DNA of 64,000 nt from assembly GCA_037355855.1 (NCBI GenBank), contig CM074767.1, forward strand, positions 1,860,001-1,924,000, in the 5' to 3' direction. The stretch is from Pseudo-nitzschia pungens (taxonomy: Eukaryota; Bacillariophyta; Bacillariophyceae; Bacillariales; Bacillariaceae). Positions 1 through 64,000 of the stretch are shown here, in pieces. Each line of letters opens with the position of its first letter. Position 1 is the stretch's first letter. The position numbers were made by a program, and so were the translations under genes. Below the pieces are notes generated by a model. That model had not been told where the DNA came from. It saw only the letters and a list, made by a program, of their open reading frames with translations, and did no database searches.

Positions 1-426
1 TGCAATGCAGTCCCAATTCCATTCCAACTCCTAATCCTACCTGGTAGGTCAAGGCTACACCCTGCCTACGTATAGCACTACGGCACATGGTACATACCAA
101 AAAGCATGGGAACAAACTACGAGTAAACTCGTAACAACTAGAAGTACCCTTAGGCTCTATTTCATACGAAATACAAAGTACGAAGTAAGATTAACCTTAC
201 TTTTCACCACCAGCCAGAAGAAGATTGTTGCGTCTCTACCAGAAGATTGTCGCATCTCCAGCTCCACCATGGTCGATTGTCAATTTCGGTTGTATTTCTT
301 AGTGGTTGTTTAGATTTGCTTTTGCAGAGTTGCAAAGATAGAAATAATGAATTAGAGTTGCTCCAGTTTGCTCCACCAGTTTGCTCCAGTTTATTTGTAA
401 TGCTGGGTTTTTCCTAATAATACAGT
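1..426. other. transposon-derived non-coding sequence at left edge
   Basis: No gene is visible. Positions about 230-400 are recognisably similar to the central spacer of the complete two-gene transposon (about 11,090-11,240). Both have gattgtcg/ccaccatggtcgat words, then a tgtatttcttagtgg stretch, an agttgcaaa...gaaataatgaatta stretch and a run of ctccagtttg words. This makes the left edge the middle of an older relative whose transposase half would lie before position 1. The similarity was read by eye, without an alignment score. Confidence 0.5.
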
Positions 427-923
427 TTATTTCTTGTCTTCTTCCTGCTGGCGCTTGCGCCTCTTGTACCACCGGACCATGTTGGAAGTGATCTTCTCAG
501 GGGATTGCCCTTTCTGATTGAGGTTTACGACCCGCTCTTTGATTTCATTCAACAATTCACTGTTCTTTCTGGAGGAGAGGTTCCCAGCAATCAGGTCCAG
601 GACGTCTGCAGAAGACGGACTGGTGTCTTCTTCATCAGCCCCGACACATGCACAACCCCGGACAGCTTTGATTGCTGCTGGTGTCCCCTCCAGTTTTGCT
701 GCTGCTGCTACTGCTGCTGCTACTGGTGGGGGTACGGTTGGAACCGGTGGAGTAGTCAACAATTGCCTTGTGTTCTGTTTTGATTCTCCAGTCTCTCCAT
801 TGATTGTGATTGGCTGGAGAGCAGATGTTCTGTTGAAGTCTTCCGGTGTTTCTTTTGGTACACCAGGGGTTTCTTCTTTCTGGAGCCGTTGAAGAGGAAA
901 CAGCTCTCATCCATCCCCGGAGC

Positions 924-1251
924 TGTTACAGTCTAGAGTAGAAATACACGATAGGAGTATTTTAAAGATGAAAGGTTAATAAATTGTGTTATAAAAGAGA
1001 ATGGTTGAATACTTTACGAGATGGGAATGATTCCTTGAGTATGGAATGAATGATCGAACAATGATATTATTGTTCGTCGGGCATAATATCAATAATTGGT
1101 GAGTCATGGGAATCTTTGTTTGAATTGTATGTATATTCCTGTACGTTGAATATTCAGTATATGTACATGAATATCATACATATTGGAGTATATGCGGGAT
1201 TCAATAATCATTTAGCGCCTCTCGTAGGGGTACCTACGTCAGCCCGTAACA
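924..1251 (-). repeat. 3' LTR
   Basis: This is a 328-bp copy of the LTR, TGTTAC...GTAACA. It matches 3715..4042 apart from A/G at position 930 against 3721. It lies downstream of gag in the element's own direction. Confidence 0.9.
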
Positions 1252-2376
1252 TAGTTCCCCAATGATTAGGTGAATTTTGCATGTGGTTCAATAGAATAAG
1301 TTCGGAGTTGAGTAGTATCGATGGAAAAGAGATATGCTTGTTCGGAGAACCGGTTGAAGATGATATATGCCATTTGAAATATTTCGAAGATATATGGTAA
1401 TGTAGATTGAAGTGGGATTGAAGAAGGTTCTTTGTGATACTAAAAAAATCGAAGATTTGTTTCTTGTTCTTGAGAGGGGTCATAATGACATGCTAAAAAT
1501 AGCAAAAAGAGTCGAAGAAAATTCTTTTCCTCCCCCAACTGTGATGGACCTCCCCTTGGGTAGTGGAGCTGATTATATAAATTCGGTTGATTTGAAATCG
1601 ATTGAAATCAGTTGCTCTTGGTAGGCATAAAAACACCTCCTGTAATAGGAATCGGAGTAAGGTAGGTGAAAAGCCGAGCATTGGATGGTTGTTATCGTTG
1701 TTCAAAGCCGGAGCGTTGAATTGTTGCGTGCCGTATCTGCGATTTGTTAAAGCAGAGAAGGGACGCATTGTTAGTTTCATAGTGAATTGATATGGAAATT
1801 CAGTTGCGATTTGCCGGATACTTTGCCGGTCTTTATTTGGGTGTGTTTGCAGCAGTTTACTGGAATTTCAGATTTTGTAACTCCAGAGCACCTCTGTGGG
1901 TGTAGAATATAATTTTTGTGGGAGTGCCTTTTATTTTTGGAGCTCCCTGTGGACTATTTGTTTGTCCGGAACAAGGTTGGCCTTGTTATTGCTGCTGCTG
2001 TACCCTTATCGACATCGATATATAATCGATTCGATTGTTTTGAGATTCGTTTGGCATAAGCGTCTGTACCCTTTGCAATTAGTTCGCGTCCGAACCTTGC
2101 GTTTATATTGATTTGTCATTGAATCTGTTTATTGTTTTTATTTATTTGGTTGATTGTTGTTGCCGTCACTGTGGATCGGTCTTGAGCACTTGTATTTAGG
2201 TCGAACATTTTATTTGTTGCAACAGGGCTCATCTCTGTAGGTTCCTTCCTCTCTTTTTGGGGAGTTTTCCTCCATGCGTCTTCCCAGTCAGCAGGGCTGA
2301 GCTGGCATTCAGTTCCAGGGGAGCTGAAGGCACGGTGCTGGATACTGTGATCCTGATATTGTTGTTGTTCGAGTGG

Positions 2377-3444
2377 CTATGGTTGCCATTGGAGATTGCC
2401 ATCAAAGTCTCTCTTGACACGTCCTCCATGTTGCATGCAATAGGATTCAATCGCTTGCTTTACATGGGCTTGGAGGGATTCCGTTGAAGCAGCAGTGCGT
2501 TCAGTTTCATTGCTAGGAGTCGTAGCAGTGCTGTTGTCGCTGCAATTGCTCTTATTTCTTTTGGAATATCTGTTCTTTGGACACTCAGACCAATCGTGGT
2601 CGTGTCCCGGAATTCTGCAGGGATTGTTATATTTTCTTTTGCCACCGGCTGGCTCCTGCTCTTTCTCTTCTTCGGATTCAGCGTTGCTGTCACTGCTATC
2701 AGAGCTGTTGCTGTCGATGCTGTCAGCGTCCGAATCAGAGCTGTTGTTATTGCTGTCAATGCTTTCAGCGTCGGAATTAGCGTTGGACGTCTGTCTTTTG
2801 CGTTGGCGTTCTAAGCAGCTCATGTGGTCGACGATGAATTGTACAGTGGTATCTTCTTGTATTCCTTGGTGGATTAGACCATAGCTGTTGATCCATTTGC
2901 TTGGGAAGCTATGTAGCAGAATGGTCTTGGCTTCTGTTGGTGATAGGTCAGTTCCATGTCCTTGGAGTCTTTTGGTATATTTGAAGAGGATTAGCATTCG
3001 GTCTGCATGGTCTTTACAAGAGACGTTGCTTGGTTTCTTCAACGTTCGAAGGTATGTATGCATGATGTCTTTTGCATCTATTGCGTTGCAATAGTCTTGC
3101 TCGATAAAGTCACTAATTGCTTGGTTGTATCCATTGAGCGTTAATGGATATCGACGTTGGTTTCTTGTTAAGTCTGTCCATTTTGTTTGAGCGTCAACAG
3201 AGAGAGATCGATTGAAGTGCGGGATGTATGTGTTGACTGGTAGACTTAGAAGCTTTGCGGCGTTCCTGAAGGCTTCTTCCACGAATAGGAATTCTTCTAG
3301 ACCTCCTTTGTTGGTGAATAGAGGGATCTTCATGCTGTCTTGTCGTCCATTGGCATGTGTAATGGAGAGCTTGGTGAGTTTTGGTTTGTTCCTCTTGAAG
3401 GAAGGGATGTAATTGATTGGAGGATCTCTATAAAGTCCTGCCAT
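2377..3444 (-). CDS. retrotransposon Gag-like nucleocapsid protein
   Basis: 355 aa, starting at an ATG in a good context just inside the leader. In LTR elements Gag forms the cytoplasmic particle and packages element RNA. The N-terminal two thirds are mixed helical sequence with W-T-D-L and F-I-E-Q-D-Y-type words as seen in diatom Gag-like proteins. Residues about 220-262 are an Asp/Ser/Asn-rich acidic stretch. A single knuckle-like motif follows with C276, H281, H283 and C288 (C-x4-H-x-H-x4-C), a variant of the retroviral CCHC knuckle that I associate with diatom copia-like elements. A Lys/Arg-rich region comes next, then a hydrophilic tail. The gene is intact and is the only gene of its element. 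Assignment rests on context and the knuckle, not on a database match. Confidence 0.75.
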   Translation of the reverse strand: MAGLYRDPPINYIPSFKRNKPKLTKLSITHANGRQDSMKIPLFTNKGGLEEFLFVEEAFRNAAKLLSLPVNTYIPHFNRSLSVDAQTKWTDLTRNQRRYPLTLNGYNQAISDFIEQDYCNAIDAKDIMHTYLRTLKKPSNVSCKDHADRMLILFKYTKRLQGHGTDLSPTEAKTILLHSFPSKWINSYGLIHQGIQEDTTVQFIVDHMSCLERQRKRQTSNANSDAESIDSNNNSSDSDADSIDSNSSDSSDSNAESEEEKEQEPAGGKRKYNNPCRIPGHDHDWSECPKNRYSKRNKSNCSDNSTATTPSNETERTAASTESLQAHVKQAIESYCMQHGGRVKRDFDGNLQWQP

Positions 3445-3714
3445 GGTTTCGAAGCGTTCGATTGGATCAATCGATCGGAAATCTGAATGACTTTCTTTCG
3501 GAGCGTTCGATCGGTTCGATGTTCGATCGATTCGTAGATTTCGATCGATCGGCTTTTCGTAGTTCTTGCTTCGATCGGTTCTTTCGGAGGTTGCGATTGT
3601 AGGATTCTGCTTGTCAGGGTATCGATGTATCCCTGTTGTTTAGGATAAAGGTTGTTTTGGATTCAGTACTGAGTTGGTTCTGTTTCTACTTTAAAGCACA
3701 AACAGTAATTACTG

Positions 3715-4042
3715 TGTTACGGTCTAGAGTAGAAATACACGATAGGAGTATTTTAAAGATGAAAGGTTAATAAATTGTGTTATAAAAGAGAATGGTTGAA
3801 TACTTTACGAGATGGGAATGATTCCTTGAGTATGGAATGAATGATCGAACAATGATATTATTGTTCGTCGGGCATAATATCAATAATTGGTGAGTCATGG
3901 GAATCTTTGTTTGAATTGTATGTATATTCCTGTACGTTGAATATTCAGTATATGTACATGAATATCATACATATTGGAGTATATGCGGGATTCAATAATC
4001 ATTTAGCGCCTCTCGTAGGGGTACCTACGTCAGCCCGTAACA
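3715..4042 (-). repeat. 5' LTR
   Basis: This is the second 328-bp copy of the LTR. It is upstream of gag in the element's direction and therefore the presumed promoter copy. The primer-binding region immediately inside it (3714 downward on the minus strand) reads CAGTAATTACTGTTTG and does not begin with the usual TGG of a tRNA 3'-end primer site. Confidence 0.9.
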
Positions 4043-4852
4043 GGAGCTCCCTCCATAAGTCTATTTTGGTGGTGTCTGGAGTGTTCAGCAGGAGCACATC
4101 CCTTCTGTTTGGTGCAAAGTTGTCCGATAGTCTTCCCATTGATGGAAGTCTTCTTCATTTGACCGGCAGCTGCTTTGATCTTCTTTTGGAATCGGGCAGA
4201 GGCAAGATGGGGATTGCTGACGATGGAGTACAGGGAGTTGGTACAGGCATTTTGGGAGATCTCTTTCTTGGGAGCTGTTGGATTAGGATCGAAACTCTTC
4301 TCGATGAGACTCTTCTACTGTCTCGTGTACTTACCCGACAAAATCTTGCATTGTTTGGGGTGCATCTTTCTCTGGTTTCTTCTCCAATGGATCCAGATCA
4401 CGGGCAACCGTGTTCCTGGTTGATTCTGTAAAGAGAAGCTTGCAATTACAGTGGCAAATGTGACAACTACAGAAGTCTCCGTCCTCGCTTACGAAAATCC
4501 TACCTAGATTCTTGTAAGACCTGCATCTGATACAGTTCCCACCGGTATCTTGCATCATACAGTGCATCTTGAAGCAGTAACATGCAAGCGTTCTCTCCTT
4601 CATCTTGCCTTGACATGGTCTAGTCTTGGTTTTCTGGACAGCAACAGACAGAGCGCTATACTGGGTCATTCGCCACTGGTAATCTTGCTCTCATCATCGG
4701 AGAGATTAGAGACACCAGGGCTGTCAGAAAGAGAGTATTCAAATTTGGTTGGGCTAGCCGTGGTTTCAGGTGATTTTTTGTTCAAATTTGATCAATCGAT
4801 TGTTGTAAATTGTTGAGAGTCCATCAAAAACAACGCACATGGAAATTTTTTA

Positions 4853-5346
4853 CTTCCTCCATTCCGAAATAAGTGTGCGCTTCTCACATAATACAAGCTT
4901 GTGTATCGATCAATTTTCAACCAATTCAAATGGTTCTTTTGGGGTTAAACTCTCTTCAACTAAGTCCTTATGCCTGGTTAGACACTGATAGGCTCACGCT
5001 ATTGGTCTACCTTTCATTAGGACTAGGGTTCCACCTGGCATTTGAACCTCTAGGAAGGTTCTTTGGAAAGCTGAGACACTAAACTTTTGTCTTGCAATAG
5101 GTGATAGAAACAAGAAGAGAGTTCTTGTCTTCCGTTTTTATCGTCCAAAGATAGCCTATTTTTCGTGTCGATTAATTAATTAAATTTAATTAATTCTCGT
5201 ATTTTGCGTGATAACACTAGTTATTTTTGTTGCGCACCTATTTTGATGTTTGTGGCACAACTTCTACACGTTTTCTACACAAAGGAACAGTTAATTGGGA
5301 ACGCACACGTTTGGGTCATCGCACAGTTATTTCGGAACGGAGGAAG
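4853..5346. mobile_element. 494-bp Stowaway-like MITE
   Basis: The left end CTTCCTCCATTCCGAAATAA is matched in inverse orientation at the right end (CTTCCTCCGTTCCGAAATAA), and the match continues to about 27 bp with two mismatches. TA dinucleotides flank both ends (4851-4852 and 5347-5348), the duplication expected of Tc1/mariner movement. The end closely resembles the plant Stowaway consensus CTCCCTCCGTTCC. The interior has no convincing gene and includes an AT palindrome (about 5170-5195). It borders the decayed Cys-rich pseudogene. Confidence 0.8.
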
Positions 5347-5348
5347 TA

Positions 5349-5649
5349 CGGTAATAAGTAAGTTATTTGCGTTACCGTTAGAAGAATTGTTTTACGGAGA
5401 CCTCATTCAGCATACGGTAAGGCTATTATTTCTACGAAACATCCAAAATATCGGCATTCTTTTTTTTTTTTTTGAATCTTCCCCTTGACAGTACAGTCGT
5501 TCGTTCACCCCTATTTTTAGTTCAACATGCGAAAACGTAAAATAGGCTTCCCGAGAAAAAATGAGACATACGGCACATTATTCGTACTGAGCGGTTGGTA
5601 AGATTTACCTCCTTTTGAGAGCTCTACGATACTACGTAATTCTTATCCC
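5349..5649. other. AT-rich spacer with a transposon-end remnant
   Basis: No gene is seen. A poly-T run lies at about 5460-5472. At 5630..5647 the sequence TACTACGTAATTCTTATC is identical to the left end of the large transposon at 9541, which suggests a residual terminal repeat of that family lying against the piggyBac insertion site. Confidence 0.4.
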
Positions 5650-5653
5650 TTAA

Positions 5654-8600
5654 TCGGATTGAAATTATACGGGAATCGCCGTAAAAAAAAAACTCATTTT
5701 TTCACGCACCCGGTGACCAAATCGTCAACCGAGTTCTGTCTTCTAGAGACAATAAAAGCACCTCTATCTGCAATAAAGTAACAAACAACCACCAATACTT
5801 GTAGTCAATAACATAGATATGGGTTTTTTATTATTTACTTGGGGAATTTTGATAAATTTTAGTGGATTTCGGCTGATTTTTGTACATCGGGCCCGTGATT
5901 CGACGTGATTTTCGCACCATTCGTCCTCCACCATTCGGCCGCCCGAGCCCTGAATACTCCAAATAAAGACACAAGAACACTTTGAAAGGCCCTGCAAACA
6001 CCAAGGGGTGATGAATTTGTATCAGTACTTGCCGTCGTCAAGGCACAGGCCAAACAGGAGTGCGAACGACCGAATCGAATGAACCGAATCGAACAACCGA
6101 ATCGAACAACCGAATCGAATCGGAATACAAGCAGCAGCAACAACAGCAGCAAGACGCTCCCCAGCAAGCATTAGGCCTACTTCATCTTCAGCTTCTTTCT
6201 ACTTCTTGCTGCTTTTTCTTCCAAGCCGCGCTTCATCCTTTTCTTTAGAGCCAGGATATCGCCCGACCGATGAAATGTTCCATAGCAATCAATGCAAAGA
6301 TGGACATTGCATGTTACACATCTCATTAACTCCCCCTCTTTTCTTAGTCCAAGCCAACCATGCAAAGCACATTTGGTGTTCCTCACTGCTTTAGAAGGAT
6401 AGTGATCCAAATTCTTGTCCAACCTACAACTCAGAGCACCATTGTCTGCAAGCGTCTTGTCAGTTACTCTAGCTGAATTCTTCTTACTGTCGAACGAGGA
6501 ATTGCTTGAAGGTTCAGTCAAAGGCGATACAGGACCATCTTGTTCAGCAGCACCACAGGATGAAACATGAAACATCCTGGCTTCAGCTTCACATGAAACA
6601 GTCTCAGGGTCTACCCAGTACTCTCCAACTGCTCTCCTGAAGTCATACTGGGATGCAAATCTGGGCGTCACTCCTTCTTCTTTACAGACCTTCAGGTACA
6701 GCTTGTAGGCATTTGTAAGGAGTACTCCTACACCCCAAAACATAACAGACCACCACCACTTCCTGTTACGTACCCAGCGGTCCAATCTGTACACACCGCG
6801 GAGCTGATCAGCAATATCGACGTCGCCCATACCATTGTTGTATGTATCTAACTGATTAAGACGGAGGAATTTCAGCTTTTCTTTCGAATCGGTATCCACG
6901 TTGTAGACGATCTTCTGCTTCTCCACCCATTCAATCTTACTAGTGACCATACTCAAGTAGTGTACTGGCTTGGTGTCGTAGACACTAGAAGCAATAAGAA
7001 AGGAACAGGCGGGATCCCCTTCAAGAACAGCAGCCTTCACAGTACCACGGGCAGCTCGCTCTTCGCGGATATTCTTGAGCTCTTGTTGAAAGACGCAATC
7101 AGGGATGCCACGATTTGCCTTACGGGCAACTCCATGACAAAGGACTCGCTTTGAATGCAGAAACGCCGCCTTGCAGAATAGTACTGAGTTGTACAGGTTG
7201 TCCATTCCCACATGGTGGTGCTCGTCCTTCAAGGAATCAAATAGGGCCATCGTACGGGCATGCAGCGGAGAGAGCTTCCAGTTCAAGTACTTTTTAGGTG
7301 CAGGATCATTCCTCATGTAGACTTGGTAGCAGTATCCATCATCGCAGAGGGCATCAGCTTGAAATCCGTCACCTTCCTTCTTGTACGTGATCCGTCGCTT
7401 GTCTTGGTGGACACCTTTGAACCGCATGGTCATTTCATCCACCGCAATTTGACGAGCCAACATCCACGCCTGGGGGGAACGCCAGTTAATCCACTGGATT
7501 AAAGGTCGTATCTTCCAATTTGGAAACGTCCTACGAGAAGGAACTTCCTTACGAGGATCTTGGCAAGAAAGAAACGCCTTGAAGTGTTTGTGGCGGCGCT
7601 GTGGATTCCTTGAACTCTTACACAAGCCGTTGTAGATGAAATCATTCCCTGCAAGTCTGTCATTCCTCGTAGAGCGAAGCTTGTATTCAACACGAGCCGT
7701 AGGAGCAAGTCCATGCAGTACATAAAGTCCAAAGAACCGGCGCAGCTCCGTCAATTCAAATGGCTTGAAGTCCTGGTACACCTGCTCTCCAGCTCCTGCA
7801 AGCGACGCCTTGAGGTTTGTCCACTGCCGAATTTTCTCAAAGCTGAAGTGATTACTGTCCTTTGCATCGTTGCTTAGCGGAAGGAATACCTCAGCAAAGT
7901 CCCATGGTAGCGACTCAGCAGCAGATAGACCGTACTTCTCCTTGAATCCTGGATCGACGCAGCCTTCCTCCCTGGGAGCACTGTTAGTGAGTGGCTTGCC
8001 ATCAGCGTCCCTCCGCAACTTGCCGCGGCGATCGAACTCGTAGGTTGTACAAACTCCCTTGAACACAGGAATATCAAAGAGCTCTGCATAGTTGTACTTC
8101 TTTGGGGGGGGAGCAACCCTTGCATCAACTTCTGGCACAGTTGGAGCCCTTGCAATTGTAAAGGATGGATTCGCTGGTTCAGTGACCGCTGTGGCGTCTG
8201 GGTGGAGGACTCGCCAGTACACAGTATCAGGGAACAGACGCAGCATCGCCGACGAGTTCTTGTTGTTCTTTGTTGCTGCTGCTGTCGTGGTGGGGCGTCC
8301 GATCCGTGGCTTCTTGCTTGCTCTTGCTTCCTCCAGCGTATTGAATCGACGTTCCTTCCGGTCTATTGCCTTCTTCAACCGGTCGACAAGATCAGTCTTC
8401 TTTCCAGATGTTGATTGGCATCTGAGCTTCAGCTCTTCCTTGATCCATGTCACTGTTTTGGTTTGTAAATCGATATTTTCTTCCACCACCACCACTTCTG
8501 CTGCTGCGTCCGCTTCTGCTGCAGCGTCCGCTTCTGCTGCTGCGTCCGCTGCTCTGTTTGGTGGTTCGGCGTCTCCAATATTGTAGTCTTCTCCTCCTGC

Positions 8601-9224
8601 TTCCTTGTATTGATCTCCCTCAGCAATTATTGCATCAAAAAAGGGGCCTTTTGCCCCATCACTGTCATAGCCATCCTGGAATTTTTGAGCTCTCTTCACA
8701 AGCTTGCTGAGGTCCTGGAGCCTTGGGCTATTAGCAGGACGGCTTTCGCTGCTGTCTTGGGTCTCTTGAGTACCATCTGGGCTCTCTGTGGAGCAATCCT
8801 CCATGTTTACGGCATTTTCGGACATGATGGAACGATACCGAATTACAAAATCAGTCCGTATCTCCTCAGTTTATGGAGGAATTGAGCCGCAAATGGCTCG
8901 AATTGTAGCCCTTGAGTAGACGGAGAGAATGGTGTCCTCGGATCCGTAATTGGTGGCCAGGAAGTGCCTCGTTTAAATTAATTCCCATGGTGATATGAAT
9001 ATTTGAGTTTTTACGGCTATTGCCAAAATAGTGATTAGCGCGCTGCTGCTGCTGCTCGTAGAGCACCCAATATTGGGAGTTCGGACCCCTGACAAAGTGT
9101 TTTCTAGACCAAAATTTTATGCTGAATAAGAATATAACATCAGATTAAATATTGGAGAGAGTTAAGACTTTCTTTTGAACCCCTGAAATATGGGTTGAAA
9201 TACGGCTGTGGCCGTAGGATCCGA
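5654..9224 (-). mobile_element. piggyBac-family DNA transposon (ends tentative)
   Basis: A complete piggyBac transposase gene is flanked by TTAA at 5650..5653 and 9225..9228, the target tetranucleotide of this family. The first bases inside both ends, read inward, are TCGGAT, so the terminal repeat is short. The extended words ATCCCTTAATCGGAT (left) and its complement (right) also match just outside. Ends were placed by eye. An unusually short terminal repeat is the main doubt. The 5' flank of the gene (8826..9224) and the 3' flank (5654..6176, with a cgaatcgaac-type repeat at about 6065-6125) carry no other gene. Confidence 0.5.
6177..8825 (-). CDS. piggyBac-type transposase with SAP domain
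   Basis: 882 aa, full length, no internal stops. It cuts and pastes its element at TTAA sites in the nucleus. Order of parts: acidic N-terminus; an Ala/Asp/Glu microsatellite stretch (about 92-116); a SAP-like DNA-binding helix pair (about 119-157, with W-I-K-E-E-L-K-L and K-T-D-L-V-D-R-L); a basic linker; then the DDE_Tnp_1_7 core (about 310-720). The catalytic aspartates are visible as D463 in A-V-D-E-M, D542 in G-M-D-N-L-Y and D668/D670 in M-G-D-V-D-I-A-D-Q. A W-W-W motif follows that is typical of the insertion domain. The C-terminus has a Cys-rich zinc-binding tail with C-x2-C pairs (C-V-T-C-N-V-H-L-C-I-D-C). With intact catalytic residues and tail this copy could be active. The SAP domain is an addition to the textbook piggyBac layout. 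Confidence 0.92.
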   Translation of the reverse strand: MSENAVNMEDCSTESPDGTQETQDSSESRPANSPRLQDLSKLVKRAQKFQDGYDSDGAKGPFFDAIIAEGDQYKEAGGEDYNIGDAEPPNRAADAAAEADAAAEADAAAEVVVVEENIDLQTKTVTWIKEELKLRCQSTSGKKTDLVDRLKKAIDRKERRFNTLEEARASKKPRIGRPTTTAAATKNNKNSSAMLRLFPDTVYWRVLHPDATAVTEPANPSFTIARAPTVPEVDARVAPPPKKYNYAELFDIPVFKGVCTTYEFDRRGKLRRDADGKPLTNSAPREEGCVDPGFKEKYGLSAAESLPWDFAEVFLPLSNDAKDSNHFSFEKIRQWTNLKASLAGAGEQVYQDFKPFELTELRRFFGLYVLHGLAPTARVEYKLRSTRNDRLAGNDFIYNGLCKSSRNPQRRHKHFKAFLSCQDPRKEVPSRRTFPNWKIRPLIQWINWRSPQAWMLARQIAVDEMTMRFKGVHQDKRRITYKKEGDGFQADALCDDGYCYQVYMRNDPAPKKYLNWKLSPLHARTMALFDSLKDEHHHVGMDNLYNSVLFCKAAFLHSKRVLCHGVARKANRGIPDCVFQQELKNIREERAARGTVKAAVLEGDPACSFLIASSVYDTKPVHYLSMVTSKIEWVEKQKIVYNVDTDSKEKLKFLRLNQLDTYNNGMGDVDIADQLRGVYRLDRWVRNRKWWWSVMFWGVGVLLTNAYKLYLKVCKEEGVTPRFASQYDFRRAVGEYWVDPETVSCEAEARMFHVSSCGAAEQDGPVSPLTEPSSNSSFDSKKNSARVTDKTLADNGALSCRLDKNLDHYPSKAVRNTKCALHGWLGLRKEGELMRCVTCNVHLCIDCYGTFHRSGDILALKKRMKRGLEEKAARSRKKLKMK

Positions 9225-9361
9225 TTAAGGGATTAGCTGTCCCCTCCGCGATTTTAATGAAAGAGAAAATACTATGAATAAGGTTACTTGTACCGGTACA
9301 GTAATCTTACCGTAAACAAGAACGATATTACGGTGAAGGTAAACCCTCACCGTAAATCTTA

Positions 9362-9452
9362 CTACAGAATTCCTATCAGCTGTCCCCGGGTTTCAGTAGA
9401 AATTAGTAGTCTGGGACGTTGAACCCGGGGACAGCTGATAAGAACTTTGTAG
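9362..9452. mobile_element. 91-bp MITE, copy 1
   Basis: The left end is CTACAGAATTCCTATCAGCTG. The right end, read inward, is CTACAAAGTTCTTATCAGCTG. It is flanked by TA on both sides (9360-9361, 9453-9454). Both ends continue as GTCCCCGGG. The first 20 bp match the ends of the large transposon that starts 90 bp further on, so its transposase is the likely mover. Confidence 0.8.
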
Positions 9453-9542
9453 TAGAACAAGATCTCCCATTTTAGATAATATTTTTACAATGAAAGGACG
9501 ACGTTAGTGTGATGTACGGTACGTGACTCCCATTTCGGGATA

Positions 9543-9665
9543 CTACGTAATTCTTATCAGCTGATCCCCCCCATTTTTAATCAGATTAACTCGAGGAGTT
9601 AATGTGGAATCGACGTAAACTCAGAAAATTCTCTAGTACTCAATTTGAACGTAATTTAGTGTAGG
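9543..9665 (+). repeat. left terminal inverted repeat
   Basis: 123 bp, pairing with 14196..14318. The outer two thirds are almost identical, including TCAGATTAACTCGAGGAGTT. Divergence is concentrated near positions 9625-9650. Confidence 0.9.
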
Positions 9666-9722
9666 AACTAGTCTTCTTCTTTTTTGACACCAACACACCT
9701 CTCCTTCTCATTTCACCCCGGA

Positions 9723-9920
9723 CCATGGTGATTGCCCAAATCCTGTTGCAACAGCTCTTTTGAACCCAACTTTCTTGTCCAGAGCAACCCTTTCATCATT
9801 TTGAGGTCTAGGGCCTTTTTTCGCTGGAAAATCCACGGCAGAAAGCAATTTTTCGAACTGCTTCTTATTTCGACCGACAACGACGGGAATTCAACAATCC
9901 GACGATCCGACGATTCCACC
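9723..9920 (+). promoter_or_regulatory. subterminal inverted leader of the transposase gene
   Basis: This stretch runs from CCATGGTGATTGCCCAAATC to the transposase ATG. It is repeated in inverse orientation ahead of the other gene (13930..14103), with about the same length and high similarity. Both leaders end in a near-identical strong start context (TTCCACCATGG). Both also contain a short upstream frame beginning M-P-K-S-C-C-N-S-S-F-E-P. I infer shared promoter and 5'-leader control of the two genes. Confidence 0.6.
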
Positions 9921-11018
9921 ATGGTGAATGGCAATCCCCTGAAGAGCAATACAGTCCGGCCTGCTCTCCAAACGCCTAGATATGCCACTTATACTGACAT
10001 TCCTATCCCTAGAAATGGAGGGAATGGCTATTCTGAAGACATGAGAAGACACACTGTGGTGAGATACGAGGAAATTGGAAAGAATATCAACGATATCGAG
10101 ACTCTTCCACATTCTTCAACTGCCAAACGCTACAACAGACGAATCAGAGAGTTGGGTAGGAACGTGCGAATGAGGCACACTGGTAACAAGATGAAGGAAG
10201 GGATTCGCGGATATCCTATGTTTTTGCTTGCCCTATATCGAAAGATCTACCCAAAGGCAACCCGATACGAGTGTATCGCATTCCTCTGGAGATCCTACAG
10301 CAGATACTTACCTGTCCCTCGTGTCTATTCTTTGAAGGATATCACAGAAGCAGAAAATTCAATCGGAATCAACAGGAAGAAGGGGTCTACGACAGCGAAT
10401 CAAGCTTTCACTTTCCGCAATCGGTATAAAAGACACCGGTATTGGACGATGAATTATCCATACGGAATTGCGGACATCCGTAGGGACGATATGATTGATG
10501 TGGATGAAGCAGGGATCAAGCTGGAGAATGCCAACCGACGAATGGGGAAAGTGTCGATTTGCGGGCGAGTACGCCAGAGAGGGAACTATGGGCATGGTGT
10601 AAATCATACTCTCAAGATGGCAATCAGCGGGGATCCCGAGGGACGCCGCTGGGTTAGATTTGATATGACAGGGACCGACGCTATCTCCTTTGCTGCTTTC
10701 ATTGAGAGCATCCTGGAATCGCTGCCGCAAGGGACGCCAGGGAATAGGAAGTGTTTTATCATGGACAATTTGCTGGCTCACCACAATCCATTGACACTGG
10801 GTGCAATTCTAGCGGCGGGGCACCGATTTGTGTTTCGTGCCCCTTATTATCCGGTGGATGGACCCATTGAGTACGTGTTCAATACCATCGAAATGGCGCT
10901 GAGCTACAAGATGTACAATATCTCCAACCCGGCTGACCTGAGCCAGCAGTTGTATGCAATTATTAGGGGAATCCCCGAGTTCGTAAACTACTTTGCAAAC
11001 GTCGGATATATGAACTGA
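9921..11018 (+). CDS. IS630/Tc1-superfamily DDE transposase
   Basis: 365 aa from the ATG at 9921. I chose that start because it has a CCACCATGG context and mirrors the start of the partner gene; the frame is open back to 9732. The protein excises and inserts its element at TA sites. The N-terminal third is basic and probably DNA-binding (helix-turn-helix-like, residues about 40-130). The catalytic core shows D195 in I-D-V-D-E-A-G, D282 in I-M-D-N-L-L-A-H-H and E317 in P-V-D-G-P-I-E-Y-V-F. The last two are separated by 34 residues, a DD34E spacing as in Tc1. The P-I-E block matches the family's classical S-P-D-L-N-P-I-E-x-x-W region. It is intact, lies inside matching terminal repeats and converges on the Cys-rich gene. 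Confidence 0.9.
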   Translation: MVNGNPLKSNTVRPALQTPRYATYTDIPIPRNGGNGYSEDMRRHTVVRYEEIGKNINDIETLPHSSTAKRYNRRIRELGRNVRMRHTGNKMKEGIRGYPMFLLALYRKIYPKATRYECIAFLWRSYSRYLPVPRVYSLKDITEAENSIGINRKKGSTTANQAFTFRNRYKRHRYWTMNYPYGIADIRRDDMIDVDEAGIKLENANRRMGKVSICGRVRQRGNYGHGVNHTLKMAISGDPEGRRWVRFDMTGTDAISFAAFIESILESLPQGTPGNRKCFIMDNLLAHHNPLTLGAILAAGHRFVFRAPYYPVDGPIEYVFNTIEMALSYKMYNISNPADLSQQLYAIIRGIPEFVNYFANVGYMN

Positions 11019-11998
11019 GTGGTGTATTGTCGCGTCTCCACCATTGTCGATTGTCGCGTCTCCAGCAGCGTCCCCACCATTGTCGATTGTCGATTGTCTC
11101 CGGCTCCACCATGGTCGATTTCGATTTGGTTGTATTTCTTAGTGGTAGTTTAGATTTTTCTTTTGCAGAGTTGCAAAAGTAGAAATAATGAATTAGTGTT
11201 GCTCCAGTTTGTTCCACCAGTTTGCTCAAGTTTCTTATTTGTATTAGGTTTTCGATTGTATACCAATAGCGCCGGCAGTCGACTCCCGTGTCACTCCCAT
11301 GTCACTCCCACGTTTAAGTATCGAACACTTGTGGGAATCGATTATATCCATCTCTATTGGTGGATATCGAACATAGGTACAATAGAAAACCTTGGACGTC
11401 CGGACGCCGCAAAGTATAGAAGAACTCCTGGGATTGAAGTCGGCGGACGCGTCAACTCCTGGGATTGACGCTGGTTATTCATCTCCATTGGTGGATATCG
11501 AAGATAGGTACAATAGAAAACCTTGGACGTCCAGATGGTGGGATTGAAGTCGACCGGCGCCACAAATTATAGAAGAACTGATGGGATTGAAGTCCGACAT
11601 GCTTGTAATCTGATAGGTTAGAGTTGTCTTTAGAGATTATGTATCTACAATGATGGATATCGAACATATGTTACATGAAAACTGGAACACCAAAACGCGA
11701 ATCGATCGATCGATCGATCGATCTACCGGTACCACTACCAAAAGCGCTCAAAGCGCTCAGCAACTCTAATTCATTATTTCTATATTTTCAAACAGCAAAC
11801 AGCAACAAACAGCAAACAGCAGTAACAACAGGAGCGACTTGGATCTCCAACAATGGTGGTGTAATGAGCAATAAACAGTGGTGGTGGAGACCCGACAATC
11901 TACTGGTGGTGGAGACCCGACAATCTACTGGTGGTGGAGACCCGACAATCTACTGGTGGTGGAGACCCGACAATCGACAATGGTGGAGACGCGACAAC
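11019..11998. repeat. repeat-rich spacer between convergent transposon genes
   Basis: Non-coding. The outer parts are inverted copies of each other: gattgtcgcgtctccacc words at 11,028-11,110 against ggtggagac-cgacaatc words at 11,880-11,995, and gaaataatgaattag at about 11,183 against its complement at about 11,765. The plus-strand units form a 25-bp tandem array (gtggtggagacccgacaatc plus tactg) of about four copies at 11,879-11,980. The centre holds a direct duplication with a 131-bp offset (about 11,351 and 11,482), each copy containing ttggtggatatcga and aaccttggacgtcc. An (ATCG)n run lies at 11,699-11,720. The symmetry suggests paired 3' ends for the two transcripts. Confidence 0.75.
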
Positions 11999-13930
11999 CT
12001 ACTTGTTCTTCTTTGCCTTCTTCTTCAATGTGGAAGGGAAGGGAAAGAACTGATCAACAGCGCGCTTGAGTTGATCAGGACTCGCATTCTTGTCTGAGTC
12101 CAAGACGCATTCGGCAATGTCCTTCACTCTTTCTATTGGAAGCTCACAGAAATGGATGGCATCCTGTACAACAGTCGATTCTGGAGAAGAGGGAATATCA
12201 GTGTCTACATTCATGACCGGTTCCGTGGCCCGACCAATCAACCGGATCCGGGTTCGCCTTACAAAAGAAGAACGCGGCGTGTTGACAGCAGGCTTCTTCT
12301 TTTTTGATTTGGGTTTTTTATCATACGAAAGAACAGAGACCACAGAATCGTCATCATCCAAATCGATCATCAGCTGGTGGTCCACCTGTGCTTGCGACGT
12401 TGCAGACGGCATCTTCACCCCCCCGTTCACTGCAGCGTTGACAGAAAGAAAAGTCTCCATGGTCGCGCCGATCGGAATTTTATGCTCAGATTTCCTGGGT
12501 GGCGGCTTCTTCATGGTGGATCGATTTGGATCGAAAGGACCGAGAGTTGGCAGCATTGCTGGAGGAGTTGCCATTGCTGGTGTTGCTTTGGCTGGTGGGA
12601 TTGGACTGATTGTTGCAACTGTCGGACCGGCATTTCTTGGTGCTGGAGGTCTCATCTCCAGACGATTGTTCCTCTCGCGAAAACCGCCGTTCTCTTTGCC
12701 AAGAAGTCGAGTATCATAAACAGCTCCATTCGGAAGTCGAATATTGACAGCAGTCCCAGCAAAATCCCGCAGAGATGACACGTTGATAGAAGGATCCTCC
12801 ATCAATCTTCGGCTTGCTCCCTGGAAATACAGATTCTCTGTGTAAATGGCGTCACTAACGTCAGTTTTACCATTTCGGGCATGGATAATTGCAGCTTGAG
12901 CAGCGTGTGCTTCCAACGCAGAGGCAGCAAAGATTGATCCAATTGCTTTCCCAGCAGCAGCGTTGCCAGTGTCGACGTTTTCCTTGTCAGCAATCTTCTC
13001 TGCTCCCTTGTTGGTGGAAATGATGTTTGCATCATTTTTTTTGTACGCGAAACTGCAATTACAAGAACAGACCGGGCACTTGCAATTGTCGTTTCGATCC
13101 AACTTTGGACCATTTGCATTGCAATCGCGGCAAGATCCATTCCCAGCAGCGTCCAGGCATCTGATCTGATGGCAATGGCACTGGAGCACTTCATGCTTGT
13201 ATTGTGGTTTTGGTGGAGTCCGATTGCTGCGCTCTCCGCTCGCAGTGGTATAATGCCCGTTGTTGCTCGTGTATTCCTGCATTTTCAGGTTGTAATCGGC
13301 TGCCAACGCTCTATTTCTATCAAATACAGCTGCGTTGGTAGCCGGTTCATCCACATAGGAATGGGAGCAAAATGGGCACGTCCGAAGTGCTTCGTCATCT
13401 GGTAGTTTCCCCCCCCCTTCCAAAAAGAATCGGCTTACTTCTTGTGGAGACTGTTTAACAAGACTATTCTTGTTATTCGCTTCAATTTGCTCTCGTACCT
13501 CACACATTACTGCAGTATACGCATCTCTGAAGGGGTTGACGAGATCACCAATCTCTTTATTCCCTCCTACCCTGACGTCGGACGTGTACAGAATTTCTGC
13601 AATGTAGAAAACAACCAATGCGACATCCTCTTTGGACGCTTTTGCCCTGTACAGAAGCGGCAGTTTGCTTGTAAGTAGTTTGATGTCATTCGCTGCTCTC
13701 TTCCTACTCTTATTTCTCAAGAATCCAATTATCATCTCATCGCCAATCTTCTTGATCATGGCTAATTTCTCGCTTTTCGTCCCCAAGAATTTCTTGTTAT
13801 TTGCAAGCTTTTTGACTGCAATTTCCCTGGTTTTTTGATCCAATTCAGTGGTGTGATTTAGATGGCTCTCGATCTCTTGCTTGAGACTCCCAGCAGTGGA
13901 ATTACCAGAATTCTGATTGACGTCGGCCAT
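11999..13930 (-). CDS. Cys-rich accessory protein of the transposon (unknown function)
   Basis: 643 aa from the ATG at 13930, which sits in the same CCACCATGG context as the transposase; the frame is open to 14188. I do not recognise the family. Visible parts: a helical, Lys/Glu-rich N-terminal domain (1-180); a putative zinc module starting C185-P-F-C188; C251, C253 and C258 in C-H-C-H-Q-I-R-C; C267 and C270; and C283-K-C-P-V-C-S-C-N-C292. An Ala-rich helical stretch (about 320-352), a Pro/Ala-rich low-complexity region, a basic K-K-P-K-S-K-K-K-K-P stretch that could be a nuclear signal, and a basic C-terminus follow. Residues 365-371 read E-N-L-Y-F-Q-G, the canonical recognition sequence of tobacco etch virus protease (probably coincidence). 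Location in a mobile element suggests a DNA-binding or regulatory partner of the transposase. Confidence 0.8.
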   Translation of the reverse strand: MADVNQNSGNSTAGSLKQEIESHLNHTTELDQKTREIAVKKLANNKKFLGTKSEKLAMIKKIGDEMIIGFLRNKSRKRAANDIKLLTSKLPLLYRAKASKEDVALVVFYIAEILYTSDVRVGGNKEIGDLVNPFRDAYTAVMCEVREQIEANNKNSLVKQSPQEVSRFFLEGGGKLPDDEALRTCPFCSHSYVDEPATNAAVFDRNRALAADYNLKMQEYTSNNGHYTTASGERSNRTPPKPQYKHEVLQCHCHQIRCLDAAGNGSCRDCNANGPKLDRNDNCKCPVCSCNCSFAYKKNDANIISTNKGAEKIADKENVDTGNAAAGKAIGSIFAASALEAHAAQAAIIHARNGKTDVSDAIYTENLYFQGASRRLMEDPSINVSSLRDFAGTAVNIRLPNGAVYDTRLLGKENGGFRERNNRLEMRPPAPRNAGPTVATISPIPPAKATPAMATPPAMLPTLGPFDPNRSTMKKPPPRKSEHKIPIGATMETFLSVNAAVNGGVKMPSATSQAQVDHQLMIDLDDDDSVVSVLSYDKKPKSKKKKPAVNTPRSSFVRRTRIRLIGRATEPVMNVDTDIPSSPESTVVQDAIHFCELPIERVKDIAECVLDSDKNASPDQLKRAVDQFFPFPSTLKKKAKKNK

Positions 13931-14103
13931 GGTGGAATTGTCGTCTCGTCGGTCGAAAAAAGAAGGAGGGGGTATTTTTGCTGTGGACGTCGATTTTTGA
14001 GCAGAAAAAAGGCTCAGATGCACTCTCGATGCAAGGAATGCTCTGGACAAGAAAAATGGGTTCAAAGGAGCTGTTGCAACAGGATTTGGGCAATCACCAT
14101 GGT
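13931..14103 (-). promoter_or_regulatory. subterminal inverted leader of the Cys-rich gene
   Basis: This is the inverse copy of 9723..9920, ending at the ATG of the Cys-rich gene. The shared blocks include ATTGCCCAAATCCTGTTGCA and TTTCTTGTCCAGAGCA on the minus strand. It is the likely promoter/5' leader, matched to that of the transposase. Confidence 0.6.
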
Positions 14104-14195
14104 CCGGGGTGAAAGAAGGAGCTGCGAAGGAAAAGAATGACGAAATCAGTTTTCGGAAGGGGGTGTCAAAACAGAGCTCAATGAGCACGATTGAT

Positions 14196-14318
14196 CCTAC
14201 ACTAAATTACGTAGAAATTTGTACTACAGAGTTTTTCTGAGTTTACGTCGATTCCACATTAACTCCTCGAGTTAATCTGATTAAAAATGGGGGGGATCAG
14301 CTGATAGGAATTACGTAG
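14196..14318 (-). repeat. right terminal inverted repeat
   Basis: 123 bp, the inverse partner of 9543..9665, ending CGTAG next to the TA target dinucleotide at 14319-14320. Confidence 0.9.
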
Positions 14319-14342
14319 TAATGATATGCCCGATGAGAAATA

Positions 14343-14568
14343 CTACGGATCGCCTAACAATTATTGAAATAAAAGTTTTTTTACCGGACGTGTACCAAAA
14401 AAAAAGAACCAATAAAGAGATCACTGAAAACCCTCAGACCGTCATCATTTCCATGTATTGACAGACTCAGAGGGGGGTCTGAGGGTTTTCAGTGATCTCT
14501 TTATTGGTTCTTTTTTTTGGTACACGTCCGGTAAAAAACTTTTATTTCAATTGTTAGGCGATCCGTAG
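14343..14568. mobile_element. 226-bp foldback MITE
   Basis: A near-perfect palindrome flanked by TA (14341-14342, 14569-14570). Arms of about 95 bp start CTACGGATCGCCTAACAATT and run through ACCGGACGTGTACC and GAACCAATAAAGAGATCACT to AAAACCCTCAGACC. A loop of about 30 bp joins them. A small ATT deletion and a one-base difference in a T run distinguish the arms. There is no coding capacity. The CTACG tip resembles the other TA-flanked elements here, but the rest is unrelated. Confidence 0.85.
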
Positions 14569-14570
14569 TA

Positions 14571-16111
14571 TCGATGTAAGTACAAGAAGTAATCTTGCCA
14601 TCTTTTGTTCAACGTAATGTCACCGTATTGTATTTTGATACGTCCGAAGTCCGCACAAGAGTATCACTTTGATTGAATGTGAGACAAATACCGGTACAAT
14701 AAGAGGACACGCGTTTTATTCAAACATTGATTGATAAAAATGTGAAGAAAATGTTTAAGGTTTAAGAAGTCAGATCTTACGCGTCCCTGCTTTGTACCGG
14801 TACCTCAGCGTGGTGAAAGAAAGGAGAAAGGAATTACTGTTCCGTCTTGTTCTACACATGCCGTACGAGTAAGTCTTAGTATCGGTACTTTCATTATTGT
14901 ACCAAATAATAATAATCATCCCCGCTCTGAATGGTATTTATTGCCGCTCATATTGTTCCTACGGGAACCTTAACTTACTATTATGGGATCGAATTTTGAC
15001 ATGAATCGAAATTTCATCAAAATCAATACAGTAATATCTGCCGCAGTTCCCTGTACGAGTTCTTGTATCTCCTGTACCTGTACCGGTAAATTACCAGTAC
15101 TCAGAAAATGTTCGACGAGCTACGGTACCTGAAGTCCAATCATTTGGATTGAGGATACCGGTATGTAACCTTTCCGTAGCGGTAAACCAAAATATTATTG
15201 GAACGATTGGGCCTCTTTTTCAATCTCTCTCTCACCTTTGCAATGAAAAAACTATCAAATACCGGAAAATGAGATCTATAGGTATTATCTTCCTGCGTTT
15301 TTTTATCAATTTTAGTTAGTATCATTCAATGTGTCGAAGCAATTCGAGTCAAGCTGATTGGTGGATCGAACTAAATTTTAGTTGTCTATGAAATATATTT
15401 TTTGCGAAAGAAGTCCGTCATCGAGATGAAGACCTGGAGAGAGCATTTTAAAAACAATCCCAATATTATAAAAATGTTTCTCATAAGTTTGATCATTGGA
15501 AGATTGATAAATACGTTTTTTAAAGATAAAAGAACTGCTTGAGTTTTTACGATTTCCCTCTTTTCTAGAGTCCAATAGGAATGTTTTAGATCCTCGGGAA
15601 CGATAGTATTGTTCGGTCAGTCTCTACTTAGTTGCTCTGTCCATTTAAGTAAGGGGCAAAAAGAAGAATTACTTATTGCAGAGAAATGTTCTTGATCTCC
15701 TCGTTTACGTTGAAAATCCGATACTACTTTTTTCGTTTCGGACCGCGGTTTCAATACGGGTATGAATCAATATTGAGTTTGACTATCATGCCACACGGGT
15801 CGCATACGACTGAAATTTCGTGACAGAGCACACTGCATGGTCATGTCCCACTCATAGTTACCGGTAACTTACGTTCGCATCGCCTTCGTGTTATAGTTTA
15901 AACAACACCATTTATCCCTCAGACTGAAGAGGACGACAAGAAGTTCTTCGCAGATTATGAATATCAGAAACCATTGAGTAATCCTGAGTACGATGTAGGT
16001 GATTGGCTCGTTTCATGGCTTGTGGTCTGAGAGTGATGGGTGAACACTTGTGTGCCCGATTGCAGGAGTAGTTACGATTTGTGGTTGACCCTTCGTTTCC
16101 CTTTCTCTAGA
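14571..16111. other. intergenic, GTAC-rich; possible upstream exon at 15918-16030
   Basis: No gene is supported over most of this stretch. Words such as taccggta and gtacgag recur. Near the end, after a splice-acceptor-like ttatccctcag, a short acidic open frame (starting T-E-E-D-D-K-K-F-F) runs from about 15918 to a stop near 16030. It could be an exon of the following gene or chance. The start codon of the next gene at 16112 directly follows a ctctag acceptor-like site. Confidence 0.35.
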
Positions 16112-17881
16112 ATGATTCCCCTCAACAGTAAGGGCGAGATGCCGGCTCTCGCTCGGGTTTTTCGCTTGGAACGAAATGGCCAGCGATGCGATAAGAGTTA
16201 CTCCAAGGCCAACGATTCCATCATGAACCGCATGCGCAAGGACGAAATCGACCCAGGCAATGGCTTCGATTACAGGTCAGCAACCGCGTACCTTCGCAAG
16301 CACCCGGAAGAAGTGCAATACGTCACATACGATGGCGGGTCGACGGAGATGCCTTGCTATTGTGAGAGGGGCTCGACTCAAAACAACCAAGGATACACAT
16401 TTCCTTCGTTGTCAAACGATAGTACCTCCACCAACTCCACGATGACATCATCGAATATCTCGGTGATAAACAGCGCTGTTTATTTGCACTCTCCACTTGG
16501 ATGGGCCTGCATCGAAACCGTGCAGGAAGAAGAAGCAATGGAGTTCTTGAGGACCATTCGAGACATTGATCCCACCGTATTCTTGCTTCAAGATAGCCGG
16601 GGTGCCTTGCCCATTGGTGGTGAGTGCACGCTCAACGCATCCATGCCAATGCTCCGATTCTTGTTGGACATTTATCTCAATCATGACTTTTGGTGTCCTA
16701 ATGGCCCGAAAATAACGGAGGACAACTTCAATCCTCTTACTTTTCTCTGCGGGTCTTGCTGGTGGGAAGACATACAACAGACTTACCAAGAAATAGTCTC
16801 GGGGGAGCGAATCGTTACGGGCGCCAATGTGCTCGAAGACAATCTCGGAATCGATGACGATTTCTGGGGACGAATCTTGCTTCTGGTCAAGGCCTTCTAT
16901 CACAAGACAATCGATGACATAAAAGACGAAACTGATTCGAATGCTAACGACACCACTCAGTTCCTATACATCTCCAATGAATACGGTCAGCGAACGATAA
17001 AGTTTCGACTGTTGCATGCTTGCGCTGGTATCGATTGGTTTCCTCCGAATCTTCTCCGGTTGCTGGTAGCTGCCTTTCCAGCGGCCCTCACGGAGTGCGA
17101 CGAGGACGGCAACCTTCCGATACATGTGGCGGCGTCCGGAATATTCAATTCCTACAAGATTGATGCGACATGGGATGGCGACTTTGAGGCCAATTCGGGT
17201 TACCAGAAGACTACCATTGACATTTTGTTGGAGGCTTGTCCAGAATCGGCTAGCATCCCCAACGGAGAACGCAAGCTCCCTCTCGAGTTGGCCCTTGAGA
17301 GCGAACATCCAACCGGAGATAGTTATGGGAGACCGTTGGGAAGACCATGGGAAGACGGCGGGATCGGAAGCCTTCTCAAAGCCTACCCAGAAGCGGCAAG
17401 AATACGGAGTCTGGCTACCGGAAAGCTGCCGCTCGAGATTGCACTCGAAAACCACCGGGAATGGGATGACGGAATACATACCCTCCTCGAGGCAAACCCA
17501 GAAGCAGCTAGATCTTGCAACCCATGCAATGGAAAATCACCACTAGAACTGGCCATCGAAAAAGAGGTCCATTTTGACGAAGGCGTCTATCGCCTGCTAG
17601 AGGTCTCTCCCGTGATGGTGACACAGGAACACTCCCATGGAAGCAAAACGAACAAATCTGCCAAGAGAAAATCGATGACAACGATTGCTCTTCCGTTGTT
17701 TGCCCAAGCGGCCGCCGAGGATTGCTCGGTCTCCGTCATATACAAGCTCTTGCGTACGTGGCCCCAGTCCTGCAAGGTTGGAAGATACAGTGCGAACCTG
17801 AACTGCAATCAAATGCCAGTCGAGACCACCTCCGAGCCTTATATAATAACGCGGTTGGGAAAGAGGCAAAAAAGATTGTGA
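16112..17881 (+). CDS. ankyrin-like repeat protein
   Basis: 589 aa from the ATG at 16112. The frame is open upstream to an ATG at 16040, but the first 24 residues there look non-conserved and 16112 follows a possible splice acceptor. The central and C-terminal parts contain at least four degenerate ankyrin-type units of the form L-L-x-A-x-P-E-A-A-x...G-x-L-P-L-E-x-A-L-E, for example around 17220-17310, 17360-17450, 17470-17560 and 17570-17620, preceded by L-P-I-H-V-A-A-S. Such proteins form large families in diatoms and are usually assigned to protein-protein interaction; no catalytic motif is visible. A putative basic nuclear signal (K-R-K) lies near the C-terminus. The specific partner is unknown. 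Confidence 0.75.
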   Translation: MIPLNSKGEMPALARVFRLERNGQRCDKSYSKANDSIMNRMRKDEIDPGNGFDYRSATAYLRKHPEEVQYVTYDGGSTEMPCYCERGSTQNNQGYTFPSLSNDSTSTNSTMTSSNISVINSAVYLHSPLGWACIETVQEEEAMEFLRTIRDIDPTVFLLQDSRGALPIGGECTLNASMPMLRFLLDIYLNHDFWCPNGPKITEDNFNPLTFLCGSCWWEDIQQTYQEIVSGERIVTGANVLEDNLGIDDDFWGRILLLVKAFYHKTIDDIKDETDSNANDTTQFLYISNEYGQRTIKFRLLHACAGIDWFPPNLLRLLVAAFPAALTECDEDGNLPIHVAASGIFNSYKIDATWDGDFEANSGYQKTTIDILLEACPESASIPNGERKLPLELALESEHPTGDSYGRPLGRPWEDGGIGSLLKAYPEAARIRSLATGKLPLEIALENHREWDDGIHTLLEANPEAARSCNPCNGKSPLELAIEKEVHFDEGVYRLLEVSPVMVTQEHSHGSKTNKSAKRKSMTTIALPLFAQAAAEDCSVSVIYKLLRTWPQSCKVGRYSANLNCNQMPVETTSEPYIITRLGKRQKRL

Positions 17882-18295
17882 AACCATAGAAACATATGGA
17901 TTCAGAATGAACCAAGCCAAAGATACGATTCTCGTATACTGTCGTATCCAACGCTACCTTAGAAGCATAGAAAAACATAAGTGCCTATAGATTTGAATTT
18001 TTTCAATATGGAACGGACGAATACGTTCCGTGGATTTGAATTTAGTCAACACCATCAACTATGTGGAAGGAAAAAAACGATTGTAGTAAGTGCGAGATCG
18101 AATTGTCTTCTTCGGGTGGCAAGTAATTCCATAGGCTCATAATACGTCATGATACGCCATACAATTACTTGCAATACCTGTAAGAAGACGTGTACGCCTG
18201 TGCGTAGGAGTTGGTCAGGAACAAACATCATTTCCGTGATTGCAGGTATCGAAGTAGAAAACAACTCTTTAACTACGGTCCATTTCATATCAATG

Positions 18296-18334
18296 GAATT
18301 GAATTGAATTGAATTGAATTGAATTGAATTGAAT
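18296..18334. repeat. (GAATT)n microsatellite
   Basis: About eight perfect tandem copies of a 5-bp unit. Confidence 0.95.
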
Positions 18335-20641
18335 AGAGCGTCGTTGAAATATCCATATATTACAGTGTCTAAGAGCGTGTTGAAGTTATGGGTGATGACT
18401 TCTCCAAAACTGCCTACCATTCGTTTCGCCACAGTCGGACATCCTCGTGTATGATGTATTGCTTCGTTCCAATCATCGATGGAATCAGCCCGGGCTGTGG
18501 CTCTTTCATCGAATCACAATCAATTCTTCCCTGCGAACCATCTTGCTTGCCAACAACTATAGTCACAAGAACGTAATGTATGCTTTTCAAAATACGCTGG
18601 CAGTTCAAACCCGCTCCAAAGTAGAGACCAGATTCGTGTCGTTGCTTTTTCGATGCCCTTGGATCCATGAAGATGAGCCTAGTCTATTTTCCTTATTAAG
18701 TTGTTACGGGCGACGGGCATTTCATGTTTTGTAAGAATACAATAAACAGAAAGCGAACAAAATGACGTACCGGTGTCGTTAGCCCTGTTAGTTTGAGTAA
18801 GAGAGGTAAGGAACTGAGTTGCGATCCGTACAAAATCGGAAGATGAAGGAAATGACTTTGCTCGGCACAAACGGCCCATGTCTGGGATGCATTGTCAAGA
18901 TGGTTGCATCGAACGGTAGAGTAGGATGTTCGTTTATCCTTTGAAAACGTACCAAGAGTGCCATAAGAGAGTCGTTGTAGCGCATCAGAGTCCATTCGTT
19001 CCCCAAAAGACTCTCGCCAAAATATGCATCCTTCGATGACTCAGTTAGGAATATCTTCGCTTGATGCGGTTTGATTCGGATTTCTGAAGGTAACGGTCGA
19101 ATGTTCGGATTGGAGTGTAACGAGACTGTTCGCGAGAACTGCGCCTTGATCCGATTTGGGGAAAGAAAATAGTATGCGCAAACGCTGTTGAACACCAGGA
19201 GGTAGTTTCACCTCTTCTTGTTCCTTGCCAGTTCGTAACACACGTTCCCTGTTCGAACTTGAGCAACGAACAGCGTAGGATATGAGAGACTCAGGGTTCC
19301 CCATTTACGCCACAGAGTGGAAGAAGCAGGGATTAAGATTGATTTCGGTATTGTTTTCAATTCCGCTGCATTCCGTGCGCGCTTGATCTTTCAATCGTAT
19401 CGCATCCTGGTGAATGCAGATCATCACACTCGCCAAGCATCGACAAGAGTAAGTATGGTGCTCGGCGTTGCATAGTCTTTGGCTTTGGCATTGTGATCCG
19501 TTTCTGAACGATTATCACACTATAACTGTCGGTATGCAGTATGCCCTTCCGACGTCTCGGGAAAAATCAGATCGCCCTCGTTTGTATTATTTTCCAAAAA
19601 AAATGAAATTGAAAATGCTTCGAAGAGTTCTTTTACTACGAATTTCAGATACGTACAAGTAATCTGCTCTCAGTCTGGCGAGCAATGTGCGTCTTTGACG
19701 GGTGGTTGTGAACGTTGTTGTGAAGGTTCGGAACCTGATAGTCGCGCCTACATAGATTCAGTACAAGTAAGGTTTCGAACCGTCAAGATAATCACAAGGT
19801 CTCGAACAACCCCCCACAAGGCGGCGAGCAAATAACGATGATCTGAAATTCGTACCGTAGTAATGTACTCTGTGCGAAACGTCTGTATGCTCCTATTGTC
19901 GATATAAACGTATGCAAGGAAGAGTGAGATTTTAGTCACCATGGAACAAGTATTTGCTAGAGATGCATTTCACAGTTGGTATCCTTTCCAATGTGCTTAG
20001 GGGGTACCAAACTTTCACTCTATAAGAATATCATCATGTCAACCTGCAGAAGTGAAAGGAAGGCACGGCACAGGTACCGGTATTCCCTTTTCAAAAGAAT
20101 TTTTTTTACGTTCAAACTTGCTGAAAAGCTGAAAACTACCGGTAATTATGGTACAAAGTGAAACGACGTGAACCCCATACACGTAGTATGGGAGAGAAAA
20201 CAGATCAACACCCATGTTCTCACAACCAGGGGTCAGCTCACAACATGCACGCGCGCTCACATTTACTGTATGATGTTTTTTGAATCATCATAATTACGAC
20301 TGTCGGTATGCTCTTAGGAATTCTTTACACTTAGAAAATACTCATAATGATAAGACACGTGGAACATCACCTGTGACTTCGTTCTCCGCTCAAAAAAAAT
20401 CATTAAAAGTGTACTGGAAATCTGTAGTGTCATCATTCGAAAAATACTTCTGTTAGAAAGGGAGACCTGGAGAGCATGCTTAGTACGAATTATAAATCTG
20501 TACGGTATTGGAGCCATTTAGCATTAAAAAGCAATGTTTTTTTTAATGTTTAAGGCACTACGTACAGTAATCAACTATTTTCGAGGCCTTGATAACTCTC
20601 GATGAATCAACAAATATCAATGGTTTGGCACTTGGTTCATA

Positions 20642-20732
20642 TGTAGAAATTCCTATCACCTGTCCTTCGGTTCTACATCCCCAACTACTCGTTTCGACGG
20701 AAGCCGGGGGACAGCTGAAAGGAATTCCGTAG
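20642..20732. mobile_element. 91-bp MITE, copy 2
   Basis: It has the same length and layout as copy 1. The right end, read inward, is CTACGGAATTCCTTTCAGCTG; the left end is more diverged (TGTAGAAATTCCTATCACCTG). TA is present on both sides (20640-20641, 20733-20734). The middle ctactcgtttcgacggaa resembles copy 3. Confidence 0.75.
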
Positions 20733-23285
20733 TATGTAGAAATTCCTACTCCATCATAAATTACCCCCAGCAAATAACGCAAAACAACTCCCTCGCCCCT
20801 TCAAAGCCACAAATTATGTGTTTCGGTAACGACTTCGATTTTCGTTTGTACCGGGTACCTGGTACAATAAATTACGGGTACCAGTACGTGTAATCAATAG
20901 TACAGATAAACTTACTCTTACCCGCGGTCGATTTCGGAATGAGTCAGACTTTGGTGCACTTTCGTCGACTCCTTCGATTTTGTTACTGTATGTCCGGCTC
21001 CACGGGGAACACACCGCACATGCAGTACTGTCCTCTTCTCTGTTCGAATACTACAACATGTGAAGTACCGTAGCTTTCGACTCCGTAGAGCGGTATGTGG
21101 ATGGGTCTATAAACACTCCCCAGTGACATCTCAAGCCTGCGTCAAACAACGTGATGTGGGATCTAATGCTGCAGGGGCGGTGAGACCGTCCAATGCTTTG
21201 AACGCAGAGGGACCAAATCATCAAATCGAAGGAAATGTTGTTTTCTTTTTGCGATCGGCCCGAGTACCAGAATCCGTCCGTGACCTAGGTGATCAAACCT
21301 AGCCGCGGAAAGAAGATCAATGCCGTCCCCTTGTAATCGGTCTGTTCTAGAATTCCGATTTTGATCCCAAGAAAGTGAAGTAGTGATCCAGAGGATTATG
21401 CTCTGTATACGCAGCTAGTTTTTTGCCAACGTGTTCGGAAGAGAGCGCCCGACGATCTCCATGGCCGGGGCCAACCACCGCCGGCGACTGTGACTAGCGT
21501 ATGTTATGACCCGAGATGGAATCCAGAGTTAAAAGCAACGACACCACTGCCGCAATGGATCACAGCCGTTGAAATCAACCTAGTCTTTGATTCTGACGGA
21601 CCCCGGAGAAAGAGCTCGGCGTAGGTATGACGGGGAATCTCGCCGGAAACTTGAACTCGCCGCCGAGCCTCTGAGCACCATATACCTGATCCTCGAGGCC
21701 TACGTCGGGCTATACGATGCTGGCGAGATCTGTTCGACATGGGACAGCATTATGAACGATCCAACCCCTATCGCACGGTTAGGTCCCTTGAACGCAACCG
21801 AAATGAAGGAGCAATCACGATGTTGATCTGTCACTTGGCAGGGGCAACGGAGTTGTTTTGTTTGATTTGGTTTCAAGAGTTCTTGTGCAACCAAACTGCT
21901 GGTCCTATACTGCGGTACCTCAATTTTTTTATCAGTTTGCATTATTCGTTCGTCAGTGTTGATCTCGAGAAGCGTGAAAGAACGACGCTGAAATCATTCC
22001 ATTGAAAAAGACAGAATTTTCACATGCTCAGACTTTTGAAAGATCGATAGGCTCCCAGCTCGCTATCGAAACGCGTTCCCTATCGGCATTGCGGGCATGC
22101 AAAAAAGTTGGGAAACATCCAAGTCGAAAAACTCGTTGACGGATGAAACTACACTGGACGGGACGCGACGCGACGCGACGCGACGGAAAACCCTCCTCGC
22201 TGTCCGCCGTTGCCAAACGATTCGTAAGGACGGCAAAAGTGCTCGGAGGGCATCCTTTGTGCACGGAATATGCCTTGCTAAACTCCCGTGTCCGCTGCGA
22301 ATGACGCGTCACTATTCGAGGAAGAGGGACTTCCCCTTGACACGAGTATGTGCGGTGGTCACCCCTTCCGTAGACAAGGTTGTGAGTAAAGTGACGCGCT
22401 CGCCATCTTTCGTGTAATCGGAAAGGTATTGAATTCTTTTTCTGTTGAGATCGATCGAGTGCGAATCCCTCTCCTGCGGATCATCGCTCGCGTTCGGAAC
22501 TCCAACCATGGTCGGATATCACCTATGGGAGCATGATATCATAATATTGCATGAGAATTCGCCGTTTTCATAGATAGATGTAGTAAACAATATGAGAAAC
22601 AATGAATGTAATACGGTAGCTCTCGTGTCTAGTAGGAAACGAAGGTGCCATCAGGGTCTCAAAACCACGAGAACTTATTATTCGAGCAGTTCGCACCTAC
22701 ACGTTTACTTGTGTTTCAAGTTTTTGTGCAAACTCGAAGACGGATAAGAACATGCTATTATCTTCCATAATAATCTACTCGTAAAACAAAGTAAAGAAGA
22801 ATGATCAAGATAAAAAAATTATTACGTCAGAATTTGAAACTGGGACTGCAGTTCCGAACCAAGACAGAAACGCGTCGCTGTTCGCCATGCTTTATAATCG
22901 TATCTTTATATAGTATTATACGTATGATCATTGACAAAATACCAAATTTGGTTTGGGTTGACAATCCAGTCACTCAGATAGATCAGTCCCGAATTAAATT
23001 TTTTTACAATTTTGACGCTCAATCGATCTTCGTTCACTAACGCTCCACCACAGACTGAGGAGGAAACACGAAACTAACGCAACAACATACAGCGATCTCC
23101 AACCACGACGACGACAACATCAATAACAACAACAGGACCTCACCCTGAAGCTAATGAAAGTCGACAATCGCAAGTCCATATCACTGTTCAAGACTAGCCG
23201 AGCCTAGTTTTCCGTTGTAACCGCTGAGCTGCACCGAACAGGAAATCTTTCGACAAAAGCAACAATCTACAGCCTCCAATAAATT

Positions 23286-24137
23286 ATGATGAATACAACA
23301 AGATCAATTTCTCGCCACGCCACGCGTCGCACTCTGTCGGCGGTTGTATCGAACCGCAGCAGCAGCGGATGTAAAGATATTTTGCCCAATTCCTTCCGAG
23401 CCATGTCAACCAGCACTTACTACCACAACAATAGTGCTTCTTACAGGCAGAGGGCCTCTGAGGATGAGGCCGGGCCGTCCTCATCGGTTACTGGGTTTTC
23501 TTCTCTTGGCGGAAGATGCCGCAGTCTTATTTACACCACCAGCCCACTCAGTGGTTTTTCTCCGTTCTCTTCCCGTGTCCGACCGTTTTCAACCACCGGC
23601 AAAGGAGGAGATGACAACGACGACGAGAGCCTCTCTTCCTCTTCCCCCGCCGCCTCTCCAACGTACGATCCATACGAAATTACAAAATCCTTCGAGGACA
23701 CCAGCTATTATTACCCGCCCTCGGAAGAACTCGACCCCAAGTTTTTGGCCGCCAAGTACGAGGGAATGACCAACGCCGAACTCATGGACTCCAGCACCAT
23801 TTCCGGTCAAAACACCGCAACCGGGGAGGAATTCACTTGGGACACCCTCATGCACTCCCCGCCCGTTCGCGACAAGAACGCGGCACTTCCCAAGGGATCG
23901 CTGGTCGGCAAGGTCGTCTCGACCAAGATGCAAAAGACGGTCAACGTGGCCGTCGATCGGTACAAGATCCATCCCAAGTACCGCAAGCGGATCAAGTACA
24001 CCCGCAAGTTTATGGCGCACGACGAAGACGAGGTCGCCAGCGACGGCGACACGGTCCTGATTGTTCCCTCCCAGCGCATCTCCAAGAAGAAACACTTTGT
24101 CCTGCGAGAGATCATTCGGGCCAAGGGACAATTGTAG
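23286..24137 (+). CDS. mitochondrial small-subunit ribosomal protein uS17
   Basis: 283 aa. The C-terminal 85 or so residues are a clear S17 domain: G-S-L-V-G-K-V-V-S-T-K-M-Q-K-T-V-N-V-A-V, then the K-Y-R-K-R-I-K-Y-T-R-K-F basic block, D-G-D-T-V-L-I and the S-K-K-K-H-F-V-L-R-E-I-I end. uS17 binds 16S-type rRNA early in small-subunit assembly. The first about 30 residues are rich in Arg, Ser and Thr with no acidic residue (M-M-N-T-T-R-S-I-S-R-H-A-T-R-R), a mitochondrial presequence. A long, Ser-rich linker of about 150 residues separates it from the domain, so the protein is about three times the usual S17 length. Diatom plastids encode their own uS17, which favours the mitochondrion. Confidence 0.9.
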   Translation: MMNTTRSISRHATRRTLSAVVSNRSSSGCKDILPNSFRAMSTSTYYHNNSASYRQRASEDEAGPSSSVTGFSSLGGRCRSLIYTTSPLSGFSPFSSRVRPFSTTGKGGDDNDDESLSSSSPAASPTYDPYEITKSFEDTSYYYPPSEELDPKFLAAKYEGMTNAELMDSSTISGQNTATGEEFTWDTLMHSPPVRDKNAALPKGSLVGKVVSTKMQKTVNVAVDRYKIHPKYRKRIKYTRKFMAHDEDEVASDGDTVLIVPSQRISKKKHFVLREIIRAKGQL

Positions 24138-24824
24138 AAGGTCTCGAGTACCGTAGTTAGTCCTTCTTCCGTTGAGTGGACAGCCACTTTACAAAGTGAG
24201 TTGTCCACTTTGTGAAAATCATAGCAATGCGAACAAAATGAACCAAGTCCGGTTTTCGACCGACTGCAGCCGAAAGCTGAAGAGAAAAAGTTCACAAAAG
24301 TCCAACATTTCTTAGCAATTACGCTTAAACGTTTAGAAATTACTTTATGATGCGCGAATGAAATCAACGTTAGAGCAGTTACTACACGGTTGGAATGCCC
24401 ATCCATGAAGTGTTTTACCCTCCGTTCTAATTCAAAGATCATGGCTTGTGGAGGGCCATTGCATTTCTTCCTCCTTGCGTTACGTCTCTGGAAATCATAA
24501 ACTGTAGAATACAACATATTGTTGCCTTTCGGTGAGAGTGCCTGGTGTGTTGCAACACCATTATTATTGCCTCTACTTGTATCCAATGCATTCTCTTTAT
24601 GCGGTCTTTCCGGCTCAAGCTTTGCGAGGTAACAGGGCAGCCCTATTGCCACTGTCGGGGGAATCAAAAATTAAGAGAAGTCTGTCGTTTGTCTATCAAT
24701 ACATGATTATAGGCGGGATGAGGAGTGGGGTAAATTTTTATATTACTATATTATTCCAGGCTCCATCCAGGGGGAAGTCTGAAGGGTGCTGTGCTATTGC
24801 TTTTCTTACGAACCATCTGTTGGT

Positions 24825-26068
24825 TTACAGACGTCCACCAGATCCGGCGAGTCCTTCTTCCTTGGGGGCTTCGACCGCAGTTCCGGCATCTCCGGATGCG
24901 ACTGCAACTTCGTCAGCATTGTGCCATTCCATAAGTTCGGTGACATCAAACTTGGGCTTCTTCAGGACCTTGACCTTTCGGATGTAGCAATCCTTGATGG
25001 GGAAGATGGAACTGCATTGCTTTTCGATTTGTTGTCCAACAGGGGAGGCAATGAGTTCCTTCACAAGAGACTTGAGGTCTCCCTTGGTTCCGAGCTCGGT
25101 CATGGTGCTGACCATCTTAGCACGGATCGCCCGTTGCTGAGCGGATCCGGCGTAGCAAGTGGCGGCGATTTGGTTGTCTTGCGGTCTTGTGAAGGCAATG
25201 CAGAACATACGAACAGTGTATCCGTCCGTTGTACGGCAGTCAACGTTGGCCTCGATGATGGTTTGCTTCTTTCGGATGAGAGAGCAAAGCTTATCACGGG
25301 TCATGTCCATACCGTGGAAGTTCAACAAACAGTTGTATCCCTGAACATCCTCGACACAAAGCTTAATCTTGCGGTAGGCAAGAGTTTCGTTCTTTTGAAG
25401 ATCGGCAAGAGAAACCTCAACGACACGTCCCTTCAAGTAATCGGAGGCAATCTTGGTACCCTGGGTCTTGGTAATCAAGGTCTTTCCACAGTCCTTGACG
25501 GAGAAGATAGAAGGAGCGATCAATTTGTACCATTCTTTCTTAAGGAAAGGGTCGACGGCCTTTTTACGGGATCCCTTCTTGGACTTGGTCAATCTCTTGT
25601 TCTTGCCCTGTAGTTAAATACGTTCAAAAAGCAACCATTGTGAGACAAATTCAGATTCGCTTTCAATAAAATTGGCGCAAATTCTGCGGCTCGAGAGGTC
25701 TAACAAGGCGTGTCCAAACCACGTATGAAAGGAATGAATGTTGATGAGCTCGATGTTTTCTCATCCACACTGGCACAAGCAACGGATTGAGGCAGGACTT
25801 GATCCCGTTGAATCAAAAACGGTGTATCTGTCACCATCCTGCTCCCTCCCTTTTGCATACATCATCGCCTGCACCTGATAATCTGCTTCCTGAAGTTCTT
25901 CTTCTGCCATGTATTGTGGATTGATCTCGTCTTGTCGAGATAGTGTGTGTGATTGCTCTGATTCCTTCCCTTCCATCCCTGGTTCCCTCCTTCTCATTGG
26001 TTTCATTCATTTCCGTGGTTTCCATATCGACCGTACCGACACTCCGTTGTGCTACTTACGATAGCCAT
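24825..26068 (-). CDS. cytosolic 40S ribosomal protein eS1 (S3a), spliced
   Basis: Two coding exons: 26060..26068 (ATG GCT ATC, M-A-I) and 24825..25607, separated by a 452-bp intron with donor GTAAGT and acceptor CTACAG. Splicing yields a protein of 263 aa starting [11 protein letters not shown], the standard eS1 N-terminus. That match places the tiny first exon with confidence. Recognisable eS1 blocks follow: [45 protein letters not shown] and Q-R-A-I-R. eS1 sits at the mRNA exit region of the small subunit. The C-terminal Ala/Glu-rich tail is typical. Confidence 0.95.
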
Positions 26069-27215
26069 CTTGATCAATTAATATTCCACAATGAAGTATT
26101 TACTGCTCTTCTGTATTGGGTATTCTAACTCCGATTGTTGGGGGAGGGTGGATGCAACTAGCACAAGTGTAGTAATAAAGAGAGGGTGGGGACGAAAGAG
26201 GTGTGTTCCTCGTTGTTGTCGACGATGGGCAATCGTAGCTTACTTCAGATGTGGTGCGTAGGACATGGTACAAAATCTACTATCTAACCAAAAAAGTAAG
26301 TGAAAATGTGGTAAAGAGGTAAGCTTTGAGAAGGTTTGGTCGACGGACTGACGGAGTCCGAGGTGTACGGAAAAATAAAGAGCTTTACAGTTTTTTTTCA
26401 AAGATCGCTAATCGCTCTAAGTAAGGTTTACGGGGAGAATGAATCCCCCAAGTCAATAGTGAATAACAGCATCATCATAACCTTACCGGTATTTAAAATC
26501 TTACGTAATAACCTGGAATTTCTTCCCCAAACCTTTCTTTGTACTAGCACCACGTACTGTTGTTCATCTCAACCACAACAAAGACCAACAATGGTACCGT
26601 AATTGGTACGAAGTAACCTTACGTAGTGATTAGTAGTAGCAACATGTGGTGTTGATGCATCTAATTCGTCGGGTGGTACTAGAATGGGCCAGACTGGTTG
26701 CCAGCGAAAGATGAAAATGTTCATCAGCAGAAGAAAGTCTTTCTTGATTTCTTACAGCATCCTAGCGAATCATTCATAATCATGTCATCTTGTTCAGCAA
26801 CCAAATACTACTATGATATTATCATACTACTACTAGTACTAGGACTACAATTAGTACTACTGCTGAACAACAAATAGTATACTACTAGTAGTGGGTTCAT
26901 TACAATCTGTGTCTAACGGATGTCTCTATACAAATACAAGTCACAGTGGAATGTGGGATATCAATGCATTGAAATATTATCATACGTTCAACAAAGCTCT
27001 GTTCTATGCATGATTGTTAACTAACCCTCGACTGTTCAGATTCAACGGCGATGAGATGCAACATTTCAATCCTTCCGTCCGTTTCGAAAAAAGGAGTCAT
27101 GCGTCCATTGCATTACTTTCAAATCTTGACCATTCTCTTCGTTCGGACAAGTTAGCCATGCATGAACTAAACCTTATCACTTATTCCGTACAATTTCAGT
27201 CAATTCCAAACTCTG
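26069..27215. other. intergenic region
   Basis: No supported gene. AT-rich, with clusters of ctagtact words at about 26820-26890. It contains the promoter of eS1 at the left, and at the right the 3' flank of the next gene, part of which is duplicated near 30420-30510. Confidence 0.5.
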
Positions 27216-28094
27216 CTATATGTTTAGGCTTCTCTTGCTCGTCGATTGAGATTTAATCTTTTTCGAGCTATTCTTCCAGTCACGATTGCTCTCGAGGTCG
27301 CTGTCATCGTCATCATCATCACTGTCTTCGTCTCTGAGTTCAACAATCTCCGCTCCCTGTCGATTGCGCTTGACAGAAAGCACCCCCTGTTCGAGCTTTT
27401 TCCTCTCTTCCTCGGTGGTTTTGGGCGGATTTTTCATTCGTTGCCAATCCCATAGAGGAGGCTTCGGCAAGACCCCAACGGCGATCAACCCCGGCGTGGC
27501 ACAATAGTAGAGTGTTATCGAATATAAAATGGATTCGTGCCGATAAACTGATTGGTATTGACTTGAACTCGCTTCAATAACACTGATATTCCCTTCTCCT
27601 GACCGCAAATCCTTTTTCATCGTCACTCTTGCATTATTTTCGTTTGGAATGGACGAAACTTGAAACGACGACTTCTTCTCTTTTCTCTTCGTCGTGCCTA
27701 TTTTAATCGATCTGCAGACATCTAATCTGATATTTCCCATGCCGGTCATCGTTGAGGGTTGGTCAGGGTGTTCACTCACAAAAGAAGCTTTCAAGAACTT
27801 CAATGCCGTAGTAGTGCTGATGTTATTCGAGTAGGTCCATATGCCACTTAAAACAGGGGAGGCACTGACAAGTTTGGAACCCCATGTCCTGGTGTACCCG
27901 AGCTTTTTCCCGTCGACACTGAAAAATGAAGTAAGGTCGGTGGCGGAGGTCTTGACCTTACGTATGCTTATGAAATATTCAGCGTCTGGCTCGACTTCCA
28001 CGAACGTGTTTGATCCTTTTCTGTGTTCCTTGAAGGGAATTTTGCAGTCGTCCGCGGATACGATTTGGATTTCGAAATCATTGACCAACACCAT
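27216..28094 (-). CDS. conserved-looking protein of unknown function (copy A of a local pair)
   Basis: 292 aa from a clear ATG. I do not recognise a family. The N-terminal 110 residues read like a beta-rich domain (M-V-L-V-N-D-F-E-I-Q-I-V-S, then F-V-E-V-E-P-D-A-E-Y-F-I-S-I-R). A middle section follows with K-R-K-E-K-K, then a well-conserved block S-I-T-L-Y-Y-C-A-T-P-G-L-I-A-V-G-V-L-P-K-P-P-L-W, an acidic Asp run (about 258-268) and a basic tail. The same blocks recur in a damaged copy 3.3 kb away (30599..31420). Conservation between the two marks the N-terminal domain and the ATPGLIAVGVLPKPPLW block as the functional parts. No membrane segment or signal is clear. Confidence 0.7.
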   Translation of the reverse strand: MVLVNDFEIQIVSADDCKIPFKEHRKGSNTFVEVEPDAEYFISIRKVKTSATDLTSFFSVDGKKLGYTRTWGSKLVSASPVLSGIWTYSNNISTTTALKFLKASFVSEHPDQPSTMTGMGNIRLDVCRSIKIGTTKRKEKKSSFQVSSIPNENNARVTMKKDLRSGEGNISVIEASSSQYQSVYRHESILYSITLYYCATPGLIAVGVLPKPPLWDWQRMKNPPKTTEEERKKLEQGVLSVKRNRQGAEIVELRDEDSDDDDDDSDLESNRDWKNSSKKIKSQSTSKRSLNI

Positions 28095-30598
28095 GTTGCA
28101 ACGCAGTGTTCTGTTCTTCTTGGTCAGTGTTGAATGAATCGGTCTACTTCACCAAAAAAAATGAATCTTTTCAAAAACCACCGTAATTGTAAATAGGTAT
28201 TCAATTCATGTAGTTTTTCATAATCAGATGAAAAGATGTCGACACCTTGTTGAAGCTGATTGAGCCAATCAATCAATCAATCAATCGGGATATCATGTGC
28301 TAAATGATGCGACAGAATTGCACGGTGAATTTCAATTAACAATGGAAAGAAATCACCGGTCTCTCTTTGGGAGTTAACTGAAAATTGGGCCGGGATCGGT
28401 GTCGAAAGGACTCGTAATATGGTTAATGATAATTAGATGTTGGTTGATGGGCTCGAGTTGACTGTCTATCTCCTTTGCGAATATCGGATGACTGTTGTTC
28501 AACGTGATCGACGAAACGCCTGACAACGTAAGACATACAGTACCGGCGATGCAACAATCCAATTCGTTTTGAAGGTTACTACTATGGTTTTGTTCGGTGT
28601 CAGCATGAAGCAGAGATCGCTTTGATGAGAGGATTTCAATTATTTTTTTTTTTTGCGCAGAAGAAGGTGCTCCGAACGCAGATACTACAAAGTTCCTATC
28701 AGCTGTCCCCTGGTTCTACATCATCAACTACTAATTTCTACGGAAACCGGGGGACAGCTGATAGGAATTCCGTACTACGACAATCGAAGTAGTGAATGCA
28801 GATCTGGTACGAAGTAAGTACCGGTATGTCGAGTCGGAATTCTTTGATCGGTACGCTAATCTGGTGAAAAACCAAAACCGGGATGAATTCGACACGCAAA
28901 TCTGTTAACTTATTCAAAACAGATGATAACATTACACGCACCCGTAGAGGATTCGATACAGTACGAGTAATTAGTACCGGTACAATATGATACTTGACGA
29001 TTTGGAGACGCCTTGAGATTGGGCACAAATTTTGCAAGAAAAGAAATGAGCCGTGCGATCGAACATAAGTTACCGTATGGCACCGTACCGTACGGGCTTC
29101 CGAAGTGAATTTGTGATAGGGTAATATTATTTTTTTAATCACGAGTCTCAAAGCGACTTCGAATCAGTCATTTTCTTGTTCACGAGTTGCGAAGTAAGGT
29201 TATCGGTACAAAACGTCTGATCATGAAACCAATTGGCAATAAAACATGGGTGAGTGGAGTTCTTCCCTTCATCAATGGGCAAACATTGAAGCACATCACT
29301 GGTATTGGAAAAACTGACAGGGCATGTGCAGTTTGCTCCACGCAATACATGTGTTTTTGGATGGAATTTTCCTTTTGACAAGCTCTTTTTGTTTCCTTTT
29401 CATTGTGACATCTTAAAAAAGTTCAACATATGGTGAGGCCTTATGATCTGTAAAGTAGTATGCCATTTGGTTTATAGGAATATCTATTTTAGAATTCCGC
29501 TACAAGATATTTACCATGCTAGGGTGATCATGAACTAGTTTACCTGTTTCAGCATCAATATGCTAGTACTAATAATACTGATCATGTTGGGAGGACGAAA
29601 TAATATTGATCATGTCGGGAGGATCATAAACTTCATCTGTGGACATTCTCTCTGACAATTCAAATGTTCTGCTGTCTTTCTCCCCTAGAACAATCTGTCA
29701 CTATGGGATACTCTAGGAGATACAATTTATGTTCCAACTGCATTCAGATCATGTCAAAGGTTAGCACCTAAGTGGTCAGCTTCAACGTTTGTACAACTGA
29801 ACATGAACAATAAACAAGTGTTTACAAGCAAATGAGTTCTTGACTTGTCTTCTGGGTTCTTGACCCATCTTCCCAAATGGAAATACAAGCTTAATTTTTG
29901 GGGGTGTACGAAGTACATGTACACAGAGAAGACATGTCGTGGCTGAAATAGGGAAATTTACAATTTTTTCAGTGGCCACAATCCTTATAACAATAATTAC
30001 TTTCTTTCGATAGACTTTAACAGTCAGAATCTAGTTGAAATAATACATAAAGGTATTTTATTGGTGTGCATCAGCACCAATACAATGCTTGCTAGAGGTA
30101 TGTTATTATTGTTTTATACAAAGTTTTACAAGCTTCTGTTTCAGAAACAATCAGGGGAGATAGAAATGGTATCAGAGATCAGACTGTACACTAAGATCCA
30201 TATTATTTTTTCACAATTATTTTAGCAGTGACAATGAATGCCACACGGATGGGATTAGTTTGAACATAGACCATGCAATTTTCTTCTAAAACTGCCATAA
30301 ATGGCGTGGTCATCACAAAACAAGATGCTCCATTTACTCCCTCTATTATTGTTCGAACCAGTGCATGATTACTCAAAAACCTGAACCCTTCATTCTCAAT
30401 CAATAGGAAATTTGCATGCCACATTTACCTCCATCAGCCCGTTTCGAAAGAATGGTCCATGCTTCCGTTGGATCACATTTGTATTCCTTCTTCTCTTTGG
30501 TCGTAGAACTTGGGTTCGCCATAGATATTAAACCAATAGGTTCGTCACGTACCAATAATTCCTTCTTCTTCTGCTCCGAAATGCTTGTTTTGTCCTTC
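28095..30598. other. intergenic region between paralogous copies
   Basis: No supported gene. It contains an (AATC)n run at about 28264-28285, a poly-T tract near 28642, the MITE at 28685..28775, and GTAC-rich words at 28790-29100. The remainder to 30.4 kb is AT-rich. The last about 100 bp (30,420-30,510) match the 3' flank of copy A at 27,060-27,150. Confidence 0.5.
28685..28775. mobile_element. 91-bp MITE, copy 3
   Basis: The left end is CTACAAAGTTCCTATCAGCTG. The right end, read inward, is GTACGGAATTCCTATCAGCTG. It is flanked by TA (28683-28684, 28776-28777). Both ends run into GTCCCC. It has the same length as copies 1 and 2. Confidence 0.8.
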
Positions 30599-31420
30599 TC
30601 AGCATTTAATCAAATTGTTGTGGCTGTCGTCGTCGCTGTCGTCGTCTAAGAGCTCCACAATCTCATTGCCATTCCGATTGCGCTTGACGGAATGTACGCA
30701 CTTTTCAAGTTTTTCTTTTTCCTTTATGCTCAACTTTTCTGGTTTCATCATCCGATGATGTTCCCACAAAGGAGGTTTTGGTAAGACTCCTACGGCGATC
30801 AAACCAGGTGTGGCACAGTAATGGAGCGTGATCGAATACAAATGGACTCCTTTCTTGTACTTCTGTTGGAATTCTCTTACACGTACGTGTTTTTTTAGTT
30901 CACGATGGCCTTCTTCGGACCGTATATTCTTTTTCCTCGTCAAGAAAGACTCATCATCTAGTCGAACAGGCGAAGCATTCGAACGACGCAGCTTCATAGT
31001 CACCAACTTTTCGTTATACCGATTTCTGCGAGGTTCGAATATCTTGACTTCGATTTTACCCATTCCGGCCACCGTTGAAGTAATGCCAACGGCCTCACTC
31101 ACAAAGGATGCCTTGACGAACCTCAATGCCTTTGTAGTTAAAATGTTTTTCGAGCGCGAAGAAATACCAATACAAATCCTGGAACGCAGTCAATGCAGTC
31201 GGTTTGGTAAAACCGGCGCCTGAATGCATCTCCCGTCTACCCAAACTAGAGACGTAAAGATCGCTTGTCGAGACCTTTATCTTCCGTAAGCTAATGAAAT
31301 ATTCGATGTCCGGCTCGACTTCTACATAGGTCTTCAGATGTCTTTCGTGTGTTCCTTGAAGGGCCTTCTGTCGTCCTCAGCCGAAACAATTTGTACTTCG
31401 AAGTCGTTCAACACCACCAT
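30599..31420 (-). pseudogene. frameshifted copy B of the 27216..28094 gene
   Basis: The start (M-V-V-L-N-D-F-E-V-Q-I-V-S-A-E-D) is at 31420 and parallels copy A. A frameshift follows within about 25 codons, near 31,340, where the frame hits TGA while the next frame continues V-E-V-E-P-D-I-E-Y-F-I-S. A second shift lies near 31,155. The C-terminal half (from about 31,126) is an intact frame with L-H-Y-C-A-T-P-G-L-I-A-V-G-V-L-P-K-P-P-L-W, an acidic stretch and a stop at 30599. As read, no full protein can be made. Either this copy is decaying after a local duplication, or the assembly carries indel errors. Confidence 0.75.
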
Positions 31421-33179
31421 ATTGCATTTGTTACCGCATCGGTGAACTTTTCAATGTAGAATTTTGTTTGTCTGTGAACACAGCTCAGAAATCTCGACCG
31501 ATAATATCGATTCTATATCGATTATCTCTGGTAACCCCAACAGTTTAGTAGAGAGAGTTTCAACCAGTCGCTTGCCTAAATGTGAATCACTGACGGAGCC
31601 GATGATAAAAAAGTGTAGACGACTCCTAAAAGTTTACGTACGGGTTTGCCATTCGGTGTTGTTGTAGAACGCCCCGTCGTCCACGCTACGTGCACTGACA
31701 CTGGGTGAGTTTGAGCGTGGACCGAAAACTTATTTGGACAACAGCACCGTGGAAGTTTTTTTCCGAGCCGATTGGTCGTCTTGCACATGTTCGGTCTCTA
31801 ATTGTTCAACGAAGTTACTACCCCTCCATCTTTATGCCTCAATCTCCCCAGTAGTTTCCACACAAGCATGAATGCAGCTCAAACTAGGGTTGAACCGAGT
31901 GTACCGAGCGCGTTACTTTCCTTCCGTATCAGATCTTTAAGTTGGCAGTTACGATTTTTCTCTTGTTTCAGTTGAAACCGCGTTGAACCTACCAGCAAGA
32001 AGGGTGAGAGTGCTGTAAGCTTCCAACGGTTCGTCCGTGAAAATACTGCTTCCATCATCAAGAGAGGGTGGTCACCTGGGCCAACACTCGGCTTGATAGC
32101 ACCATTCTACCGGTAGGACTGGGACTGGCACGAACATCGAAACATTATTATCATTCTCATGCCGCACAATTTTGTGAGATTCTGGTTGGCTGATGGATAA
32201 TTTATCAATGATACTGATAGTATTTATATATTTTTTCTAAACGATAGTAGTATTTTTAATTGAAAGAACACGAAGAAGAATTGTTTGCACTCGTACTTCG
32301 TATTGTTAATTAATCTGCGTGATTGACGAACTTCAGTTGCAAATACTATACATACAGTATAACGATTATTGAATACCCTTGATTTTTTTCGTTCATTAGA
32401 TACTAAGGCAATTTGTTGGAAGTGGAGCCGAAAATGGCGGAAGAATCAAGAAGGCGTCATCATGACGAACAACAAATATATTGCCTCACATTGAAGAATC
32501 AAAGCCAAAATTTAATGTACCCGTACTTCATTGTTCTATTGGTATTGGACAATTTTTCGCTAGGTCATTATTATCATGGGAAACTGCTGTCATCACAGAT
32601 TGATTCCACTACCGTACGAGTACCGGTACACGCTTTGTACCTTCGAACCTGAATTGAGAATTGGTAAGGTTTCCGCACATTGTACATGCTTTCCATAATT
32701 TCACATACCGGTAACCTTAAGTCTTACCTGTACGAGTACAAATTAGCGTAATCTTACCGTACGAGGTACGTGTATTGTATTCCAAATACCTTCTCGGTTC
32801 CACCGTATCTGTTACGGGTACCAGCACCAGTAAGGTTACTTGTACCAGTATCAGGTACAATTGAGTTCAACCTACGAGTACAAGTACAAGTAACCTTACT
32901 TGTAGTCGCAGGGCATGAACTGAACATTGAAACTGCCCCAAATCTCGATCATCAACAACAAAAGCAATTTCGAACTGATGGGAAAGATCTTGCTTCACTA
33001 AGTGATACCGTACTGTAATCCAGAAACCGCACGAACCGCACAAACCACACCAACCGCACAAACACAAATACATCACACGCTAAACTAAAATAGGAGGCAT
33101 AGCCTTTTCATCATCTTCGCATCGATATAATAATTACTATCAGTCTTTCTCTCCATCGATTCGTTCTTCTCCAGCTGTC
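31421..33179. other. intergenic, dense in GTAC words
   Basis: No supported gene. From 32,600 to 32,910 the sequence is a series of imperfect palindromes of the type gtacgagtaccggtac and acgagtacaagtac. A short run of ccgcacaaa-type repeats is at 33,025-33,065. The right end is the promoter and leader of the kinase gene. Confidence 0.5.
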
Positions 33180-35776
33180 ATGCAACAGCTGGACGAGATC
33201 ATCGGTGGCAGCTCTGCCGATGCGTCCGCGAAGTTCAAGAGGATGTCCCTCGCGGTCGATGCCGCCGATGAAACACAAATATCATCCCAGAGGGCTCCCA
33301 CCCCAACGCTACTGGTGGGAAGCCACTCCGCCACGAGCAGCAGTGACACCCGAACAACTTGTTTCAACAACCGTCGGTTGCGCGGAAGTGCCATGGTATC
33401 CGCGCGGGATTGCTTCGATCCGGTGAGCAGCAACGGCAGCAGCAGCAGAATCAGCAGCAGCAACAACGATGGGACTGAAAGTCTCCAAGCCAATGCCAAA
33501 GCGGTGGCGGAGCTGTTTGGGAGCGCGTACGACGACGACGACGACGACAACGACAACAACGACAACGATACCGATAAGAACGACAACGATAACATCAATA
33601 ACGACAACGAGAAAAACGACAGCGACGACAACGACGACGACGACGTTTGCCATCCATGCGAAGAAGGAATGGACAAACACACCAGAGACGACACCACAGA
33701 CGACAAAATCAGCGGGTTGAATTCCAGCATTAGAGAATTTTCAATGAGGCGGCTTCGACCCACGAAAGAACTACTGCGACGACGACTCCGGAAATTCGAT
33801 TCGATGTTTTTCAGAGACAATCCGATCAGCAGGGTCCCGAGATTCAATCCCGAAGGTGAGTGCGCGAGAGAATGCAAGTTGACCGACCTTTTTCGCGGTA
33901 GAATCGATCGCCTCGGTCCCCTTTTCGATTGGGTTTTTTGAGAGAATACAACATCGATCGGCATGCTTTTGGTCAGGAATGAATCATCCCGGTTGTGGGA
34001 TTGTATTGACCCGATCATGTCTCGAACTGCGATTGATTCTTCGAGACGTTTGCGGCTTGCTCATTGGCATTGTCCTCGTTCCGGACTACTGTATTTTTCA
34101 TCCTGTTGTATTAATGTTTCTTGGAACATGGTTTTGAAATCAAACCCAAAAAATTCACAGAGCTCGACCTGGGAGAGCATCTCGGATCAGGCAACTACGG
34201 TGACGTTTATGAAATCGAATCCCTCGCTATGAAGCCAAATCGCATTTCTAATTTGACAATAATCTTGGAGAAGGATCAGAGTGATTTTCATTTCATTGGC
34301 GAAGAAGATGATGAAGAGAGTCAACCCGAGGATGGAGACGATGATGGACCCTTGACCGCATCCTTGACGCTACCAATACCCGACGATTTGCTTGTGGGCG
34401 GGGGCGACCTCGATCATTACCTTCGAAGGCGATACGCATTGGTCCAAGAGCAGGAAAACGATGAGATTCCCTCTGCAATCTTGGACGAAAATACAAATCA
34501 CTCCAACAAAAACAACTGTCATGACAACAGCGAACAAAAGGAGTGTTGTCATCAACAGTTTATAGACGACAACAATGGCAGTGACGAAAGTGGAGATAGC
34601 AGTGGAGTAATGCCAGGCCCGAAGCCTAACCGAAGGAGTGCATTGAATCTCAAGGACAGAAAGGCCCAGATGGTCAAGCGACAGATGAGCTCCAAAAACC
34701 TTGAACGTTATGCTGTGAAGGTGGTGCGAGACGATATCGCCTCGGAGCGAAAGAAACGGTTGGCGACGGCCGATATCATCACGGAAGCTAGGATACTAGC
34801 CGCGCTCTCGCATCCCAGCATTATTCGTCTGCGAGGCATCATGGGGTACGCCGAGCTTCCCGGAAAGTACGGAATCATCATCGACAAACTCGAGTCGACG
34901 CTTCACAAGGAAATCAGCAAATGGGCCGAGGTTGCATCGAAGCAAAAAATTGATCTGAACTGCCCCCAACGTGCGTCATTGTTTGAGTCCGTGCCGCCAT
35001 GGATGCTCATTCGGCAAGAGTCCAAGTTGAAACGAAGGATGCATATTGAAAGAGCCAGATTTTTTTTGGACCGACTCAAAGCCGCGAGCGGCGTGGCACA
35101 AGCCATGAAATATCTGCACGAGAAAAAGATCGTTTTTCGGGATTTGAAACCCGAAAACGTCGGTGTTTCCAAGGGCACCTATGTTTTGTTTGATTTTGGA
35201 TTGTCTCGTTACCTGACGGACGATGATCGTGTTGCGGGGAATAGAGACGATCAATACTATGCTACCGGTTTGACTGGAAGCCGCATCTTTATGGCACCTG
35301 AGGTGGCCCGAAAGATGCCATATGGATTTTCTGCTGATGTTTTTTCCTTTGCCATTCTGTTCTGGGAAGTCATGAGCTTGCAAGAAGTTTTCCCTTCGAT
35401 GAACGTGAGCAAACACTTCCGTTGTGTGATTATCAAGGGCCGCCGTCCGGCCTCCATCGCAAATCTCTTGACCCAGGAGCTTAACGATATGATGAAGGAC
35501 TCGTGGGCAGCTAATCCACTCAAGCGGCCATCATTTGACTCCATTTGCCAAACTCTGACCTGCATTGTTCGAGAAGTCGAATTGAGCATTCGGCAGAAAA
35601 CTTCGTCTTTGCCCAATTTTCAATCTATAATTGGAAGCAGCTTAGAAGGCTTCAAGCCGAGAAGGCTCGGCGATTCCGGCTCCATTGCATACAACTGCGA
35701 CAGCGGGGACGAGAAATGCACAAACAACAAGTTACTGTCTCCACGCAGTATTTTCCGAAAAATGAAAGCACGATAG
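33180..35776 (+). CDS. protein kinase with acidic insert in the N-lobe (two exons)
   Basis: Exons 33180..33855 and 34161..35776 join in frame (G + AG makes Glu226) to give 763 aa. Exon 1 encodes a low-complexity N-terminus with an Asp/Asn run and an Arg-rich segment. Exon 2 gives the kinase domain: Gly loop G234-S-G-N-Y-G-D-V-Y, then an Asp/Glu/Asn-rich insert of about 165 residues, the catalytic Lys412 in Y-A-V-K-V-V, the helix-C Glu434, the catalytic loop F-R-D-L-K-P-E-N (Asp553), D-F-G (Asp570) and M-A-P-E (Glu606). All residues needed for catalysis are present, though the usual H of HRD is F. The layout and F-A-I-L-F-W-E-V-M suggest a tyrosine-kinase-like (TKL) Ser/Thr kinase. The substrate is unknown. 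Confidence 0.88.
33856..34160 (+). other. intron of the kinase gene
   Basis: 305 bp with donor GTGAGT and acceptor ATTCACAG. Removing it joins the N-P-E end of exon 1 to E-L-D-L-G-E-H-L-G-S-G, the normal lead-in to a kinase Gly loop, and restores one frame. Without splicing, exon 1 meets a stop at 33941. Confidence 0.8.
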
Positions 35777-35999
35777 AGTTGCGAGTTACAAATTCCCTCT
35801 TCACTGAATTCACTCCCCACAAACAACGAGTTCTTGTCGAAAAACATAATCCAGCCCACAGCCGAGAAGGCTGCTTTGGGTGTATTAGTAGAATGTGTTT
35901 GATAAAATTTGGAAAGCCATGAACTATCTGCAGCCATACTTTTTGGCAAACTAATATAATTAGATCCATTCTTCGGCACCAAGAAACATCCGTCAGAAA

Positions 36000-38900
36000 C
36001 TACAACTCTTCACTGGCGAGGTGCGATGCCCACGGTGGAAGATCCACCTTCATATGAACCATAACCGGTGGCGGCGCTTCTCCCTCGAAATTCTTCCTTG
36101 GCACGGTGCTAGTGGTGCGCCCCAGCGCGAGTGCGTAGCGGTACGCGTGCAAACAGATCGCATGCCCACCCTGCAACAACTGGGATGGATGAAAGGTCCC
36201 GGAAGGTCCCTTTCCGGGGTTGCGCATCGGGCACACCTCCCTGGCAGCGAAGGCCTGGGCCTCCGTTACACCCGACGACGACAAGTGCGCAGCAGGAGCT
36301 GCAGGCGACGAATCCGCGTCGAGGTTGTCCCGCAAACGCTGAATGCCGGCCAGCGGGTCGATCGCGAACGATCCGAGTCCATGGCTACCGGTGTTCTTCC
36401 CACCGTATTGGACATCGTCGACAATGGAATGACCCAGCCACTCGAGATGGACACGCAACTGATGACTTCGGCCCGTGACCAGAACGCACGACAGAATCGA
36501 CGTGTCGTTTTGTGCATCGTAGGATAGCAGCCGGAATTGGCTCGTCGAGGCCTTTCCGTTGGGGGTGATTCTGCGGATTCCGTTGAGAGGATCCACCGTC
36601 TCGATGGGTGCGTCGACCTGCAGGAATGTCGTGCCCACGGCGCTCGCGGAACCATTTCCATCCGTTTGGGTGGTTTCCTTGGTGATCCACTTCCATCGTG
36701 CCAAGTCTTTCTCTTCGGAGGGAGACGGGAGGGACGAGGCAGAATCGTCCGCATCGCTGACCGGGAACCGGCCCGCAACCTTGGCCAAGTATTCTTTTCG
36801 GAGGCAGGACCGATCCGCGATAGTGGTCTGGACCAGGCGAGCGACCCTGGGGTTGGCGCAACAAATGGTCATTCCGCTGGTGACACGATCGATGCGATGA
36901 CACGGGATGAGGGTTTTCGGGGGCAATCCTTCCTGTGCTTCCACCATGATCGTTAGTGAATTCGACAAGTACGGACCCGCTGGATGCACGGGAACCGTGG
37001 ATGGTTTGTTGCACACGTACAAATTGCAGTCATCGCCGGTTATTTCGTCGTCGGCATCGTTGAAACATTCCTTCGGAATGGGAATCCTTTGTACATGTAT
37101 TCTTTCGTTTGGAAGATGGATGGGTGGTTCGTGCCAATCGACGATGCGATCGATCACGTCCATGTTCTTGAGTTTGTAGGAATTCGCGTCGTCCATGCTC
37201 GGTACCGGCTCGCCGTTGACCCGAATCAATCTCTTCTCGAACAAAATTCGCAGAATGTCATCGAGTTCGGTTTCGGGGTCGCAAGCTGGCGGAGAGGGTT
37301 CCTGCGGACGGAACGAGTTGGGAAATTCCGTTCGCAAGACCGCAAGCAGGGATTTCCCGCACCACTTTCCCTTGGTGGTGGTTTCCAAGACCCGAACGCA
37401 CGGCTTGGGTACCCGCAGCCCCGTTTTGGGATCTCGGCCGGCGCTAGGTCCGAGGGTCAATCCCGAAGCGATCCATTCCTCGATCTGTTTGCTTTTTTGC
37501 AATTCTTTGCGTTCCTTCAATAGCTTGTTCTGGTTATTTTTGTTGGACCGCTTGGTCGGGGGTATCGTCTTTGAGTGAGACGAATCCTGTGCGTTGGTTT
37601 GCTGCTGTCGTTGTTGCTTTGCCTCTTCTTCTCGTTCCAGTATGCGCTTGCGTTTCAACCCGTGATATCCCCAGCACTTTCCGGAGCAGCCGACCTGTCC
37701 GCAGTTTCGGCACTTCCATTCCATGTTGGCATCGGCCTCTCCGCGAGCGCGGTCTCCCCCCCCTTCTGCTTCGAGTCTGTCCCGGAGCTTGGCGCACTGC
37801 TTCGTGAGGGTTTTGCGGCGCTGCTTGAACTTTTTCCCGACGGCGATCTCCCTGGCCAGGAGTTGGAGCTGTTCGAGCTGCCGCGAGAGTTCTTCCGATG
37901 AAAAGCCCTCCAGGTTGGTAAAATAGCAGTCTTCCAGGTGGCGATGGGCCTCGCAATGGTATTCGCGTCGACGGCATTGCTGTTGTTGTTGTCGTTGCTC
38001 TTGCTGCTCGGAGGCTGCGTGGGGCTGGTGTTGACACCTTGGGCAGACCAGGATCGGTTCCTTGCACACGGTACAAACGCAATGCGGATCAAACGAGTCG
38101 TAGGGAGCCTTGCAATACCGGCACGCTCCAACGGTGGCGGTCGCTGCGGATGGGAGGCCGGTTTCGTCGTGGGTTGCCGCTGTCGTTGCACTTGCCGTTG
38201 CCGCCACCTCCGAGGCCGGTCCGTGAGCCCCCCGTCCGTCAAAGACAAAGTTCTTTCCCCTCCAGAGCGACGACGACGATGGCTGGGAGCCAGATTCCTT
38301 CGCCGCCTCCGCCGAGTTGCCAAAGGCCTCCAGGTATTTGTGGATCCCTCCCCGCAGGTGAAGGACCTCCTTGACGGACGATCCCATGGCCTGGCGGACG
38401 TAGGCCGAGGCCTTTTCGCACCGGATCCCACCGGTGCAGTACATGAGCACCGACTTGTTGCGGAGCTTGTGCTTGTGGTCGTCGACCCACTTGGGGAATT
38501 GGTTGAAGGTGGTCGTTTGCGGATCGATCGCGCCCTCGAAGTTGCCGATGGCACACTTCCTTGGTGTTGCGGCAATCGATGAGGATCGTGTCGCTTTCGC
38601 CTTTGTCGTCGTCGTCGTCTTTGCCGTCTCTGGTTTTGATCGCCCGCTCGGACAGGCGCTCGTGCCATTCCTGCGGCGTGAGGTATCCCTTGTGGAGCTC
38701 GTCGATGGGGATGGAGGAGAGGACCCCGCCGGTTCCGATGAGTTCCTTGACGATCTTGATGTTGAGATCGGGAAACAACGCCTCGGGGTTCGGATTGCTT
38801 TCCGCCGCGCCGCTCCCGGCATCGTCCACCTCGCTCCACTTGAATTCGGATTCGCTCATTTCCACGGGAGGGCAGTCCGCCGCCCGATAGAATCCGAGGC

Positions 38901-39279
38901 AGTCGTTTCGAAACGCGGCCAGTGCCCGTTCCCGTTGCTCGACGGATGCCGGGGCGACGATCTCCCCCTTCGCTCCCGCCTCGGTAAAGGCCCGAACAAA
39001 GACCTCCAGATCGGAGCGGGTCCCGCCGAGGGTTCCGTTGATCCCTTCCGATCGGTGCTGGGAGCATCCCACCAGGATTCGTCCCTTGAGGGAGAGGGCA
39101 TCGCAGAATCGCTCGAGGGCTCCCCGGTACAATTCGACCACGGAGGGATCATCGCTCAACGGATGGTACTTGTAAAACAAAATGATCCCGTGGGAGGCGG
39201 TGGAAGAAGTTCCTTCCGGTGTTGTTGTTGTTGTTGTTGTTGTCAGTGGTGTTGCTGCCATTTCGGAATCCCCGGCCAT
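36000..39279 (-). CDS. TrhO-like rhodanese fused to RluA-type pseudouridine synthase (one frameshift)
   Basis: The start is the ATG at 39279 (M-A-G-D-S-E-M). Part 1 (39279 to about 38300) is a UPF0176/TrhO protein: an N-terminal F-Y-K-Y-H-P-L domain with G-I-N-G-T-L-G-G, then a rhodanese domain with T-I-L-I-D-C-R-N and the active-site loop M-Y-C-T-G-G-I-R-C-E-K-A. Bacterial TrhO hydroxylates U34 of tRNA. Part 2 is a Cys-rich zinc segment (C-x2-C pairs about 38120-37930 and C-R-N-C-G-Q-V-G-C near 37700). Part 3 (about 37280-36350) is a pseudouridine synthase with the catalytic C-H-R-I-D-R and the T-G-R-S-H-Q-L-R-V-H-L block. The frame shifts once near 38,555 between N-T-K-E and A-I-G-N-F-E-G. 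Both sides are otherwise clean, so this is a recent lesion or an assembly indel. Confidence 0.8.
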
Positions 39280-39327
39280 GATTGTCGAATGTGTGTCCCG
39301 AGTTTTGGTGGGAGAAGTACCGTACAC

Positions 39328-40263
39328 TTGTTGGTCTGTCGGATGAAGGACGATAGGAACGTTTGCAGTTCGAAACGAAACCGATTTTCGCCGGTTGATT
39401 CGTTCCTTCCTCTCTATCCCAACTTGATTAAGATGACGAGCCCCGTCGACGAAGAGATCAGTAACTTACCGTACCAAACAATTTGAAATTGTCGTACTGT
39501 ATCGGATTTACTACGAGTAAGTTACTCATTCATTGATCATTGTGAAAGTCGCGGAACAAAAAAAAAAAGACACGAAACATTTTGAGGATGAATCTCAAAT
39601 CTCGACAGTCTGCCGAGTTTTTCGTTTTTCTGCGACATGATACACTGCAGCGTTGATGGTTCGTTGAAGGTTGGAGACAGACGGGTTGGAGATGCATGGC
39701 TAGGAGGAGTTCACACCTCTTTTACTTCGGGGGCAATACTGCTTGAAAAGGGGAAGGTTGGTTCCGTATCCACGACTCGATACGCACGTCTCGGAAACCG
39801 GGACACTGACGGTGATGGAAAACGCACGTTTCTGAATCAGAGAAGGATTCAGACACACATCATCATTGTGACTACGAGTAAGTTAGTGACTTGTAAAGTT
39901 TGTGCATGTGAAGTCTGTGGTACCGGTACCTACTCCTACGTACGGTATGCACTACGAAGTACGGAGTAAGTACTGTATCCTTGGCGGCCATCAACAACAC
40001 CTACGAGTAAGCCTTACGCATGGTGCATACGATTTTGGTAATTATTCCGTCTCCGCCGCATCTCGAATCGTTGAAGAAACGGCCTTCCTTGATCGAACCC
40101 GGTGGTGTCGTTCCTGTACGATTCTCAACCGCACCGGTCTGCTGATTGACGCGTAAGTGTTCCGTATCACAATCTTTTGCTAGTCGGTCCAAGCATCGTT
40201 CCGTCTCATCTCACCCCGATCTCTTGCAACCCCACCCGATAAATTCCGATCCATTCTTTCACC
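39328..40263. other. divergent intergenic region
   Basis: This region separates the minus-strand TrhO/PUS gene from the plus-strand epimerase gene and must contain both promoters. It has a poly-A run near 39560 and GTAC-rich words at 39,920-40,010. No gene is supported. Confidence 0.5.
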
Positions 40264-41520
40264 ATGATTTTCGGTAGAACCGCAATGATCTTCCTCTCCT
40301 CCGTCGCGGCCCTCCGGTATTCGTCGCTGCGATCCGCCGGCAGATTCACAGTCTCGGCCTTTTCGTCTTCCCCGATCGCCGCCCCGCGATCCGCCGCCAC
40401 CAGCTCCTCCGCCCTGCGGGTTTCCTTCCTGGAAGATTTGACCCGCGGTTTCTCGAGCATGGCCGGGGGTGCGTCGGCCAAGTCCAAGTACTACACCGTC
40501 GGAATCACCGGAGCCAGCGGTCTGATCGGAACCGCCTTCCAGAACGAGTTGCAAAAGGCAGGAACCACCGTCAACGGCAAGCCCGTCCGCATCGTTGCCT
40601 TCCGCCGGGGCGACGAGGCCGAATCCGTGGACGCCGAATCCCTCAGCGACGAGGCCTTTGGAAGCAGCAAGTCGGTCGCCTGGAACCCGTCCGGCGGCGA
40701 AAACTCCGTCGACGAGACCGTCCTCAAGAGCCTCGACGCCCTCGTCCACCTGAGCGGGGAAAACATTTCCACCGGCGAGGGAATCCTCGCCCCCCTCGGA
40801 ATCCGGCCCTGGACCGACTCCAAGAAGCGGGAGATCCTCGACTCGCGCACCGTCACCACGGCGGCCCTGGCCTCCGCCCTGGCCCGCTCCGGAAACAAAA
40901 ACTGCGATCTGCTGGTTGCCAGCGGTGTCGGCGTCTACGGCCCCGACTTTGTCGGTCCCGGCGCCGCCCCCGCCGCCGACGAGTCGGCCGACGTCTCCTC
41001 CACCGCCGGATTTTTGGCGGAGGTATCCCGGGTGTGGGAGGCCGCCTCGGCGGACGCCAAGAAGGCCGGAAACCGCGTCGTCCAGATGCGCAACGGCGTG
41101 GCCCTCTCGACCAAGGGAGGGGCTCTCGCCAAGCTCTACCCCATTTTCTTTTTGGGCGGTGGCGGCATCGTCGGCAGCGGCGAGCAGTACTTTCCCTTCG
41201 TCTCCAACCGGGACATGGCCCGGGCCATGGTGCACCTGCTGGAAACCAGGTCCGTTTCCGGTCCTGTCAACCTCTGCGCGCCCGAACCGGCCACCAACGC
41301 CGACTTTACCAACGCCATGGGATCGGTTCTGAAGCGACCGACGCTCCTCCCCTTCCCGGGATTTGCCGTCTCGCTGCTCTTTGGGGAAATGGGAGAAGAA
41401 GTCTTGCTGGGGGGAACCAAGGCGGCGCCCAAGAAATTGCTGGACAGCGGATTCCGATTCCTCCACCCGACCGTCGAGGACGCGGTCCGATCCGCCGTCG
41501 AAGAGGAAACCGAGATCTAG
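40264..41520 (+). CDS. organelle-targeted SDR39U1/YfcH-family epimerase-like protein
   Basis: 418 aa from an ATG in a CACCATGAT context. After a Ser/Ala/Arg-rich presequence of about 70 residues comes a nucleotide-binding Rossmann motif G-I-T-G-A-S-G-L-I-G. Further blocks match the TIGR01777 branch of the short-chain dehydrogenase superfamily: A-L-V-H-L-S-G-E-N-I, the L-V-A-S-G-V-G-V-Y-G substrate segment, R-N-G-V-A-L-S, G-S-G-E-Q-Y-F-P-F-V and the C-terminal G-F-R-F-L-H-P-T. The fold would bind NADP(H), but the substrate is unknown. Plant and cyanobacterial homologues are linked to plastid division. The presequence contains V-S-A-F, reminiscent of the diatom plastid A-S-A-F motif, but its signal peptide is weak, so mitochondrion is also possible. 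Confidence 0.88.
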   Translation: MIFGRTAMIFLSSVAALRYSSLRSAGRFTVSAFSSSPIAAPRSAATSSSALRVSFLEDLTRGFSSMAGGASAKSKYYTVGITGASGLIGTAFQNELQKAGTTVNGKPVRIVAFRRGDEAESVDAESLSDEAFGSSKSVAWNPSGGENSVDETVLKSLDALVHLSGENISTGEGILAPLGIRPWTDSKKREILDSRTVTTAALASALARSGNKNCDLLVASGVGVYGPDFVGPGAAPAADESADVSSTAGFLAEVSRVWEAASADAKKAGNRVVQMRNGVALSTKGGALAKLYPIFFLGGGGIVGSGEQYFPFVSNRDMARAMVHLLETRSVSGPVNLCAPEPATNADFTNAMGSVLKRPTLLPFPGFAVSLLFGEMGEEVLLGGTKAAPKKLLDSGFRFLHPTVEDAVRSAVEEETEI

Positions 41521-41924
41521 GTGCCGGTGTTGCGGAACAAGGAAACGAGACCGATCGAGACTTCTTTTGCTTCGTGGCAAACGGGAGTGGCTCCGGGATA
41601 CGGTACACAACCGGATGGCCAAAACTACGGTAATCATTGTAAACTACTTTTTTCCCACGTCCATCTGTAATCTGGGTTCTACTCATAGTAAAATTATTTT
41701 TAAGTTGTTATGCAATATATATCAAAATTATGGATTGTGTGCAACGGCTCACAGGAGTTGTGAAACGTACAGTTTGATTCGCGGCTTCTCAAGTCATAGG
41801 AACAACTAGTCCGTGAATTACTGGGATCTGGTATGGACGTCGGAATAACAACGGTCGAAGATGAAAATAAGCTGGGAAAAAACTCCATTCTTTAACCAAA
41901 GAATTCATTTCATTTCATTCCAAT

Positions 41925-42803
41925 TTATTCGATGCATCTTCTTTGCCACTTGCGGTGACGGGAAATCCTCCCGAATTTCTTCAACCTGTCCTTGGTCTTC
42001 CGTCCAAGACGACGAATGATACCGGGACGAGACTTACACGGGTGGACCTGACGGTCCGTCATTTGGAGCTCCGATCCGTCGGCTGCGTGTACCACGCTTT
42101 GGACGACCGGTGGCGGAGGCGGAGATGGCGGAAGGGCTATCACGTCCAGTTGTTTCTTTACTTTCCGGCTGGGTTTCTTGAAGGTGACTCCTTTCAAAAA
42201 CTCGGGCAACGAGTCGTCGTCGTCGTCGTCGCTTTCGATTTTTTCCTCGTTCCTGCTGTTGCGATGGCGATGGTGAGTCGAAGCGGTGTGGTTTTGAGTG
42301 GTGACCGGCGTTTTCGAGAACGGCCACGTAGCCGATTGAAACGACCGAGGATGGGGCTCCTCGCCTCTGGCAACGGACGAAGACAAGGCAGGCATGGTGG
42401 TCGTGGAGGGAGTGGTGCTCGCGACTGTATCGGCGCAATCGAAATCGTCGTCGTTGCCGAGGATCGTTCCGGCTTCTTCGGAGGACCAGGTCCGCGTGCG
42501 ACGAAACAAGGCGTCGACCTTGCGGGTCAGGTCTTCGGCAGTGTCGTAGGAAATCCATCGCTGTCTCCGCCGCATGCCAAACCTTCTGGCGCCGGAAGGA
42601 GCACCATCCCACCCTTGTTGGTGGGGAGTCTTGTGGAAGTCAACGGAAAAGTCCTCGATCGAAAAGACTACCGCCTCAATGCCCTGTTGTTGGTGCTGAA
42701 TCGTCGATTCTTTGGCGGAAGGAATCATTTCAGTAGTTCTAGCCCGTCTTGCACGGTGTGGACTCTGTCTTGGAGGTCGAGTGGTGCTTCGTTTTGGAAT
42801 CAT
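41925..42803 (-). CDS. hypothetical low-complexity basic protein
   Basis: 292 aa from an ATG at 42803. No family is recognised. The N-terminus is Arg/Ser/Pro-rich. The middle has R-M-R-R-R-Q-R-W-I-S-Y, resembling short R-x-S-Y motifs in diatom-specific proteins. An Asp run lies near residues 192-197, followed by S-L-P-E-F-L-K-G-V-T-F. A Pro run and a strongly basic C-terminus follow, possibly a nuclear signal. The opposite strand is open over the same span; I prefer the minus strand because its acidic, basic and proline stretches are organised. It is convergent with the epimerase gene, 400 bp away. Confidence 0.45.
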   Translation of the reverse strand: MIPKRSTTRPPRQSPHRARRARTTEMIPSAKESTIQHQQQGIEAVVFSIEDFSVDFHKTPHQQGWDGAPSGARRFGMRRRQRWISYDTAEDLTRKVDALFRRTRTWSSEEAGTILGNDDDFDCADTVASTTPSTTTMPALSSSVARGEEPHPRSFQSATWPFSKTPVTTQNHTASTHHRHRNSRNEEKIESDDDDDDSLPEFLKGVTFKKPSRKVKKQLDVIALPPSPPPPPVVQSVVHAADGSELQMTDRQVHPCKSRPGIIRRLGRKTKDRLKKFGRISRHRKWQRRCIE

Positions 42804-43540
42804 CTTGTTTCATGTCTTGCTTGTACTGGAAAGAAAACATGGAAACATTGATTTTTTGAGAGTCTGAGAATTTGTGGAGGTTTTGAAAGTTGTTTCCAAC
42901 CTCGCTGTGATACGGTCGCGTTTTGCTTCACTATCCTTCCATACTTGAACTAGAGGAGAAAAGGAGAAAGAAACTACCGGTAATTACCAATAATTCATTT
43001 TCTGAAGAAGAAAGTGATGGAATCATCATATCTTTACGATAATTTCACTATTTGCGACTTAAGTCGTGCGGATAGATGCGATAAAAATTGTACTACACAT
43101 CGATAACATAGAAGACCAAACAATAATAGAACTCCGAACAAAAGCATGTCACATAGAATCGCCGGCCAGGAGGAACGACGTACGTTGCACGAAAACCAGG
43201 TAATACAGCAGTTGAAAACAACAAGTAGGAATGAACTAACGTTGCAAGTCGTGTTGTGTCCAGTGTGTGACTGCGACCGTCCAACCGACAAATCGAATAC
43301 CTTCCGTTCAAAAGAGCATGTCGGCTCTGATCGCCAAACCGTTTTCACGACCAAAGCACGAATGAGCGAACAGAGCACTTCCAAATACGCAAAGACAAAA
43401 GAAGGCGTAACAGGTAACAGCTAAGCTTAAGGTTTACGTGTACGTAGGAAAAAATAATTGACGCACCTCACCGCGACCGTATGAGCAACAATAAACACAA
43501 AAGATTGTTTTTAAAAGTAAATTTCGATCTATGGGGCAAC
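42804..43540. other. intergenic region before the tRNA locus
   Basis: No supported gene. The last 60 bp before the tRNA (43,490-43,540) are AT-rich and would hold any external Pol III upstream elements. Confidence 0.5.
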
Positions 43541-43623
43541 GCATTTGTGCCCGAGCTGGTCTAAGGGGTTCGACTCAAGTTCGAATATATTCGTATGCGC
43601 GGGTTCGAATCCCGTCGAATGCA
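43541..43623 (+). tRNA. tRNA-Leu(CAA), no intron
   Basis: 83 nt, type II tRNA. The acceptor stem GCATTTG (43541-43547) pairs with CGAATGC (43616-43622), with one G-U, and discriminator A follows. The D arm is CCC...GGG with the box-A-like TGGTCTAAGGGG. The anticodon stem is TTCGA/TCGAA with loop CTCAAGT and anticodon CAA. A long variable arm of 13 nt, typical of tRNA-Leu, comes next. The T arm is GCGGG-TTCGAAT-CCCGT, which includes box B GGTTCGAATCC. No intron is needed for the fold. No T-run terminator follows before the next tRNA. Confidence 0.93.
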
Positions 43624-43650
43624 CGGCAGTCAAACTGCTGACCTCAACCT

Positions 43651-43728
43651 TCGAATGGTCACGTGTTCGATTCACGTCGGGTGCTCTGTAGGCACCTGTA
43701 GCTCAGAGGCAGAGCGTTCGATTGCAGA
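43651..43728 (+). tRNA. circularly permuted tRNA-Cys(GCA): 3' half upstream of 5' half
   Basis: The 3' half comes first (43651..43685): TCGAA (anticodon stem, 3' side), TGGTC (variable loop), ACGTG-TTCGATT-CACGT (T arm), CGGGTGC (acceptor, 3' side) and T (discriminator). A 6-bp linker CTGTAG follows (43686..43691). The 5' half is 43692..43728: GCACCTG (acceptor, 5' side), TA, GCTC-AGAGGCA-GAGC (D arm), G, TTCGA (anticodon stem, 5' side), and TTGCAGA with anticodon GCA at 43724..43726. Rejoining 5' half to 3' half gives a 72-nt cloverleaf in which all four stems pair fully (one G-U in the acceptor). U73 is the universal tRNA-Cys discriminator. The loop T-T-G-C-A-G-A resembles plant tRNA-Cys. 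Neither half alone has a complementary partner elsewhere nearby. Maturation would need splicing at the anticodon loop and removal of the linker, as in red and green algal permuted tRNAs. Confidence 0.85.
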
Positions 43729-43881
43729 GTCTTTTTGTTCCTACTTTACTTTTGCCAGCTTGGTTCTCTATGTCGATTGCAGAGTCTTTTTGTTCCTACT
43801 TTACTTTTGCCAGCTTGGTTCTCTATGTCGATTGCAGAGACTTTTTGCTCCTACTTTACTTTTGCCAGCTTGGTTCTCTAT
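43719..43881 (+). repeat. 55-bp tandem repeat (3 copies) beginning inside the permuted tRNA
   Basis: Units start at 43719, 43774 and 43829, each beginning CGATTGCAGAG and continuing CTTTTTG...CCTACTTTACTTTTGCC...GGTTCTCTAT. Copies 1 and 2 are identical; copy 3 has a few changes. The unit takes in the last 10 nt of the tRNA 5' half plus the trailer and T-run, so the 3' end of the permuted gene has been triplicated. Confidence 0.95.
43732..43736 (+). terminator. Pol III terminator (TTTTT) after the permuted tRNA
   Basis: This is the first run of five T on the plus strand after tRNA-Leu. It lies 3 nt beyond the last tRNA base. Further T-runs occur in each downstream repeat copy. It implies one transcript covering tRNA-Leu and the permuted tRNA-Cys. 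Confidence 0.6.
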
Positions 43882-44241
43882 CCACTATCCAGAATACTGT
43901 AGATAAAAGTGATGATTGAAAAAATTCCAAGACCTTTCTTCAAACAATGTCAGAGGCACCACGCTCACATGAGAAACTATGGTAGCAGCAGCACCTGTGA
44001 AATTCGGTTGTGCTGTGGGGTTGCAGAACGAGGACAATTGTGGTTGTTCTGTATCTAGACCCATTCTATCAAGGATACCAAGTTTTCATAAAGAGATACT
44101 GCACTTTTCATATATTATGTATTTACTAGTATTATAATATTATAGTACATTATATTGATACAAACAACATTGTGAAATAGTATGAAATGATTTCACGACG
44201 TCCAAGTACACCTTCTTCGGTGTTAACAATGTATTCCTTGG

Positions 44242-45762
44242 TCAAAGATGCATTAGTACAAAATTTGCAACTCTACCAGCGACTCCGTCTTCCTGTGCCG
44301 GAGTGCACCTCCCAGCTCTCATATCATCACCTCGATCCGGCGCATATTGGACTGTCTTTCGAGTTGTCGTTCTGACGGTCCTTTCCATTGTCGTGGCGGA
44401 AGCCACGTAATATTTCCACATGAAGGGGGTTGCGTTGGAACGCGCGACCCCTACTCCCACCGCAGTGCCGGCTCCCACGACAACGGCACCGATCTGCGAG
44501 GCTGCCAGGGCCGCACCGACCGGACCCGATAGGAGCATCCCAACCACAGCGCCGCTGATCACTCCGCTGCCGACCGCCCCCGCCCAGATCCACATCGAGA
44601 TCCGTTGGGCCCGGAATCTCCGTGCGTTCTTACGAAAGGTGTCCGCGGCGTCATCCAGGCGGCGAAAGGCCTCCTCCCGGGATTTCTTGGATGCACTGCG
44701 GGAGTGGAGGAAGACGATGTCCGCGATCGCGGTTTCAAGTTCCTCGCACAGTTCGTTTCGCGCTCGGTGAGAGCGGAAGCTCTCGTTTTGTTCGTTGTAG
44801 TTCCACAGGAGGAATTCTAGCTCCTTCTGGATCACGTCGTCGTCGCTGGAAATTTTGATGTTGTTGTTCTTGTACTTTTTGTGGATCTGCCGCAGTTCAT
44901 TGACGCACTCTCCGGCGAGGGCTCTCGAAAACCCATCGGATACCACCACCAGGAAGACTGTTCCGTGCCGATCGCGAAGGTAGTAGTGCCAGTCCCCACT
45001 CGATTGAGGCCTGAAATAGGTGCAGTGTCCGCGCTGGAGACCATTCTCGGTATAGACGTCACCCAGGACGGTGCGTTTTGCATGCCCCAGGTAGAAGTCA
45101 TCGTTATCTTTAACTCTATCTTTCTCGTCGCCGCAGTGGTCCGAATGGCTCAGTTTGAGGATTGCCCTTCTGGAATTGTTGATCACGGCTACGAACTTGA
45201 CGTGCGGATCGGCCGAGGAGAATTTTAGGAGGGGAGTGATCTCCCATGCCCGGTGCGATGCGTTGGTGGCGCTCTCTTTTGTCGATTCTTTTCGAAATGC
45301 GAGGGCGCCCAATCCCTTGTGGCTGCTCAGATACAAACCGCTCCAGGTCCGGAATGCAAAGGAATTGTTCTCGGGGAAATGCTCCACGTAGAATCGCTCC
45401 GCGGGACCAATCGTCTCGTGGTAATCCACCTTGGACGATTCTCCGATGCCCGGGAGCCGCACCATTGTTCGGCGGCACGAAAGAAAGGTCCCCTTTTTCT
45501 CGCAGCGGATGGCAACGAATTTCCAGTTGGCTTTCATTTCTTTGAAAAAGTCTCCCCGTGTAGTTAGCGGAGTCTTGGGTTCCAGGATTTGTCCGTACGC
45601 ATCGAGGGGGACGAACCGAAACTTGGGTGGCGACATCAGTTTGCGGACCTTTCCCACCGGATGGGTTTGAAACAGAGAGTTGTTCGAGAGTATTTTTCCA
45701 TCATACTTGTGCAGGAATACGGTCGGAAACTTTGCCAGAGCCAAGGGAGTTACAGCTGCCAT
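44242..45762 (-). CDS. beta-trefoil / longin / R-SNARE-like membrane protein
   Basis: 506 aa from a clear ATG. Residues about 78-205 resemble a fascin/FRG1-type beta-trefoil (F-V-A-I-R-C-E-K-K-G-T-F-L-S-C, later W-S-G-L-Y-L-S-S-H-K-G). Residues about 230-330 look like a longin domain (H-Y-Y-L-R-D-R-H-G-T-V-F-L-V-V-V-S-D-G-F-S-R). Residues about 338-388 match a VAMP-type SNARE helix: E-L-C-E-E-L-E-T, then an Arg (R362) seven residues before L-D-D-A-A-D, the spacing of the zero-layer Arg in VAMPs. Two glycine/alanine-rich hydrophobic segments (about 389-412 and 414-440) would anchor it in a membrane, and a 65-residue tail follows. R-SNAREs drive vesicle fusion; the trefoil could bind actin, sugar or lipid. 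The assignments rest on motif reading and the SNARE part is divergent. Confidence 0.65.
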   Translation of the reverse strand: MAAVTPLALAKFPTVFLHKYDGKILSNNSLFQTHPVGKVRKLMSPPKFRFVPLDAYGQILEPKTPLTTRGDFFKEMKANWKFVAIRCEKKGTFLSCRRTMVRLPGIGESSKVDYHETIGPAERFYVEHFPENNSFAFRTWSGLYLSSHKGLGALAFRKESTKESATNASHRAWEITPLLKFSSADPHVKFVAVINNSRRAILKLSHSDHCGDEKDRVKDNDDFYLGHAKRTVLGDVYTENGLQRGHCTYFRPQSSGDWHYYLRDRHGTVFLVVVSDGFSRALAGECVNELRQIHKKYKNNNIKISSDDDVIQKELEFLLWNYNEQNESFRSHRARNELCEELETAIADIVFLHSRSASKKSREEAFRRLDDAADTFRKNARRFRAQRISMWIWAGAVGSGVISGAVVGMLLSGPVGAALAASQIGAVVVGAGTAVGVGVARSNATPFMWKYYVASATTMERTVRTTTRKTVQYAPDRGDDMRAGRCTPAQEDGVAGRVANFVLMHL

Positions 45763-46486
45763 CGTGGTGAATGTAGGCCTTTTTCTTCAAGCAAACAGAT
45801 TTGACAAAGAAATTGTTTGGCTCATGAAATAATAATAATAATACTGTATGAGTTTCGGGAAATGAAATGATTTCAAGATTGTTTGTAAAAATCCCCATAG
45901 ATTCATACCGTACATCACGTACGAATGAAAACTTGCGCACACCAATTTGTAAGCAACACTCTGTCAATCGTGCTTTAGGGTCGGAGTATGCTGTACGAAT
46001 CGAAGTGCGCCAAATTTCTATGAAGCGTGTTGGGTCGTGAATTCCTTAAAAACAGAAAATAGTCCTGGCAGAACACGAAGAAGTAAGATTCTTACGTATG
46101 CCTCCCGAAACGATTGAAATTACCGAATTTTAACAAGACCACTTAAGTAAAGTGCATCGCATGCTGCACTTCTGGATGGTCTCAACATAAACTCTGGTTC
46201 TGCGTTGCGTTGTGTTAGTTCGATGACAACTGCTCGAATCTACCTGTTCGTTTGGTTGTTCCCTCGGTAGGTACCTCCGATTCATCTGCCCGTCCGGTGA
46301 TTGCACAAAGAGCGTCGCGTCCAAGAGAGTCAAACCATAGTCTCCAACTGGAGACACGTTGATGCTTTCCTGAGTCCCTTTTGTTCCGAAGTAATGGATT
46401 GATGGCCACTGAACACATCGGCATTTGGGAGGATGGCAGAAGCTATTCTCTGAGAACCTCTTCTTTGGCTTGGTTCTAACACTATC

Positions 46487-47278
46487 TCATGCATCGCGCG
46501 ACGAAAAGCCTCCCAGGGCCTGTCTCCAGTCGTACGCAATGATCTGTACAGCCGTAGCAAGATTGAGAGAGCCAAATTTAGGATTGGTGGGAATCCCGAG
46601 CATGACATCGCAACGGGCCATGTCCTGGGGTGTCATTCCGTACTTTTCGTTCCCGAACAAAAAAGCAATTCGAATTACGCGCTCGTTCTCATTCTCCTGT
46701 TCTTCTCCAGTTGTCGTCGTCGTCGTCGTCGTCGCCGCATCACCGGCAGCAGCTCCTTGCCCCCCGACAATTTCGTCAAAGAAAATCCGGGGTTCGAGAT
46801 AGCGCTGCGTCACCCGTTTCCGTCCCATGTCGACCGGCATGCCCGTACCGCAAACGATAACAGGAATTTTGTTCTCTGTGTTGCCGTTGTTGTGGTCGTT
46901 GTTGTTCCTGTCACAGTCTATTGGTTCCCCAAATGCCAATTCCAACGCCTGGTCGACAAGACAAGTTGCATTTGATTCTGTGTTCCGAAAGATCATCTCC
47001 ATTTTTGTCAAGGTCATGGTCACTCACCACAACGGCATTTTCCAGAACGTCCAGGGCCCCGCTGGCAGCCTCCTTGCATTTTTTCCGTCCCAAGACACGT
47101 TCCGTCGTTGGGCCGGACTAGAACTAGTCCAGTCGGTAAAGCCCATCGTTTTCATGGACCGAGCCGAAGAGCCTACGTTTCCGGGATGTTTGGTTTCTAG
47201 GAGGACAAACTTGGTTTCGACGCGAAGTGCTCCTATTGGTATGTCGGTCGGTGTTGTCATCACAGACGCCGTCATCAT
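46487..47278 (-). pseudogene. SpoU/TrmH-family RNA methyltransferase, frameshifted
   Basis: Signature blocks of the SPOUT class appear in different frames. E-T-K-H-P-G-N-V-G-S-S-A-R-S-M-K-T-M-G-F lies near 47,150-47,210. L-V-L-V-R-P-N-D is in the next frame near 47,110-47,135. A-S-G-A-L-D-V-L-E-N-A-V-V-V is in a third near 47,030-47,075. The S-adenosylmethionine-binding knot I-A-F-L-F-G-N-E-K-Y-G-M-T, then I-P-T-N-P-K-F-G-S-L-N-L-A-T-A-V-Q, lies near 46,510-46,670. Such enzymes 2'-O-methylate tRNA or rRNA (TrmJ-like). A frame upstream to 47,570 with a hydrophobic stretch could be a targeting presequence. Three shifts within 130 bp point to a pseudogene or a poorly assembled stretch. A possible GTGAGT...CACAG mini-intron near 47,025 does not restore the phase. 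Confidence 0.65.
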
Positions 47279-47570
47279 GGATTGGAGTTGACGTTGACGT
47301 TGCTATTGCCTTTCCGTCAGCTACCGACTGTAGCGGTAAGAATCTTGCTTCTTCGCGGTGGATACTTCTATAGAAGGGTTCAACGCCACCAAATCCAGAG
47401 CAGCCGGACAGAAGCAAACCGATCGTTATCGTCGCCAGAACAACAGCACGTGGGATTCGAACTCGTTCAAGACCACAAATTATTCGTCGTGGATCACTTT
47501 TGTTTCTCTCGGGTAATGCTAATTTTTTTTTTCGATCCAAGGGCATTCTGCAAGACATACTATGATTCAT

Positions 47571-48265
47571 TTTTTATTTGATTTATGATTGATTTTGGTC
47601 CAAGACAAAAATTAATCGGTGCGTTCGAAATCAAGGCTGAATAGACACAAGTTCGTAACGACAGCGTTGTCGTAGAAGCTGTTTGATTGATCAATTTTAA
47701 TGTGATTTCTGTGTCTCATTCGGACTGTTACTCTCTCATAACTCTCAAAACATGTCACCGTCATCGGACATCGGAGGGATCTGCCTGGTTTCGGTACCGG
47801 TAAGGTTATGTACCGTACGCTACGACAGACCATCAAAAAATGATGTGAAAAACAGTTTTGGGCAATTATTATCGGTAAATAGGACTCATATGATACATAC
47901 ATCTTATCCGGCTAGGCCACATTATCATTCACGAACCAAGTCCCGCATACGTCACCCCACAGAGTAGAAACGGCCATGGCAAAAAAGATCGCGAGAGCTT
48001 AGAGTTTCAACTTGGACGTCCTCCCTTCTGTCCGTCTTGAAGATTTTCAATCATTTGCACGCATGATACCGCGTTAGAATGGGTTCTGTACCGTGTCGTG
48101 TTGCATAGCAAAGAACAACAAGCAGTAATCTAACCAGGGCAACATCAATACCTCAAGGCAGCATCGGTCTCCTCCTTCGTACGACGAACCGGAAAGACTT
48201 CTTACTATCGGTGCCGACACCCTAGACGCCCACTACATAGAAAATACTGTATAATATATTCAACC
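47571..48265. other. intergenic and promoter region of the light-harvesting gene
   Basis: No gene is supported. An AT-rich TGTATAATATATT stretch lies immediately before the light-harvesting start codon. Confidence 0.5.
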
Positions 48266-49329
48266 ATGAAGCTCGCTGTTCTCCTCGCCATGGTCGGCTC
48301 TGCGTAAGTATATCGAGAACAATGAATTATTGCGTCTGGGAAGTAGAAAACAGACCGGAATTGATAGCGATGCATCCAGGGTAGGACTGAGAAAGAGTGC
48401 TGCTCTTGAATACCTTACGAGGAAGACGGACTTCTGAATCGGGGGACAACAAAACGAATGGAAAACATTAGTGATGATGTAGGCAGAAGCCGTTTCATAC
48501 GTTTATAGAGTTTAACTTTCGATCCGATTAAGGAAGTTGGCAAGAGAGGAGGTGTTTTGCTCATCTCGAAGGAGATAATACTGGAGTGTTTTTCCCAGAT
48601 CCGATTACTCTCATCGAGAACGCACACAATATGACGCGCGGGTCTCTGCAGTGGATAGAGTTACCACAGGATCAGAAACGCAACCAATCCGCACAGGGTG
48701 TAGTAGGCAGTCGTGAACTCAAACTTGTTTCTCATAATCGATTTGTACTTCGTTTCTTGGACCTTTTCCTTTTCTCCGCACGAAACAGCGCCGCCTTTGC
48801 TCCTTCCCAGCAACAACAAAAGACAACTTCGTTGTCGGCATGGAAGGACGAAAACACCATTGGAATTACCGCCCCAATGGGATACTTTGATCCCATGGGT
48901 CTTTCCAAGAACAAGGACGACAAGACCATGAACATGTACCGTGAGGCCGAGCTCAAGCACGGACGTGTTGCCATGGCCGCCTGCTTGGGATGGTACTTGA
49001 ACGCCGCCGGAGTGCATCCCGCCTTCGACTCGTCCTTGAGCAACAACCCATTGGAAGCCGCCAAGCAGCTTCCTGCCGTTGGATGGCTCCAATTCGTCTT
49101 GGGTTGCGGTGCCATTGAATGGTTGGCCGAGAAAATCAAGGACCGCCCTGGATACGTACCGGGAGATCTTTTGGGAGCCGCCTACTGGGTTGACAACACT
49201 GATGAGGGATGGGTTGACTACCAAAACAAGGAAATCAACAACGGACGATTGGCTATGGTTGCCTTCATGGGAATCTTGACCCAAGACATCTACTACGGAA
49301 ACTACGGAGACATGATCTTCAAGAACTAA
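48266..49329 (+). CDS. fucoxanthin-chlorophyll a/c light-harvesting protein (FCP/LHCF type)
   Basis: Exons 48266..48303 and 48789..49329 join in frame to give 192 aa. The spliced N-terminus is a signal peptide (M-K-L-A-V-L-L-A-M-V-G) ending S-A-A-A-F-A-P-S, the A-S-A-F-A-P-type motif that directs proteins through the ER into diatom plastids. The mature part has the three thylakoid helices of the LHC family: helix 1 E-A-E-L-K-H-G-R-V-A-M-A-A with the chlorophyll-binding E and R, helix 2 Q-F-V-L-G-C-G-A-I-E-W-L-A-E, and helix 3 K-E-I-N-N-G-R-L-A-M-V-A-F. It collects light for the photosystems. The intron position inside the signal peptide, just before the cleavage motif, makes the start clear. 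Confidence 0.95.
48304..48788 (+). other. intron of the light-harvesting gene
   Basis: 485 bp with donor GTAAGT and acceptor ACGAAACAG. Removal joins GC to C (Ala) and produces the S-A-A-A-F-A-P motif. The open frame that runs through its 3' part lacks a signal peptide and is not needed. Confidence 0.88.
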
Positions 49330-50041
49330 GTTTCTCCCAAGCGCTTATGTACAGGGTGTCTTATCTCCGTATCATTCTTTCCCTTATCCCTACCACCCTC
49401 CGCTTCGGCCGTCAAGACAGAGATTCATACAGTAATTAAAAATCTGTGGTCGATTCTGTGATGAGAAGTAGCTACGGTCTTGCAAATGCTCCTTCGTTAA
49501 TTCGTTCCGTCAGCGCAACAGAATTTGAATTCGAAATGATCTAGACCTCACACTAAAAGCATAACTTTTTGTAGATAAAGAGTCTGCTTTTCCGCTACGC
49601 TTTTTATGGCTATCACTTTCTGTTCCATTCCTGTTTAGTATGACTGAGGCATAACTGCATTTTTTTCTTAGTTTGGATGCATGGTTCCAAACCATGTACC
49701 AATCTACCATCTATGAGACTGCACTCATAGAAGAAGCTGAGTGGTCTCAACCGGCAGTGCAGCAGTCTTCTCATATCGTGTTCGCGACCTTGTCCTCGCC
49801 ATTGTATCGAAACGATATTTGCAATTGCCGAGTGGAGAAATAAAGAGGGTAGTAGTTTAAACTGACAGTTCCCAGCCGCTATGTATGCCATTCCAAACTC
49901 AATTGCTTAACAAGGACAAGCTCAAGGTTCGTGGATATCAACGAGGCCAGATCAAGATCCCGATTTCAGCGACTGCCTTGCTGGATCTGCTCCTTTTCTG
50001 CCTTTGGCTGTAGAATGGTCTCGAAGCCCCTACCTCACAGG
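49330..50041. other. intergenic region
   Basis: 3' flank of the light-harvesting gene and 3' flank of the convergent IMPACT gene. No gene is supported. Confidence 0.5.
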
Positions 50042-51130
50042 TTATCGAATCACCACACTCCCGCGGGTGGCATCCAACAAACCATCGGAAATTTTGGTGG
50101 AAGCATCGAAATCGCACGTGATGGAAAAGCTGGAATAATCCTCCGAAGCGACCACGGTGCCCCCGTATTTGGCTGCGAGATCGTAGACCGCCCCAACGTA
50201 CTTGGGCTGGAGGGCGCTCAGTTTCAGAACGGTCTTGGGGATGACTTCGATCTGATCGTCGAGATGTTCCTGGAGGACCCCCCGCGCCGTTCCTCCGTAG
50301 GCTCGGATCAGCCCTCCCGCTCCGAGCTTGATTCCACCCGAGTACCTCACGACTACCACTACCACGTCAACCAAGCCCCCTTCGGCATCGGTTTCCGTCC
50401 GGAGGGCGTTCAATATGGGCTGACCAGCGGTCCCGGAGGGTTCCCCATCGTCGCTGGCCCGTTCGGTGATGGTAGAACTGGTTTCGCCGGATTCCTTCCC
50501 GATCGCATCGTCATCGTCACCCCCGACAACAACGCTTCCCCGGTACGCAAAGCACCAGTGTCGCGCCTTGGGATGGATTCGGGTTCGGATGTCCTGAACA
50601 AAATCTGAGGCATCCTTCCAATCGTCGGCATACCGTGCGATGCCAATGAAGCGAGACTTTTTGATCGTCTGTTCCCACTCGTAGACGCGATACGCAGCTT
50701 GGTATACGTCATCGTTCTCTATGGGTTCTTTGGACAGGGTTCGTTGCACGGTTGGCGTCGCTTCCGATGATGAGAAAAGTCTCGTGGTTGACCGGATCGG
50801 CGGACGGCTTTGCGCAAACGCCAAAGATGACGTCGGATCGCGAGCCACATTTCCGCTACACCGCTCTAAAATGGATGTCGACATACCCTCATTCCACCGG
50901 ATTCCTGAAGTCGAAGAAGATTCTGTTCTGGATCTTCTTCGCATCCGTACATCCCTCAGCGGGGGTCGATGGTTGGCACCAACGAAAGCTCCTGCGCCGA
51001 TGGCTCTTCGGAAACCGTGTTTCGGAGCTTTTCTGGCCGAGACCAGAACTGCCAGTGTTGCGATCATCACCATTGTGAACGCTATGCTTCGTTTCGAAAT
51101 ATGCTTGGTGTTGATGATGTTCTTTGCCAT
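50042..51130 (-). CDS. IMPACT/YigZ (UPF0029) family protein with targeting presequence
   Basis: 362 aa from the ATG at 51130 (ACCATGGC context); the frame is open further upstream without an ATG. The N-terminus has a hydrophobic stretch (A-F-T-M-V-M-I-A-T-L-A-V-L-V-S-A-R) resembling a signal peptide, then an Arg/Ser-rich region, so it is probably organelle-directed or secretory. The IMPACT N domain spans about 140-285: I-K-K-S-R-F-I-G, K-A-R-H-W-C-F-A-Y-R, D-D-G-E-P-S-G-T-A-G-Q-P-I-L and V-V-R-Y-S-G-G-I-K-L-G-A-G-G-L-I-R-A-Y. A C-terminal DUF1949-like ferredoxin-fold domain follows. Eukaryotic IMPACT binds GCN1 to restrain GCN2, but this protein has the bacterial YigZ architecture, whose role is unclear. 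A 25-residue acidic insert sits before the D-D-G-E-P-S motif. Confidence 0.9.
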   Translation of the reverse strand: MAKNIINTKHISKRSIAFTMVMIATLAVLVSARKAPKHGFRRAIGAGAFVGANHRPPLRDVRMRRRSRTESSSTSGIRWNEGMSTSILERCSGNVARDPTSSLAFAQSRPPIRSTTRLFSSSEATPTVQRTLSKEPIENDDVYQAAYRVYEWEQTIKKSRFIGIARYADDWKDASDFVQDIRTRIHPKARHWCFAYRGSVVVGGDDDDAIGKESGETSSTITERASDDGEPSGTAGQPILNALRTETDAEGGLVDVVVVVVRYSGGIKLGAGGLIRAYGGTARGVLQEHLDDQIEVIPKTVLKLSALQPKYVGAVYDLAAKYGGTVVASEDYSSFSITCDFDASTKISDGLLDATRGSVVIR

Positions 51131-51519
51131 GGTTTCATCAAGAGGAGTTTGCTTTCTTGAGTTTGAAGCGGGTGTTACCAATGTTGTTCGTAGGTGTTAT
51201 AATAATAATATATTGATCGCACCTTTTCGTTATCGAGACAGAAATCGAAATTGTTGTTCTCAAATATTTTTTTGCGAGAGGAATGCAAGACGTTCAGGGA
51301 ACACAGATGGGGTACTTCGGGTTGGAATTCTTTGGTTGGTACGCTAATAGGGTAATAAACCAAAATGGGGATAAATTCGGTACGCAGATCTGGTAATGAA
51401 AACAGATGATACTTCCCGCTCTATCCAAATATACAGTAATGTAATATTTTAATGATCCTCAACAGTATTTATGAACAGTAGGGCTATAATGATTGCGTCC
51501 ACCGGGAGAAAAACACGGT

Positions 51520-51624
51520 AACATGCACAATAACATGCACGATAACATGCACGATAACATGCACGATAACATGCACGATAACATGCACGGTAACATGCAC
51601 GATAACATGCACGATAACATGCAA
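51520..51624 (+). repeat. 12-bp tandem array (ACATGCACGATA)n
   Basis: About eight copies of a 12-bp unit with minor variants (ATAACATGCACA, GTAACATGCACG). The inverse array is at about 51,962-52,064. Not coding; the open frame is a by-product of the unit length being divisible by three. Confidence 0.92.
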
Positions 51625-51627
51625 AAT

Positions 51628-51771
51628 GGGTACAAACGGGTTCAAACTGGTTCAAACGGGTTCAAACGGGTTCAAACGGGTTCAAACAGGTTCAAACAGG
51701 TTCAAACAGGTTCAAACAGGTTCAAACGGGTACAGCAACCGGTTTCAAACGGGTTCAAACGGGTTCAAACG
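51628..51771 (+). repeat. 10-bp tandem array (GGTTCAAACG/AGGTTCAAAC)n
   Basis: About fourteen copies of a 10-bp unit, GGTTCAAAC followed by G or A. A related inverse-sense array of GTTTGTACCG occupies about 52,150-52,385. Confidence 0.92.
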
Positions 51772-51961
51772 GTAAGATTTTTGAATCTACGTGTTAAATT
51801 TTTAACGATTAATCCGGTCGACCCGGTACTTAACTATTGACCGGGTAAACTTTCAATACTAATTAGAATATTTAAGACGGAGATTCAAATTAATACATAG
51901 AAAACATTTTAATTATCGTATTGACGGTGGGAAATTGTTACTTGAGGTATTTTTTGTTAGT

Positions 51962-52064
51962 ACCGTGCATGTTAATGTGCATGTTATCGTGCATGTTATC
52001 GTGCATGCTATCGTGCATGCTATCGTGCATGTTATCGTGCATCTTATCGTGCATCTTACCGTGT
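51962..52064 (-). repeat. inverse 12-bp array (TATCGTGCATGT)n
   Basis: About eight copies of the complement of the array at 51,520. It is separated from that array by about 340 bp that contain the word agatttttgaatctacgtg and, beyond the array, its inverse. Confidence 0.9.
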
Positions 52065-52139
52065 ACCTTAAGTAACCATTCGAGCTTCAATTTTACACGG
52101 GGAATAGTTAAAAATTTAACACGTAGATTCAAAAATCTT

Positions 52140-52750
52140 CTGTACCGGGCGGACGAGGTACAAACGGGTAGTACAGACCGGTCATAGTTGGTACAACCCG
52201 GTGGCAGTACCCGTTTGTACCGGTTTGTTCCCGTTTGTACCTGTTTGTACCCGTTTGTACCTGTTTGTACCGGTTAGTACCCATTTGTACCGGGTTGTAC
52301 TACCAGGTTGACCGGTTTGTACCGAGTTGACCGGTTTGTACCGAGTTGACCGGTTTGTACCGGGTTGACCGGTCGGCCCGGTACAGAAGATTTTTGAATC
52401 TACGTGTTAAATTGTACGATAACATACACAATAACATCCACAGTAATAATCATTGTCATAAACGTTCAATAAGTAACCATTTCCAACTGTTTACCGGTAA
52501 ATATCAATCACCGTATTAAATTTTCAATACACATTAGAACATTTAACATGGAGATTCAATTTAACACGAATGACCGGGTTAATAGTTCAAAATTTAACAC
52601 GTAGATTCAACCGGTACCGGTACAAACGGGTAGATTTTTTGCAGTGGAAACCAGTACTGCAAAAAAAACCGGTTCAAACGGGTACAAACGGGTAGAGTTT
52701 TTGCAGTAGAAACCAGTACTGCAAAAAAAACCGGTTCAAACGGGTACATT
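52140..52750. repeat. mosaic of GTTTGTACCG units and a 62-bp duplication
   Basis: 52,150-52,385 is built of degenerate 10-bp units (GTTTGTACCG, ending in ttgaccggtttgtaccgag triplets). 52,386-52,414 repeats the agatttttgaatctacgtg word of 51,775. Units at 52,622-52,683 and 52,684-52,747 are a 62-bp direct duplication that contains a ttgcagt/actgcaa hairpin (gcagtggaaaccagtactgc). No coding. Confidence 0.85.
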
Positions 52751-54562
52751 GCAGTTACCATGCACCGTGCGTGTTTTCATCGTTCAGTCGACAAATTGTA
52801 AGTCTTGACATCAACATACAGTATGATATTATTGTGAATACGTACGAGTACGTACGCGCGGTATGAGGTTGGTTCGAGGTAAGTTATCTACCGGTACTGC
52901 ATGACGTACGTAGTATCTTACGTAGCGAAACATAAATCGGATCCAAGAGAAAAATAATATTTTCAGTTCTGCATTTTACCGGTACGAAGCAGTTACTATA
53001 ACCTTACCGTAGTAATGAAAAAAATAATCATGAAAAAAATAATCATGATCGAATGCTGTTGTTCGTATTTTTGGACTCTTTCCCAGTGCCTTCCGTGAAA
53101 GCCTAGAGGGGATTCCCACTTTTAAAAAGCATATCCATAGAACTTTTCTACTACACGTACTATGCGGTTTTGTTGAGTTCTTGCTCTAGTAGTCCCTCGA
53201 TTGGTGACCAGAATGACAGCTTGAATGCTTTGCTGCTCTTCGAGCCTTGCCTGATTTTCGATTGCTTCGACCTGGCCTCCTTGTGCTCAACTTTCGACGA
53301 TGTTGTCTACAAGAATACCATGCAAGTTTAGTTCTCTACCCAGAACCAAGTCGACCACTGGACAAACCCAGGCCCTGGCGCCCTAAGAGTGCACCAGGAC
53401 AAAAGAGGTGCATCGCTCTGCCAACTAGTAGTCGTTTGAAGGCTGTGGGACCATCGCCAATGGAACACCTTCTCCACCGATGTTGAGCAAGTGTGCTACA
53501 CACTGAAAGCTACGGATATCACCAGAACACGTAGGAACAACAGCACGGAGCCTCAAATCCGAGCCGCCACGAGATTCCATGTCCAAAACGAAGGATCTCC
53601 CGGGGGAAATCCAATGAACATTATTCAACCTCATTGGTCATAGAATCCGTCGAATTTTTATCTGCTGAATCTCATGGTGAATTGTCACGAGGCCTTCGGT
53701 GATTGGATCAAGAGCATCGGTCTCGAGCGAAAAGTTTACTTTTTCCGTCACTGTTCCGTCGCTCGTTGCTGCTCTTTGAAGGAGGCAAAGGCCAACCCGG
53801 ATCAAAAGGCATCGAGCCAGCAAGAACTCACACTATGGAGGAACCAATTTTTTATCCATCAAACTGGCATAGTATACAAGATGGGAAATCTAGTACGGAA
53901 GGGAATGATCTAACTGTCCAATCTCGAAAGGATTACACTGGTGCTTTCCAATATCGTCAAAAGAAATCAATGAAAGAGTGAAAAAAATGCTGTTTCTGTT
54001 TCATGACAGATGCTGCTTTTTCTTTTTCCATCATCATACTTTATTATTTTTTTATTCTTTCTCAATTACTGTATTATTTAAAAAGTGTGTCTTGTGTCTT
54101 GCGTCTCAAAAACCGACGGAGCATGAAGCGGTTTATTTTATGTGGTCGCGACAGACGTCGATCACGATTAGAACACGCGCATTGCACGCAATATCATGAA
54201 AGGAACACAGATGCCACTAATCAACAGAAAACAATACGAGGTAATAATCATGCCGACAGCACGAAACTCATGAAGGCGAAGGCATTCATCCCACCCAAAA
54301 GATGTTCACGGGCCGTTCTTCCTCTGTTGCAGCTGGCAGACATCCCATTTGACGAGGATTAACACGATCTCTCCACATCCATCAACAAATCAATAAGGCA
54401 CGGTATCCATCGCCTTCAATACATTAACCTACCGGTGTGATTCATTTCCGCATTTCTTTAATTTTCGTAGGTTTGTCATGCATGATGTAAGCTTCCACAA
54501 TTCTGAAAAAGGGAAGAAGCGGATCTGAAAGAGATAGTATTGTATCAAGCAGCTTATAGAAA
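52751..54562. other. region without a supported gene
   Basis: GTAC-rich at 52,830-53,000. Short plus-strand frames between 53,250 and 54,360 have no domain and are broken by stops. A spliced gene cannot be excluded. Confidence 0.4.
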
Positions 54563-55516
54563 ATGTTGAAATTGCAAACTCAATCTCTTCTGCTTGCTCT
54601 CTTAGTTCTACGTTCGATAGAATCTGCCGATGGATTCGGTCTTCAGCCGAAGGGGTCGTTGTCGTCCCTCCTGATCGAAAATTATCGTGGAGCCACCAGC
54701 AGTCGTCTACAGTATCAAAACGAAGAAATAGCATCTTCTGTTACCGGGTCCATTCAAGTTGATAGTAACGACAAGAAGAAGAAAGACGATCGTGAATGGG
54801 GTCTGCTCGAAGAATATGCACTCCAGGACTCCGTACCTCGATATACAACAGGATCTAGCGCCGCCACTTTTTGGACACAGCTCAAGCATTCCACTCCAGA
54901 ACTTGCGGGATGGACTGCGGGCGAACTCGAAGATCGATACCGACAATTTTACAGTCAGTCCAAAGATTCTCTTTTGGTGGAATGCGGCCGGTCCCCTACC
55001 CTCTTGTCCGACTGGTTTATCGCTTCCTCGAAGACGAATTCAAACAATGTCGATAAAGTCACGATGATGGGGGGTTTTCTTCTGAACGGATCAGAGATTT
55101 ACTTCCCCCTCAAGTGTGCCGGAACCCTGGGAGAAGATCCTGTGAAGATATCTTCTTCGGACGGCATTACCAAAGATGCCCTCGACGATTGCTACATTTC
55201 CACATTCATGACACTGCATACGTCGTCATATGCTGAATCCGCGGGCGGCATCGTGTACGAGCTCGGATTTCCCCGCTGCGAAGCGAACAAGATTCACGGT
55301 CCGATAAACACCAGCGGACGAGCTGATGCCCCGCGAACCAGCTCCGAGGAAGTCGTCATCGATCCCGACGACCAAGTCGCCCTCGGTGGACAACTGGGCA
55401 AACTGCGCCAGTCCTTTGTCTCGAAGGCGACACACAACGCCGGGGCGATCCTTGCTGCCTCCACACTGTCGGCCTGCGTCGCCCTGGGGTATGCGGCTAG
55501 TGAAATGTCGTCCTAG
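54563..55516 (+). CDS. secretory or plastid protein of unknown function
   Basis: 317 aa from a clear ATG. The N-terminus is a signal peptide (M-L-K-L-Q-T-Q-S-L-L-L-A-L-L-V-L-R-S, with a likely cut before or within A-D-G-F-G-L). The Phe after the cut region weakly recalls the diatom plastid motif. No family is recognised. The middle contains A-E-L-A-G-W-T-A-G-E-L-E-D-R-Y-R-like helical sequence, then a beta-looking segment (M-M-G-G-F-L-L-N-G-S-E-I-Y-F-P-L-K-C-A-G-T-L-G). The C-terminus has one hydrophobic stretch (A-G-A-I-L-A-A-S-T-L-S-A-C-V-A-L-G-Y-A-A) that could be a membrane anchor. The continuous frame, signal peptide and anchor make it a likely real gene; its role is unknown. Confidence 0.7.
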   Translation: MLKLQTQSLLLALLVLRSIESADGFGLQPKGSLSSLLIENYRGATSSRLQYQNEEIASSVTGSIQVDSNDKKKKDDREWGLLEEYALQDSVPRYTTGSSAATFWTQLKHSTPELAGWTAGELEDRYRQFYSQSKDSLLVECGRSPTLLSDWFIASSKTNSNNVDKVTMMGGFLLNGSEIYFPLKCAGTLGEDPVKISSSDGITKDALDDCYISTFMTLHTSSYAESAGGIVYELGFPRCEANKIHGPINTSGRADAPRTSSEEVVIDPDDQVALGGQLGKLRQSFVSKATHNAGAILAASTLSACVALGYAASEMSS

Positions 55517-56444
55517 ATTGATGCAATAGCAACTCGTTCGGTTGTGAGGTATAGCCAGGGCAGCCTCGTAGCATCTGCAGCTGCGGCAAAGCATTCCGGC
55601 AGCGCTGAGAGTGTGAAATCGGAACTATCCAAAACTACTGCACATACCGTGACACCCTCAGCAAGCGAACGGCGAGCCCGAGCTGGGTTTAAGGTAGGGA
55701 GATATGTAAGCGAAGTCTTGCATTGTTGCAAGAACGACTGGAGGCAGACGAACTCAATTTCACAGAGTTGCTAAAGGACGAGTCACGCCTCGAGGCGGTC
55801 GAAAGGGGATTTAAGAATATTGTGAATGAGTGATTCGTCACGAAGGATATAATACCAGCATGCAATCACACATGGAGTATCGAGCATAAACGAGCAATCG
55901 TGCCCCACAGTTGAAAGCTCGAATCTAGAAGTACACAAAGAAATGAACGACGATTTTCAATATTAAATTACTGCAGTGGCATCGTTCTGTTCGAAAATGT
56001 CTGCAAACCATTGTGTGATGATCGATGTGAGCCGCAGCCCGAAAGGGGTGGGGCAAGAAGTGCTTTGCCCATTGGATAAAGAATCCTGAGCTAGTAGTAG
56101 CAACGAAAACCCGTTGCTGTCATCGCAAATCCGTCTTCAATTTCGGTTCAAGACCGCAGACGGACGCCGATCCACCATGTACAAGAGCCTTTGGAGCGTT
56201 TGTTCCCAACTTCGTTCCGTCGTTCCTCGTTTGTACATGTATTTCCATACCGCGGAATGAAATCACGGAACGGAGCTCAAATGGTGGTGCTCATTTACGG
56301 TCTGCCGTGAGACACGTTTTGCGAACGAATCGCAGACTGTTTTCCACCGCGCAGAGTCGACGCAGTCGATCGATGCTGGCGGCGCCGACGTCGTCGCTGT
56401 TGTTGTCGTTGTCCTTGCCTGCCACGGATTCTTGCGGCTGCTAG
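55517..56444. other. intergenic region
   Basis: No gene is supported between the signal-peptide protein and the convergent glycosylase fusion. Confidence 0.5.
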
Positions 56445-59228
56445 CTATCGATCGTACCAGTCGATCGGTGTCTTTCCCATTGCGACGAGGGCGTCGTTGA
56501 CCCGGGAGAAGCATCTGGACGTCAGAAAGGGAGACGCGGTCTTGGTCGCCCCCAGCGGGGACGGGTGGCTCGTGGTTATGACCACGTGCTTGGCGTCCGA
56601 ATCGACGATCGACCGGGCTTTTCTGGCGGCGGGTCCGCCCCACAGCAAAAAGACAATACCGTCGCCGCCATCGCCGCTGTGGTGGTCCCGCAGGCCGCAG
56701 ACGATCTCGTCGGTAAAGTCCTCCCATCCCTTTTTCTGGTGGCTGTTGGCCTTGCCCCTGCGGACCGTCAGAACGGTGTTGAGCATCAGGACGCCCTGCC
56801 GGGCCCATCCCTCCAGATCGCCGTGCCGGATCGGGGGCAACCCGCCGTTTCCGATGTCGTCGTCGAGTTCGCGGAAAATGTTGCGCAGGGACGGGGGAAT
56901 CTTGGTGATGGTCTTGGAGACGGAAAAGGCCAGCCCCGTCGATTGGTTGGGTCCGTGGTAGGGATCCTGCCCGAGAATGACGACCTTGACCTCGTCGAGG
57001 GGACAAAGATTGAGCGCCGCAAAGATCTGGTGGCGCGGGGGATAGATCTGGTTGGGTCCGTGCGTGGCGTATTCCTCGCGAAGAAATTCCTGGAGGCCCG
57101 CGAAGGACCTGGAGGACGCCGCGTAGGGTCCCAGCGCCCGTTTCCATCCCGGCTCGTGCAATCCGTCGAGCAGGTTCCAGGACTCGTGGTCGTCGTCGTC
57201 GTCGTCGTCTTCGTGAACCGCAACCAAAGCCTCGCCGTCGTTCCGTTCCGCGTGGGCGCTCGCGATTGCGGCGTTGGTTCCGACTCCGGGTGGTTGCTTT
57301 GAATCGCGATCCGGTGGACCCCCCAGTTCGATTCCGTCCCTCCGCGTGATGGTCCACCGATCCTCGTTGTCGTTGTTGTTGTCGTCGTTGTTGTTGCTGG
57401 TATTGTTGTTGTTGGCATTGTCGCTGCTGCTGTTGCCGCTCGCGGCACCTTGCCTTTGCTCCCGGACGTACCGCGGCACGAAGAGCTGGTCCTCCGTGTA
57501 CCAGACGGTCCGGCCGTGGGGTCCCTTCGGTTCTCGAACGACGGGATTCCCTTTCGGGCACCGGAGTTGCCCGTACACCCGGAGCCGAAAGTCGAACGGC
57601 TCGAGGGATCGAACCGACGCGTATCCCGACCCTTCCCCCGGAACCGCGCCCCCGCCGTCCGAAGGCTCGGGCGATTGGATCGGAGTCTCCGTCTCCGTCC
57701 GCGCCAGGGCCCGCTTCTGCGACACGTACGACTCGTAGCAGACGGCCCGGATCTCGTCGAAGAGGGCGATCCTCCGCGATTCCGACAGCTCGTCGATGCC
57801 GCAAAAGGGATCGACGGACGCCCGGTGGAGCGCCTCGCTGAGAATGTAGTTGCCGACCCCCGAGACCTTGGTCTGGTCCATCAGGAACTTGCACACGTTG
57901 AGCTTGGGATTGCGCTGCTCGTCGAGGAGGCCCAGAAAGTCCCGAACGGAGGCCTCCACGGCGAGCTCGTCGTCGATGGTGACGGCGGACGGATCAAAGT
58001 CACCGTCGCCGTCACCGCCGTCGCCGTTTCCGGTGCCGTCGGTGGAGCGTTCGACCCGGGCCTTGTGCCGGGCCAGCGCCAGGATGTCGGGCCCGAGCGA
58101 CGCGAGTTTTTCGTTCAGTTCCCGCCTGGACAGGCAAAACCGGACCGTTCCGAAATTGCGCTTGTCGTGGTAGTGGATCCGGTGGACGACGGGGGGAGGA
58201 GGCGGCGGCGGCGACGACGACGACGATGGAATGCTGCCGTTGCCGTTGTCGCAGTCGTTGCCGCCAGGGTTTCGCGCGGTTTCGTCCACCAGCTCCAGTA
58301 CCCACCGCCCGTAGCCCGGATCGGCATTGTGCTGTTGTTCGTTGACAAAGCGTCCCGTCATTCCGAGCGTGATCCAGATGCTCCGCTGGAAATCGTCGGT
58401 GTCGTCGTCGTGGTTGTCGGCATCATTGTCGTTGCGGTGGTAGCCGTTGATGTTGGAGCTGCTGACCCTGGATTTCCCATTGTCGAGGAGCACGTAAATG
58501 AATTTTCCCTTGCAGTTGATATCGAGAATGGTGTCCACCGTGGCACTGTTGTGGTCGTCATCGTGGTCGTTGTCACTGTTGTCGCGGTTCTCGTCTTTCT
58601 CCGGCTTGCCTCGGTCCAGGGGCGTCATGGTCTCGGCAAAGTCGAAAAACCCCCTGGGCCGTTGCTTGAGGTACCGACCCGACAGGAACCGAACGTCCAC
58701 CAGCCGCTTTCCGATGCCGCCCCGCAGCCGATCGACGAGCGTTCGAACCTCGGGACCCTCCGGCATCATGACGAGCGACGACGCTCCGTAGCCGTAGCTT
58801 CGGCGCTGCCGGAGGGATCGGGATCGCCGCGACGGATCGGCCAGTCCGAAGCGGCGGGAATATTCCCCGCCCACAAAAGACGAGGCCGAGGATCCGCCGA
58901 ACGAGTTCCGGCACGAATTCGAGTATTCGTACCGCAAGCCCGAAGCGTGGCGCGATCCGGAAAACGTCGCTCGCGGTCCCCGAGAGCCGCGAACCGAAAA
59001 GGACAGCGCCGTCCTCGTCGTTCCGAACAGCGACGTTGTTGCCACCACCACCACCGCAACCATTGCCACGATGAGGCGAATCCCGCTCGCTTGTCTCGTT
59101 CTCGTTCTCCGCCGCTGCCGCTGTTCGTGTCGTCGCGGCCGTCGTCCTCGTGTTGCTTTCCCTCCACTCTCCGCTCGTGATCGCGGAAACGTGCGATCCA
59201 TGCCTCTCGTTGCGCTGCGCAATGACAT
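56445..59228 (-). CDS. Fpg/MutM DNA glycosylase fused to family-1 uracil-DNA glycosylase
   Basis: 927 aa from the most upstream ATG (59228); ATGs at 59201 and 59063 are also possible. The 59063 start gives a signal-like M-V-A-V-V-V-V-A-T-T-S-L-F. Residues 155 onward are a formamidopyrimidine glycosylase/lyase, which removes oxidised purines: M-P-E-G-P-E-V with catalytic Pro and Glu, beta-hairpin Lys in C-K-G-K-F, and the H2TH motif Q-T-K-V-S-G-V-G-N-Y-I-L-S-E-A-L. The C-terminal finger lacks the zinc cysteines (V-Y-G-Q...G-R-T-V-W-Y), as in plant FPG. After a low-complexity linker comes a full UNG domain (about 683-927), which removes uracil: G-Q-D-P-Y-H-G-P-N-Q with catalytic Asp755, L-M-L-N-T-V-L-T-V-R, and H888-P-S-P-L. 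Both active sites look complete, so this is a bifunctional base-excision-repair enzyme. Confidence 0.92.
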   Translation of the reverse strand: MSLRSATRGMDRTFPRSRAESGGKATRGRRPRRHEQRQRRRTRTRQASGIRLIVAMVAVVVVATTSLFGTTRTALSFSVRGSRGPRATFSGSRHASGLRYEYSNSCRNSFGGSSASSFVGGEYSRRFGLADPSRRSRSLRQRRSYGYGASSLVMMPEGPEVRTLVDRLRGGIGKRLVDVRFLSGRYLKQRPRGFFDFAETMTPLDRGKPEKDENRDNSDNDHDDDHNSATVDTILDINCKGKFIYVLLDNGKSRVSSSNINGYHRNDNDADNHDDDTDDFQRSIWITLGMTGRFVNEQQHNADPGYGRWVLELVDETARNPGGNDCDNGNGSIPSSSSSPPPPPPPVVHRIHYHDKRNFGTVRFCLSRRELNEKLASLGPDILALARHKARVERSTDGTGNGDGGDGDGDFDPSAVTIDDELAVEASVRDFLGLLDEQRNPKLNVCKFLMDQTKVSGVGNYILSEALHRASVDPFCGIDELSESRRIALFDEIRAVCYESYVSQKRALARTETETPIQSPEPSDGGGAVPGEGSGYASVRSLEPFDFRLRVYGQLRCPKGNPVVREPKGPHGRTVWYTEDQLFVPRYVREQRQGAASGNSSSDNANNNNTSNNNDDNNNDNEDRWTITRRDGIELGGPPDRDSKQPPGVGTNAAIASAHAERNDGEALVAVHEDDDDDDDHESWNLLDGLHEPGWKRALGPYAASSRSFAGLQEFLREEYATHGPNQIYPPRHQIFAALNLCPLDEVKVVILGQDPYHGPNQSTGLAFSVSKTITKIPPSLRNIFRELDDDIGNGGLPPIRHGDLEGWARQGVLMLNTVLTVRRGKANSHQKKGWEDFTDEIVCGLRDHHSGDGGDGIVFLLWGGPAARKARSIVDSDAKHVVITTSHPSPLGATKTASPFLTSRCFSRVNDALVAMGKTPIDWYDR

Positions 59229-60515
59229 GCAAGTGTGCTGTAATTTACGGTACGGCACGGCAAGGCAAGGCAAGGCAAGGCACGGTATTTGTAGTCGGAG
59301 CAAGAGTAAGCAGGATCGATAGGGCGAGGAACGCTCCCGCGATGATTGGTAGGGAGTTTCCTACAGATCCTCCAACGGACAGCAAGATACCCAAACGAAT
59401 GAATGAATGAAAGATGAATGGATCAATCAATCAATCAATCAATCAAATCAATCACAGGTTTTTGGCAACCCAATGGCATCGGGCTGGACTTGGTCGCTGT
59501 TGGATTGCAATGTGCTTGTAAGTAGCGATGGATGGTCTGCCGGTACTGATAAGATACGTGTAGCTTCCGATCGGTCATGTGTCACAAACGAATGAATCAA
59601 AATCGAATGAATCATCATCATCGCTTCGTTCGCCCTCCATCGAAATTCGAAATTCTACCGTATCGCAATACAGTACATTACATACCGTACGTACGTACGT
59701 ACGCATATACGTACATTCTGCACGTACCAAAAAATATGCTCCGTGCAACCGACCCATTCGAGGAGTTCCGCTCCACTCTGTGGGTATCTTTGCCGTTGGT
59801 GGCCAACCGGAAGAGCGAGAACAAGGAGAACAAGAACAAGCACGAGCACCAAGAACAACAGGAACGAGAAAGGAGCAAAACAAGCAACAACGCGGATACT
59901 GTTTGTCACTGTCGGTTACACTGATATAGAATCATGGTACTATTTCCAACAACAACAACAACAACAACTGTTCGAATTGTGATGAGGTCAGTCATGGTGC
60001 GTCCAGCATGTCTTGGGGACCATAGCATTCTCGATCGAGCGGATGATGGTGATCCGGGTGTGTCACCAGCTGCCGGACTACCGCGATGCCGTGCAAGCTA
60101 CCAAATGAAGTAATGGATTGCGGTGTTCCATTCATCGTGTTGATCCGTGCCGCCGCCTTCCCCAACACATCACTTCTCGTTGTTGGTGGTGTTCCCACCG
60201 GGACACCGCACCGGGACGAGCAATCGTCGTTCCAGAACGGTGCCGATCGGTGACTGCGCAAAGTAATATACAATGAGAACAATGAGCATTGCGAGCAAAG
60301 AAGGAAATTGTAGTTTTCGATACACCGGTACAGCGGACGCGACGCGGTCGATTTGCTACGAGAGGACCAGTTTGTCCGCACCAAAAGTATTTCGTTTCCA
60401 TTCATCATCAATTCGAAAATTACTGTTTGCTTCGAAATTATTTTTCTATATTATTTTTTTATCATAAAACTACTTTTCACACGCGCACCATGCAATGTTT
60501 TCGACGCTCGTCCGT
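59229..60515. other. intergenic, microsatellite-rich
   Basis: It contains (GGCAA)n at about 59,258-59,280, (AATC)n at about 59,423-59,448, (GTAC)n at about 59,688-59,704 and (CAA)n at about 59,948-59,968. No gene is supported. Overlapping short frames are driven by these repeats. Confidence 0.5.
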
Positions 60516-60812
60516 TTAGATGACAATCCCGTCATCCTCGCTCTTCTCGGTTTCCTCGTCCCCCGGCTCCGATGCGGGTGCGGGTTCGCCCTCGTCCCGG
60601 GGTTCCCCGGGGAATTTTCGTCGGGGGGACGCAATCTCCTCGCGGGGGACGGGCGCGAGACGGCGCGACGCCCCGTCCGCGGGGGAGTCGCTCGCGGATC
60701 CCCGAAGGGAACCCGCGGCCCCGACGCGGGCACCGTCGACCGCCGGACCCAGCGGAAGCGAGAGAGCGAGCAGCACGAGGATGGAACAAAATGACGATGA
60801 CGATGGCTTCAT
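60516..60812 (-). CDS. small possible secreted protein
   Basis: 98 aa from the ATG at 60812. A strong signal peptide (M-K-P-S-S-S-S-F-C-S-I-L-V-L-L-A-L-S-L-P) is followed by a short Gly/Ala/Ser region and an acidic C-terminus rich in Glu, Pro and Asp. The GC-rich segment is open in several frames on both strands, so the call rests mainly on the signal peptide. No family is recognised. Confidence 0.4.
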   Translation of the reverse strand: MKPSSSSFCSILVLLALSLPLGPAVDGARVGAAGSLRGSASDSPADGASRRLAPVPREEIASPRRKFPGEPRDEGEPAPASEPGDEETEKSEDDGIVI

Positions 60813-62430
60813 GTCGGCAATTATTGGTCCCACTGCAACAACAGTAGTGCTTGTGTGTGTATCTTCGTGGTGGCTGACTTTTTCGCTTTTGAGATTTGGA
60901 ATGGAATGGAATGGAATGGAATGTATTGTATTCGATTTGTGAGTTGATTGTTGCTGCGCGATTGCTTACAGTATTGGGTTGTCGTTCCTTCGGGTGAACA
61001 AGGCAGCAACAACGTTCGGCACGAAAAGATACGAGTAAGACTTACGAACGAGTTTCTGAGATTGAGATTGCTTCATTCATTCATTCGTGTTCCGTTTGTA
61101 TTGTTGATCGTGGAGTTGGTCGTGTTCGGTCTTGACCAAAAATAGCAAGCGTTGTTGTATTGCCGTCACACTTCCCTTCCCGAGGCTGCCGGTCCAATGA
61201 ATTATCAGTACCCCGTACCGAGTGGGATGTATTCTTCAGTAAGTTATCTAGAAATAAAAATATATCGTATCCGTAATGATTTTCTTCGTGGGAGTGCCTC
61301 GACCATGATTTGTTGGCGCTGTGCTCAAAACTGCTCAAACTACCGTAGGTAAATTTAAGGGTGTCAAGGGAAACTGCAAATTGATTTTCATCGAAACTGG
61401 GGTGCAGGGGAAAGTAGATTTCTATGTAAAGGACTCAAAATATGGTGTAAAATTGTTGTCAAAGCACGGGCTACGTTTTCGCAAAGCGCAAAAGAAAAGG
61501 CTCAAAACAATTACAGTAAGATTTACAAGTACCGTAATTACTTATGATTTTCATACGAGTCATTCTTTTTCATGATTTTTTTGATGACTCGTTCAGTGGT
61601 ACTAACGAAGAAAAATGAGGCTTATTACTTTCTCACTCACTCGCACGACCAAAAATGACACATGACAAATGACACATGACCAATGAGGATGACACAACGA
61701 TCATATTGTTCACGAGATTATGCCCGTAAGATAACGATAGTAATCTTATTCAGACGAGTAACTTACCTAGTCACTTACGTATCGTTAAATTAACTATCGG
61801 TACATGCGAGAAGAGATGCGATTACAGTATTCGAGGTCGTACGTACCGGGTAATGATACTTCGTTATTCATCTCTCAACGAAAACATCTCAAAAATAGGA
61901 TAACAATACGGTACAGAACGGATGAAGCATGCGAGGTACTGTAGTTCTGTGATAGGAACATGTTGAACTAAATTGTACGTAAGAGTACAGCGAAGTGATG
62001 TGCCGAATATGAATGAAGAGCCCAAGTGTATCACTACTAATTCTCGAAGTAAATGCTATCCCAAGAACATCTGACCATCAAGCAGCGGACCAAGGCTATG
62101 AGGAAACGGATAGTTGGAATGATGTGGCTGTAGTATTTTACGCAATCATCACACAAAACAGATATTGCTGGAGAGACAACAAGCAAACAAAGAGCACTAT
62201 CGATTAGAAATTGACATGATGTTATTCCCAGTTCTTTTTATAACAATTGTAGTAATTCAATATTATGTACACGTAGAGTCCAATGTAATTTTGTTCTGAG
62301 ATGAAATGTCTTCTCAGACGCAACAAACACCAATATGCATTATGAAATAGTAGTAGCTGTTTTCTCTTTCGACCCAAATCACCGTTCATCAAAAATAAAA
62401 AATGCGCTGGATGAGTCGGACTACATCACC
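60813..62430. other. intergenic region
   Basis: A (GGAAT)n run lies at about 60,898-60,921. From 61,640 to 61,690 there are several tgacacatgac-type repeats. GTAC words occur at about 61,840-61,990. No gene is supported. Confidence 0.5.
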
Positions 62431-64000
62431 TCAGTAATCCCTTGCTATTGGGAACTGGGTCCCGAAATAGTTTTTTCCCAGATCTTCCTTAAAATTGACA
62501 ACGCGGCCATATCCCCGAGGATGAGAATCGTTTTGTACTGATTTCATACCCGGAATGCGAAGGGATGACAAACTTTTTAGGAATTCCCCCGAACCATTGC
62601 TGTCTATTTCCGGCTCAAATGCATTGAATTCAATATGTATTTGACCATCATAACTAGCAATGATTGTGTTAGGCTTCTTGCCGTTCTCTCCACCCCACGA
62701 TACCGTCACGAGACAACCATCGCCGACTTCACGCCGGAAGATCTTTCGGTTCGGATTTTCTTCTCGTGGAAAGACGGAGTACTCGGATGGCTTTTCATCA
62801 CTTCCAAACAACAAGTTGTGGAACTCGGCACACGAAGAAAAGAGTTTTGCTTCAGCGGGTGACGAAAAGGATCGAGTGGGTTTGCGTACCACCTGTTCGC
62901 GATTGAGAAGACCAGCAGCTCCATCCATGAGATAGTATACCTTGTATCGCCCATCGTCCAGCTGGTCAATGATTTGTGCCTCGTAAAAGAATTGACGATC
63001 GTCGTCCTGCTCTTCGTTGTCCTCGGCCATTACTATGGTACCAAAGGGTATCACATCATCGCTTGCAAGTATTGCTTCCACGTCGTATGGTATCATTTGA
63101 ACTAGTTTCGCGGTATGTTGGTATCCATCGCCCTCCGCAATGATATATTCATCGTTTATGGTGTCAACCACGTCGCCCAGAACCCAATCATTCTGTTCGA
63201 TGCGATGGAATATGACTTTCGAGCCCTTTCGTATATTAGTCTTTTCCTTAGGAAAGTCTGAGGGCACACGCTCGTGTTGTACCAGGACCTGTCCCCCAAC
63301 AGGACGCTGGTCTGACCACTGCTGTTTCGCAGGTTTTATATCATAATCGGAAGGGGTTGCCCATTTGCTGGGCTGGTAATCAGGTATGCGAGAGATTGCT
63401 CCTGTTTTTGTCTCAACGAGAATGACTTCCCAAGAGTGATCCCCTTCTTTGTGTATGTCGTGAAACGAGGCTACGAGCTGATCGTAAAACAGAGGATTTC
63501 CGACACACAAAACCCCCATCGTCCACGTCTCGAATAACGAAGGATCGCGAACCGCAGTCGTTGCGTGATACACGGGGTTGAACTCAACGAGATCGGTTCG
63601 GAACCGCTCGAGAAGCTGGTACCTCCAAGAGGACGAGAACTCCTCGAGTTTGCCATCCACAACAGAAGGAGCCAACACGACGAGGTCATGTGACAACCAT
63701 TCGTAACTTGAAGAATCGGTAACAACCAGTTTCTTTGTGATCTGACCCAATTCGAATGGAGCTTGGGGGTCGATCACGATTGCATCGATTTTGCCCGTAT
63801 TATTTCTCGAAGACAAAGCGTGTTGAATGGTTTGGGACAGCTGTATCTCGCAGTACGAGAGACTAGAATCATTGCCTCCCACAATTTCGGGACATGCGTC
63901 GAACGAGATCACTTGGGTTGCTCCATACTTCACATCGTCGCGTAGACTGCATCTAGAGTCCTCATTCGGACAGAGTACCAACACGATGGAATCTTTCGTG
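62431..64000 (-). CDS. partial protein of unknown function with tudor-like segment; runs off right edge
   Basis: The frame is open from the stop at 62431 to the window edge, about 522 codons, and its true start is beyond 64000. The first third (I-V-L-V-L-C-P-N-E-D, I-D-A-I-V-I-D-P-Q-A-P-F) reads like part of a nucleotide- or S-adenosylmethionine-binding Rossmann domain, possibly of the spermidine-synthase/methyltransferase group; this is a weak guess. The middle third (I-R-K-G-S-K-V-I-F-H-R-I, W-V-L-G-D-V-V-D-T-I, later Y-K-V-Y-Y-L-M-D-G) resembles paired tudor/agenet-like SH3 barrels. The C-terminal third has V-T-V-S-W-G-G-E-N-G and ends near R-D-Y. No catalytic motif can be named. The continuous frame and even composition support a real gene. 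Confidence 0.65.
   Translation of the reverse strand, partial: TKDSIVLVLCPNEDSRCSLRDDVKYGATQVISFDACPEIVGGNDSSLSYCEIQLSQTIQHALSSRNNTGKIDAIVIDPQAPFELGQITKKLVVTDSSSYEWLSHDLVVLAPSVVDGKLEEFSSSWRYQLLERFRTDLVEFNPVYHATTAVRDPSLFETWTMGVLCVGNPLFYDQLVASFHDIHKEGDHSWEVILVETKTGAISRIPDYQPSKWATPSDYDIKPAKQQWSDQRPVGGQVLVQHERVPSDFPKEKTNIRKGSKVIFHRIEQNDWVLGDVVDTINDEYIIAEGDGYQHTAKLVQMIPYDVEAILASDDVIPFGTIVMAEDNEEQDDDRQFFYEAQIIDQLDDGRYKVYYLMDGAAGLLNREQVVRKPTRSFSSPAEAKLFSSCAEFHNLLFGSDEKPSEYSVFPREENPNRKIFRREVGDGCLVTVSWGGENGKKPNTIIASYDGQIHIEFNAFEPEIDSNGSGEFLKSLSSLRIPGMKSVQNDSHPRGYGRVVNFKEDLGKNYFGTQFPIARDY

Follow-up and report, generated by a model that had tools for sequence, protein, structure and literature searches.

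By 2014, 34 permuted tRNA genes had been recorded from six algae and one archaeon, among them type II tRNA-Cys(GCA) genes in three prasinophytes (PMC3978253); further cases are described from Auxenochlorella (PMC12633428) and from the nucleomorph of Amorphochlora amoebiformis (PMC4494063), and one of three other papers (PMC11528492, PMC2926784 and PMC8024477) cites a brown-algal mitochondrial 5S rRNA that is permuted. Among the open-access literature matches listed, taken by their titles and the starts of their abstracts, none reports a permuted tRNA from diatoms or other stramenopiles, and the first-pass annotation of this DNA likewise knew of no description from diatoms. Our analysis concerns positions 43650-43727 of a 64,000-nucleotide stretch of DNA (the window). 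Judged from its sequence, this locus, in a pennate diatom, is very probably a working nuclear gene for tRNA-Cys(GCA), permuted in the type II (37/38) manner. Together with six further copies it would make up the sole nuclear source of this tRNA, as far as the genome could be searched.

The nearest described counterparts are the genes of the prasinophytes Ostreococcus lucimarinus, O. tauri and Micromonas pusilla, which like those of the diatom are nuclear Cys(GCA) genes of type II, with a 37/38 junction and the 3' half first (PMC3978253). Their linkers are 26, 38 and 12 nt long as against 6-8 nt in the diatom, and the table of that paper gives one permuted Cys gene per species, whereas the diatom has seven. 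Prasinophytes belong to another eukaryotic supergroup, and tRNA-Leu neighbours, found at two copies, are a feature of the diatom in this comparison of descriptions. A set of eleven permuted genes described in the same paper shares with the diatom an upstream TATA-like element, a T-run terminator and a BHB-like junction, but comprises several isotypes with varied junction positions; Cys is not in its table, and its largest family consists of two Gly(CCC) genes (PMC3978253). The permuted tRNA-Ser of the chlorarachniophyte Bigelowiella natans resembles the diatom genes in its type II junction and in its very short linkers, of 5 nt (PMC3978253), but both this case and that of Amorphochlora amoebiformis (PMC4494063) are described as tRNA-Ser of a reduced green-algal nucleomorph, unlike the nuclear Cys genes reported here. 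The diatom genes are permuted tRNA-Cys of the known type II kind in a new lineage, where they are multicopy and apparently the only nuclear source.

Read directly from the + strand, positions 43650-43727 run, element by element, T TCGAA TGGTC ACGTG TTCGATT CACGT CGGGTGC T / CTGTAG / GCACCTG TA GCTC AGAGGCA GAGC G TTCGA TTGCAG. The first-pass annotation had put the 3' half first, with a 6-bp linker separating it from the 5' half, and in its frame the 3' half reads TTCGAATGG...GGGTGCT, followed by the linker CTGTAG and by the 5' half GCACCTG...TTGCAG; the direct reading bears out both the order and the linker length. Rejoined, the halves give a tRNA of 72 nt with an acceptor stem of 7 bp (one U-G pair), a D stem of 4 bp, anticodon and T stems of 5 bp each, the anticodon GCA and the discriminator U73, and the complementarity is as had been claimed. 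The GC content of the window is 47%. The parts of the locus are collected in Table 1.

Table 1. Features of the permuted tRNA-Cys locus and its surroundings, in positions of the window.
Feature	Position	Strand	Basis
Conventional tRNA-Leu(CAA), directly upstream, perhaps on a common transcript	43541..43624	+	ARAGORN; Rfam tRNA 51.8 bits at 43541-43623
Spacer of 25 nt, or pre-tRNA leader of the permuted gene; lacks a T-run, thus no terminator seen behind tRNA-Leu	43625..43649	+	Sequence
Leader stretch facing anticodon-loop bases 32-35 (3 of 4 pairs in the window copy); central helix of the bulge-helix-bulge-like site	43644..43647	+	Register comparison, seven copies
tRNA-Cys 3' half: variable loop and T arm, with the 3' strands of the anticodon and acceptor stems and U73 (positions 38-73)	43650..43685	+	Direct reading, copy comparison, covariance model
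Linker between tRNA 3' and 5' ends, CTGTAG, 6 nt	43686..43691	+	Copy comparison
tRNA-Cys 5' half: D arm and GCA anticodon, with the 5' strands of the acceptor and anticodon stems (positions 1-37)	43692..43727	+	Direct reading, copy comparison, covariance model
Tandem repeat of 3.0 units of 55 bp, the first of them beginning within the 5' half	43718..43881	+	Repeat finder
Trailer AGTC	43728..43731	+	Copy comparison
T5 run, likely RNA polymerase III terminator	43732..43736	+	Sequence

Pairing of this kind between two halves had been held to be more than random fragments would show, and a covariance model agrees. Its rows were five tRNAs from the same genome, none of them Cys, whose halves had been swapped in silico; it scored the window copy at 68.5 bits (E ~1e-19, on a rough calibration). 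Over the 84,783 bases in 22 sources that were searched, it ranked the seven Cys copies top, at 60.0-69.7 bits, and the next-best match, at 43.3 bits, was to two normal tRNAs lying side by side, Ala and Met, both of which are rows of the model; adjacent normal tRNAs, reaching at most 43.3 bits, are thereby ruled out as the explanation of the Cys copies. With this score and with seven permuted loci, the identification as a circularly permuted tRNA-Cys(GCA) gene stands. In the minimum-energy folds of the rejoined tRNAs computed with RNAfold, the acceptor, anticodon and T stems form in all seven copies; an alternative replaces the D stem in six of them, including the window copy, and copy C7 alone folds as a full cloverleaf.

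A BLAST search of the whole genome (66.9 Mb, 28 contigs) with the rejoined tRNA returned 14 matches, each of about half a tRNA, which pair up as seven loci on five contigs: two on C12, 174 bp apart, two on C10, of which one is the window copy, and one each on C1, C7 and C11. At every one of these the 3' half lies directly upstream of the 5' half on the same strand with a linker between, and the halves measure 36 + 36 nt throughout and are near-identical. The linkers diverge: six are 6 nt long and that of C7 is 8 nt, and all seven differ in sequence (CTGTAG, AATATC, ACTCCT, ACGATT, CTGTAC, ATCAATTC and TCTGTT). The copies keep the anticodon stem-loop with GCA and U33, and U73, as well as the 7-bp acceptor stem except in C11, so that rejoining yields the consistent anticodon and discriminator of a type II permuted gene. 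Copy C11 is the most divergent, has one acceptor-stem mismatch (6/7 bp) and may be decaying. That the permuted order is an assembler's error has a negligible probability: organelle-type DNA does stand inside large contigs, so some joins may be wrong, but the order is the same at all seven loci, which are spread over five contigs and differ in their linkers.

The two C12 copies have flanks common to both, judged by eye, and their 3'-5'-3'-5' array looks like the pattern expected of tandem duplication of a permuted gene. Equally, a permuted gene could first have arisen where two conventional genes with introns stood in tandem and the outer halves were lost. Outside the C12 pair, the conventional order of a 5' half followed by a 3' half is absent from the BLAST matches at the seven loci. 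The pair itself also spells, at C12:1706029-1706196, a 5' half, 96 nt and a 3' half, which the Rfam tRNA model scores at 48.4 bits; T5 and T6 runs inside the 96 nt argue against read-through transcription of this reading as a conventional gene with an intron. By exact motif, the 3-kb locus of the window copy holds no further 3' half, and among the loci checked the C12 pair alone permits an intron reading. The arrangement of a conventional intron-containing gene, with the 5' half before the 3' half and an intron at 37/38, is therefore not the one found.

Comparison of the seven copies also fixes the junction. The base preceding TCGAA is T in all seven, whereas G37 is followed by a variable base (A, A, C, A, A, A and T), so the join most likely falls at 37/38 with U38 supplied by the 3' half. 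U38, the first base of the 3' half, would then be 43650, and G37, the last of the 5' half, 43727, which moves the junction proposed in the first-pass annotation, 43728 to 43651, by one base. Position 37/38 is the usual splice position of eukaryotic tRNAs. The copies further carry a candidate splice signal there. In the known bulge-helix-bulge (BHB) motif at 37/38 the register is set, with the leader pairing to loop bases 32-35 and three nucleotides bulging out at the 3' splice site (PMC3978253). In this register at least three contiguous pairs of the four possible between leader and anticodon loop, G-U allowed, are present in 7/7 copies; 22 other registers give the same pairing in 0-3 of the seven. 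Shuffled leaders reach it in 14-18% of cases, for a product probability of ~1e-4 counting five locus families or 2e-6 counting seven copies, in a test that was devised after the leaders had been inspected, though the known motif fixes the register. The U32-A pair beside the bulge is missing in two of the seven copies. An energy test of whole leaders against whole trailers did not separate the true pairs from chance: among 5040 re-pairings, 1229 were equally good, and a long leader-trailer helix was rejected on this ground; support is thus confined to the inner helix, and the junction at 37/38 is BHB-like in the sense of a relaxed motif.

The arrangement of transcription signals is that of a single transcription unit. 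A run of five or six T begins 3-7 nt after G37 in all seven copies and no T4 occurs between U38 and G37, which by sequence places a terminator behind the 5' half and none between the halves. It is possible to read these loci as debris, fragments of tRNA-Cys rearranged by duplication and without function while an undetected conventional gene supplies the tRNA. The acceptor mismatch of C11 would fit such a reading, as would the fact that the genome-wide Rfam tRNA search scored just 63 of 4671 candidates, but debris would hardly be expected to keep near-identical halves of 36 + 36 nt at seven loci despite differing linkers, nor the T5-6 run and the splice-register helix in every copy; with no conventional nuclear gene found by BLAST or by patterns, we regard this explanation as very unlikely.

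Upstream, TATATA starts at -41 relative to U38 in the first C12 copy and in C7 and at -40 in C11, and the other four copies are without TATA within 60 nt; the same holds for the 60 nt upstream of six conventional nuclear tRNA genes, two of which are the tRNA-Leu genes adjoining permuted copies. Among shuffles of the three AT-rich stretches that bear the element, 41-50% contain TATA, and it is therefore the constant position alone that is notable. Two permuted copies, that of the window and that of C1, are preceded by tRNA-Leu(CAA) at 25 and 29 nt respectively; this tRNA-Leu has nine matches in the genome, two with a permuted Cys gene behind them. Neither Leu-Cys interval holds a T-run ahead of the Cys 3' half, and other nuclear tRNAs are closely spaced too (Ala-Met-Leu, Arg-Asp and Thr-Gln), which makes it plausible that tRNA-Leu and the permuted tRNA-Cys are co-transcribed at both loci. 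A small hairpin is predicted in each of these two spacers, near the start in that of the window; the sequences differ, and the hairpins are perhaps a processing signal.

The weight that falls on the family depends on whether a conventional nuclear tRNA-Cys exists beside it. None was found by the whole-genome BLAST with the rejoined tRNA or by sequence patterns, genes with an intron being covered by the BLAST and one of the patterns. That intron-allowing pattern, which recognised three of seven other nuclear tRNAs when these were given a GCA anticodon, matched 10 places genome-wide, three of them the 5' halves of permuted copies. Six more belong to one repeat family with three distinct sequences, in which 1-2 of the five anticodon-stem pairs form without an intron and 3-4 when one is allowed, and were rejected. 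The tenth, at C5:3225885, was set aside as well: it has 0/5 anticodon-stem pairs without an intron and 5/5 at one of 31 spacings, and ARAGORN reports no tRNA there. Patterns for the anticodon loop and the T arm gave 62 + 39 = 101 places, of which 47 were examined (44 loci, one with two places, and two more), the other 54 being near-identical copies by eye; the tRNAs among the 47 were plastid-type Cys and mitochondrial-type Cys and Ala, with no other tRNA-Cys. A looser pattern gave 149 places, about 100 of them among the matches listed, the 48 with A or G at base 32 being left out.

The conventional tRNA-Cys genes that do occur lie in organelle-type DNA. One, at C2:7139959-7140031, stands among nad1, rpl5, rpl14, rps7, rps12 and tatC in DNA of 29% GC, and these neighbours and this composition mark it as mitochondrial-type; another, at C5:6005657, is in a 9.9-kb stretch of 31% GC with rpl13, rps7, tufA and a cpn60-type gene, neighbours that mark it as plastid-type, and its matched letters recur twice on C7. 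The first-pass annotation had considered that this might be the only tRNA-Cys gene of the genome. This needs amending, in that the gene is one of seven permuted copies in the BLAST, and no conventional nuclear copy was found by BLAST or patterns; the several normal tRNA-Cys genes that would have spoken against the annotation's reading did not appear in the nucleus in these searches, the conventional ones being those of the mitochondrial-type C2 and plastid-type C5 DNA.

The organelle-type regions deserve a remark of their own. The mitochondrial-type cluster occupies C2:7.117-7.157 Mb within an 8.8-Mb contig and holds nad1, tatC, rpl5, rpl14, rps7, rps12 and many tRNAs; it is either a large nuclear insert or an assembly join. 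Many identical repeated tRNA genes lie near contig ends at C5:5.86-6.01 Mb and C7:4.80-5.22 Mb, and the plastid-type 9.9-kb piece of C5, with rpl13, rps7, tufA and cpn60, looks as if plastid genomes had been concatenated there.

A different reading of the same layout is offered by the bacterial YrlA Y RNAs, non-coding RNAs that mimic a tRNA and in which the two ends pair into a stem that carries a tRNA-like domain (PMC8394870). This described layout of end-to-end stem and tRNA-like domain resembles a permuted pre-tRNA, and six of the copies score 31.7-39.3 bits with the Rfam YrlA model (E 7e-4 to 5e-6), the window copy having been searched at the gathering threshold, at which it goes unreported. 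These scores are, however, far under the gathering score of 69 bits that delimits the family, and YrlA is not a tRNA, whereas the diatom copies keep the GCA anticodon stem-loop, U33, U73 and the 7-bp acceptor stem (6/7 bp in C11). Together with the splice register and the want of any other nuclear tRNA-Cys among those found, this makes a tRNA-mimicking RNA extremely improbable here. Beyond the diatom, the permuted-Cys pattern was also run over viral contigs, where 13/13 loci looked like chance or adjacent normal tRNAs and were dismissed, and over bacterial and archaeal contigs, where an A box stood behind the match in none of at least 120 loci.

That the host is a diatom, as the first-pass annotation had supposed in calling the genome diatom-like and nuclear, is supported by the protein encoded in the window at 40264-41520. 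Among the 120 relatives listed for it, the closest that bear a species name are from Pseudo-nitzschia multistriata (80%) and P. australis (77%), followed by Nitzschia inconspicua and Cylindrotheca closterium; a metagenome relative in the same list is 96% identical over 84% of the length. These relatives point to a member of the Bacillariaceae close to Pseudo-nitzschia. The genome encodes a tRNA-splicing endonuclease domain (PF01974) at C2:1561023 (E 7.5e-14), in a frame that matches solved tRNA-splicing endonucleases (best E 7.8e-5). A further match to PF01974 at C3:1930714 is weak (E 0.019, below the family cut-off), and its frame has zero matches among solved structures. An RtcB ligase was not found in the genome in a search for which 9/14 controls were positive, and the PF09511 profile had zero matches in the genome and zero in the controls too.

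Our data, coupled with what is described for red and green algae, suggest a model for the processing of these genes. RNA polymerase III would produce a linear RNA that stops at the T5 run. At the window copy this RNA perhaps includes the upstream tRNA-Leu, and at three others it perhaps starts from the upstream TATA element. The halves, whose complementarity is evident from the letters, would fold into the tRNA body with the linker closing the acceptor stem, while the leader pairs with the anticodon loop to form the bulge-helix-bulge-like site at 37/38 that the register comparison points to in 7/7 copies. By analogy with the algal cases, the tRNA-splicing endonuclease would remove leader and trailer and a ligase would join G37 to U38 to give a circle, from which RNase P and RNase Z may excise the linker before CCA is added. 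Since every nuclear tRNA-Cys gene found is permuted, formation of a circle and its re-cutting are probably needed for an indispensable tRNA. We go further, with less assurance, in favouring the view that the conventional nuclear tRNA-Cys was lost altogether and replaced by the duplicated permuted family, with every cytosolic cysteine decoded via a circular RNA and the Leu-Cys transcript yielding one tRNA processed in linear form and one processed through a circle.

With these loci, the range of permuted tRNA genes would extend to diatoms, as a multigene family for which no conventional nuclear counterpart was found, and without such a counterpart the circular intermediate would be essential and not optional. 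The isotype and junction common to diatom and prasinophytes raise the question of independent origin as against transfer, and the seven linkers and leaders form a natural set for probing what splicing enzymes require. Ordinary tRNA finders may be blind to such genes. Within the window, ARAGORN and Rfam at the gathering threshold reported the tRNA-Leu(CAA) alone and missed the permuted Cys gene; across the family, ARAGORN reported 0/7 permuted copies and the Rfam tRNA model picked up the conventional-order reading of the C12 pair only, so such genomes may be reported as lacking tRNA-Cys. The immediate surroundings of the window copy show one further peculiarity. A repeat finder, run over window positions 43001-44500 and thus on this copy alone among the seven, picked out the 55-bp tandem repeat of Table 1, which duplicates the end of the anticodon loop and a T5 run and is possibly a product of slippage.
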